The notes under the pieces were generated by a model that searched no databases, was not told the origin of the DNA, and saw only the letters and a program-made list of their open reading frames with translations. A stretch of DNA of 40,228 bases from Nitrobacter winogradskyi (GTDB taxonomy: Bacteria > Pseudomonadota > Alphaproteobacteria > Rhizobiales > Xanthobacteraceae): NCBI RefSeq assembly GCF_006539545.1, contig NZ_BJNF01000014.1, forward strand, positions 1 through 40,228, read 5' to 3'. Positions 1-40,228 of the stretch are shown here, piece after piece (position 1 is the first letter of the stretch; each line of letters opens with the position of its first letter). The translations under genes were made by a program, and so were the position numbers.

Positions 1-21
1 ACTTCGCTCGAAAACGCTATA
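1..21 (+). repeat. dispersed intergenic repeat, copy A (cut by window edge)
   Basis: The first bases match the terminal segment (cttcgctcgaaaacgctat) of a repeat seen again at 1891-2018, 5720-5827, 10221-10306, 14346-14451, 16782-16816 and 18495-18613. Only the end of this copy lies in the window. Confidence 0.6.
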
Positions 22-128
22 AAGGCGCAAGTGCGGATTCGTGTAATAAAATTGCGTAAGCAACCCGACCTGCGTTAATGAGGGTTTTGCCGGGGATGCA
101 ATGGCCCGGCTGTCGGGATTTGGATGGC

Positions 129-608
129 GTGACGAAGAGTCTGGACCAGATCGACCTTAAAATCCTCAGCGAGATTCAGGCCGACGGCCGGATCACCAAC
201 GTCGAACTGGCGAAACGGGTCGGCATTTCGCCGCCGCCGTGCCTGCGCCGGGTCCGGACGCTGGAGGAAGAGGGCTATATTCAGGGATACCGCGGGCTGC
301 TCGATCCGCAGCGGCTCGGTTTCGAGGTTACGGTTTTTGCATCGGTGCATCTGTCCAGTCAGGCGGATGCCGACCTGCGCGCGTTCGAGGAATTCGTGCG
401 CGGTGAGCCGCTCGTGCGTGAGTGCTGGATGCTGTCGGGCGAGGTGGACTTCATCCTGAAATGTGTGGCGCCCGACATGGCCACATTTCAGGATTTCGTC
501 GCGCATCTCACCGCAGCGCCGCATGTACGGAACGTGCGGACCTCGCTGGTGCTTCACAGTTCAAAATACGCCCCTGCGGTGCCGTTGGAACTGAAGATGC
601 CGGGCTGA
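129..608 (+). CDS. Lrp/AsnC family transcriptional regulator
   Basis: DNA-binding regulator of the leucine-responsive family, 159 residues from a GTG start at 129. The N-terminal winged HTH is plain: DQIDLKILSEIQADGR leads into ITNVELAKRVGISPPPCLRR, with the recognition helix around residues 32-42. The C-terminal half (from about residue 65) has the RAM/AsnC ligand-binding pattern, with alternating strands and the segment VDFILKCVAPDM. An in-frame ATG at 78 would add 17 residues, but family members normally begin a few residues before the DQID motif, so GTG 129 is preferred. It reads toward the convergent DoxX gene. The effector and target genes cannot be deduced; such proteins often regulate amino-acid metabolism. 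Confidence 0.92.
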   Translation: MTKSLDQIDLKILSEIQADGRITNVELAKRVGISPPPCLRRVRTLEEEGYIQGYRGLLDPQRLGFEVTVFASVHLSSQADADLRAFEEFVRGEPLVRECWMLSGEVDFILKCVAPDMATFQDFVAHLTAAPHVRNVRTSLVLHSSKYAPAVPLELKMPG

Positions 609-625
609 ACAAGGCCGGATCGGTT

Positions 626-1024
626 TCAACTCCTGTTGAAAAGCACCTTATCGAGGCTGATCGGGCCACCGCCGGCGAACACCAGGTAGAAGAAAACAAA
701 GCAATACAGCGCCGCCAGTTCACCGCCATTGGCGATGGGCATGAAGGTCTTGGGCGCATGGACCATGAAGTAGGCGACGGCCGTCATGCCTGACGTAATG
801 AACGCCGCGGCCCGCGTGAACAACCCGACGACCAGCAGCCCGCCGCCGACCAGTTCGATGATTCCGGCAGCCCCAACCAGCGACGCCACCTGCAGATCCG
901 CGAACATCGGCAGTGACGGAAAACCCAGGAGTTTGGCGGTGCCATGCTGCATGAGCAGAAGTCCGCTCATGAACCGAAGCAGACTGAGGACGATGGGCTG
1001 CCATTTGGCGAAAATTTGATCCAT
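626..1024 (-). CDS. DoxX family membrane protein
   Basis: Integral membrane protein of 132 residues with about four hydrophobic helices. It shows the DoxX signature: LSLLRFMSGLLLMQHGTAKL near the N terminus, then GIIELVGGGLLVVGLFTR and a C-terminal YCFVFFYLVFAGGGP segment. The reading frame stays open to 1171, but the ATG at 1024 has a purine-rich ribosome site (ggggggag) just upstream and gives the usual DoxX length. Members are linked to thiosulfate oxidation or oxidative-stress complexes in some bacteria; nothing here points to a specific partner. Convergent with the Lrp-type gene, 17 bp apart. Confidence 0.88.
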   Translation of the reverse strand: MDQIFAKWQPIVLSLLRFMSGLLLMQHGTAKLLGFPSLPMFADLQVASLVGAAGIIELVGGGLLVVGLFTRAAAFITSGMTAVAYFMVHAPKTFMPIANGGELAALYCFVFFYLVFAGGGPISLDKVLFNRS

Positions 1025-1200
1025 GACGTGCTCCCCCCCGATTGGCGACATCGCAGAAAAACGCCGGCCACGCGCTGGCGAGGGCCGGCGATATCTAACA
1101 CCCACCTCGTCGAATTGTTCCGGACTCGGAACATTCAGAATCCGCTTAGGATATCCGTTTATCCGCGACAACAGCGCGGGAGACTATACTCAATCCTGCG

Positions 1201-1677
1201 CTACCGCCATTCGACCTTCGCGATCTCATAGGCCTTGGCGCCGCCGGGCGCGACCACTTCGACGGAGGAGCCTTTCTTCTTGCCGATCAGCGCGCGCGCC
1301 AGCGGCGAGGTGATTGAAATGCGGCCCTGCTTGGCGTCGGCTTCGGCCTCGCCGACGATCTGCCACACCGCCTTCTTGTCGGTGTCCTCGTCGATCAGCG
1401 TGACGGTGGCGCCGAACTTGATGGTGTCACCGGAAAGCTTGCTGACGTCGATGATGTCGGCGCGCGCCAGCTTGTCTTCAAGCTCGGCGATGCGGCCCTC
1501 ATTGTGCGACTGCTCTTCTTTCGCGGCGTGATATTCCGCATTCTCCGAAAGGTCGCCATGCGCGCGCGCTTCGGCGATCTGCTCGATGATGCGCGGCCGG
1601 TTCACCGACTGGCGCTTCTTCAGTTCGTCTGCGAGGGCGGCGTGCCCGCCTCGGGTCATCGGAACCTTCTCGACCAT
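1201..1677 (-). CDS. greA: transcription elongation factor GreA
   Basis: Cleavage factor that binds in the RNA polymerase secondary channel and rescues backtracked complexes. The 158 residues match full-length GreA. An N-terminal coiled coil (about 1-75) carries the invariant acidic-tip motif [15 protein letters not shown], whose Asp and Glu position the catalytic magnesium. The C-terminal FKBP-like domain (about 80-158) has [20 protein letters not shown]. It lies upstream of carB on the same strand but is separated from it by 465 bp containing a dispersed repeat, so it is probably transcribed separately. Confidence 0.97.
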
Positions 1678-1890
1678 CTCACTTCGTCCTTCGCTTCATC
1701 GGCAGCGCTGCCGCGTTGCGCGAAGCGGCTTTCCGTCCGGAACCCGGCCGCGAAATCCGCATTCGCCTCACATTCGATTCCGACGCTCGCCTATCTTTGC
1801 GGCTTCTTTGGTGAGAATCCGTAATCAAGGGCGTTTGAAACTCTATAGATTCCAGTGCGATCTCAGAAGATCGCTTCAGGCTCGTCCAGG

Positions 1891-2018
1891 GCATTATCGC
1901 TTCCGATTGAATCAGAAGGGAAGCTCCAGATTGTTGTTTGGCGCGTTTTCCTCACGCGAACCGGTTTCCATCCTTAGGGCTCAAGCCGGAGGACATGCTT
2001 CGCTCGAAAACGCTATAG
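1891..2018 (+). repeat. dispersed intergenic repeat, copy B
   Basis: Full-length copy in the carB-greA gap (1678-2142). It reads from a (t)cgcttc..gaatcagaag segment through gcgcgttttcctcacgcgaa to cttcgctcgaaaacgctata. Internal inverted repeats are visible. No gene is seen elsewhere in this 465-bp gap. Confidence 0.8.
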
Positions 2019-2142
2019 GCAATGAGCATCCGTCCCGACCGTCCTCGGTCGGGCAAAACGTCCCTGCAATCGGCAGGTTCCGCTTCGTCAGGGTTCCCGC
2101 AGACCGATTATGGGCCGATCAGGCCCGATTCAAGCCTTACAC

Positions 2143-5100
2143 TTATGTCTCGGAAAAATAACTCTGCAAGGTGCGAACCTCAAGATCTCCGCCCAGATAG
2201 GCGCGGATACCCTGCGCGGCGGCGACGGCTCCCGAAAGAGTGGTGTAGTACGGCACTTTATGCAAGAGGGCAGCGCGCCGCAGCGAGCGGCTGTCAGCCA
2301 GCGCCTGCGGCCCGTCGGTGGTGTTGAACACCAGTTGCACCTCGCCGTTGGTGATAGCGTCCACGATATGCGGGCGGCCCTCCAGAACCTTGTTGATCTT
2401 TTCGGCCGAAACCCCGCTGTCGGTCAGGTAGCGTTGCGTTCCCGACGTCGCTATCACCCTGAAGCCGACAGACGCCAACAGCTTCACCGTCGCGAGGATG
2501 CGCATCTTGTCGGTCTCGCGGACCGAGACGAACACCGTGCCCTTGCGCGGCAGATGCGTGCCGCCGCCAAGCTGGCTCTTGGCGAAGGCGATTTCGAAGG
2601 AGCGGTCGATGCCCATCACCTCGCCGGTCGATTTCATTTCAGGGCCGAGCACGGTGTCGACGCCCGGAAAACGGGCGAAGGGGAAGACCGATTCCTTGAC
2701 TCCGACATGACCTAGCCGCTGCGGCTTGAGCTTGAAACCCGCGAGCTTCTCGCCGGCCATGATCCGCGCCGCGATCTTGGCGACGGGAAGGCCGATCACC
2801 TTGGCGACGAACGGCACCGTGCGAGAGGCGCGGGGGTTGACTTCCAGCACATAGATCTCGCCATCCTTGATGGCGTATTGCACGTTCATCAGACCGACGA
2901 CATCAAGACCGAGCGCGAGTTCGCGGGTCTGCCGCTCCAGTTCGGCGATCGTGGCCGCGTCGAGCGAGCGCGGCGGCAGCGAGCAGGCCGAGTCGCCGGA
3001 GTGGATGCCGGCCTCCTCGATATGCTCCATGATACCGACGACGTAAGTGTCCTTGCCGTCGCCGAGACAATCGACGTCGATCTCCGTGGCGTCGGAGAGA
3101 TAGCGATCGAACAGCAGCGGGTTGGTGCCGAGCACGGTATTGATCTGGCCGGTCTTGTCGTTCGGATAGCGGGCCTTGACGTCGGCCGGCACCAGTTCGG
3201 GCAGGGTCTCGAGCAGATAGTCGCCGAGCTGGCTGTCCTCGCGGATGATCTGCATGGCGCGGCCGCCCAGCACATAGGAAGGGCGCACCACCAGCGGCAG
3301 GCCGAGATCGGCGGCCACCAGCCGCGCCTGCTCCACCGAATAGGCGATGCCGTTCTTCGGCTGCTTCAGTTTCAGCCGGTCGAGGATGCGCTTGAACCGG
3401 TCGCGGTCCTCCGCGAGGTCGATGGCCTCGGGCGAAGTGCCGAGGATCGGCACATCTGCCGCTTCCAGGACGTGGGCAAGTTTCAACGGCGTCTGGCCGC
3501 CGAACTGCACGATCACGCCGTGCAACGTGCCGTTCTGCCGTTCGGTGTCGATGATCTCCAGCACGTCCTCGGCCGTCAGCGGTTCGAAATAGAGCCGGTC
3601 GGCGGTATCGTAGTCGGTCGAGACCGTTTCAGGGTTGCAGTTGACCATGATGGTCTCGAAGCCAGCGTCCGACAGTGCGAAGCAGGCATGGCAGCAGCAA
3701 TAGTCGAACTCGATTCCCTGGCCGATGCGGTTGGGGCCGCCGCCGAGGATAACGACCTTCGTCCTGTCCGATGGTGCGCTTTCGTCTGCGGCCGCGCCCG
3801 CGAACGGCGCTTCATAGGTTGAGTACATGTAAGCGGTCGGCGAGGCGAATTCCGCGGCGCAGGTGTCGATGCGCTTGTAGACCGGCCGCACGCCGAGGGT
3901 GCGGCGAAGCGCTTTGACCTCCGCCTCGGTCCTGCCGGAGAGCACCGCGAGCCGCGCGTCCGAGAAACCCATCGCCTTGAGTGTACGCATCCCGAAGGCG
4001 TTACCCGGCAGGCCGTGGGTGCGGACCTTGTTCTCCATCTCGACGATGCCGCGCAGTTCGGCGAGGAACCAGGGGTCGATCTTGCAGGAACTGAAGATTT
4101 CCTCGTCGGTCCAGCCGAGCCGCATCGCCTGCGCGAGTTGCAGCAGGCGGTCGGGGGTCGGCGTGCCCAGCGCGGCGCGGATCGCGTTCTTGTCGTCGCC
4201 CCTGCCCATGCCCTCGATATCGATTTCATCGAGGCCGGTGAGGCCGATCTCCAGTCCGCGCAGCGCCTTCTGGAGACTTTCCTGAAACGTGCGGCCGATC
4301 GCCATCACCTCGCCGACCGATTTCATCGAGGTGGTGAGCGTGGTTGAGGCGCCGGGAAATTTTTCGAACGCGAAACGCGGAATCTTGGTGACGACGTAGT
4401 CGATGCTGGGCTCGAACGATGCCGGTGTCGCGCCACCGGTGATGTCGTTGGCGATCTCGTCGAGCGTGTAGCCGACCGCGAGTTTCGCCGCGACCTTGGC
4501 GATGGGGAAGCCGGTCGCCTTTGACGCCAGCGCCGAGGACCGCGACACCCGCGGGTTCATTTCGATGATAACCATGCGCCCGCTGACAGGATCGACGCCG
4601 AACTGCACGTTGGAGCCGCCGGTCTCGACGCCGATCTCGCGCAACACCGCCAGCGAGGCGTCGCGCATGACCTGGTATTCCTTGTCGGTCAGCGTCAGTG
4701 CCGGCGCCACCGTGATGGAGTCGCCGGTATGCACCCCCATCGGATCGAGGTTCTCGATCGAGCATATGATGATGCAGTTGTCCTTCTTGTCGCGGACGAC
4801 CTCCATCTCGTACTCTTTCCAGCCGAGCACGCTTTCTTCGATCAGCACTTCGTTGGTCGGCGAGGCATCCAGGCCGCGTTCGATAATGTCGAGGAATTCG
4901 TCGCGCGTATAGGCGATGCCGCCGCCGGTGCCTCCCATGGTGAAGGAGGGGCGGATGATCGCCGGCAGGCCGATCTCGGACAGCGCCATCAGCGCCTCGG
5001 CCATCGCCTGCTGCTGGTACCGCTTGCGCCGCTCGCTCTCGCCGAGTGTCCATTGCCGCTCGAGTTCGGCCAGCGCGTCGCCGGAGAGTTTTTCCTTTTC

Positions 5101-5607
5101 GGCGAGGTAGGCGTCGCGATCGGCCTTTTTCATCGCGGACGCATTGGCGAGCCGCGATTTCGGCGTCTCCAGGCCGATCCTGGTCATGGCCTCGCGGAAA
5201 AGTTGCCGGTCTTCCGCTTTGTCGATGGCATCCGCCGTCGCGCCGATCATTTCGACGTCGAAATCATCCAGCGTGCCCTGCCGGCGCAGCGACAGCGCGC
5301 AGTTCAGCGCCGTCTGGCCGCCCATGGTTGGCAGCAGCGCGAAGCCGCCGGGAACGACGTGACGTTCCTTTTCGATGATCTTGCCGACGATTTCCGGGGT
5401 GATCGGCTCGATATAGGTGGCGTCCGCCAGATCGGGGTCGGTCATGATCGTGGCCGGGTTGGAGTTGACCAGGACCACCCTGTAACCCTCTTCCTTCAGC
5501 GCCTTCACCGCCTGGGTACCGGAATAGTCGAACTCACAGGCCTGTCCGATGACGATCGGACCGGCTCCGATGATGAGAATGGTCGAAATGTCGGTGCGTT
5601 TAGGCAT
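2143..5607 (-). CDS. carB: carbamoyl-phosphate synthase large subunit
   Basis: Makes carbamoyl phosphate from bicarbonate, ammonia (tunnelled from CarA) and two ATP, feeding arginine and pyrimidine synthesis. At 1154 residues it is full length. The order is: first ATP-grasp synthetase unit ([20 protein letters not shown], then [19 protein letters not shown]), oligomerisation region, second ATP-grasp unit ([20 protein letters not shown], then [20 protein letters not shown]), and a C-terminal MGS-like allosteric domain ([21 protein letters not shown]). The start is set at the ATG beginning [16 protein letters not shown]; the frame runs on to 5691, but those 28 residues are not family-like. carA lies 2.4 kb away on the same strand, not adjacent. 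Confidence 0.98.
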
Positions 5608-5719
5608 CAAGTCCCAGGGGTGAAGATCGGGCACAAAAGGGTGAAATCGGGCACAAAAAAAGGACGCGCGAGCGGCGCGTCCCTTGAACAAGAGCGCGAT
5701 CTTCGCGCGCGAGGTGTGT

Positions 5720-5827
5720 TTAGAGCCTTTTCGCTTCTAATGGAATCAGAAGCGAGGCTCTCAGATATTGATTTGACGCGTTTTCTTCACGCGAACAGGT
5801 CATCCACTTCGCTCGGAAGCGCTATAG
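5720..5827 (+). repeat. dispersed intergenic repeat, copy C
   Basis: Copy between carB and the tRNA-Gly-like gene. It includes the imperfect palindrome cgcttctaatggaatcagaagcg, the segment acgcgttttcttcacgcgaa and the end cttcgctcggaagcgctata. The rest of 5828-5992 shows no gene. Confidence 0.8.
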
Positions 5828-5992
5828 ACCAGATTTCGAAGGCGGAAAAGACCTTCAGGCTGCCGATCAACCGGCTATTGCCGGTGCTTGGAAACCGAAA
5901 GCGCGGTGTCCACCCGGAGAGCGAATGTGCAGTGTAAGGTTAATCCCGGTTTCAGGCGCATGAGGGGCGGCGATATGCTATTGAGCGTCTGC

Positions 5993-6065
5993 GCGGATTT
6001 AGCTTAGTGGCAAAGCAGCGGCTTCCAGGTCGCAGACCGATGTTCGATTCATCGAATCCGCTCCA
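5993..6065 (+). tRNA. tRNA-Gly(UCC)-like gene with irregular anticodon arm
   Basis: A cloverleaf can be drawn by hand. The acceptor is GCGGATT/AATCCGC (7 bp), the D arm GCTT-AGTGGCA-AAGC, the T arm CGATG-TTCGATT-CATCG, followed by discriminator T and an encoded CCA. The first three pairs, U73 and the TCC anticodon are tRNA-Gly identity elements. The anticodon arm is 16 nt instead of 17: GCGGC/GTCGC closes a 6-nt loop (TTCCAG), or a 4-bp stem closes an 8-nt loop. It is either a functional but unusual glycine tRNA or a recently decayed copy. A second irregular tRNA-like gene lies 300 bp away on the other strand. Confidence 0.7.
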
Positions 6066-6122
6066 TTCCCCGCGGCCGCCCATGTGTGCCGGGAAGCGCG
6101 TATTCCCCATCATTGGATCGGG

Positions 6123-6140
6123 CTCGGCGTTGGCGCCGAG
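6123..6140. other. perfect hairpin in tRNA-tRNA spacer
   Basis: CTCGGCG-TTGG-CGCCGAG forms a 7-bp stem with a 4-nt loop, 58 bp after the tRNA-Gly-like gene. There is no T-tract, so terminator function is uncertain. The remaining spacer (6066-6361) holds no convincing gene. Confidence 0.4.
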
Positions 6141-6361
6141 TATCCGGAAACCGCGTTCGCCCCTCGTGGCTGGTTAAGCCGCGATTCTACCGGCGTCACC
6201 GTATCGGCATCGCCGCCACCGCCTGCATCATCGGCACGGGCACGCTGGTAAGGAAAACTTGAAGCGCGCGGTCGCGGGCCTTTCCTGTCGCGGAGGAGGC
6301 GTGCCCTTGCCGAGCTTGCGCGGGAGCGTCACGTCGGACGTTCATGAACTGTGGAGAAGTT

Positions 6362-6436
6362 TGGAGGCCCAGCCTGGACTTGAACCAGGATAAAAAGCTT
6401 TGCACAGCTCCCGCGTCGAACTTCCGCCACCGGGCC
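6362..6436 (-). tRNA. tRNA-Cys(GCA)-like gene with irregular D and anticodon arms
   Basis: Read on the minus strand: acceptor GGCCCGG/CTGGGCC (one G-T pair), T arm CCTGG-TTCAAGT-CCAGG, discriminator T and encoded CCA. G2-C71, C3-G70, U73 and GCA are tRNA-Cys identity features. The D arm has only GCG/CGC with loop GAAGTTCGA, which lacks the usual GG pair. The anticodon arm is one base long: GGAGC/GCTTT closes an 8-nt loop TGTGCAAA, or a longer stem closes the 6-nt loop GTGCAA. It may be a divergent tRNA-Cys, a specialised non-translational tRNA or a pseudogene. It lies 75 bp beyond the end of the methyltransferase gene, on the same strand. Confidence 0.55.
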
Positions 6437-6511
6437 GCCAGTAATATTCCGTAATAATCGTCTGGCGGCGAGTCTTACCGTGGCTTAACGTTAACTGCCC
6501 GTCAGGCACGT

Positions 6512-7237
6512 CTATCGCGCGGCGGCCGTGCCGCGGTCGGCCTCGACGGGCCTCCCGGCGAGGAACGTCATTCGCAAAGCGTTGTGGCCGATATTGACCG
6601 GCGCCCGGATCGCCGTCATTCCGGCGGCGGCGAGCTTGGCCAGCATCTCGGCCTCGCTGTAGCGTTGCAGCCCGATCCTTAGGCGGAGCTGCGGGTAAAC
6701 GGACATCGCCGTGCGGACCAGCCCGCGCAGGGTGTCCTTCACGAAGCCATGCTTTGCCGCGAAGCGAAGCAGTGCGATCACGTCGCCGGACAACCCGACG
6801 TGCGGCTGCGGGATATCGCCCAGCACCAGCAGGCCGGTCGGCTTGAGCAAGCGGCGGACGACGGCAAAGCCGGCATCGAGTTCGTCCGGCGTCATATATT
6901 GCGCGACCGAGTTCATCACCGCCAGATCAATGGATTCCTCATCAATGTGTCTGAGTTCATCCAGCGAGCGCACATCGATTTTTGTGTTGGGCGCGAACCT
7001 CGTCACCAGCCGGCCGCGAACGCCGGGCGCGGGCTCCGCGAGAATCAGCCGGCCGCACGCATCCGCCACCGTTTCCGCGGAAAGCGCCTCGCCGCAGGCA
7101 TAGTCGAGGACGACGGAATCCTGCGAAGGAATGTAGCTGACGATGTTCCGGGCGATGGTCCGGAAATGGACGTCGCGATGCAGCCTGCTGACGTAGATCG
7201 TGTGGGCGGAGTCGTAATAAGCGATCCAGTCATCCAT
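6512..7237 (-). CDS. class I SAM-dependent methyltransferase
   Basis: Cytoplasmic methyltransferase of 241 residues from the ATG beginning MDDWIAYYDS; five more residues are possible from 7252. Rossmann motif I is VLDYACGEA (about residues 42-50), motif II ends in ILAEPA, and motif IV is SIDLAVMNSVAQYM. Post-motif RRLLKPTGLLVLGDIPQP is typical of small-molecule methyltransferases of the Methyltransf_11/25 kind. The substrate cannot be told from sequence. It is divergent from the Dps gene, with 170 bp between the starts. Confidence 0.85.
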   Translation of the reverse strand: MDDWIAYYDSAHTIYVSRLHRDVHFRTIARNIVSYIPSQDSVVLDYACGEALSAETVADACGRLILAEPAPGVRGRLVTRFAPNTKIDVRSLDELRHIDEESIDLAVMNSVAQYMTPDELDAGFAVVRRLLKPTGLLVLGDIPQPHVGLSGDVIALLRFAAKHGFVKDTLRGLVRTAMSVYPQLRLRIGLQRYSEAEMLAKLAAAGMTAIRAPVNIGHNALRMTFLAGRPVEADRGTAAAR

Positions 7238-7407
7238 GGACGGCCCAGGCAATCTTTGTGTTCCGCGTCCGGAACCGCTCGCGTAATCAGGCGTTAGCGA
7301 ACTTGTCGTGGATCAGCGCGTTTTCCGAGTTCGAAACGGGCTTTCGGCGCGCGGCGGAATTTTCCCATCGTCAGCTTGTGACGGTTTTCATAGCAGGAGG
7401 GTGCATC

Positions 7408-7944
7408 ATGACCCAAGCCAAAAGTTCCGCCTTGCGGAAAGTGAACCCGGAGCTCGACACGCCGACCGATCTTTCCGAGGAAGGCGTCAGCAAGATTTCG
7501 GCAGCCATGAACGCGATCCTCGCCGATACCTTCGCGCTTTACCTGAAGACCAAGAACTTCCACTGGCATGTCAGCGGCCGCCATTTCCGCGACTACCATC
7601 TGCTGCTCGACGAGCAATCGGAGCAGATATTCGGCACGACCGATGAGATCGCGGAACGGGTTCGCAAGATCGGCGGCACCACGTTGCGCTCGATCGGCCA
7701 GATCGCCAAGCTGCAGACCCTGGAAGACAACGACGAGAGTTTTGTGCCGCCGCGGGAAATGCTGCGCGAACTGATGAACGACAACAAGAAAGTCGCCGCG
7801 GCCATGCGCAAGGCCCATGATATCTGCGACAAACACGAGGACGTCGCGACCGCGAGCCTGCTCGAGAATTTCATCGACGCGACCGAGCGGCGCGTCTGGT
7901 TCCTGTTCGAGGCCAGTCGGCAGGAAGGCGACAACGAGGTGTGA
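7408..7944 (+). CDS. dps: Dps family DNA-protection ferritin
   Basis: Mini-ferritin of 178 residues that stores iron, consumes peroxide and may coat DNA in stationary phase. The ferroxidase signature is FALYLKTKNFHWHVSGRHF followed by LLLDEQSEQIFGTTDEIAER. The two His and the Asp/Glu of these helices form the inter-subunit iron site of Dps proteins. A strong ribosome site (aggagg at 7395-7400) sits 7 bp before the ATG at 7408. The frame is open from 7258, but that stretch is not family-like. The N-terminal 25 residues are polar and may be a disordered tail. Confidence 0.94.
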   Translation: MTQAKSSALRKVNPELDTPTDLSEEGVSKISAAMNAILADTFALYLKTKNFHWHVSGRHFRDYHLLLDEQSEQIFGTTDEIAERVRKIGGTTLRSIGQIAKLQTLEDNDESFVPPREMLRELMNDNKKVAAAMRKAHDICDKHEDVATASLLENFIDATERRVWFLFEASRQEGDNEV

Positions 7945-8029
7945 CGCTTCTGGGATCAGTCATGGCCAGCATAAAGCCGGGCATGACGGGTACTGATTCC
8001 GTCTAAAGCAAACCTGCTCCTGGCCGCTC

Positions 8030-9220
8030 TCAGGTCTGCTTGTTCTCGCGCATCAGGTCCGCGAAACGCCTGAACAGATAGTGCGAGTCACGGGGTCCCG
8101 GTGAGGCCTCCGGATGATACTGGACGGAGAACACCGGCCTGCCTTCGAGTTCGATGCCGCAATTGGAGCCGTCGAACAGCGATACGTGGGTTTGTTTTGC
8201 ACCCTCCGGCAGCGTGGTCTCGTCCACCGCGAAACCGTGATTCATGGAGGTGATCTCCACCTTGCCGGTGGCCTCATTCCTGACCGGATGATTGGCGCCG
8301 TGGTGACCCTGGTGCATCTTTTTGGTTTTTGCGCCGACCGCGAGGCCGAGCATTTGGTGGCCCAGGCAGATGCCGAAGGTCGGCGTACCCGACTCGATCA
8401 CTTTGCGGATCATCGGCACGGCGTACTTGCCGGTTTCGGCCGGGTCGCCGGGGCCGTTCGACAGGAATATGCCGTCCGGCTTCATCGCCAGGATGTCTTC
8501 CGCTGACGTGGTCGCCGGCACCACGGTGATCTTGCAGCCTTCGCCGGCGAGCAGGCGCAGGATGTTGCGCTTGATGCCGTAGTCGACGGCGACGACGTTG
8601 AATTCGGGCCTGTCCTGCCGGCCGAAGCCTTTGCTCCACTCCCACGGCGTCTCGTCCCAGGTGTAGCGCTGGCTCGATGTCACCATCGGCACGAGATCCA
8701 TGCCCTCGAGGCCGGGCCACTCTCGCGCCTCCTTTTTCAACCCATAAAGGTCGAAATGTCCGTCCTTCGCGTGGGCGATCACCGCGTTGGGCATGCCTTT
8801 GGTGCGGATCAGCGCGGTCAGTGCTCGGGTGTCGATGCCCGAGATGCCGATGATGCCGCGCGCCCGCAGCCACGCATCGAGATGCCTGGCTGCGCGGTAG
8901 TTCGAGGGCGACGTGATGGCGCTGCGCAGGATGACGCCGCGCGCGCCCGGCGTCGCCGCCATGTTCACGGTTTCGATGTCCTCGTCGTTGGTGCCGACGT
9001 TGCCGATATGCGGGAAAGTGAAGGTGATGAGCTGCCCGGCATAGGAGGGATCGGTGAGGATTTCCTGGTAGCCGGTCATCGCGGTGTTGAAGCAGACTTC
9101 CCCGACCGCCTGGCCCTCGGCCCCGAGGCCGAAGCCCTCGATGACGGTGCCGTCGGCCAGCACGAGAAGCGCCGTCGGCTTGAGGTCCGGCCAGGCTGAA
9201 GCGTTTTCCGATGAGGTCAT
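8030..9220 (-). CDS. carA: carbamoyl-phosphate synthase small subunit
   Basis: Glutamine amidotransferase subunit that releases ammonia for CarB; full length at 396 residues. The N-terminal CPSase_sm_chain domain (about 16-150) has FNTAMTGYQEILTDPSYAGQ. The class I GATase domain (about 208-390) has the nucleophile elbow GICLGHQ with Cys285, and His369 and Glu371 in QYHPEASPGP complete the triad. The last 35 residues reach the usual end. Divergent from the yqeY-like gene, 140 bp between starts. It is separated from carB by the tRNA-like genes, methyltransferase and dps. Confidence 0.98.
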   Translation of the reverse strand: MTSSENASAWPDLKPTALLVLADGTVIEGFGLGAEGQAVGEVCFNTAMTGYQEILTDPSYAGQLITFTFPHIGNVGTNDEDIETVNMAATPGARGVILRSAITSPSNYRAARHLDAWLRARGIIGISGIDTRALTALIRTKGMPNAVIAHAKDGHFDLYGLKKEAREWPGLEGMDLVPMVTSSQRYTWDETPWEWSKGFGRQDRPEFNVVAVDYGIKRNILRLLAGEGCKITVVPATTSAEDILAMKPDGIFLSNGPGDPAETGKYAVPMIRKVIESGTPTFGICLGHQMLGLAVGAKTKKMHQGHHGANHPVRNEATGKVEITSMNHGFAVDETTLPEGAKQTHVSLFDGSNCGIELEGRPVFSVQYHPEASPGPRDSHYLFRRFADLMRENKQT

Positions 9221-9360
9221 GAGCGCATGACATAGCTTCCCTCCCGCACCGCGTCAAACGCCGGTTGTCTCGCGCGCCGGTGCGGCCTACATCTGCCTCC
9301 GACGCAACGTAACGATGCGTGATTTGGCGGTGTCCGGCACCGCGAGGGGAGGCTTTTCCG

Positions 9361-9816
9361 ATGCTGCGCGATGACATCAACAACGCCGTCAAGGAGGCGA
9401 TGAAGGCCAGGGACGAGCGCAGGCTGTCCACGCTGCGCATGGTCAACTCCACCATCAAGAATGCCGATATCGAGGCGCGCGGGCAGGGCAAGCCCCCGCT
9501 GGCGGACGGCGACCTGCTCGGCCTGTTGCAGAAGATGATCAAGCAACGGCAGGAGTCGGTGGAGCTTTACGAAAAGGGTGGCCGCGAGGAGCTGGCGGCG
9601 CAGGAACGCGCCGAGATCGCCGTCATCTCTGCCTATCTGCCGAAGCAGATGTCCGACGATGATGTAAAGGCGGCCGTTGCCGCCATCATTGCCGAAACCG
9701 GTGCGAGCGGCATCAAGGACATGGGCAAGGTGATCGGCGAGCTGAAGGCTAAATACGCCGGCCAGATGGATTTCGGCAAGGCCAGCGGCGTGGTGAAGGC
9801 CGCGCTGACGGGTTAG
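9361..9816 (+). CDS. yqeY: GatB/YqeY domain-containing protein
   Basis: A 151-residue helical protein of the YqeY family, related to the tail of the GatB amidotransferase subunit, which binds tRNA. Typical motifs are MLRDDINNAVKEAMKARD, LRMVNSTIKNADIEAR, ISAYLPKQMSDDDVKAAV and a glycine-rich GKVIGELKAKYAGQMDFGKAS. The ATG at 9361 gives the standard N terminus. In many alphaproteobacteria this gene stands between carA and dnaG, as here. Its exact role is not established; a link to aminoacyl-tRNA quality is only inferred from the domain. Confidence 0.93.
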   Translation: MLRDDINNAVKEAMKARDERRLSTLRMVNSTIKNADIEARGQGKPPLADGDLLGLLQKMIKQRQESVELYEKGGREELAAQERAEIAVISAYLPKQMSDDDVKAAVAAIIAETGASGIKDMGKVIGELKAKYAGQMDFGKASGVVKAALTG

Positions 9817-10055
9817 CTCCACGCCCGGGCGCGGCCCGGAAATCCTGTGCACAACTGAATTAGTTCCAGTCCCCCGAAGAAATACTTCGGTTCCTGCACG
9901 GGAACGACGCGCAAGCGCTTGCGTTGTCGCCTCTGTAAACAGGAGGCGGACGGGCTTCGGGACGCGGACTTTGCTTTGACTATCGGGGATTTCCGATTCC
10001 GTTGATCATCCTCCTCGCCATTTTCATGAACGACTGAGCTTAAGCGAGGAACGAG

Positions 10056-10220
10056 ATGAGCATCGGCACAATCATTCTGATTATTCTCATTATCGCGTTG
10101 CTGGGCGGATTCAGCGGCGTCGGCGGCGGGCCGTTTTACGGAACGGGCTATTACGGCGGCGGCGGCCTCGGGCTGGTGATCGTCATCCTGCTGATCCTGA
10201 TCCTGATGGGACGCATCTAG
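10056..10220 (+). CDS. DUF3309 small membrane protein
   Basis: A 54-residue protein: hydrophobic N-terminal stretch SIGTIILIILIIALLGG, a glycine/tyrosine-rich middle (GPFYGTGYYGGGGLG) and a hydrophobic end LVIVILLILILMGR. This two-segment layout with a central Gly-rich linker is that of DUF3309, common in rhizobia and of unknown function. A ribosome site (gcgagga) lies before the ATG. The stop codon abuts dispersed-repeat copy D. Confidence 0.85.
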   Translation: MSIGTIILIILIIALLGGFSGVGGGPFYGTGYYGGGGLGLVIVILLILILMGRI

Positions 10221-10306
10221 AGGCTTCGACGCGTTTTCTTCACGCGAACAGGTCATCCATCCTTAGGGCTCAAGCCCGAGGACATGCTTCGCTCGAAAAT
10301 GCTATC
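10221..10306 (+). repeat. dispersed intergenic repeat, copy D
   Basis: A copy lacking the first hairpin. It begins directly after the DUF3309 stop codon with gcgttttcttcacgcgaaca, continues through a ccttagggctcaagcccgagg hairpin segment and ends gcttcgctcgaaaatgctat. The position suggests it could act at the 3' end of that transcript. Confidence 0.8.
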
Positions 10307-10412
10307 GCCAAACGGAACGGCCATCGCGAGCGAAGCAATCCATTGTCGAGAACCCGAACTGGATTGCTTCGTCTCGCCGCCACTCCTCGCGATGTCAGCA
10401 ACGTGAGGAATC

Positions 10413-11213
10413 TTATGCGTATAATGATTGCGATGCGATCAGCGTCGCCTCGACCTCGCGCAGAACGCGCGCTATCCGATCCGCCCATGTGACTTGCCCG
10501 GCGTCGTCACCGATCAGATCCTGCCGGATTTCGATGCCGCTGTTCAGCAACCCGCGCGTCTCGCCATGCACCGGAATGGTGTAGTCGGTGAGGTCGCTCA
10601 CCGCATAGGGTTCATTGTCGCCGACCACGAGATCACCCTCGGCGCGCAGCCACGACAGCAACAGCGGTGGCAACACCAGACTGTGGTGATAGAGGGTGCC
10701 GACATGCCATGGCCGTGCGACCCCTGCATAGACCGGCGTGAAGCTGTGCAGCGAAACCAGGATGGTGGGACGGCTCCTGGCCAGCCGCTCGTCGATCGCA
10801 TCGGCTATCCGGCGATGATAGGGCTCGAAGATCGCGCGCCGCCGCGCGTCGGCCTCGGTCGATGAAAGGCGTTCATTGCCCGGGATGACCGTGGCGTCAC
10901 TGAGAGCCGGAATCGAGCTTGCGACATGGGGCGGCCGGTTGCAGTCGATCACCAGCCGCGAGTAGCGTTGCGCGATCAGATGAGCGCCGAGAGCCTCGGA
11001 AAGCCGCTCGGCGACGCCGGCGATTCCGATATCCCACGCGATATGCCGCCGCCGCTCGCTTTCCGCCAGACCGAGATCGCCGAGCGCGTCGGGTATCAAG
11101 CGTCCATAGTGGTCGCAGGTGAGCAGGAAGGGCGAAGCGCCGCAGACGTTGCGTTCGATGACGGGCGGTTCATGCAGGGCGATGATGGCCGGCTGCGCAT
11201 CAATGGCCGTCAT
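10413..11213 (-). CDS. N-formylglutamate amidohydrolase family protein
   Basis: Predicted zinc hydrolase of the N-formylglutamate amidohydrolase family, 266 residues. Supporting segments are FLLTCDHYGRLIPDALGDLG, HIAWDIGIAGVAERL, YSRLVIDCNRPP and ILVSLHSFTPVY, which carry the conserved Asp, His and Glu/His metal-site candidates of this fold. The family includes HutG-type enzymes, but this branch is widespread outside histidine pathways and its substrate is unknown. Its ATG overlaps the TGA of the upstream chlorite dismutase gene (ATGA), so the two are very likely translated together. The frame is open back to 11261, but the overlap start is preferred. Confidence 0.88.
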   Translation of the reverse strand: MTAIDAQPAIIALHEPPVIERNVCGASPFLLTCDHYGRLIPDALGDLGLAESERRRHIAWDIGIAGVAERLSEALGAHLIAQRYSRLVIDCNRPPHVASSIPALSDATVIPGNERLSSTEADARRRAIFEPYHRRIADAIDERLARSRPTILVSLHSFTPVYAGVARPWHVGTLYHHSLVLPPLLLSWLRAEGDLVVGDNEPYAVSDLTDYTIPVHGETRGLLNSGIEIRQDLIGDDAGQVTWADRIARVLREVEATLIASQSLYA

Positions 11214-11758
11214 ATCGCGCGCGCCAATCGAATATCGACCTCGCGCTCCACATAAGTCCATTCTTCCGTCGCGCGCAGGATGCCGACGAGGTCTTCGAAC
11301 ATCGTTGCGTGTTCAGGTGCGTATTCGAACCAGGTCAGGAAATCGAAGGGCTCGCCGATATCGCGGCAGTGATAGAGCTGCCGCGCGATGGCGGGCAGAT
11401 ATTTGAGACTGGCGGCGATGTGACGGGATTTATCCTCGAAGACCTTTCGCCGTTCGTCCTGCGTCATCTCCCACCATGCGGCCGACTTCCTGATGGGAAT
11501 CAGCGCCGCGCGGGTCGCCTCAGCGCGTCCCAGCCCGGCCTGCACCGAGGTCAGCGCAATCTTCTCGGCGCGTTCGACATAGCGCACGTGACTGGTGACG
11601 CCGCGAAGCTGCCACGGCGTCGCGGAGGGGTCGCTCAGCGAGGCGCTGGGCGCGATCGCCAGATGAGACGCCGGCATGAGGCTTTCGCCGATGACGGGAA
11701 CGACGGACAGGATGTTCCAGGCGCCGCTGTCGCCGCCGGTGAAGATCGTGAACGTCAT
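11210..11758 (-). CDS. cld: chlorite dismutase, short (dimeric) type
   Basis: Heme enzyme that turns chlorite into chloride and dioxygen. The 182-residue length and sequence fit the compact dimeric lineage first described from Nitrobacter winogradskyi, not the 240-250-residue pentameric type. Key residues are visible: proximal heme-ligand His113 (in DKSRHIAASLKY) and distal catalytic Arg126 (in LPAIARQLYH). This Arg marks true chlorite-degrading members. The ATG at 11758 begins MTFTIFTGGDSG; an upstream in-frame start at 11821 is less likely. No signal peptide is seen, so it is probably cytoplasmic. First gene of a two-gene unit with the amidohydrolase. Confidence 0.93.
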   Translation of the reverse strand: MTFTIFTGGDSGAWNILSVVPVIGESLMPASHLAIAPSASLSDPSATPWQLRGVTSHVRYVERAEKIALTSVQAGLGRAEATRAALIPIRKSAAWWEMTQDERRKVFEDKSRHIAASLKYLPAIARQLYHCRDIGEPFDFLTWFEYAPEHATMFEDLVGILRATEEWTYVEREVDIRLARAI

Positions 11759-11913
11759 TTTACTTTGGTGCCTGTGGACATCTGGAGCAGTGGGGATAAT
11801 CTGAGAACGAACAAGGTACATACTTAAAAGTACATACTTAAAAGGCGCGTAGTTGATTCGCCCGGGCGGCGGCAGGCAATTATACCCGCCGTCGAGATTG
11901 AATGAGATGGCGC

Positions 11914-13818
11914 ATGCGGTTCCCGCCCAGCTTTATTGATGAGGTCAAGGCCCGCCTTCCGGTTTCGGAAGTTGTCGGCCGGCGCGTGAAACTGAAACGG
12001 GCGGGGCGCGAGTTCAAAGGACTGTCGCCGTTCCAGCAGGAAAAGACGCCGTCGTTCACCGTGAACGACCAGAAGCAGTTCTATCACGACTTCTCCACCG
12101 GCAAGCACGGCAACATCTTCGACTTCGTGATGGAGACCGAGGGCGTTTCCTTTCCCGAAGCGGTCGAGCGGCTTGCGGCGATGGCGGGGCTTCCGCTGCC
12201 GCGCAACTCGCGGGACGACGAGCAGCGGGAGCAGCGGCAGAAATCCCTGTTCGAGGTGATGGAGCTCGCGGCCAAATATTTCGAGCAGAACCTCGCCTCG
12301 CGCGCCGGAGCGCAGGCGCGCGGCTACCTGTCGGACCGCGCCATCGCCTCCTCCAGTATTGTCGAGTTCCGGATTGGCTATGCGACCGCCGATCGCTTCG
12401 CATTGAAGGAATATCTGGGATCGAAAGGCGTTCCGGTCGCGGACATGATCGAGGCTGGCCTGCTGATCGCGGGCGACGACATTCCCGTCCCTTACGATCG
12501 ATTCCGCGACCGGATCATGATTCCGATCCATGATCAGCGCGGCCGTCTCGTCGGCTTCGGCGGGCGGGCCCTCAGGAAGGACGTTCAGCCCAAGTACCTG
12601 AATTCTCCGGAGACCCCGATCTTTCACAAGGGTTCGGTGGTTTTCAACTTTCACCGCGCGCGCCAGCCGGCGCACGAGGCCAATTCGGTCGTTGCCGTCG
12701 AAGGCTACATGGACGCCATCGCGGTCTATCAGGTGGGGATCAAGGCCGTGGTCGCCACCATGGGCACCGCGTTCACGGAAGAGCAGATCGCCACCCTGTG
12801 GCGGTTGTCTCCCGAGCCCGTGGTCTGCTTCGATTCCGATCGCGCGGGCGTCGCGGCCGCTTATCGATCCGTCGACCGCATCCTGCCCTTGCTTCGCGTC
12901 GGAAAAACCTTCCGCTTCGTGTTCATGGACGAACAGAAAGACCCTGACGACCTGATCCGGGAAAAGGGCGTCGAGGCTTTCCGAACCGTTCTGTCGGGCT
13001 CCTTGCCGCTATGGGATGTGCTCTGGCAACGCGAGACCGATGGTCAGGACGTGCGGACGCCCGACAAGCAGGCCGCGCTCGAGCAGAGGCTCTATGCGCT
13101 GGTCCGGACGATCCAGGATCAGGCCGTCAACACGGCCTTCTTCAGAACGTCACGGATGCAGCTCGCCAACCTGTTCTGGCAGGTCAATCGCGGGCCGTCC
13201 CGCAATCACAAGGAAGCAGGCTCCAAATTTGTTCGAAACGAACTCAGGATTCGCGGCGAGGATCAGCGTTCGGGACTGCAAAAGGTCATTTTGGGGATGC
13301 TCGTCGAGTATCCCAACCTGCTCGAGGATAAGCAGGACTCAGTAGAACGTCTGCATTTCCCCGAGGAATTCGATGGATTTTTGACGAGTCTCTTTCGGTT
13401 GTTGGTTACCGACGCAAAGCTGTCCGTCGCAGATATTTGGACGAAACTCAAACCCAAATTCTATGAAACGCTGCAAACAGTCCACGGCGAAGCTGGCGAC
13501 GGCAAACAGCGTGGGCATCGGCTGTTCGAGCGCTTCCCAATTCTAAGTCGTGATCCGCCGCCTGATTTTGTCTCGGCATGCCTGGATCACTTCATCAGAA
13601 TCCTGCATTGGCATCAGTTGGAAGATGACATTCAAGGGGCCAGGCTCGACGCCGGGGAGGGCGACGAATCTGCGGTCGCGCGTCTGCTGAATCTGGTTCG
13701 GGAAGGTCACGCCGAACAGGAGGGTATTAGCGCAGAGGGGGTGGCCTTGTCGGAGTGGGCGGAAGACATCATTCGCATCTGGGCGCCCCAGGGCGGTACG
13801 ATGCATCTTGCCGCATGA
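11914..13818 (+). CDS. dnaG: DNA primase
   Basis: Synthesises RNA primers at the replication fork and binds the DnaB helicase; about 634 residues. The N-terminal zinc-domain fold is recognisable (GLSPFQQEKTPSFTVNDQKQ), but all four zinc ligands are replaced: Ser38, Gln41, Asp59 and Thr62 stand where E. coli has Cys40, His43, Cys61 and Cys64. The catalytic core follows, with a TOPRIM glutamate in VEGYMD (Glu263) and the DSD acidic pair near 307-309. The C-terminal 200 residues form the helicase-interaction domain. An in-frame ATG at 11902 would add four residues. It precedes rpoD, the usual order, with an 812-bp gap. Confidence 0.95.
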   Translation: MRFPPSFIDEVKARLPVSEVVGRRVKLKRAGREFKGLSPFQQEKTPSFTVNDQKQFYHDFSTGKHGNIFDFVMETEGVSFPEAVERLAAMAGLPLPRNSRDDEQREQRQKSLFEVMELAAKYFEQNLASRAGAQARGYLSDRAIASSSIVEFRIGYATADRFALKEYLGSKGVPVADMIEAGLLIAGDDIPVPYDRFRDRIMIPIHDQRGRLVGFGGRALRKDVQPKYLNSPETPIFHKGSVVFNFHRARQPAHEANSVVAVEGYMDAIAVYQVGIKAVVATMGTAFTEEQIATLWRLSPEPVVCFDSDRAGVAAAYRSVDRILPLLRVGKTFRFVFMDEQKDPDDLIREKGVEAFRTVLSGSLPLWDVLWQRETDGQDVRTPDKQAALEQRLYALVRTIQDQAVNTAFFRTSRMQLANLFWQVNRGPSRNHKEAGSKFVRNELRIRGEDQRSGLQKVILGMLVEYPNLLEDKQDSVERLHFPEEFDGFLTSLFRLLVTDAKLSVADIWTKLKPKFYETLQTVHGEAGDGKQRGHRLFERFPILSRDPPPDFVSACLDHFIRILHWHQLEDDIQGARLDAGEGDESAVARLLNLVREGHAEQEGISAEGVALSEWAEDIIRIWAPQGGTMHLAA

Positions 13819-14345
13819 GCAGCCCAGGCCCCCCGATCATGACGACTTATCACCGCCCTGTGGCAGTGCTGGATCAAGTTCCATTTCCGCCGTTGATGGG
13901 GCCGCCGGGATGGGGCTGGCCTGCATCCGGCCGTTCTCCGGAGTGGTTGGTGCCTCGTGATCGACGTTCCCGGCGGACGAAACCGGGTCCATCAACCCGC
14001 CAAAGGTAGAGATAAAGGACGGGAGATGCTGAGTAAAAGCAGCGGCTTGGCGTTATTTTGCTTCTGCGGAAAACAAAAGGCTGATCATCTGCACCGTTTC
14101 GGTCGCAGTTACGGCGGACCGGCTTGTATCATCAACCGCGCTTCTTACTTAGGGAATACTCCGGGGAGCCCGGATTTCGCCGAACCGGCGGTCAGGGAAT
14201 GCCCGCCTGCGCGGATGGGGGGCGTCGGGCGGAACCTTTGAAATAAAATGATACGGGGACGGTGGCGCTCGGAACCGTGATAAAGACTCGCCAAATCCGG
14301 GGTTTGGCGGCAAACAGGGTTAATTGAAAGTCAAGGGCTGGCAGG
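13819..14345. other. long dnaG-rpoD spacer, no gene seen
   Basis: I see no open frame here with family resemblance or a good ribosome site. The spacer is followed by repeat copy E. Promoters for rpoD are expected somewhere in 14000-14620, but I cannot fix one. Confidence 0.4.
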
Positions 14346-14451
14346 CTATAGCGTTTTCGAGCGAAGTGGATACCGGTTCGCGTGAAGAAAACGCGTCAAA
14401 ACAACAATCTGGAGTTCGCTTCTGATTCAATCAGAAGCGAAAATGTCCTAG
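14346..14451 (-). repeat. dispersed intergenic repeat, copy E
   Basis: A complete copy in reverse orientation. It starts ctatagcgttttcgagcgaa, passes through ttcgcgtgaagaaaacgcgt and ends with the palindrome cgcttctgattcaatcagaa followed by gcg. It is the best-preserved copy in the window and lies between dnaG and rpoD. Confidence 0.85.
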
Positions 14452-14630
14452 GTCATCCGACACGTAGTCCAACGCGGTACGATCATTCGAAAGAGGGTTG
14501 ACGGGGTGGCGAGAGGCTTGCGCCGCCCTTTATGCGTCGTGAGTGACGCAAATCAAGAGCGCCGGGCGCGGCGCGGGATTTCACGGGGAAGCGGGCGCGC
14601 TTCCGGATGAGTGCGTTTCAGGAGCTGTGA

Positions 14631-16784
14631 ATGGCGAGCAAGGCAAAGACGCTGCAGGTCAGGGAAAAGGAAAAAGATGACAAGGCCGCGGATGCTCCCG
14701 AAAAGGATACCGCGGACGCGCCGTCGCCGTTGCTCGACCTCAGCGACGCCGCCGTCAAGAAGATGATCAAGCAGGCGAAGAAGCGCGGCTTCGTCACCTT
14801 CGACCAGCTCAATGAAGTATTGCCGTCCGACACCACCTCGCCCGAGCAGATCGAGGACATCATGTCGATGCTCTCGGACATGGGCATCAATGTGTCGGAA
14901 TCCGAGGATGCCGACAGCGAGGACGAGAACAAGGAAGAGGCTGACGAAGAGACAGACAACGAGTTGGTCGAGGTCACGCAGAAGGCCGTCACCGAGGTCA
15001 AGAAGTCGGAACCGGGCGAGCGCACCGACGATCCCGTGCGCATGTATCTGCGGGAGATGGGCACCGTCGAACTGCTGTCGCGCGAGGGCGAAATCGCCAT
15101 CGCCAAGCGCATCGAGGCCGGCCGCGAGGCGATGATCGCAGGGCTATGCGAAAGCCCGCTGACCTTTCAGGCCATCATCATCTGGCGTGACGAACTCAAC
15201 GAAGGAAAGATCTTCCTGCGCGACATCATCGACCTCGAGGCGACCTATGCCGGACCCGAGGCCAAGAGCAGCATGAACCCGGCGTTGCTCGGCGCGCCGG
15301 GCGGCCCCGGCGGCCAGCCGTTGTCGGCTGACGCTTCCGATGCCGCCTCGGGCGAGGGCGGCGTTGAAGCCACGGTGAACGCGCCTCCTTCGGCGCCGCC
15401 ATCTCCGACGCCGTTCCGTGCCGCGCGCGCCGCGCCGGCGGGGGCTGCCGACCGGGACGAGAAGATTCCGGGTGCGGCCGCGGAAGGCGAGATGGAGGAG
15501 GACGACTTCGACAATCAGATGTCGCTTGCGGCCATCGAAGCCGAGTTGAAGCCGAAGGTGGTGGAAACATTCGACAAGATCGCCGACAGCTACAAGAAGC
15601 TGCGCCGCCTGCAGGAAGCCGACATCTCCAACCAGCTTCAGAATGAATCGCTCTCGCCGAACCAGGAGCGCCGCTACAAGAAGCTGAAGGATGAGATCAT
15701 CGTCGAGGTGAAATCGCTGCGCCTCAATCAGGCGCGTATCGATTCGCTGGTCGAGCAACTTTACGACATCAACAAAAGGCTGGTCTCGTTCGAGGGGCGT
15801 CTTTTGCGGCTCGGTGACAGCCACGGCGTCGCCCGCGAGGATTTCCTGCGGAACTACCAGGGCTCGGAGCTCGATCCTCGCTGGCTCAACCGGGTGTCGA
15901 AACTCTCCGCGAAAGGCTGGAAGAATTTCGTTCACCACGAAAAGGACCGCATCAAGGAGCTGCGCGGCGAGATCCAGCAGCTCGCGGCGCTGACCGGGCT
16001 TGAGATCGGTGAGTTTCGCAAGATCGTGCAGGGCGTGCAGAAAGGCGAGCGCGAGGCGCGCCAGGCCAAGAAGGAAATGGTGGAGGCGAACCTGCGCCTC
16101 GTCATTTCCATCGCCAAGAAATACACCAACCGCGGCCTGCAGTTCCTTGATCTGATTCAGGAAGGCAATATCGGCCTGATGAAGGCGGTGGACAAGTTCG
16201 AGTATCGTCGCGGTTATAAGTTCTCGACGTATGCGACGTGGTGGATCCGGCAGGCGATCACCCGCTCGATCGCGGATCAGGCCCGCACCATCCGCATTCC
16301 CGTGCACATGATCGAGACCATCAACAAGATCGTGCGCACCTCGCGCCAGATGCTGAACGAGATCGGCCGCGAGCCGACACCGGAGGAACTGGCCGAAAAG
16401 CTCGGAATGCCGCTGGAGAAAGTGCGCAAGGTTCTCAAGATCGCCAAGGAGCCGCTGTCGCTGGAGACGCCGGTCGGCGACGAGGAAGACTCACACCTCG
16501 GCGATTTCATCGAAGACAAGAACGCGGTGCTTCCCATTGATGCTGCGATCCAGAGCAACCTTCGCGAAACGACCACGCGGGTTCTGGCGTCGTTGACGCC
16601 GCGCGAGGAGCGGGTGCTGCGCATGCGCTTCGGCATCGGCATGAACACCGATCACACGCTGGAGGAAGTCGGCCAGCAGTTCTCGGTCACGCGCGAACGC
16701 ATCCGTCAGATCGAGGCCAAGGCGCTGCGCAAGCTCAAGCATCCTTCGCGGTCACGCAAGCTGCGGAGCTTCCTCGATAATTAG
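14631..16784 (+). CDS. rpoD: RNA polymerase primary sigma factor (sigma-70)
   Basis: Housekeeping sigma factor, 717 residues. Region 1.1 is at the N terminus ([20 protein letters not shown], about 40-95), followed by an acidic linker. Region 1.2 is [20 protein letters not shown] long non-conserved insert rich in Ala, Pro and Gly (about 205-290) follows. Region 2 ([20 protein letters not shown]) melts and reads the -10 element; region 4.2 ([20 protein letters not shown]) is the -35-binding HTH. The ATG at 14631 gives the family N terminus [10 protein letters not shown]. Its length matches rhizobial RpoD proteins. Confidence 0.98.
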
Positions 16785-16816
16785 AGCGTTATCGCTTCTG
16801 ATTCCATCAGAGGCGG
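16782..16816 (+). repeat. dispersed intergenic repeat, partial copy F
   Basis: Only the palindromic first part remains (gcgttatcgcttctgattcc then atcagaggcgg). It overlaps the rpoD stop codon and could serve as a 3' hairpin. Confidence 0.5.
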
Positions 16817-16824
16817 AACGTGTT

Positions 16825-17436
16825 TCAGTCCATCAGTTCGCCCGGCGGGTGGTGCGGATCGTAGTCGCGCGGCCTGTTGGCTCCGATCACCTTGAAGAAC
16901 GGCCAGACGAACATCGTGCCCGCCGCCAGCGGGCCGAGCGCGCGCCAGTCGCGCAGGAAGAGCGTCAGCACCAGCGGCGTGGCGATGAACAGTAGCCCCG
17001 CGATCACGCCGGTGACCAGCATCACGGTGTGGCGTGTCTGCGAAACGCCGGCGAGAAAGCGGATGGTGCCGGGAGGCGCGAGGGCAAGGCGGCGGTGCAG
17101 CGCGCGAACGAAGTCGCGATAGATCGGCGTGCGATCGTGATCGACCTCGCCGGAGGCGCCGCCGTCGGTGACGACGAGGAAGCGGCCGTTGCGGAAATTG
17201 ATGCGGCAATTGTTGACGATCTCCTTGCCCGTGGTGCCGGCGGTCATGTTGATGGAGGCGATGTCGGTCCAGAGCCTGCGGATCGCTTTACCCTCATTGT
17301 GCCAGAGAATGGCCGACTCGTGTCCGGCGTCGATCAGCGTCACGCCGTGATTCGGATTGCGCCAGAAGAAGCGCTTGCCGTTTTGCAGGTAGTAGAGGTC
17401 GAAGGCCGTCGAGGCCGAAGCGGCAGGGTCGGTCAT
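16825..17436 (-). CDS. hypothetical membrane protein
   Basis: A 203-residue protein of unknown function. Residues 1-145 are soluble with a FDLYYLQNGKRFFWRNPNHG segment. Two adjacent hydrophobic helices follow (VMLVTGVIAGLLFIATPLVL and LGPLAAGTMFVWPFFKVIG, about 148-190), with a polar tail. Start at the ATG of MTDPAASAS; the frame continues upstream to 17604, but that part is Arg-rich and unlikely to be coding. Convergent with rpoD and divergent from the transglycosylase gene. I do not recognise a named family. Confidence 0.75.
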   Translation of the reverse strand: MTDPAASASTAFDLYYLQNGKRFFWRNPNHGVTLIDAGHESAILWHNEGKAIRRLWTDIASINMTAGTTGKEIVNNCRINFRNGRFLVVTDGGASGEVDHDRTPIYRDFVRALHRRLALAPPGTIRFLAGVSQTRHTVMLVTGVIAGLLFIATPLVLTLFLRDWRALGPLAAGTMFVWPFFKVIGANRPRDYDPHHPPGELMD

Positions 17437-17647
17437 GCGGGGAGCATAGCGGATTCGTGTTCTGGCAAAAGCATTGAGCGCTGTTCTCTGACGCGAACGG
17501 GCGAGCCTCGGGCGGTCCTTGGAAAGTCCGGATGGCGCAGCCGCCACGTTCGTGGTTCTGTGCGCGAACGAGGCGGGCTCCGCGCCCATGCCGCCTCGCC
17601 CCAAAGTCGTGCTATAAGCCGTGACGATTCAGCAAAAAGGGTTTGCA

Positions 17648-18466
17648 ATGAAAATCCGTTTCGCCGTCGCTTTCGCCGCCGCCGTTCTCGCCGCCCCCCT
17701 TGCATCGACCGCCGTGTCAGCCGCGCAATGCGGGGGCGACTTCGACACGTTCGTAGCGGCGATGTCACGGGAGGCCGCCGCGAATGGAGTATCGCAGGGC
17801 GTGATCTCGCAGGCGCTCGGCGGCGTGCATCAGGATCAGGCCGTGCTGAGCTTCGACCGGCGGCAGCGCGGCACTTTCCGCAAGAGCTTCGAGCAATACG
17901 TCGCGACCCGCGTCACCGGTGGCCGCATCAAGGGCGGAAAGGCGATGCTGGCGCGTCATGGCTCGCTGCTGTCGCGGATAGAGAAGCAGTTCGGTGTGCC
18001 GCCGGAGATCATCGTTGCGATCTGGGGGTTGGAAACGGATTTCGGCCGTGGCGACATGGGCAAGCTGCCGGTGTTTCGGGTGCTCGCGACGATGGCGCAT
18101 GACTGCAGACGCACCGAACTGTTCCAGCGCGAGCTTCTGGCGGCGCTCAGGATCGTGCAGCGTGGCGACCTGCGCCTGAGCGACATGGTCGGCGCCTATG
18201 CGGGCGAGATCGGGCAGACCCAGTTTCTGCCCTCGTCGTACATCAAGTACGGTGTCGATTTCGACGGCAACGGCCATGTCGACCTGCGTCATTCCGTACC
18301 GGATGTGCTGGCCTCGACGGCGAACCTGCTGAAGGTCAACGGCTGGAAGGCCGGCGGCGACTATCATCAGGGGTCACCCAATTTCGAAGTGATGCGGGAG
18401 TGGAATCGCTCCGAGGTCTACCGCAGAACCATCGGCTACTTCGCCGACAAGCTGGCGGGACAGTAG
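17648..18466 (+). CDS. mltB: lytic murein transglycosylase, MltB type
   Basis: Periplasmic peptidoglycan-cleaving enzyme of 272 residues. A signal peptide is evident (MKIRFAVAFAAAVLAAPLAS, cleavage probably after VSA near residue 25); Cys28 follows, but there is no clear lipobox. The SLT_2/MltB domain carries the catalytic Glu129 in IVAIWGLETDFG, then GEIGQTQFLPSSYIKYGVDF. It yields 1,6-anhydromuropeptides in the family. The ATG at 17648 is chosen over an upstream in-frame start because it begins the signal peptide. Confidence 0.93.
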   Translation: MKIRFAVAFAAAVLAAPLASTAVSAAQCGGDFDTFVAAMSREAAANGVSQGVISQALGGVHQDQAVLSFDRRQRGTFRKSFEQYVATRVTGGRIKGGKAMLARHGSLLSRIEKQFGVPPEIIVAIWGLETDFGRGDMGKLPVFRVLATMAHDCRRTELFQRELLAALRIVQRGDLRLSDMVGAYAGEIGQTQFLPSSYIKYGVDFDGNGHVDLRHSVPDVLASTANLLKVNGWKAGGDYHQGSPNFEVMREWNRSEVYRRTIGYFADKLAGQ

Positions 18467-18494
18467 CGTCCGCTCGACCTTCGGTGCTCCTTGG

Positions 18495-18613
18495 AGCAAT
18501 TCGCTCTGACTGAACAGAAGCGAACTCGTCGCCTTGATGCTTTCTTTTCACGCGAACAAGTCATCCATCCTCGGATCGAGCCCGAGGAGATGCTTCGATC
18601 GAAGACATTATAG
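18495..18613 (+). repeat. dispersed intergenic repeat, copy G (divergent)
   Basis: A degenerate copy with tcttttcacgcgaacaagtc, a tcggatcgagcccgagga hairpin segment and the end gcttcgatcgaagacattat. It is the last copy in the window and marks the edge of the core-like part. Confidence 0.7.
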
Positions 18614-18825
18614 CGTCATCTGGCAGCTTCGCCTGGTAATGTGCCGAAGGTGATGGCGTTGACCCGCACCCGGACGGACCCGTCGTGTCCGGTGACCTGC
18701 CTGTCGCAGGATGAAGGTAAGTCAGGTCCTTCACCCCTTACCCATGGTCTTGTTGAAGGTTTGTAGCCTTGTTGAAGGTTTCGTGCCCCTGACGTACAAT
18801 TTACGTTTCGCAGGTCGACGATCCC

Positions 18826-19866
18826 ATGATCTATTTATTTCTCTTTGCCGCATCGTTTGTCGCGTTTTCTCTCAGTGTCATTTGTGGCGGCGGCGCCGGA
18901 TTACTGCTGATCCCGCTTCTTGGCTATTATCTTCCGGTCAGCCAGGTGCCGGCGGCGCTGACCCTTGGAACAGCAGCGAGCTCAATCTCCAGAATCTGGA
19001 TATTTTTCAATGCCATCCGTTGGGATATGGCGAGGCTGTTCTTGCCGACGGCGATAGTGGGAGTGGTTCTAGGCGCGAAGCTGCTGAGTTATCTGGAGCC
19101 GATGTATCTAGAATTGTGCATGGGCCTGTTTCTGATCTCCAATCTTCCTTTGCTTTTCAGAAAGCAGAAATCAAAACCTGCCTCATCCGCATTGCTCACT
19201 ATTCCATCATGGCAAATCAGATCGGTCGGCTTTTTAGCTGGCTTCATTTCTGGTCTGACTGGTGCGGTTGGCGTCCTGTTTAACGGGTTCTATTTTCGCT
19301 GTGGTCTGGACAATCAGGAACTCATCGCTACCAGAGCCGCGAACGAAGCCTTCCTCCATGTGCTCAAGCTCTCCCTGTATGCATCACTGGGTTTATTTCA
19401 GCTGAAAACCATAGGCATCGGCTTGCTCGTCGCGCTGGCTGCTGTGCTGTCGTCAGGTTTCATGAAATTCGCCTTGCCGGGAATATCCAGGGGACTGTTC
19501 ATGCGTGCTGGATACGGCGCCATGGTGGTTTCTGGCGTGTTGGTGCTGAACAGCGCGGTGGGTGATATCAAAGTTGCAAACGACCCTGGTCTCCGCGTGA
19601 CCATCGAGGCGAAAGAACTGAACGCCAGATTGACTTGGAATACCTCGATATATTTTGCAGAGGTGAGTTACGACGAAGGCTTGGAGATCGAAAAGGTCGT
19701 TCCGCTGTCATCTCTTTCGCTTGATCGACAACGCCATGTCCGATCCTTGCAGGGCGGCGCTGAAAAAGTCGATGTCGAAAGGGTGTACACTCTGAAAGGT
19801 ATCTCTTATGAAGCCTATTATTTTGACGGTCAGAACCGTTTGATCAACAAGATCAAGTTTGACTGA
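18826..19866 (+). CDS. TSUP (TauE/SafE) family permease with extra C-terminal domain
   Basis: Membrane transporter of 346 residues. Residues 1-250 contain about seven to eight hydrophobic helices in two similar halves, each with a Gly-rich signature: SLSVICGGGAGLLLIPLLGY in the first and GFLAGFISGLTGAVGVLFNG in the second. Family members export sulfite, sulfoacetate or other small anions. The last 95 residues (about 252-346) form a soluble domain with strand-rich segments such as YTLKGISYEAYYFDGQNRLI, which is unusual for the family. Base composition is lower in GC than the genes to the left, so acquisition is likely. The substrate is unknown. Confidence 0.82.
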   Translation: MIYLFLFAASFVAFSLSVICGGGAGLLLIPLLGYYLPVSQVPAALTLGTAASSISRIWIFFNAIRWDMARLFLPTAIVGVVLGAKLLSYLEPMYLELCMGLFLISNLPLLFRKQKSKPASSALLTIPSWQIRSVGFLAGFISGLTGAVGVLFNGFYFRCGLDNQELIATRAANEAFLHVLKLSLYASLGLFQLKTIGIGLLVALAAVLSSGFMKFALPGISRGLFMRAGYGAMVVSGVLVLNSAVGDIKVANDPGLRVTIEAKELNARLTWNTSIYFAEVSYDEGLEIEKVVPLSSLSLDRQRHVRSLQGGAEKVDVERVYTLKGISYEAYYFDGQNRLINKIKFD

Positions 19867-19924
19867 GAACAGCAGCGGCATCGGATAGGGACAATCCAAC
19901 GAGGCGGCCGCCCGATCACCTGCG

Positions 19925-20298
19925 TTATCTCAAAGTTGACGCCTGATGTGGCGGCTGCGTTCCGGCAGCGCCCCGGATCACATCGTTAATGTGCCGTAGA
20001 TGATCGCGTGCGGCGACGATGTCATGCGGCGAGGAGGGGGTGGTGAAGCGTTGTTCAGGAACCGTGCGCTCGATGTACTCGGCGCGGACACGCTCACTCC
20101 GAATATAATCGATCGCAGCATTGCGCGCGCTTTGGGTTCGTCCATTCCATTCTGCTTGCGCTTCCACAAACGCAGAAAGACATCGTGGACGATGTCCGAA
20201 GCCGTCGCGCGACAACCAATGATCCGGCTGACACGGCGCTGTAAACGACCGCTCTCAGCCAGATACAATTCCACGAACTGGGCAGCCGAATCGCTCAT
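19925..20298 (-). pseudogene. frameshifted ECF (FecI-like) sigma factor remnant
   Basis: The pieces of an ECF sigma factor lie in order but in different frames. From 20298 the first frame gives AAQFVELYLAESGRLQRRVS and DIVHDVFLRLWKRKQNG (region 2). A second frame, open from about 20160, gives ARNAAIDYIRSERVRAEYIE. A third gives ALPERSRHIRRQL before a stop near 19930. Region 4 with its HTH is missing. At least two frameshifts and a truncation rule out a working sigma factor. No FecR or TonB partner is seen alongside. Confidence 0.8.
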
Positions 20299-20588
20299 TC
20301 AGACTCGGAGTTTTCGCCAGGCTACGGCCGTTACAGCCGTCCACGGCATTTTTCCGACGCCGCCTCTCAAGCACATCGTACCGCTTCACGGCTTTAGAGA
20401 ACTGAAGTTTTATCGCAATCAGAGTAGTTTAGATCGATTCTAGCAATAAGCCTTCGGCTGCTGCCGGGCGATCCGCTTCAAAGGTCATCTGAGCGAGTTT
20501 CGGCCAAGGCAAGGCGTGGAAAGACGCAGCGATCCAGCTCCCGTTAAATGTGAGAGCAAAGCTCAAGAAAGCAAAGAAGGATACTGCA
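20299..20588. other. spacer without recognised gene
   Basis: No convincing coding frame is seen between the sigma-factor remnant and the short frame at 20589. Confidence 0.4.
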
Positions 20589-20651
20589 ATGGCCGATTCG
20601 CCACGATATAGTCACCACATCCATGGAAGCAAAAGCCCGACGACGGTCTAA
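20589..20651 (+). CDS. possible 20-residue leader peptide (His-rich)
   Basis: A short frame with sequence MADSPRYSHHIHGSKSPTTV, preceded by a good ribosome site (agaagg at 20575-20580, 8 bp from the ATG). Its 3' third is the left arm of a hairpin with a T-run (20631-20680). A short peptide with clustered His codons ending in a terminator is the layout of an attenuator, but no histidine gene follows. It may be chance. Not a recognised family. Confidence 0.35.
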   Translation: MADSPRYSHHIHGSKSPTTV

Positions 20652-20680
20652 AGAATAATCCGTTCGGGAGGGCTTTTTCT
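20631..20680 (+). terminator. intrinsic terminator-like hairpin
   Basis: AAAAGCCC (20631-20638) pairs with GGGCTTTT (20670-20677), and inner CGACGG/CCGTTCG can also pair imperfectly. A T-rich run (tttttctttg) follows. The left arm overlaps the end of the short frame above. Confidence 0.6.
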
Positions 20681-20835
20681 TTGATGGAACGATAGTGAGC
20701 TCCGAGCCGATTAAGGATTGCTCAACTGCTCGTCTGGATCAATTAGGTGTTTATTCCACGCTAGCGCAGGTCCGTTAGGATGCGCACCCGCGCATTAAAA
20801 CTTGAATGCTTTATTCAGAAATCACGGGGTGAGAG

Positions 20836-21225
20836 ATGAACATTACCAAAATCGATAAGACCAAACTTGTCAAAGAAATTCCAGAATATCATCAACTACT
20901 CGTCAGTGAAGCTGATTGGATTGCTCGAACCGCTGACGATGTTCGGCAACTACGAAACACCCCTCCATTTTCGAAACTGTCCGACAAGAACTTTGAGGCG
21001 TTCGTGGACGGCCTGGTTTTTGGGCGGGGCGGGATTGTCGGAGCAACCTATAAGCCGCTGATGAGTGAGTTGACGATCTCCGAGATTTACGATGCGTTCG
21101 CACATTTCGGCATTTCGGTCGATTTGGCGACGAGAACTCTGGAATACAAAGCTACGGGGTCAAGTTGCTCTTTTGATTTTTGGAGTATTTGTTTGAACGA
21201 GACGAAGGAGCCGTTCCCGCGGTAA
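20836..21225 (+). CDS. hypothetical protein with Cys-containing C terminus
   Basis: A 129-residue protein beginning MNITKIDKTKLVKEIPEYHQ, preceded by a gtgagag ribosome site. No family is recognised. The first 70 residues are mixed and charged with a GRGGIVG loop. The C-terminal part ends in SSCSFDFWSICLNETKEP, with two Cys six residues apart in an aromatic stretch, so it could be an exported or modified peptide tail. No maturation enzyme is seen beside it. A perfect hairpin follows at 21231. Confidence 0.7.
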   Translation: MNITKIDKTKLVKEIPEYHQLLVSEADWIARTADDVRQLRNTPPFSKLSDKNFEAFVDGLVFGRGGIVGATYKPLMSELTISEIYDAFAHFGISVDLATRTLEYKATGSSCSFDFWSICLNETKEPFPR

Positions 21226-21230
21226 CAAAA

Positions 21231-21257
21231 CTCCTCCCTGCTAATCGTGGGGAGGAG
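21231..21257 (+). terminator. hairpin after hypothetical gene
   Basis: CTCCTCCC (21231-21238) pairs perfectly with GGGAGGAG (21250-21257), loop 11 nt. It lies 5 bp after the stop codon at 21225. There is no T-tract, so terminator activity is only possible. The rest of the spacer to 21692 shows no supported gene. Confidence 0.4.
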
Positions 21258-21692
21258 GTGCTGGTCCTGCATGCCAGGCGAGAAAGCCAGCTTCCTCCCC
21301 GCTTTTATTGCTCAGAAACCAACCGCCGCGTCACGTCGCTTCCCGCATTATCAGAATGCGCCAGTGCACTCCGGCGGGTTTCCTTCGGTCGGCACCCAGC
21401 CCGGCCTGCGCGGGCATCCCGTACCGGTGCAGACAACGATGTGCCAGGCCTCCACTGATCAGACCCACAGAACATCGTTCCTAAAAGTGGGTCGATGTGA
21501 GCTGTTTTCTTTAGTAGTTTCAAAGGGGAAGAAACCTTGGATCTCCCTAGGGGAAACGCCACGCCGTGCTCAATGCAATTGAAATAACTGAGCTTTTTGT
21601 CGCCTGATTTGTCCGCTGTGTAGCATAAGCCGGCGATGCAGGCGAGTAGAGGGAAGCCACGATTGAATGCATTTGCACGAGCGGAAAGGCTC

Positions 21693-22766
21693 TTACCGAC
21701 CCGTTAGGCCGCCCAAATCGATAACGCGGCAACTCGGTTTCGCTGTTACTGTTGTGCTGCTTTCGTTTGGCGGGAAAGTATTGGCCTCGCAGAAAAATGA
21801 GAGCTGATTGCCGGGTGTATTGATGGATGGAGTTAGCCGATATCCATTCAGGGTTCGCGGTGTGGTGACCAGCAAGAGCCACTCGATGTCAGTTCGAACG
21901 AAACCATTAAGCGTTGCAGGGATGGCCGCCGAGGCCGGCACATCTTGAAAAACCTGACATCGATCTGCAATCCCGTTCGCTTCTCCATAGAAAAGGAACA
22001 GATTCCTAGCACTCGTGAAATAGAAAGCTACCAAGTTGAGACCCATGTAGGCCGGTGAAATTTGCGCGACCGCGAAGCTCGAGTTTTCATCTGTTGAAGT
22101 GAACGCGATAGGTTCTGAGGCTAACAATTCGTAGTCCACGGACTTACCAGACGGCCAATCGTAAAGCATGTCCGAATAGACAGAGTAACGAAAACCGTTG
22201 TTAAAATTGCTCACAATGTTAACGAAGCCTCCAGTAGTAGCGGCCGATCGATCAGCAACTACGTTCCGCATCGTCGAGAACAAATCGCTTGCGGGAGAGT
22301 TCGCAAGGTCATCAGCAAACAATGCAGCATTGATAGCTCGCCCCTGTTGCTGTCTCGGCCGATGCCGCGCTTCATAAGTCCGAAACTTAGAATATGCCCC
22401 TTGATCGCCGATCCACTGCGTTTTCGAAAAGCTGGAGACACGCTTGCCATCAACTATCTTAAGAAGCCTTGCAGGATTCGCGAACGCGACCATGTAATCG
22501 TTTCCGGTGCTTTGGCTCGATTGCTCAAAGAAGGTCACGACTTCATTGAAAGCTGCTCCTAAAGGATACTTGAAAGTAAAATCTTTGAATGCACGACCTG
22601 CTGTGACAGGAGAGTTTGAAAATGAAACGCACACATCGCCCGGAAGCATGCACGACTTGATCACACCATCCTGAAACGGAAGTGCTTGCCCCCCGGGGCC
22701 AGTCAACAGCGTATCCGAAGCAATAGAGACACGCGGTCCGGCGATTCGGCCTACGACCAACGTCAC
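21693..22766 (-). CDS. orphan proteasome/HslV-like Ntn hydrolase (putative)
   Basis: A 357-residue protein starting at GTG 22766 (ggaagg ribosome site). The N terminus MTLVVGRIAGPRVSIASDTL resembles proteasome beta and HslV subunits. If Met is removed, Thr becomes residue 1, Asp falls exactly at position 17 and Lys at 36 (near catalytic Lys33), the three catalytic positions of that fold. The next part, VCVSFSNSPVTAGRAF and DYMVAFANPARLLKIVDGKR, follows the HslV layout. The C-terminal half (about 190-357) has no counterpart in HslV. There is no ATPase partner beside it. Function is unknown; self-processing peptidase activity is an inference. Confidence 0.6.
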   Translation of the reverse strand: MTLVVGRIAGPRVSIASDTLLTGPGGQALPFQDGVIKSCMLPGDVCVSFSNSPVTAGRAFKDFTFKYPLGAAFNEVVTFFEQSSQSTGNDYMVAFANPARLLKIVDGKRVSSFSKTQWIGDQGAYSKFRTYEARHRPRQQQGRAINAALFADDLANSPASDLFSTMRNVVADRSAATTGGFVNIVSNFNNGFRYSVYSDMLYDWPSGKSVDYELLASEPIAFTSTDENSSFAVAQISPAYMGLNLVAFYFTSARNLFLFYGEANGIADRCQVFQDVPASAAIPATLNGFVRTDIEWLLLVTTPRTLNGYRLTPSINTPGNQLSFFCEANTFPPNESSTTVTAKPSCRVIDLGGLTGR

Positions 22767-22829
22767 GATACCGCCTTCCGTTTAGATATGACTGATACGC
22801 TGGATATAGCTCATCACCGCCATCTGTGG

Positions 22830-22871
22830 ACCGCCCTTGTGGACTAAGTTTGTGTAGCAGGGCGGTTTCTT
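22830..22871 (+). terminator. hairpin with T-tract, no assigned transcript
   Basis: ACCGCCCT (22830-22837) pairs with AGGGCGGT (22859-22866), followed by ttctt. On the plus strand it looks like an intrinsic terminator, yet no plus-strand gene precedes it. It lies 64 bp upstream of the Ntn-hydrolase start. It could end a short unannotated RNA. Confidence 0.45.
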
Positions 22872-23274
22872 AAGCTTATGATCGCTCAGAGATTTCAGCT
22901 TATCAATGGCTTAGGTTTGAGCTGGCGCTCCCTAGGGGGCCGTAATACAGAAGTCAATTCAGATAATTAGATACAAGTGGGACAAGGCGACGTTCCATGG
23001 GATCACTATGCGTTTCTATACAGTTGTCTCACGTGATTTAGCCATGATCAGAATTGTGGCTGCAATCGCACCTGCGTTGCCTTAGTCGCTTCGCGCGGGG
23101 GCACCATACTGTGCCCGCGGTTGGGAAAGGCTCTTGCGGGGCAGGAAGAGGGCCGATCGATCGGATCGATGCCAGCAACGTTGATTTCGATCGCGCATTT
23201 CGCCACCGGCCAACTTACAAAGCCCGATCACATCTGCGCTTCGGGGCCTTTTCGCAAAGGCTAGTAGATCAGTC
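22872..23274. other. spacer without supported gene
   Basis: The open frames here are short, lack ribosome sites and look non-coding on both strands. Confidence 0.35.
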
Positions 23275-23580
23275 TTATTTTGGAAGGGACATTGCAACGG
23301 CCCGGATAAACGGCACTTCGCCCATAGCCTGCTCTTTCGGATGGCCAGCCTTTATCAAAAGCACAGGAACCATCGAAATGACGTGTAAGGCTTGCTTTTG
23401 ATACCGGGCATTACTCATAAAGATACCGAAAATTTTGGTTGGATCTCGCTCTGGTGAATCCGCGAGATACTCGCAAATTTCGGCTGCGCACTTTCGATTG
23501 AGAGGGTCGGCGTTTCGCTTGCCGTTAATTATGAGATAACTGCCTACTGCCACGGCTACGATACCGAGAATAATCTCCAT
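23275..23580 (-). CDS. hypothetical membrane-anchored protein
   Basis: A 101-residue protein with one N-terminal hydrophobic helix (MEIILGIVAVAVGSYLIING) and a soluble tail containing CAAEICEYLADSPERDPTKI. The start at 23580 is chosen because the helix begins there; the frame is open to 23613. It lies 57 bp after the small gene 23638-23835 and may share its transcript. Family unknown. Confidence 0.6.
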   Translation of the reverse strand: MEIILGIVAVAVGSYLIINGKRNADPLNRKCAAEICEYLADSPERDPTKIFGIFMSNARYQKQALHVISMVPVLLIKAGHPKEQAMGEVPFIRAVAMSLPK

Positions 23581-23637
23581 CAACAGACCCCGTGTTCCTC
23601 GAACGACTGGCAAGAGCAGATAACTCAGAAAATAGTC

Positions 23638-23835
23638 TTACCTTCCAAAAAGCCGCGCTAAAAGTCCGCGAGCACGAGGCCGGCTGAGTTTCGCTACTAA
23701 TAATCGGTCATACTCGTCGGCGACGGCTTTGAGGGAGATGTGTCCAGCCCGCTGTTCCGCTATCGCCATAAGCTTCGCGTCGGTCGGTATGTCAGACCTC
23801 GCAAGTCTATGAATGCTCTCTTCCCACTGTTTCAT
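23638..23835 (-). CDS. hypothetical small protein
   Basis: A 65-residue, charged, probably helical protein (MKQWEESIHRLARSDIPTDA) ending in the basic segment RPRARGLLARLFGR. Likely cotranscribed with the membrane protein that follows. No family is recognised. Confidence 0.5.
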   Translation of the reverse strand: MKQWEESIHRLARSDIPTDAKLMAIAEQRAGHISLKAVADEYDRLLVAKLSRPRARGLLARLFGR

Positions 23836-23997
23836 TCTTCAACGTATCCCATCGCACTGCCTCCCTTTGTCAGACGTGAATAAGACGCAGCCAGATGATC
23901 CGCTGCTATCGCCACTGAAGCCAGTTCAGGGATGGGGCCGACCGTGCCGCTATACACTGGCGCTACCGGCATTCGCTCAAGTTCAATACCGGATGCA

Positions 23998-25431
23998 CTA
24001 TGCAGGTTTCAATAGTCCCATGCGAGCACAATGCGCGATCTCGCTCATCAAATCGCCAGTTCCGAAGATTAAGCTGCCTACTGGAGCGCTCGCAATTCTT
24101 AAGTCGCGAGTGCGTTCGCAAAGAAACGTGAACTGGTCGATCGACAGCCACCAGGACGCGCCGATGTATCGCTTAAGAAAATTCTCGAACTTACCACCGT
24201 CCTGTTCCGCAAGAAATGTAATGCCGTCGACGACGCTCCTGAGCTTCTTATTGACTCTATCGACGTCAGCTTGATGCTTACCGTTGACTGTGACGAAGGT
24301 CGCGCCCCAGAGCCCCACAAGAAATGCGCGGATAAACATCCGATCCTGCATAGAACCATGGTCGGTCATTGTGATGGCCAGTCGCTGAATACGGCGCCCA
24401 TTCAGCGCGAGATTCTGTCCATTTAAAAAGCGGATCCCACCGGCGCGGAGCTGACTTTCGTGCCGATTGATCTGTATCAGCGGCGCCAAGAATGCTGAAG
24501 CGAGGTCTACGGCGGCCGAGAGGACGTTGCCAGCGCGGGCGTCATTTGTGAGTTGCTTCTTCTTGCACTCAACAAAGAAAATGTGCTCATCGGACTCATC
24601 TGCAAGGTCAATTTCGAGCGGTGCGCGTCTATGGCTCTGGCCCGCAGGCCGATATGCTCGTGCAAAATAAGCAGGCGGATGCCCGGTAAGTTGCACTGCT
24701 TCGGCAGCCATATGCTCAAGGGCTTTACCCATACGATTTTCGAGATCATCAACTTCGGCGTCCCGCAATAGCTTGTAGATGCGCTCAAAGAGGGCACGTG
24801 CGGCCATACCTCGCGGAGGCAAAGCGTAAAGTTCACCGGATATCTTGAAGAGAGGAAAGTATGGGCTATTCCGGTGTGGCGTGTCGATTGGAAGCGCGTA
24901 TCCTTTGTTTAATTTAGTAAGAGGAATTGCCAATAGCTCAAACAATTCGACTACGCGAGCAGTTGAAAGCGCGTAAGTTGAATACTCCGACGGATGCGTG
25001 ATCGTCAGAGCCGATATTTGTGAATTCTTGATCAGTAACAAACCAAGCGTTTCCCATTCCTCGCGTGAAGCATGAGGAAAAACACAGCCTGCTTTTTCTA
25101 GGTTTTTTAGCCAAGATGAAAAAACTTGGCTCGCGACCTTCGGCTGCCATTGTTGGAATCCGAATAGTTCATCGTAAAGAATACGGTCCAAAATACTTCG
25201 ATAAAAGTTGGAAGAGGTCAAAATCATGCCGTCGAAAGTAGAATAAGTTTCGAAGTCGAAAATTGCCGACATATCACGTGCAAGATCTGTTAAATCCTTT
25301 ATATCCTTCTCGGGATCACTTGATCCTGGCGATGCACCAAAATGCTTCCATGCGATGTTGTAAAGAAAATGCCACGGAATGCTTGGCCTTCGTCTGTTCG
25401 GAAGCTGACTCACTGTTCGACCGTAGAGCAA
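23998..25431 (-). CDS. PD-(D/E)xK nuclease-like protein
   Basis: A 477-residue protein read from TTG 25431. Residues 235-295 fit a restriction-endonuclease-like fold: motif I Glu239 in GKALEHMAAEAVQ, motif II Asp275 in APLEIDLADES and motif III Glu288-x-Lys290 in FFVECKKKQL. The flanking regions (1-230 and 310-477) are helical and unrecognised. The gene begins 8 bp after the TGA of the 206-residue gene in another frame. A GAAGG ribosome site overlaps that junction, and the frame also remains open upstream to the shared T-run. So it is either a second gene of a pair or the continuation of one protein. Defence or DNA repair is plausible; function unproven. Confidence 0.75.
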   Translation of the reverse strand: MLYGRTVSQLPNRRRPSIPWHFLYNIAWKHFGASPGSSDPEKDIKDLTDLARDMSAIFDFETYSTFDGMILTSSNFYRSILDRILYDELFGFQQWQPKVASQVFSSWLKNLEKAGCVFPHASREEWETLGLLLIKNSQISALTITHPSEYSTYALSTARVVELFELLAIPLTKLNKGYALPIDTPHRNSPYFPLFKISGELYALPPRGMAARALFERIYKLLRDAEVDDLENRMGKALEHMAAEAVQLTGHPPAYFARAYRPAGQSHRRAPLEIDLADESDEHIFFVECKKKQLTNDARAGNVLSAAVDLASAFLAPLIQINRHESQLRAGGIRFLNGQNLALNGRRIQRLAITMTDHGSMQDRMFIRAFLVGLWGATFVTVNGKHQADVDRVNKKLRSVVDGITFLAEQDGGKFENFLKRYIGASWWLSIDQFTFLCERTRDLRIASAPVGSLIFGTGDLMSEIAHCARMGLLKPA

Positions 25432-25438
25432 CGAGCCT

Positions 25439-26059
25439 TCAAAAAATACGCTTATTCACCTCAAACCATTTTAAGGTTGCATCGATAACCTGCCGGCCGC
25501 CGATGTGCTTTATGCGCCTTTCAATGTCCGCGCATATCGGGCCTAAATCAGTGGTACTAATATCCACGCCTAATGCATTTAGAGTGACGATAAATCCTTG
25601 GGTTTCCAGTCGCTTGCAAGCCTCGCCTACGGCGACTGTCCGGTCGTCAGAATGGCGTTCGTAGCCTGAGAAATGTAGGATACGGCGAGTTTCCGCGATA
25701 GCATGAGACCATGATGCTACATCTTTAAAGTCGGCGATGGCTTTGATCGCCGGATCGGCACGGAAGATGTCGATTATTTCACAGAGCACATCATATTTTT
25801 CGCGTGTGACTCGTTGTAATGCAACGGCGATTCCGACCGGGCGCTTCAAGCTAAAAAGTGCTGAAAGAAGAAGACCGTTTGTGCAAGCGAGACCCGAACG
25901 AACTCGTTCTTTCATTCGTTCGATCTCGCCATTGCGCGACCATACTGAATCATCGGGCGACGGGCTCAATACAGGTTCTTCTGGAATTGGTTCGTTCCAA
26001 CCAGGTTGATCGAAATAGAGATCAAGGCTTCTCTCATGAAGTTGAGACATCATCCTCAT
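25439..26059 (-). CDS. hypothetical partner of the nuclease-like protein
   Basis: A 206-residue acidic protein of unknown family. The N terminus (MRMMSQLHERSLDLYFDQPG) is followed by a Pro-rich acidic linker and a mainly helical body ending KWFEVNKRIF. The final codons read AUU UUU UGA in RNA, and a +1 slip over the U-run would carry translation straight into the next frame (EGSLLYGRTV). Alternatively translation stops and restarts at TTG 25431. In-frame ATGs at 26059, 26053 and 26050 compete; none has a clear ribosome site. Confidence 0.65.
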   Translation of the reverse strand: MRMMSQLHERSLDLYFDQPGWNEPIPEEPVLSPSPDDSVWSRNGEIERMKERVRSGLACTNGLLLSALFSLKRPVGIAVALQRVTREKYDVLCEIIDIFRADPAIKAIADFKDVASWSHAIAETRRILHFSGYERHSDDRTVAVGEACKRLETQGFIVTLNALGVDISTTDLGPICADIERRIKHIGGRQVIDATLKWFEVNKRIF

Positions 26060-26206
26060 CGTTTCTGCTTGCCATGTTATGGTCGCATCACATTCGCTGT
26101 GGACGACTTTCCTTAAATATGGCTGGGAATTATAGATGCGCCGTTACGTGCTGGTGCCGGGCCCAGATGTTCGAACCGCGGTGCGCAACCAAGCGGAGGA
26201 TCAACT

Positions 26207-26485
26207 ATGGGTTTCTTTGGGTCAATCAGGAGGATGATGAAGCTGAACAAAGACCCAAACCAGCAGCAGCTTGCTCGGCTATTTATTCTTGCGGGTAGTA
26301 GTACACCCCAAGAAGCTGTACGTGTGGCTGCAGTGATTGCCGAGTTTGTGAGTGATAATGGATGGTCATCAATCGAAGCAGAGGACCGATTAGCTCACGC
26401 CATGTCCCTTGTGAGGGTTCAAGCGCCGAAGGTCGTCCATGAAAACGCAGTGCAGGTCTGGCGTACGCTAGTCGGGCTGGACTAA
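26207..26485 (+). CDS. hypothetical protein
   Basis: A 92-residue, probably all-helical protein (MGFFGSIRRMMKLNKDPNQQ). A good ribosome site (cggagga) lies 6 bp before the ATG. The segment TPQEAVRVAAVIAEFVSDNG suggests amphipathic helices. No signal peptide or family is recognised. It is divergent from the nuclease pair. Confidence 0.7.
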   Translation: MGFFGSIRRMMKLNKDPNQQQLARLFILAGSSTPQEAVRVAAVIAEFVSDNGWSSIEAEDRLAHAMSLVRVQAPKVVHENAVQVWRTLVGLD

Positions 26486-26525
26486 ACTTGGTGCGACTGC
26501 ATGGGAAGCGATGAAACTTAGGGGT

Positions 26526-26864
26526 TCACTGCGCAAATATCTTTTTCGAGATGCAACGGTTCTTAAGCTCCGCCTTCATTGCGTCAAGTCCGGCACTAGC
26601 CGGTTGTGAGTATGCAAAATCAATTACTTCTTTGACCATTCTGATCGCAGTGGGATCAGTCATCCCTTTCATCTGTTCTTCAGCTTGCGCTCGTGACATG
26701 CCTCCAATACGTACCGCCAAGGTCGGGGATGACGCTTCGCTCATTGCGTGGCAATAGGATCGCAGATCTTTAAACGTGGTTTCTTGAGAGAGAGAAGGGG
26801 TGGCGAGGCTCGCCAAAATGGTTGTTGCAATCGCGATATCCCTCACGATTATCCTCCGGCGCAT
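26526..26864 (-). CDS. hypothetical secreted protein
   Basis: A 112-residue protein with a Sec-type signal peptide (MRRRIIVRDIAIATTILASL, cleavage likely after SLS near residue 26). The mature part is helical with two Cys (SYCHAM and NRCISK), possibly a disulfide. No family is recognised. Probably periplasmic. Confidence 0.65.
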   Translation of the reverse strand: MRRRIIVRDIAIATTILASLATPSLSQETTFKDLRSYCHAMSEASSPTLAVRIGGMSRAQAEEQMKGMTDPTAIRMVKEVIDFAYSQPASAGLDAMKAELKNRCISKKIFAQ

Positions 26865-26899
26865 TCAAATCTCTGCATAAATCTTCGCGGGCTTGGCCG

Positions 26900-27118
26900 T
26901 TACCATCCCGTTACGTCACTGATATCAAACCGGAAGTGCCTCTTGGAGAACACTCGCGAAGCTTCTCGCTTAGCTTTGTGAGCTTCCTTGCTGAAGTTTG
27001 GATTTTCCCCGAAGTCATTCTCCGCCCACTCCTGTTTAAGCTGTTCCCAATGCCAGTCGCTCCAACAGTTGACGGTGAATTCTAAGACGTCATACTTCCG
27101 AGGGCCGTCATTGATCAT
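26900..27118 (-). CDS. hypothetical small protein
   Basis: A 72-residue protein rich in Trp, Phe and charged residues (VNCWSDWHWEQLKQEWAEND). Composition fits a real protein better than a chance frame, but no ribosome site or family is convincing. Confidence 0.4.
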   Translation of the reverse strand: MINDGPRKYDVLEFTVNCWSDWHWEQLKQEWAENDFGENPNFSKEAHKAKREASRVFSKRHFRFDISDVTGW

Positions 27119-27342
27119 TCTCTGCGTATCTCGCTTTATTTCAATGCCCGAAAATTTGAAATCCTGGGCCGAAATATAATCAGCTCCTCATAAACGATTT
27201 TCTGAGCGATTTTATATTCTAGGGATACAAAGTCTCCAACGGCCCGCGGTTGGGCCGCGAGATCTTTAACACCTGGCGAGTTTCTGGAGATACGTAGCGC
27301 GGTCGCTCATCTGAATGGGGACTACATTCGCGGTCATCTTCC

Positions 27343-28020
27343 CTAAGAGGATGAAATAAGTTTCTCGATCGCCTCTAGAACCTGTAAGTGATCCCTTGTG
27401 CTTAGCGGGGCGCTGGTAAAGTAACGCTCTTGCCCGAAAGGTACGTTTGCCCGTCGCTCCAGAGTGAAGCGAGGCGCAGGAAGCTTCAGCGTTTCGCTCG
27501 TTCGATCAAATTCGAAATCCAATCGAGCGAACCCCATCTTGTCAGGCGTGCGAAAGAGCTCACCTGCTTTCAATGAGACCACTTGGGAAATGGCATCATA
27601 CGCCGCTAATAGTCGATCTAAAGGTCGGTCGAAATCCACGACCACGTTGCTCAAGAACAATTCGCGCATCGATGTGAGTTCGCGGAATGACCACTCAGTC
27701 TGCAGCCAAGTCATCAGATCAGTTAGAAAGTGCTGTCCGATGTCGGTCGTTTGCGCGGCTGCTACAAACCCGTCAGTATAGACCCAGAACTCATTGATCG
27801 CCCCAGAATGGGTATCCGACTTGAAATGACCTGCGCCGAAACGAAAGCCTTTCTGCTTGAATTCCTCCAACGTCACAGCGACGTTCGGCACTTGGGCGAA
27901 GTTGTAGCGAGCGACCAGCATCGGCAAAAACGTAGGGTCGTTGATGCCATCAATCGGGTGTACCGCCTCGAACTGAAATAGCCATGTAACTCGGCATGTT
28001 TCGTGGGCGACGAGCTTCAA
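27343..28020 (-). CDS. third gene of toxin-antitoxin operon, unknown function
   Basis: A 225-residue soluble protein (MKLVAHETCRVTWLFQFEAV). Its ATG overlaps the antitoxin TGA (ATGA at 28017-28020), so it belongs to the same operon and is probably made in proportion to it. The middle has strand-rich segments EFWVYTDGFVAAAQTTD and FLTDLMTWLQTEW. It does not look like the SecB chaperone of known tripartite systems. A chaperone, a second antitoxin or an effector are all possible. Confidence 0.75.
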   Translation of the reverse strand: MKLVAHETCRVTWLFQFEAVHPIDGINDPTFLPMLVARYNFAQVPNVAVTLEEFKQKGFRFGAGHFKSDTHSGAINEFWVYTDGFVAAAQTTDIGQHFLTDLMTWLQTEWSFRELTSMRELFLSNVVVDFDRPLDRLLAAYDAISQVVSLKAGELFRTPDKMGFARLDFEFDRTSETLKLPAPRFTLERRANVPFGQERYFTSAPLSTRDHLQVLEAIEKLISSS

Positions 28021-28583
28021 TTGACCGCACTCCGTGGCGTGGCAAATATAGCGCTGTTCAATGCACCGATATTTCCTTGGCCAATGGCGTTGCCGAAGCC
28101 TGCAGCATCCCAGAGTCCGCTTTCGCCGAATAGCTGGACGAGCGATCGGTTATCCGATTGCGATTGCTGTGCAGTTCCGCTTACTTGCGCGAGAGCCGTT
28201 CCATCTTGCACTTCGCGAAGGACCTGAGGTTCCACCATGAGGGACTCGTAAACCGTCGCCGGCTGCATTGCGACAACGCTTGAGTCCATGACTGAATTTA
28301 GGAAATCAGGGTAACTTACGAACCTGACCTGCAACGCAACGTCGAGACTGCATGCGATGTCCAGCAGCGTTTGCACGGTTACCTTGCCGTATTCGGAGTT
28401 CTCAAGGCGCGAAATGGTACTCTGTTTCTTGCCTAGCCGTTCAGCGAACGCTTGTTGAGTTAGGCCGGTTTTCTCGCGAAGCGCCTGGATCTGATAGGCT
28501 ATCCAACCTCGAACGGTTGTTTGCAAATACCCGTCACGGAAGGACTTCTCTCGAAACTTTTCAAGCTTACGTCGGTCGAACAC
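28017..28583 (-). CDS. XRE-family antitoxin/regulator (HigA-like)
   Basis: A 188-residue DNA-binding protein. The HTH_3 domain is at about 30-85: QIQALREKTGLTQQAFAERL with recognition helix KKQSTISRLE. After residue 90 comes an unusually long polar tail rich in Ser, Gln and Gly (ending AIFATPRSAVN). Simple HigA proteins are near 100 residues. The start overlaps the end of the toxin gene by 17 bp, a layout typical of HigBA-type modules with the toxin first. It is expected to repress its own operon. Confidence 0.85.
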   Translation of the reverse strand: MFDRRKLEKFREKSFRDGYLQTTVRGWIAYQIQALREKTGLTQQAFAERLGKKQSTISRLENSEYGKVTVQTLLDIACSLDVALQVRFVSYPDFLNSVMDSSVVAMQPATVYESLMVEPQVLREVQDGTALAQVSGTAQQSQSDNRSLVQLFGESGLWDAAGFGNAIGQGNIGALNSAIFATPRSAVN

Positions 28584-28947
28584 AGGCGAGGGCCTTTTTG
28601 GGGTTTGCTTCGATCTCTTTTTTTCGCTTCACGGCTGTTTTTTTCACGTCGGCTGGGTCGTAGACTTTCTGCTTGTGGTTGCAGATGGCGACAACGATGA
28701 ACTCCCGCCTCGCCGTCCCGTAAAAGCCCAAGACCCTCCATTCGATCTTGGCTGCATCGGTCAATCGAATTTCGATGATCTTGTTTTTCTTATCTAGGAT
28801 GTCGGAATAGGGCTTTTTCCATACGTCGCGGCCTTCGAGATTGTCGAAAACAGATGAGTGCGAACCCTGAGCGGTGGTGGTGGCATCATACCATCGCTGC
28901 CATAGGTTTAAGGAACCTCCATCATCGTAGCAGCGATAGGTCCACAT
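28567..28947 (-). CDS. HigB/RelE-like toxin (phage Gp49-like)
   Basis: A 126-residue protein. The C-terminal half has the RelE/HigB-type pattern: IIEIRLTDAAKIEWRVLGFY, then EFIVVAICNHKQKVYDP and a basic helix KKTAVKRKKEIEAN. Family members cut ribosome-bound mRNA. The N-terminal 50 residues are longer than usual. It is the first gene of the operon, and a promoter is expected in 28948-29000. Assignment rests on pattern and gene order. Confidence 0.75.
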   Translation of the reverse strand: MWTYRCYDDGGSLNLWQRWYDATTTAQGSHSSVFDNLEGRDVWKKPYSDILDKKNKIIEIRLTDAAKIEWRVLGFYGTARREFIVVAICNHKQKVYDPADVKKTAVKRKKEIEANPKKALACVRPT

Positions 28948-29108
28948 CCGTATAACTTTTTTGCGATAATATTACCCGCGTATCCATTTAGTTAACCGGG
29001 GGTGCCGAGTCCGTCAAAGTCGACCCGGCGTGGTCCAAGTTGTAACCCAGCAGTTCCACGATCAGCGAACATCGAGCATCAAGGCGGCGACTGCCTCGAG
29101 TCTCCCGA

Positions 29109-29324
29109 TTAGGAAAAACCGCCTGCCCGTCCGGCAGTTGAGGCGCTTGCGTCAGCAGCCCTCAAACGCCGGGATATCTTCAGGACAGTCGCCCGGCCGC
29201 ATTTCATCGTATTTTGGATTGCGGTCCATGACTGGCCAGTCGCCAACAAACGGGCAATACCCTCGTTGCGGTCGGTATCTTCGGGCCGCCCCTTGTAAAG
29301 GCCATCAGCCTTTGCTTTGGCTTG
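29109..29324 (-). pseudogene. C-terminal remnant of a serine recombinase
   Basis: Reading the minus strand in one frame gives QAKAKADGLYKGRPEDTDRN, then IARLLATGQSWTAIQ and CGRATVLKISRRLR. This is the linker and HTH of a resolvase, closely similar in layout to the end of the complete recombinase at 29948-30490. A stop precedes the fragment and the catalytic domain is absent. It is part of the 461-bp gap 28948-29408, which holds nothing else recognisable. Confidence 0.7.
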
Positions 29325-29408
29325 CCCTGAGTCCTAACGGTCGGGTGGCTACCGGGGTCAGCTTTTGTTCTCGCCTGTCCTAAATTTGGGGTTTTTGCCG
29401 GGGTCATT

Positions 29409-29834
29409 ATGCGGGCACTGATCATTCTTTTGTTTCTCGTCTTTTCCAATTCAGCGAATGCGCAACTCTATTCGGGCAACATGATGCATGAGGCGTGCGA
29501 AGGGCCAAAGCGCGCTCCGATTCTGGCGTATATTGCCGGAGTGCTGGACCAGGACCAAGTCAACCTTGGGCGCGTCGCTCAAGCTCAGCTTCGAGTATGG
29601 ACGGGGAAGCAGGATATCGCGGCGGTCAAGGCGGTCGATAGTGCAATGACCAACCTAACGGGTGACATTCAGCAATACTGTCTGCCGAAGAATGCGAGCC
29701 TCATCCAGATAAGCGATGTGTTTTGCAAGTATCTCAAGGATTACCCCGCCAAGCGACATGTCGGTGCCTCTGAGCTTGTCGTAGAATCTCTGTTAAATGT
29801 CTGGCCTTGCAGGGTTCGCGGAGGAGCAGAATGA
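29409..29834 (+). CDS. Rap1a/Tai family immunity-like protein
   Basis: A 141-residue exported protein. The signal peptide is MRALIILLFLVFSNSANA with cleavage before Gln19. The mature part matches the Rap1a/Tai layout: MMHEACEG, APILAYIAGVLDQ, conserved Cys in QQYCLPKNASLIQISD and YLKDYPAKRHVGASELVVES ending in WPC. Family members neutralise type VI amidase effectors in the periplasm. No effector or secretion gene is nearby, so it may be an orphan immunity or a general housekeeping homologue, which is common in this group. Confidence 0.8.
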   Translation: MRALIILLFLVFSNSANAQLYSGNMMHEACEGPKRAPILAYIAGVLDQDQVNLGRVAQAQLRVWTGKQDIAAVKAVDSAMTNLTGDIQQYCLPKNASLIQISDVFCKYLKDYPAKRHVGASELVVESLLNVWPCRVRGGAE

Positions 29835-29947
29835 AGACTTCACGCCGTTGCTTAGCTAGGCGTCGTTCGATAAGCCGTTGGACCCAATGTCAACTACAGA
29901 AGGTCTAATGACCGTTCACCGGCTTTCAATTCTGCGATCTTCGGACT

Positions 29948-30490
29948 CTAAGCTTCGAGCGCTCTGTAAACGCTCGCACGGCCTATCTTGAGTGCCTTAG
30001 CAATCGCGACCGGTCCCAAACCTTCTGCCTTGAGCGCCCGGACCTTGGCAACGTCAATCGACGGCTTGCGGCCCTTATAGACGCCTTCCGCCTTGGCCTT
30101 GGCGATCCCTTCTAGCTGGCGTTCCTTCCGCAGGTTGGTTTCAAACTCTGCGAATACGCCAAGCATATCCAAAAATGCCTTCCCAGCGGCGGTGCTGGTA
30201 TCGATCGGTTGCTCCGTCGCCTTGAGGCTTGCACCCTTAGAACGTACGGCCCGAACAATATCCTGCAGGTCACCAATGGAGCGGGCTAACCGGTCAATCC
30301 GGGTCACGGTTAGCACGTCACCAGCCCTCAGAAAGTCTAGGATCGTCTGCAACTCAACTCGCCCGGTGGTGCTAGTTCCTGAAACCTTCTCTGAACGGAT
30401 CACCTCGCAGCCTACAGCCCTAAGCGCCGCGATCTGAATGCTCACGTCCTGGTCGGTGGTGCTAACCCGCGCATAACCAATTGTGGTCAT
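29948..30490 (-). CDS. serine recombinase (resolvase/invertase family)
   Basis: A 180-residue small serine recombinase. The catalytic domain begins MTTIGYARVSTTDQDVSIQI with the nucleophile Ser10 in ARVSTTDQ. Conserved Arg residues appear in DVLTVTRIDRLARSIGDLQD. Helix E is in AFLDMLGVFAEFETNLRKER. The C-terminal HTH is at about 145-178 (ALKAEGLGPVAIAKALKIGR). Length and layout are those of Tn3-type resolvases and DNA invertases. A res-like repeat region lies immediately upstream. No transposase is adjacent. Confidence 0.94.
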   Translation of the reverse strand: MTTIGYARVSTTDQDVSIQIAALRAVGCEVIRSEKVSGTSTTGRVELQTILDFLRAGDVLTVTRIDRLARSIGDLQDIVRAVRSKGASLKATEQPIDTSTAAGKAFLDMLGVFAEFETNLRKERQLEGIAKAKAEGVYKGRKPSIDVAKVRALKAEGLGPVAIAKALKIGRASVYRALEA

Positions 30491-30590
30491 TTGACTGCCT
30501 CTGTCTCATTTGACTCTAGACGTTAAATCTCTAGTGTCTCAAAATACTGGAGTCAATTCTATTGAGACAAATATTTTGTCTCGTGGCGCT
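30491..30590. promoter_or_regulatory. res-like recombination/operator site
   Basis: Immediately upstream of the recombinase start are four tgtctc/gagaca elements. These include the near-palindrome gagacaaatattttgtctc (30564-30582) and tgtctc at 30502-30507 and 30535-30540. Spacing and AT-rich centre resemble the paired subsites of a resolvase res site, which also serves as operator. Assignment is by position and pattern only. Confidence 0.5.
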
Positions 30591-30826
30591 GTACCGCGAG
30601 GGTTTACCCTATTGGGACGTAATGGGACGATTGAGAGAGAGTTAGGATCCCGAGATCAGTTTGCAGTGATCCGGCAGCAGGGCCCGCATCACCTGCTCCC
30701 GGCTTTCGATCAACCGGAGAGGATCACCGGGCAGCAGTCCGAATATTCACGCTTGGCAGCGATCTCCAAACAATCACTAGCCAAGGCGATGCGTGGAGGT
30801 CGGGAAATCAGATCTGTTCCCTAACC
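30591..30826 (-). other. possible gene fragment
   Basis: The minus strand carries two short matching pieces in different frames (SDCLEIAAKREYSD, then LIESREQVMRALLP). This looks like the decayed end of a small rhizobial protein. No complete gene is seen here. Confidence 0.3.
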
Positions 30827-31372
30827 TCATTTGCCATGACCACTGACGAGGCTCAGTTGCACTTCAATGTCGTTGAAGGCGGGTTGCGGTTGTAAGCTGT
30901 AAACCTCGATTCGATGGTTACCTCGATTGAGGTGTAATCGGCCAATCATCCTGCCCTTGGAGTTTCGTATGTGGCTCATATTGCATAACGAGTGGAAGGT
31001 TTGATCAACTACGGGAGCTTCTCCAGGTTTTGCGCGAACAACGACTCTGAAGGGAATGGGAAGGCCCAAGCGGGCGCGCGCTCGGTCCGGGATAGCGTCG
31101 TAGTCTGTATTGCTGGTACAGAAACTGCTGCTGTCTCCGTCTCCTACAAGCTTGTCTGCAACACGGGCTTCAATCGAAGGAAAGACAAATTCAAGTTCAA
31201 GCTGATACGACTTGTCCACGGGCACGTTGAATGCCCTATCGAGGATCAAGCCAGACTCTCGAAGGGAAACATCAGTAGCTGCAATCAAGGGCGGGAACGC
31301 GCAGAGCCCCGTGATAAACATTGCAAGCCCAATGATCTGTTTCTGGCAAAGACTGTAGGTGATTGGTCCCAT
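30827..31372 (-). CDS. hypothetical secreted protein (DUF5625-like layout)
   Basis: A 181-residue protein with an N-terminal signal or anchor (LAMFITGLCAFPPLIAATD). The mature part is strand-rich: LELEFVFPSIEARVADKLVG, PIPFRVVVRAKPGEAP, and a closing NHRIEVYSLQPQPAFNDIEV. This layout is reminiscent of DUF5625, a periplasmic or lipoprotein beta-sandwich of unknown role, but the match is weak. An alternative start is the Met at residue 18. It lies between the recombinase and the tape-measure gene. Confidence 0.6.
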   Translation of the reverse strand: MGPITYSLCQKQIIGLAMFITGLCAFPPLIAATDVSLRESGLILDRAFNVPVDKSYQLELEFVFPSIEARVADKLVGDGDSSSFCTSNTDYDAIPDRARARLGLPIPFRVVVRAKPGEAPVVDQTFHSLCNMSHIRNSKGRMIGRLHLNRGNHRIEVYSLQPQPAFNDIEVQLSLVSGHGK

Positions 31373-31736
31373 GTGATCGTCTTCTGCGTCAAATGCTGTG
31401 ATCTAGCGTCACTAGTTGTGTCGTCTTAAACTTGGTTCTGAATTACTCGACAAAGTAACGCGACGCGTTGCTGTCGTTTGTGAACAGTAGCCAAGCGCCT
31501 CGCAGACATCCCCTCCGGTTTTCCCTCGGTCGAAGCAAGGACGCCGGTTTTTTTATTGGCACCGGCCCCCAGGTCGGGAAGCCCGCTCATACTTTCGAGC
31601 ACCGAACGCGACGTCATATCGCGTAATACCAAGCCCCTCTCGCGAGAGGCACCCCCAAAATCTTAAGTCCCACCCCATCGCGAACCGCTTTTTGCGGCGC
31701 GCGCCCTAAAAGCCGTTTTATCAACTGAGAAGAAGA
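31373..31736. other. spacer before tape-measure gene
   Basis: No supported gene. A purine-rich ribosome site (gagaagaaga) ends the spacer at 31736. The sequence 31555-31600 is GC-rich with possible secondary structure. Confidence 0.35.
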
Positions 31737-34700
31737 ATGACTGAAAACATCAATGTCCGGTCCACCCTAACTGCCGTCAACGAAGCCTCGCCAGTGATCC
31801 GCAATGTCATCGCGGACCTGAAGCGGCTGGAAAGAGTCGGCAAAAGCTTCAACGCGTCGTTTGCTAACCTAGGCCGTGCAGGGATTGCGTCCCTGGATGG
31901 TTTCTCCCGCGCTGCGAAAAGTGCAGCGGCGGAGATGCACGGCATCGCCAACACGGCAAGGTCCGCGAGCCGGTCCTATTCAGAATCATGGTCCCGCGCG
32001 ACCGAACATCGGCTTAATGAAAATCGGCGGATGTACGCTCACCTTGAGCGGTTGGAATCCACTTACCGGCAACAGATCGAAAGGACTGCGGCTGCGGAAC
32101 GTCGTGCGGTGCGTGGTGGTGCTATCGGTCGCGGCGGCATCGGCGGCGGTCGCTTGCCCGCTCCGAGTCTTCGCTCCATTGCGATCGGTGGCGTTATCGG
32201 TGGTGCTGGGATCGCAAGCGCTATTAGGAAACGACTTGAAGTGCAGGCTGCGGAAGTTCGTAGCCAGATGTTTGGTGAACTATCCAAAACCGAGACCGAA
32301 GCACTGCGGAGTAGTTATGCCGATAAAGCCGGAATCAAGTACGGCATTGGCACGTCGGAAGCGCTGGATGCTGCGACTGAAGGGCTCAAAGCCGGAATCG
32401 CAAAGCAGTTCGCTGGTGAATTCGGCGATCTGGCTTTGAAGGCGCAAGCCGGACTCGATATCCCTTCCGAAGACGTTGCGAAGTTGCTTGGTCGTCTCGC
32501 TACTCAGATGCCCTGGTCCAAGGACCGCTTCAGTAAGGTCCTTAATGCGGTTGCAATTGCTAACCGCGACACAGCAGCCTCCGGTTCCGAAATAGTGGAA
32601 GCTACGCGGCGTTCGTTATCGGCCCTCGTAACCACGAAGATGACGCCGGAGCAGCTCGCGGCCATCAACGGCACCAATATCTCGCTAGGTGTCCAGCCTT
32701 TCAAGGCTGGGACGTTTCTTTCCTTCCTGACGTCTCAAGTCGCCGGAGCCAACTCCGCCCGCTGGAATACGCAACCGGCGAAAGACCTCAGGTCGGCCAG
32801 TATGGCGCTCGGTTTTGGTGGTCGTGGCGGTATGGCTCAGGCCATGCGGGACAACCCGGTAGAAACGTACCTGAAGATCCTCGATCAGTTGGCGCAGATG
32901 CCGGAAGTGCTCCGAACGAAAGTTGCAAAGCAACTCGGTGGGCGAGAATGGATGGATGAGCTTCTGACGGCGGTTCTAGGACGCGACAAGCTCCGGCAGG
33001 TTCTTAAAGACATCGGCAAGAATTCCGGATTCCTCGACAAGGTGGCGCTGCAAAAGATCAGATCTATGAAAGGCCGGTGGGCTTCAATCTCTGCCGCCTT
33101 TGAACTCGCTTGGGAGAAGATCGGCGGCGGTATGGAAACCGCCTTCGATCAGATCAGCAATGCCATCATAGATCTTGCAGATCGGTTCAATTTCGACTCA
33201 GTTCGCGATCATTTTTCCGCACTCATTGACGGTATCCGCGAGGGGTTCGGCTTGAAATCTTGGGGCGATGCTGTGAACGCGTTCGCCAAGGAATTCGACG
33301 CCGGAACGACCGCCAAGTGGCGAGCTTACGGAAAAGGCTTTGCCGAAGGTATCCGAGAATTTGCCGGTGGTCTTGCAACCGCGTTCAGTGTCGTTCGGTT
33401 TCTGGCCGGAAGTTCGAACGATTCCGAAGGCTTTGGCCGGTTCACGGCAAAGATGACCGGCCTGGTGATCGCTCTGGCCCTACTATCGCCCGTGCTGTCA
33501 GTGCTATCGATCTTCACCGGTCTCGTGGTGACACTGGCGAACCTTAATCCGTTCGCGCGGCTGGCTCTTGGTCTCACGGCACTGGCCTTCGGCATTAAGC
33601 GAGTTTTGGATTTCGTTGCCGACAAGATTTTCTCGGTTTTCGTGTCCATCGTGGATTCGATCAAGAATGTAGCCTTATCGATCGTCAACACTGTGCGCGG
33701 ATGGATCGGCCTCGCCCCCCTAGGTGCTGGCAGCCATGGCGCGTCCGGCAGTTGGACTGATGCCCCAAAATCGTCCGGCGCATCGGGAGGGTGGAGTCCA
33801 ACCTCGCGGAAGGCAGCACAATCCTTCGCTAATCCCGGAGCAACGCCTGCAAGCTACACCACCGGTAGCGGGCTAAACGGCGATTCCTATAGTCAGATGT
33901 TTGCCGGTACAGCGTTGGCAGGCAAAGGCGCTCAGATCGCAGCAGCAGCAAAGGCGAACGGTATCCCGCCCGAATTACTCGGAGCCGTGATCGCTCACGA
34001 AACCGGCAAAGGTCGCAACGTCCGCTTCAATAATGTCGCTGGATTGATGGACCCCGAAACAGGTTTTAAAACTAAGCAGGGATTTGCCAGCATTGATGAC
34101 GGGATCAATGCTGCGGCTCGCACCGTCGCAAAGAACTACCGGGCTGCCGGGGGAGACCTTGGCAAGATGGGCGCTAGGTATGCGCCTGTCGGTGCTGCCA
34201 ACGATCCGAACGGCCTGAATAAAAACTGGCCTAATGCCGTTACCGGATATCAGCGCCAACTGTCATCGACCGGCATCATGAGCAAAGACCCGGTTGACGT
34301 TGCTAGTCAGTTCGTCGGCAAAAACGAGTATCAGGACCGCGCCGAGCTAACGAGCTTCGTTAGGCATGACGTTGCTGGCAAGGTGAATGCATGGTGCGCT
34401 CGTTTTGTGAACTCCTCTCTAGCCGCTGCTGGTGGCAAAGGAACGGGTAGTGCTGCTGCTAGAAGCTTCTACCAGTGGGGCGATCCGGTAACGGACGCGG
34501 TGAAGCGGGGTGATGTCATGGTCGCACCTCACCACGTCGGTTTTGCCACCGGTAAAGTCAGCGCGGATGGCCGAATCCAGATGCTTTCCGGCAATCACGG
34601 CGACGCCGTTGGTTATAGCTGGGAGCCTCGTGGAAAGTACCAGCTAAGAAGGGGATCTATCACAAGCGGAGTTCCCCTTCCTCAGGATGCAATCAAAAAC

Positions 34701-34880
34701 GTGCCTTCGATCACAAACCAAAACGGAGACGCTAGTCTCGGTGGTGGTTCACGTGGACAGGTCGCGATCAATATCCATGGCGGTTCCCACGATCCTGAAG
34801 CTCTTGCCCTTCTGGTGCAGCGTCGAGTCGACGAGTCGATGAACTGGCGAACTCACGAAAGTGAGTCGGAATACACCTAA
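31737..34880 (+). CDS. phage tail tape-measure protein with C-terminal peptidoglycan hydrolase domains
   Basis: A 1047-residue phage tail protein. Residues 1-130 are helical and coiled, typical of tape measures; about 165-480 resembles the TP901 core (FGGRGGMAQAMRDNPVETYL). A hydrophobic stretch lies near 572-620 (GLVIALALLSPVLSVLSIFT). A lysozyme/transglycosylase-like segment follows (about 723-840: GIPPELLGAVIAHETG). The end has a CHAP/NlpC-type domain (about 855-985) with Cys near 885 in VNAWCARFVNSS and His near 933 in VAPHHVGFATG. Such domains let the tail cross the cell wall. No tail or capsid genes flank it, and it ends at a strong terminator. Confidence 0.9.
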   Translation: MTENINVRSTLTAVNEASPVIRNVIADLKRLERVGKSFNASFANLGRAGIASLDGFSRAAKSAAAEMHGIANTARSASRSYSESWSRATEHRLNENRRMYAHLERLESTYRQQIERTAAAERRAVRGGAIGRGGIGGGRLPAPSLRSIAIGGVIGGAGIASAIRKRLEVQAAEVRSQMFGELSKTETEALRSSYADKAGIKYGIGTSEALDAATEGLKAGIAKQFAGEFGDLALKAQAGLDIPSEDVAKLLGRLATQMPWSKDRFSKVLNAVAIANRDTAASGSEIVEATRRSLSALVTTKMTPEQLAAINGTNISLGVQPFKAGTFLSFLTSQVAGANSARWNTQPAKDLRSASMALGFGGRGGMAQAMRDNPVETYLKILDQLAQMPEVLRTKVAKQLGGREWMDELLTAVLGRDKLRQVLKDIGKNSGFLDKVALQKIRSMKGRWASISAAFELAWEKIGGGMETAFDQISNAIIDLADRFNFDSVRDHFSALIDGIREGFGLKSWGDAVNAFAKEFDAGTTAKWRAYGKGFAEGIREFAGGLATAFSVVRFLAGSSNDSEGFGRFTAKMTGLVIALALLSPVLSVLSIFTGLVVTLANLNPFARLALGLTALAFGIKRVLDFVADKIFSVFVSIVDSIKNVALSIVNTVRGWIGLAPLGAGSHGASGSWTDAPKSSGASGGWSPTSRKAAQSFANPGATPASYTTGSGLNGDSYSQMFAGTALAGKGAQIAAAAKANGIPPELLGAVIAHETGKGRNVRFNNVAGLMDPETGFKTKQGFASIDDGINAAARTVAKNYRAAGGDLGKMGARYAPVGAANDPNGLNKNWPNAVTGYQRQLSSTGIMSKDPVDVASQFVGKNEYQDRAELTSFVRHDVAGKVNAWCARFVNSSLAAAGGKGTGSAAARSFYQWGDPVTDAVKRGDVMVAPHHVGFATGKVSADGRIQMLSGNHGDAVGYSWEPRGKYQLRRGSITSGVPLPQDAIKNVPSITNQNGDASLGGGSRGQVAINIHGGSHDPEALALLVQRRVDESMNWRTHESESEYT

Positions 34881-34894
34881 GGGGTGTTGCGTAG

Positions 34895-34937
34895 AAAGGT
34901 CCGCTGAGTTTCTCAGTCTGAGCGGGCCTTTCGTTTG
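34895..34937 (+). terminator. intrinsic terminator after tape-measure gene
   Basis: AAAGGTCCGCT (34895-34905) pairs over 11 bp with AGCGGGCCTTT (34921-34931, one G-T pair), followed by tcgttt. It lies 15 bp after the stop codon at 34880. Confidence 0.8.
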
Positions 34938-35019
34938 CATTTAAGCAAGCCCAACGGCACTTGAATGCAAATTCGGATTCCGCTGATGATGAGGCATTCG
35001 CAACAATGGAATTAACAAA

Positions 35020-35301
35020 ATGAAATTTGAGTATCGAAGTTACGAAGGCGAGTATGACGCGAAAACCGGTCAACACATTGCTAGATCGCGCGACGGTGAT
35101 CTTTTTCTTGTTTCGGGCAGCCAGCCACGTCTACGGAAAGCTATCGACCAGCTGTGGGAGGCACTTCGGTGTCTTGATACTGATCCTATGAGGATGCTCG
35201 ACCTAGAATTGATGGCAATCCCCGGATGGATTCGGCAATGGCTTAGATCAGGTTCTAGCCGAGTCGATATCGATCGAGCCTTCGCCACCGGTCATCTCTA
35301 A
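35020..35301 (+). CDS. hypothetical protein
   Basis: A 93-residue protein beginning MKFEYRSYEGEYDAKTGQHI. It has a helical C-terminal half with Trp-rich segment AIPGWIRQWLRSGSSRVDID. No family is recognised. The alternative +1 frame is open from about 35213 to 35479, overlapping its end, so a frameshift or second small gene is possible. Confidence 0.55.
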   Translation: MKFEYRSYEGEYDAKTGQHIARSRDGDLFLVSGSQPRLRKAIDQLWEALRCLDTDPMRMLDLELMAIPGWIRQWLRSGSSRVDIDRAFATGHL

Positions 35302-35344
35302 GCCCAATCACAACGTCTCGTTAGAGCGCTTTGTTAAAGAACAT

Positions 35345-35479
35345 ATGGCGAACAATGGTCATGGTATGTTCTACTTTCGCCGCTGGCCGATGCGTCATGA
35401 GGCCGAAAAAATTCGCTCTTGGGTAGGTCTTAAGGCGGTTGATCCAACAACTTTGCCAGGGGAAACCCTCGACTCCTAA
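35345..35479 (+). CDS. possible 44-residue protein
   Basis: A short frame (MANNGHGMFYFRRWPMRHEA ...) in the frame that stays open under the end of the previous gene. Composition is protein-like with a Trp-containing basic segment, but the ribosome site is weak. It could be the tail of a frameshifted upstream gene. Confidence 0.3.
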   Translation: MANNGHGMFYFRRWPMRHEAEKIRSWVGLKAVDPTTLPGETLDS

Positions 35480-35599
35480 AAGGCCGGGCCTGTCACTCAA
35501 GTTATTGTAATTATTAACAATTGTTCACAGCAAAATCGGTTCTGCCACCGGACACTTACCCTCTGTTTTCGGGGGTGTTTTCCGGAGCGGAAAGCGGCG

Positions 35600-35669
35600 G
35601 ACTGGGGAAAGTGAGAACAGCTGCGTCGATGTGGGGGGTTCGAACGGACTCACCAGTTGCAAGCCCTCA
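35600..35669 (+). repeat. 70-bp near-repeat, copy 1 (upstream of RHH gene)
   Basis: Begins gactggggaaagtgagaac and ends ttgcaagccctca. It matches 39885-39954 with the same length and most positions identical. It lies 54 bp before the TTG start of the ribbon-helix-helix gene. Confidence 0.8.
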
Positions 35670-35722
35670 CCATCATCGCTCGTCTCACTTCACACCGAAA
35701 CAAACTACGAGGAGAAAACAAC

Positions 35723-35902
35723 TTGTCGCGTTTCTTTTACGATGCGGATGCTGCGAAGCCGTTTCTTTCGGTCCGCTTAAACAGTCACTTGATGGGTCGG
35801 ATCGATGAGGCTCGACTCCGATTGAAGGTGTCGCGGTCCCATCTAGTTCGCCGGGCGATCAACGACATGCTGGACAAAATGCAGATCGCAGAAGCGGCGT
35901 AA
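35723..35902 (+). CDS. ribbon-helix-helix DNA-binding protein
   Basis: A 59-residue protein from a TTG start at 35723, chosen because a strong ribosome site (gaggag) lies 8 bp upstream. An RHH fold is indicated by the strand KPFLSVRLNSHLM followed by helices GRIDEARLRLKVSRSHLVRR and AINDMLDKMQ. Such proteins are transcriptional repressors or antitoxins. No toxin follows; the next gene is the replication initiator, so control of replication is plausible. Confidence 0.8.
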   Translation: MSRFFYDADAAKPFLSVRLNSHLMGRIDEARLRLKVSRSHLVRRAINDMLDKMQIAEAA

Positions 35903-35938
35903 GCAACGTCGCACCTAACACCACCCCAGACACACCAA

Positions 35939-35960
35939 AGGCCGCTCTGGAAAGCGGCCT
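35939..35960 (+). terminator. hairpin after RHH gene
   Basis: AGGCCGCT (35939-35946) pairs with AGCGGCCT (35953-35960), loop 6 nt. No T-tract follows. It separates the RHH gene from the replication gene. Confidence 0.5.
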
Positions 35961-35998
35961 AGGTGAGAATATTCGACAACCAACATTGAGATTGAACT

Positions 35999-36979
35999 AT
36001 GCCAAAAAAATCAACAAAAAGCAATTCTGAGACGCCTGTCATCACATCGCCAGATGGCGTGCAAATCCAGATCACCGCAGGTCGAAAGTGGAAGTTTTGT
36101 CGGCACTATATGCGCTCCGACCGAACTCCGCTTCAAAAAAACATCATGATTGTTCTCATTGATATGACCAATGAGGGGACCGGAGAGAATGCCGCGAGGT
36201 TTGGTCTCGCATATCCGTCCATCGAAACATTGGCTAAAGAAACCGGTAGCTCAAAGTCTGGAGTCAAGAAAGGGTTGGATGGCCTGAAAGCGCTTGGCGA
36301 CCTTAAGTTGATGGGGGAGAAGAAAAGCCAAGGTGGTCGGGACAAGGTGAATGAGTACTGGCTACCGGGCTGGAATGAGTTCGGTTTGATCTCTGATATC
36401 GACGGAAACCGGTCACACAGCGACACGTTTAGCGAAAGGGAAACCGGTCACTCTGAGACGGAAACCGGTCACTCTAGGACTAAAACCGGTCACTCTGAGA
36501 CGGAAACCGGTCACTCTGAGGATATAAACAGGTCACACAGTGGCCCCGACTCTTCTTCTGAATCTCCTCAAAGAAGCACCTCATCTGAATCTCCTCACAG
36601 AAACACCTCATCACACTCTAAGAGCGCCTCCGGCGGTGGTCCGGTTGATGATGATGTTTCAGATCGTCCAACGTCTGAGACGATAGCCAACGATAACGAC
36701 GCCAAGAAGGTCGCGGAATATCAGCGTGCAGCAGTGAGGGTTTGGAATGTTTTTCAGAAAGCGCCGATAAAAGAATACGAGGAGTTTGTCAGTCTCTTTG
36801 TTGAGCTGGTACAAGCGAAAGAGATCACTTCATCCCAAGATGTCATCAGCAGTTTGAGAGCATATCAAGATTGCACCGACCTAAAGTACCAGATGAACCC
36901 TGTCCGGTTTCTGAAGGAACGGAAGTGGAAAGAGTACCGGCCTGTTAAAAAGAAGTTGAAGATGGCTACGGCTATCTAG
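35999..36979 (+). CDS. phage/plasmid replication initiator with winged HTH (lambda O-like)
   Basis: A 326-residue protein. The N-terminal winged helix (about 38-130) has PLQKNIMIVLIDMTNEGTGE, then YPSIETLAKETGSSKSGVKK as the HTH and GRDKVNEYWLPG as the wing, like phage replication proteins and DnaD-type initiators. The middle (about 136-205) is low complexity, made of repeated ETGHS units encoded by a 21-bp DNA repeat. The C-terminal part (about 225-326) is helical (QRAAVRVWNVFQKAPIKEYE) and may recruit a helicase loader. The layout mirrors lambda O, with iterons inside the gene. Function is inferred from this layout. Confidence 0.75.
   Translation: MPKKSTKSNSETPVITSPDGVQIQITAGRKWKFCRHYMRSDRTPLQKNIMIVLIDMTNEGTGENAARFGLAYPSIETLAKETGSSKSGVKKGLDGLKALGDLKLMGEKKSQGGRDKVNEYWLPGWNEFGLISDIDGNRSHSDTFSERETGHSETETGHSRTKTGHSETETGHSEDINRSHSGPDSSSESPQRSTSSESPHRNTSSHSKSASGGGPVDDDVSDRPTSETIANDNDAKKVAEYQRAAVRVWNVFQKAPIKEYEEFVSLFVELVQAKEITSSQDVISSLRAYQDCTDLKYQMNPVRFLKERKWKEYRPVKKKLKMATAI
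36404..36540 (+). repeat. iteron-like direct repeats inside replication gene
   Basis: Six copies of the core aaac(c/a)ggtcac are present. Four are in strict 21-bp tandem at 36439-36522 (unit ggaaaccggtcactctgaga). Outer copies at 36404-36420 and 36524-36540 end in cacag instead. The core holds the palindrome accggt. A second, 27-bp direct repeat (tctgaatctcctca..) follows at about 36556-36610. An origin of replication is the likely role. Confidence 0.75.
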
Positions 36980-37373
36980 TTTCCCAAGTGCTATCGTTGG
37001 CCCCCGGCTCATTGATGCCGGTGGCAGCTAACAATCCTTAGCCAGTCATTAGGGTGTGTGCCCGGCAAAGCGGCGTAAACCTCCGGAAGGAGGCAAGCAC
37101 TCGGCAAACGATGTAGGCGCTCTGGAACAACGGCTTGATGGTGGCGCTTGCCAGTCGCAAAACTAACTAGGGCCTAGATCAGATCAACCGGCGCTATACA
37201 AGAATACCTCTCAACCGGCGACGGCTCAATTTCGAGCTATCCGAGCCGCCGAACAATTAGCGAAGGCCAGTAAAAGCGATTGTGAGCGAGCGCGCGGTGA
37301 ACCGAAACTACATTTCCGAGTTCGCTTCGTAAACAAGACGCATCCCCGGGGGCTCGAAGCTCAAGAGGGACCG
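36980..37373. other. spacer with hairpins, no gene seen
   Basis: This 394-bp gap holds several short inverted repeats, such as cctccggaagg and the GGCTC/GAGCC pair near 37220-37250. No coding frame has a ribosome site. It could contain an RNA or the rest of a replication region. Confidence 0.35.
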
Positions 37374-37625
37374 ATGACAGCCGCACGCAAATGGATCCTC
37401 GCTGTCGCAATCGTGGCAATGCCGGCATACTCATTCGCTCAAGTTCAAAGTCGAATGGATGGACGGTTGGATGGCCGGGTGGAAAGCCGAATACCCCAAG
37501 GCTACGGTCCTCCTCAAAGCACCTCCGAACCAGAGCGTCCGGTCTTTACCCCGTGCTTCCGTGCCCTTCGAAGGCCGAACGGCGCATTAGTGGTCCTGAA
37601 CTGCCAGCCCTATCCCCCGCTGTGA
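37374..37625 (+). CDS. small secreted protein
   Basis: An 83-residue protein with a signal peptide (MTAARKWILAVAIVAMPAYS, cleavage after SFA). The mature part is Arg- and Pro-rich with a short tandem MDGRLDGRVESR and two Cys (FTPCFR, LNCQPY). The ribosome site is aagaggg. Its 3' end overlaps the convergent 72-residue gene by 16 bp. Function unknown. Confidence 0.65.
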   Translation: MTAARKWILAVAIVAMPAYSFAQVQSRMDGRLDGRVESRIPQGYGPPQSTSEPERPVFTPCFRALRRPNGALVVLNCQPYPPL

Positions 37626-37828
37626 TACAGCTTTTGAGTCCGAACATATTCGCATTCCTGTTTCTCCAGGTAGAGCCTCAGGTCGTTCTGAAGGTGCACG
37701 AGGACCCGAGCCGCGCCTGTGCAGTCGAGGTCGGCATCCACCAGCGCCTGCATCTCGCGGGAGGTCTTCCTGATGTCCCGACGTATGCGGGCGATGTTCT
37801 GTTTCAGTCGGGCTTGATTGATGTCCAT
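37610..37828 (-). CDS. hypothetical small helical protein
   Basis: A 72-residue, likely coiled-coil protein (MDINQARLKQNIARIRRDIR; LQNDLRLYLEKQECEYVRTQ). The charge and heptad pattern support coding. No family is recognised. Convergent with the secreted protein. Confidence 0.55.
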   Translation of the reverse strand: MDINQARLKQNIARIRRDIRKTSREMQALVDADLDCTGAARVLVHLQNDLRLYLEKQECEYVRTQKLYHSGG

Positions 37829-37893
37829 GGCCCGAGTATATAGAACAAATAGGGAACAGACTTCAAACCCAGAATTAAGCGGAGCCTCAGGAA

Positions 37894-38067
37894 ATGTCCC
37901 GACTGCCCGAACATATGACCATGAGCCCTGACCAAGCCATGACCCTCAGGATGTTAGCCTTGGAAGCCTACCAGGAGCGGATGTTCGATTTCCGCCTTAC
38001 CCATCAGGAGGCGCAGCGTCGGATTGATGAGTTGAAAAAGGAAATCGCCCTCGCCGATTCCTATTAG
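37894..38067 (+). CDS. DUF3072-like small protein
   Basis: A 57-residue protein with the DUF3072 pattern: MSPDQAMTLRMLALEAYQE, then FDFRLTHQEAQRRIDELKKE. The ribosome site is cagga. The domain is a short helical unit often found in phage and plasmid regions; its role is unknown. Confidence 0.7.
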   Translation: MSRLPEHMTMSPDQAMTLRMLALEAYQERMFDFRLTHQEAQRRIDELKKEIALADSY

Positions 38068-38222
38068 GTCTGCCCGTCGCGCTACGACCTTTCAATAAGC
38101 CCGGCCCACGCGACAGCAGGCTTGTTCACAAGGCCGTGGTCCAGCGGCCCAATAGGAACGAGAAGGAGGTGAGAAGATTAAACCTTGTGGAAGTCCCCCA
38201 GCTTCCAACCCCCGGAAAAGAG

Positions 38223-38254
38223 CCCGCCATTCCCCCGTGGCGGGTTTCTTTTTT
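38223..38254 (+). terminator. intrinsic terminator
   Basis: CCCGCCA (38223-38229) pairs with TGGCGGG (38238-38244), followed by tttctttttt. A very strong Shine-Dalgarno-like sequence (aaggaggtga, 38163-38172) lies 50 bp before it without an ATG, GTG or TTG at proper spacing. Confidence 0.85.
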
Positions 38255-38306
38255 GAAACCTCAGAGGGCTTCGCGATACTAACTTCGAGGCACCCTCGAG
38301 GTTGAA

Positions 38307-38549
38307 ATGAGCAAACTACTCCCCTGTCCGTTTTGCGGTGAGCAGCCGAATCTTTGGTCGGAGCGCGACCGCAATCCGGAGCTGAATAGGATTAGGGACA
38401 GGGCTCACATCGAGTGCGTAAACCCGCTCTGTAAATCCCAGCCTTCCACGGCTGCCGTCGCTACGATTTCGGATGAGGCAAAAGAGCGTGCAAGCGAATT
38501 TTGGAATACTCGCCATGAGCCGGAGGAACTCGGCTGGATCACACGCTGA
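38307..38549 (+). CDS. Lar-family restriction alleviation-like protein
   Basis: An 80-residue zinc-ribbon protein: LLPCPFCGEQPNLWSERD at the N terminus, a second Cys pair in IECVNPLCKS, and EFWNTRHE at the end. This CPFCG...W-N-R layout defines the Lar family found in prophages. The Rac prophage Lar protein softens EcoK restriction; many homologues are uncharacterised. Confidence 0.85.
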   Translation: MSKLLPCPFCGEQPNLWSERDRNPELNRIRDRAHIECVNPLCKSQPSTAAVATISDEAKERASEFWNTRHEPEELGWITR

Positions 38550-38845
38550 ACATCACTCGCGACAGTAGGATGCCTCTCTTTGCCACGAGGTTTCCCGCTG
38601 AGAGAGTTATAGGGCCAATCTGACCAGGGTAGCCGAAAGTTCCCTTATGGAACCAGTGACCACTCACGGCGATTTTAGAACCATCTGGCGGTCATAGCGC
38701 AATATTGATTGCACAATTCCCGTCTTTGATCAGAATACCATAGAAGAAAAGCTGTATTCTGAACTATAGTTTTCCGCCTTGCTCCCTGCTTACCGTATAA
38801 AGAGCATTTTATTATTATGTCGTGGTATTTAAAACAAATGTACTC

Positions 38846-38874
38846 TTGACAATCTAGCCATATGAGTGGTACAA
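38846..38874 (+). promoter_or_regulatory. candidate sigma-70 promoter
   Basis: A perfect -35 box TTGACA (38846-38851) with a weak -10 candidate gtacaa (38869-38874) at 17-bp spacing. It would drive a transcript toward the RHH gene at 39000, but the terminator at 38949-38977 lies between. Confidence 0.35.
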
Positions 38875-38948
38875 AGTAGGTAGCATCGCCACTATACCAT
38901 ACACAATCCGAACCGACCAATAAGTGGTCTTTTCGATTTGCAGCCCAG

Positions 38949-38977
38949 CCCGCGCCCTCCAAGGCGGCGGGTTTTTT
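38949..38977 (+). terminator. intrinsic terminator
   Basis: CCCGCGCC (38949-38956) pairs, with one bulge, with GGCGGCGGG (38963-38971), followed by tttttt. It sits 23 bp before the ATG of the RHH gene, so it could act as an attenuator for it. Confidence 0.7.
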
Positions 38978-38999
38978 CGTGTTTGAAGGAAAAAACTAA

Positions 39000-39176
39000 A
39001 TGACTGATCTCAGTGACTTGAATTGTTCCCCCATGATCCGGGTGTCTTTGGCACTGCCGCAGAAACTACTTAGAGCGCTCGACGACCAGGCAACAAAGGA
39101 CGACGCCAGCGCGCCCAACCGTTCCAGCGTTATCCGGCGATATCTGATCGGCGGCCTACGCCGTGAGGCTGCGTGA
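39000..39176 (+). CDS. ribbon-helix-helix protein, CopG-like
   Basis: A 58-residue protein: strand MIRVSLALPQKLLRALDDQA followed by NRSSVIRRYLIGGLRRE, a typical RHH fold. The ribosome site is gaagga, 10 bp upstream. The next gene starts 2 bp after its stop, so the two are likely cotranslated. Confidence 0.75.
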   Translation: MTDLSDLNCSPMIRVSLALPQKLLRALDDQATKDDASAPNRSSVIRRYLIGGLRREAA

Positions 39177-39177
39177 G

Positions 39178-39549
39178 ATGCAAGAAATTGAAGACGCATT
39201 CGTGAGCGAGTGCCGGAGACAGGGCTTCCAACCAAACACCGCTACCATGAACCAGCTTGCTATCGATTATGCCGGTTCGGTTTTGAACGGTGGTTTTATC
39301 GTTTTGCCGTCGCACCTTTCGATAGCTTTGAAGGATGCTGTTCGCGACCTAGCGCAACGTTGTCCGGAAGTCTTCGCAGATATCGAAGCGACACCCAACA
39401 ACGCCTCGATTACCCAAACGATTATTTCCGAAGTACGCACGCGGCGTAAGCGATCGCTGCCAAGTGATTGGTCTGCCGTCCGTGAACGGATGACCGGCAT
39501 CACAGCGGAAATGATGGATCAAATCGCTCAAACTCGCCAAGGAAAATAA
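39178..39549 (+). CDS. hypothetical phage-region protein
   Basis: A 123-residue protein (MQEIEDAFVSECRRQGFQPN) with a helical middle LPSHLSIALKDAVRDLAQRC. Start at ATG 39178 is favoured by the near-overlap with the RHH gene; a GTG at 39163 is possible. It is 3 bp upstream of the next gene, in one operon. No family is recognised. Confidence 0.65.
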   Translation: MQEIEDAFVSECRRQGFQPNTATMNQLAIDYAGSVLNGGFIVLPSHLSIALKDAVRDLAQRCPEVFADIEATPNNASITQTIISEVRTRRKRSLPSDWSAVRERMTGITAEMMDQIAQTRQGK

Positions 39550-39552
39550 GAA

Positions 39553-39828
39553 ATGTACAGAATGACCAACCGCAGCCGCGCTCATGCTTCTATCGCCACC
39601 GCCGCAACGCCAGAAGTTCGGGCGAACCGTGCCGCAATTCTCGCAGAAAAAGAACGCCTGTTGCAGATTGCCGCCGCCGAAGATGAGCTTCAGCGCGCCC
39701 AGGAGGCACTCGAAAAGGCCACGAAATTGAGCGTTGAGCATGCAGCGGTCAATGCAGCAGTGGCGAAGCTTGCTGAGCTAAACGGAGAAACCGTCGACGG
39801 ATTAAGGAAGAACAAAGCCGCCGCTTAA
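39553..39828 (+). CDS. hypothetical coiled-coil protein
   Basis: A 91-residue Ala- and Glu-rich protein (AILAEKERLLQIAAAEDELQ, then RAQEALEKATKLSVEHAAVN) predicted to form a helical coiled coil. Last gene of the 39000-39828 operon and followed by a terminator. Function unknown. Confidence 0.65.
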   Translation: MYRMTNRSRAHASIATAATPEVRANRAAILAEKERLLQIAAAEDELQRAQEALEKATKLSVEHAAVNAAVAKLAELNGETVDGLRKNKAAA

Positions 39829-39854
39829 GGCCCTTCGCTTGTCTTAGTCACTTT

Positions 39855-39884
39855 CCCAGGGCGTTCGCGTCCTGGGATTATTTT
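39855..39884 (+). terminator. intrinsic terminator of the small-gene operon
   Basis: CCCAGGGCG (39855-39863) pairs with CGTCCTGGG (39868-39876) around a TTCG tetraloop, followed by attatttt. It ends the 39000-39828 operon, right where the 70-bp repeat begins. Confidence 0.85.
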
Positions 39885-39954
39885 GACTGGGGAAAGTGAG
39901 AACGGGCGTAGGGGTGTTGGGGTTTCGAATGGACTCAACAATTGCAAGCCCTCA
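39885..39954 (+). repeat. 70-bp near-repeat, copy 2 (upstream of HTH gene)
   Basis: Matches 35600-35669 in length and most bases (gactggggaaagtgagaac at the start, ttgcaagccctca at the end). It lies 83 bp before the ATG of the HTH gene at 40037. Confidence 0.8.
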
Positions 39955-40036
39955 GAATTGACGTCCGGCTTACTCCTCGGTTGGCAATGACTGCAATCCG
40001 GCAGCTTAACTTTCTTTCATTAATTACGGCCTCGAA

Positions 40037-40228
40037 ATGGTTTCTCTTTCCAATAACGACCGTGTCCGGATGATCGGACAAAACACCACGTTGCCGATAT
40101 CTCTCCCGCCTCGTGGCATCTCTCGCAAGCAAGCCGCAGAATACCTGGGCGTTTCACCGTCACATCTCGATAAACTTGTGAAAGAACAGATCATCCCACC
40201 GGCAAAGCGCCTTGCTGGCCGTACCGTC
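40037..40228 (+). CDS. excisionase-like HTH protein, partial at window edge
   Basis: The first 64 codons are in the window. The segment RGISRKQAAEYLGVSPSHLD, then KLVKEQIIPPAKRLAGRTV, is the MerR-like winged helix (HTH_17) of excisionases and AlpA-type regulators. Such genes commonly precede an integrase, which would lie beyond the window edge. The right border of the element is therefore not visible. Confidence 0.75.
   Translation, partial: MVSLSNNDRVRMIGQNTTLPISLPPRGISRKQAAEYLGVSPSHLDKLVKEQIIPPAKRLAGRTV

Follow-up and report, generated by a model that had tools for sequence, protein, structure and literature searches.

The minus-strand open reading frame at 21693..22766 of a 40,228-nucleotide stretch of Nitrobacter winogradskyi DNA (the window) is a real, conserved gene in accessory DNA. 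Its product is predicted to be a divergent proteasome-like hydrolase with a C-terminal extension, separate from HslV. The proteasome ancestry is well supported, activity of the putative enzyme is likely, and action on a specific partner is probable. The original observation of a solitary proteasome/HslV-like hydrolase holds, with the frame placed on the minus strand, and the interpretation built on it is partly supported.

The Gene and Its Product

The frame, read from 22766 to 21693, encodes 357 amino acids and begins with GTG, while translation of the plus strand of the same interval meets many stops. A GGAAGG sequence at 22774..22779 (minus strand) is the probable ribosome-binding site, with the start codon 7 nt further on; six codons upstream of the GTG lies an in-frame TAA, and no ATG, GTG or TTG intervenes. 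Compared with its homologue at locus L023 (69% identical), the gene carries 80, 64 and 204 differences at codon positions 1, 2 and 3, respectively, over 343 codons, and the homologues showing such third-position divergence are 68–69% identical to the window protein. The ribosome-binding site and this divergence mark the frame as a real gene. Moreover, the excess of third-position changes relative to L023, together with the retention of Thr1, Asp17, Thr18 and Lys36 in all 11 intact members of the family, indicates a gene conserved beyond chance.

The predicted N-terminus is Met-Thr-Leu-Val-Val. A methionine that precedes a small threonine is the usual substrate of methionine aminopeptidase and is removed, and the catalytic residues are numbered here from that threonine.

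Evidence for Proteasome Ancestry

Taken alone, the window protein had no match in Pfam, NCBIfam, PHROGs, PADLOC or the PDB sequences. Even at E values up to 1 no Pfam match appeared, so that, unlike HslV, it falls under the Proteasome cut-off. The relationship emerges from comparison of profiles. An 11-row profile of the core (residues 1–200, 22167..22766 on the minus strand, with the end near residue 200 placed by eye from alignments) was aligned by hhalign with 33 HslV sequences and gave a score of 28.5 over 119 collinear columns. The highest score among 100 controls, of which 50 were column-shuffled and 50 rotated and reversed, was 16.0. In this alignment Thr1 is paired with Thr1 of HslV, Asp17 with Asp17, and Lys36 with the lysine of the K-V-R segment, which contains the catalytic Lys33 (E. 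coli HslV numbering). Against 10 Anbu sequences the same core profile scored 22.2 over 24 columns (control maximum 19.4). Full-length profiles of eight members scored 20.4 against HslV, with 18.6 for the best of 30 shuffles and 15.9 for the reversed profile, and 25.5 against Anbu, with 19.0 for the best shuffle; HslV and Anbu, accepted relatives, score 17.6 against each other by the same method.

An open search points in the same direction. The 11-row profile, run against 245 genomes of the class with an E limit of 0.01 (values per genome), found matches in three: the window's own genome, G244, with another proteasome-like protein (8.5e-5) and HslV (2.9e-4), and G343, with HslV (4.5e-4). These matches were identified by reading the frames, and an HslU-like frame lies downstream of each HslV gene. 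Pfam confirmed HslV at locus L095 (4.1e-25) and the other proteasome-like protein, at L093 (3.1e-7, over the Proteasome cut-off). With the 11-member profile and an E limit of 10, the PDB chains gave 15 matches, of which 14 were proteasome alpha-7/alpha-8 subunits (E 0.11–0.14), near-identical orthologues that count as one match, aligned across the Lys/Phe-Ala-Gly segment; the two- and eight-member profiles matched nothing in the PDB. As for single members, L029 reached the Pfam Proteasome family at E 0.024, below the cut-off, and L086, L088, L089, L027 and L026 had no match to it. Two single-sequence structure models were of low confidence (mean pLDDT about 31).

Overall, the protein is almost certainly of proteasome-like ancestry, judging from its sequence, and a four-layer Ntn fold would be expected. 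The assignment to proteasome/HslV-type Ntn hydrolases is supported: it is carried by the controlled profile–profile alignment and the unprompted HslV matches, with the proteasome chains adding weakly. A further divergent proteasome-like homologue, a 195-aa protein at L069 starting MTVITAAIKDGKVCISADT, was found with PF00227.

Predicted Catalytic Residues in the Family

Fourteen family loci were read, of which three (L025, L028 and L087) are interrupted and were excluded from the alignment. The 11 intact members (the window protein, L023, L024, L026, L027, L029, L030, L086, L088, L089 and L002) are 272–373 aa long and come from the window, nine genomes of its order and one Rhodococcus plasmid. 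All 11 have a Met-Thr N-terminus; in L026, L030 and L086 the start was set at the methionine preceding the threonine despite a longer frame. Homologues lacking Thr at position 2 of the unprocessed protein were looked for, and there were none among the 11.

Seven residues are invariant in the intact members: T1, D17, T18, K36, G106, G119 and G178. Three of these are the residues originally named as catalytic, and after removal of the methionine they fall exactly where proposed. The presumed nucleophile Thr1 is encoded at 22761..22763, Asp17, which pairs with HslV Asp17, at 22713..22715, and Lys36, the equivalent of catalytic Lys33, at 22656..22658, all on the minus strand. Again as predicted, the elements between Thr1 and the IG(S/D) segment, both included, stand in the alignment in the order known from HslV. 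Once Lys36 is set on Lys33, position 50 (22614..22616, minus strand) takes the place of Gly47, an oxyanion-hole residue of proteasomes (PMC8665760). It is Asn in 4 of the 11 members (the window protein, L023, L024 and L026) and Gly in the remaining seven.

Distribution

A single-protein search of 101 related genomes and 385 genomes of the class returned only the window protein itself. Among plasmids, a single relative was found in Rhodococcus qingshengii; its E value is 0.2, and Met-Thr, Ser-Asp-Thr and Lys are kept on alignment. Further plasmid searches led to the same record and no additional one. A scan of genome contigs, viral contigs and phages, which requires short conserved stretches and misses distant relatives, gave no relative; the sole pattern match in viral contigs, L091, proved unrelated when read.

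Profiles and narrower genome sets revealed more members. A two-row N-terminal profile matched eight of 397 genomes of the order at E up to 0.1, including G948 (6.7e-70) and G071 (3.2e-6); the other five non-self matches (E 0.007–0.08) are weak and were not counted as family. In 242 genomes of the genus of G948, the window protein found matches in seven, two of them interrupted copies. An eight-row profile matched eight of 258 genomes of the taxonomic family at E up to 0.01, from which the window's own gene, G948, G1360, G1427, G1133 and the interrupted copy of G007 were counted, and a match in G1372 and a second one in G1360 were not. The genome sets of these separate searches overlap, so that their counts are not additive. 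Four non-self genome matches, covering only the C-terminal part and in three cases containing stops, were set aside. The proteins of L090 (genome G002) and L093 were also left out of the family as different proteasome-like proteins, and direct BLAST of the window protein against L090 gave nothing convincing. In effect, the window gene is sporadic, with a rare and patchy distribution.

The C-Terminal Extension

Residues 201–357 (21693..22166, minus strand) form an extension that is present in the family members. Identity to L023 is 72% over residues 1–200, 70% over 201–285 and 53% over the aligned part of 286–357; thus, the first part of the extension (201–285) matches the core in its degree of conservation. 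Aligned by BLAST with L026 and L027, the window protein is covered up to residue 273, and for the most distant members no clear alignment of the extension is obtained. A profile of the extension alone did not exceed controls against either HslV or Anbu. The extra C-terminal part foreseen in the original prediction therefore exists, but with the boundary set by eye it comprises about 155 residues and not about 170. Its description as new stands insofar as it has no known match, although similar unmatched domains have already been reported for some proteasome-like subfamilies (PMC8665760).

Genomic Setting

The gene sits in accessory DNA of lower GC content than the adjoining core genes: GC is 0.57–0.65 at 14–19 kb, where rpoD and other core genes lie (named by eye), and 0.47–0.55 at 19–32 kb. 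The enzyme was expected to be free-standing, and this is supported: the host genome encodes a separate HslV-type protein on another contig, and a Pfam scan of 10 neighbouring genes found neither HslU nor another ATPase.

The nearest sizeable same-strand gene upstream, at 23998-25431, is 1.2 kb off. It encodes 477 aa and is adjacent to a gene of 206 aa (25439-26059); both lie on the minus strand and have no confident family match. By eye, the EIDL...FFVECKK stretch of the 477-aa protein recalls PD-(D/E)XK nucleases. Further away, 27343-28947 (minus strand) is occupied by overlapping genes: one with a sub-threshold match to Gp49-type toxins (28567-28947, E 0.0005), an HTH gene (28017-28583) and one for a 225-aa protein with no family assignment, the first two being assigned by Pfam scan. 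The interval 29948-34880 is possibly a prophage or mobile element, with a resolvase gene (29948-30490, Pfam scan) followed by a 1047-aa frame that resembles, by eye, a phage tail tape-measure protein. Additionally, 29409-29834 matches Rap1a immunity proteins (2.5e-14) and 30827-31372 matches DUF5625 (1.9e-6). Two ARAGORN tRNA-like hits on opposite strands (5993-6065 and 6362-6436) have incomplete anticodons and are probably spurious.

No partner gene for the enzyme was recognised in the window, and tblastn of the window with the HEPN or HEPN-like proteins of three relatives gave nothing at E 0.05. The window enzyme had no PADLOC match, and neither had L029, L086, L088 or L090.

Neighbours of the Relatives

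A HEPN-type gene lies immediately upstream in 3 of the 11 intact loci (L023, L024 and L029, representing two lineages), and none is recognised upstream in the other eight, which include the window. At L024 this gene, of 336 aa, is separated by 29 bp from the family gene, lies on the same strand as it and matches HEPN_RiboL-PSP at E 6.7e-6 with the motif R-N-E-L-V-H. Its 26.6 bits are below the cut-off of 28.4; for LprI the protein exceeds the cut-off (26.4 vs 22), and it also matches PADLOC RTasHEPN weakly (E 0.003). A homologue of this gene is found upstream at L023. Downstream in both L023 and L024 is a gene of 377–385 aa with R-N-K-L-T-H, and upstream of L029 is a gene of 301 aa with R-N-K-L-I-A-H. 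These motif-only neighbours had no Pfam, NCBIfam or PADLOC match, and one of them had no PDB match either. In HEPN Rx4-6H motifs the residue following Arg is typically N, D or H, according to a review of HEPN proteins (PMC3710099).

Six of 173 frames (those of at least 150 aa in 15 stretches) carry the pattern RNx[hydrophobic]x(1,2)H, where residue shuffling gives 2.1 on average; five of the six directly adjoin family genes. With hand-set counts and two related loci collapsed, 3 of 26 neighbours carry it compared with 1 of 147 others (Fisher p = 0.011). The motif was picked post hoc, after the genes had been seen, and this enrichment is suggestive only. The genes upstream of L027 and of the Rhodococcus member look HEPN-like by eye, lack the motif used and were not counted. 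The HEPN-flanked cluster of L023 and L024 contains a third gene (L023:5828-6718 and its L024 copy) that appears by eye to encode a trypsin-like protease; the L023 gene had no Pfam, NCBIfam or PADLOC match.

Other relatives have different surroundings. A RES/Xre pair adjoins L025, a PIN-domain gene lies about 2 kb from L089, a gene for an ScfR-type regulator precedes L086, and DUF4160 and DUF2442 genes come after L030. The thiC gene is directly beside L030 and L087 (L087 by eye), in two genomes of different families, which makes a shared insertion site possible. The member at L088:5377-6498 adjoins terminase- and portal-like genes (by eye), a setting in which phages or gene transfer agents may act as carriers of the family.

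A separate proteasome-like gene, at L090:4462-5696 and L093:1076-2265, overlaps its upstream gene by 4 bp. The L090 copy matches Pfam Proteasome at 7e-4, below the cut-off passed by the L093 copy. The upstream genes are 40% identical; that of L093 matches SocA_Panacea (E 1.4e-4, below cut-off), and that of L090 has no Pfam match. The pair, found in two families of the class, may be an adaptor–protease cassette. No relevant paper on a link between Panacea/SocA and proteasomes was found in the open-licence literature, and none was found there that joins HEPN with a proteasome-like protease, or HEPN with an Ntn-hydrolase and phage.

Membership in a defence or stress system, also raised in the original prediction, is no more than plausible for the window copy, on account of the HEPN-type, toxin-antitoxin and phage-like genes near some relatives.

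Possible Functions

The explanation that we favour, with some confidence, is that the gene encodes a cytoplasmic, free-standing, proteasome-like hydrolase with an N-terminal threonine, likely provided with a dedicated partner. Methionine aminopeptidase would expose Thr1 with no propeptide involved, Thr1 would be activated by Lys36 and Asp17, and the enzyme would need no unfoldase for its action. A dedicated protein partner could be selected by the C-terminal extension together with the variable-length stretch that follows the IGD segment. The outcome would most likely be a specific cut in that partner, or a specific join as in connectase, and not bulk degradation; in this family the partner may often be the product of a nearby toxin or defence gene, for example one of the HEPN-type proteins beside some relatives. 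The parts of this explanation differ in strength. The putative enzyme is quite probably active, the balance tips slightly towards a dedicated partner over bulk proteolysis, and a role in conflict or defence is tentative, falling a little short of an even chance. Counting against the explanation as a whole are the lack of a recognised upstream HEPN gene in 8 of the 11 loci, the window included, the distance of 1.2 kb to the nearest sizeable same-strand upstream gene there, the Asn at the oxyanion-hole position, the models at pLDDT of about 31, the full-length HslV score close to that of shuffles, the extension with no HslV or Anbu match, and the lack of telling context in PMC8665760.

A narrower form of this explanation, whose likelihood overlaps with it, places the protein in a toxin-antitoxin or abortive-infection module as the protease component. 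The enzyme would restrain or release a HEPN RNase, release being triggered by the binding of a phage or stress signal to the C-terminal domain, and the window copy would be an orphan with a distant partner. The HEPN_RiboL-PSP match upstream in L024 and its homologue in L023 are consistent with it, as are the RN-type HEPN motif genes downstream of L023/L024 and upstream of L029 with their post hoc Fisher value, the RES/Xre pair and the PIN-domain gene. However, the association covers only two independent lineages, the L024 HEPN score is below the curated cut-off in a protein whose LprI match passes its own, the motif-only neighbours have no library match, shuffled frames already yield about a third of the motifs seen, and the enzyme itself has no PADLOC match. 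This reading is possible, though it falls clearly below an even chance. Even more speculative, and rather unlikely, is a version for the whole family, whose members would supply the protease or protein ligase in conflict modules of a kind not recognised before. There, a proteasome-type enzyme carrying a recognition domain of its own would directly control an RNase toxin by cutting the toxin or its inhibitor, with no ATPase involved; the L090/L093 lineage would be a parallel case.

The same catalytic residues could instead serve a general stress peptidase that needs no unfoldase and, as a small ring or another assembly, removes unfolded or damaged proteins. Such a role has been proposed for BPH and the uncapped 20S proteasome and is suggested for homologues of this kind in PMC8665760; the catalytic residues shared with HslV, with no ATPase among the 10 neighbours scanned, fit it. 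An enzyme of general quality control should persist more stably within a lineage, which disfavours this reading: in one genus the gene occurs in 7 of 242 genomes, with two copies interrupted, and 3 of the 14 family loci read are interrupted. The long C-terminal extension is also unlike the compact BPH and HslV. We regard this alternative as unlikely. Less probable still is that the gene is a mobile-gene relic that has become inactive or is drifting, Asn50 and the missing partner marking a non-working copy. The Asn found in 4 of 11 members, the interrupted relatives L025, L028 and L087 and the lack of a recognised partner gene in the window would suit a relic, but the catalytic residues are retained, the third-position excess extends across the core and the first part of the extension, and the start and ribosome-binding site are good. 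Furthermore, the oxyanion hole uses a backbone NH, so that glycine is not strictly needed there.

The family combines invariant catalytic residues and an extension with neighbours that are, in some genomes, of the HEPN or toxin-antitoxin kind. It offers a concrete and testable partner hypothesis, and it could show that bacterial conflict systems employ proteasome-type enzymes with no unfoldase.

Comparison with Known Systems

Thr1, Asp17, the catalytic Lys, FxG and a segment like IG(S/D)G follow one another in the window family as they do in HslV. Unlike HslV, the window protein has no Pfam Proteasome match and carries a long C-terminal extension. It is not HslV itself: the host HslV is encoded elsewhere, the window protein exceeds HslV in length by more than 150 residues, and among the 10 neighbours scanned there was no ATPase. 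The likeness to Anbu lies in an N-terminal block that contains Thr1 and S/A-D-T (positions 17–18), where only 24–26 columns align.

Fuchs, Alva and Lupas described 22 new proteasome-like subfamilies in 2021, with no genomic context hinting at function (PMC8665760). Among them, RPC and DAH have extra C-terminal domains with no known match, and PMI-2 to PMI-6 have insertions between H3 and H4 (PMC8665760). The window family resembles these subfamilies as a distant bacterial proteasome homologue with no ATPase partner identified, and some of them share an unmatched C-terminal domain. Compared by description only, it may be one of them, DAH, RPC and PMI foremost. Connectase is likewise a stand-alone, proteasome-like enzyme that acts without an unfoldase, but H1/H2 are missing from it and two helices are inserted at S3/S4 (PMC8665760); unlike connectase, the window family has, by eye, about 35 residues in the place of H1/H2.
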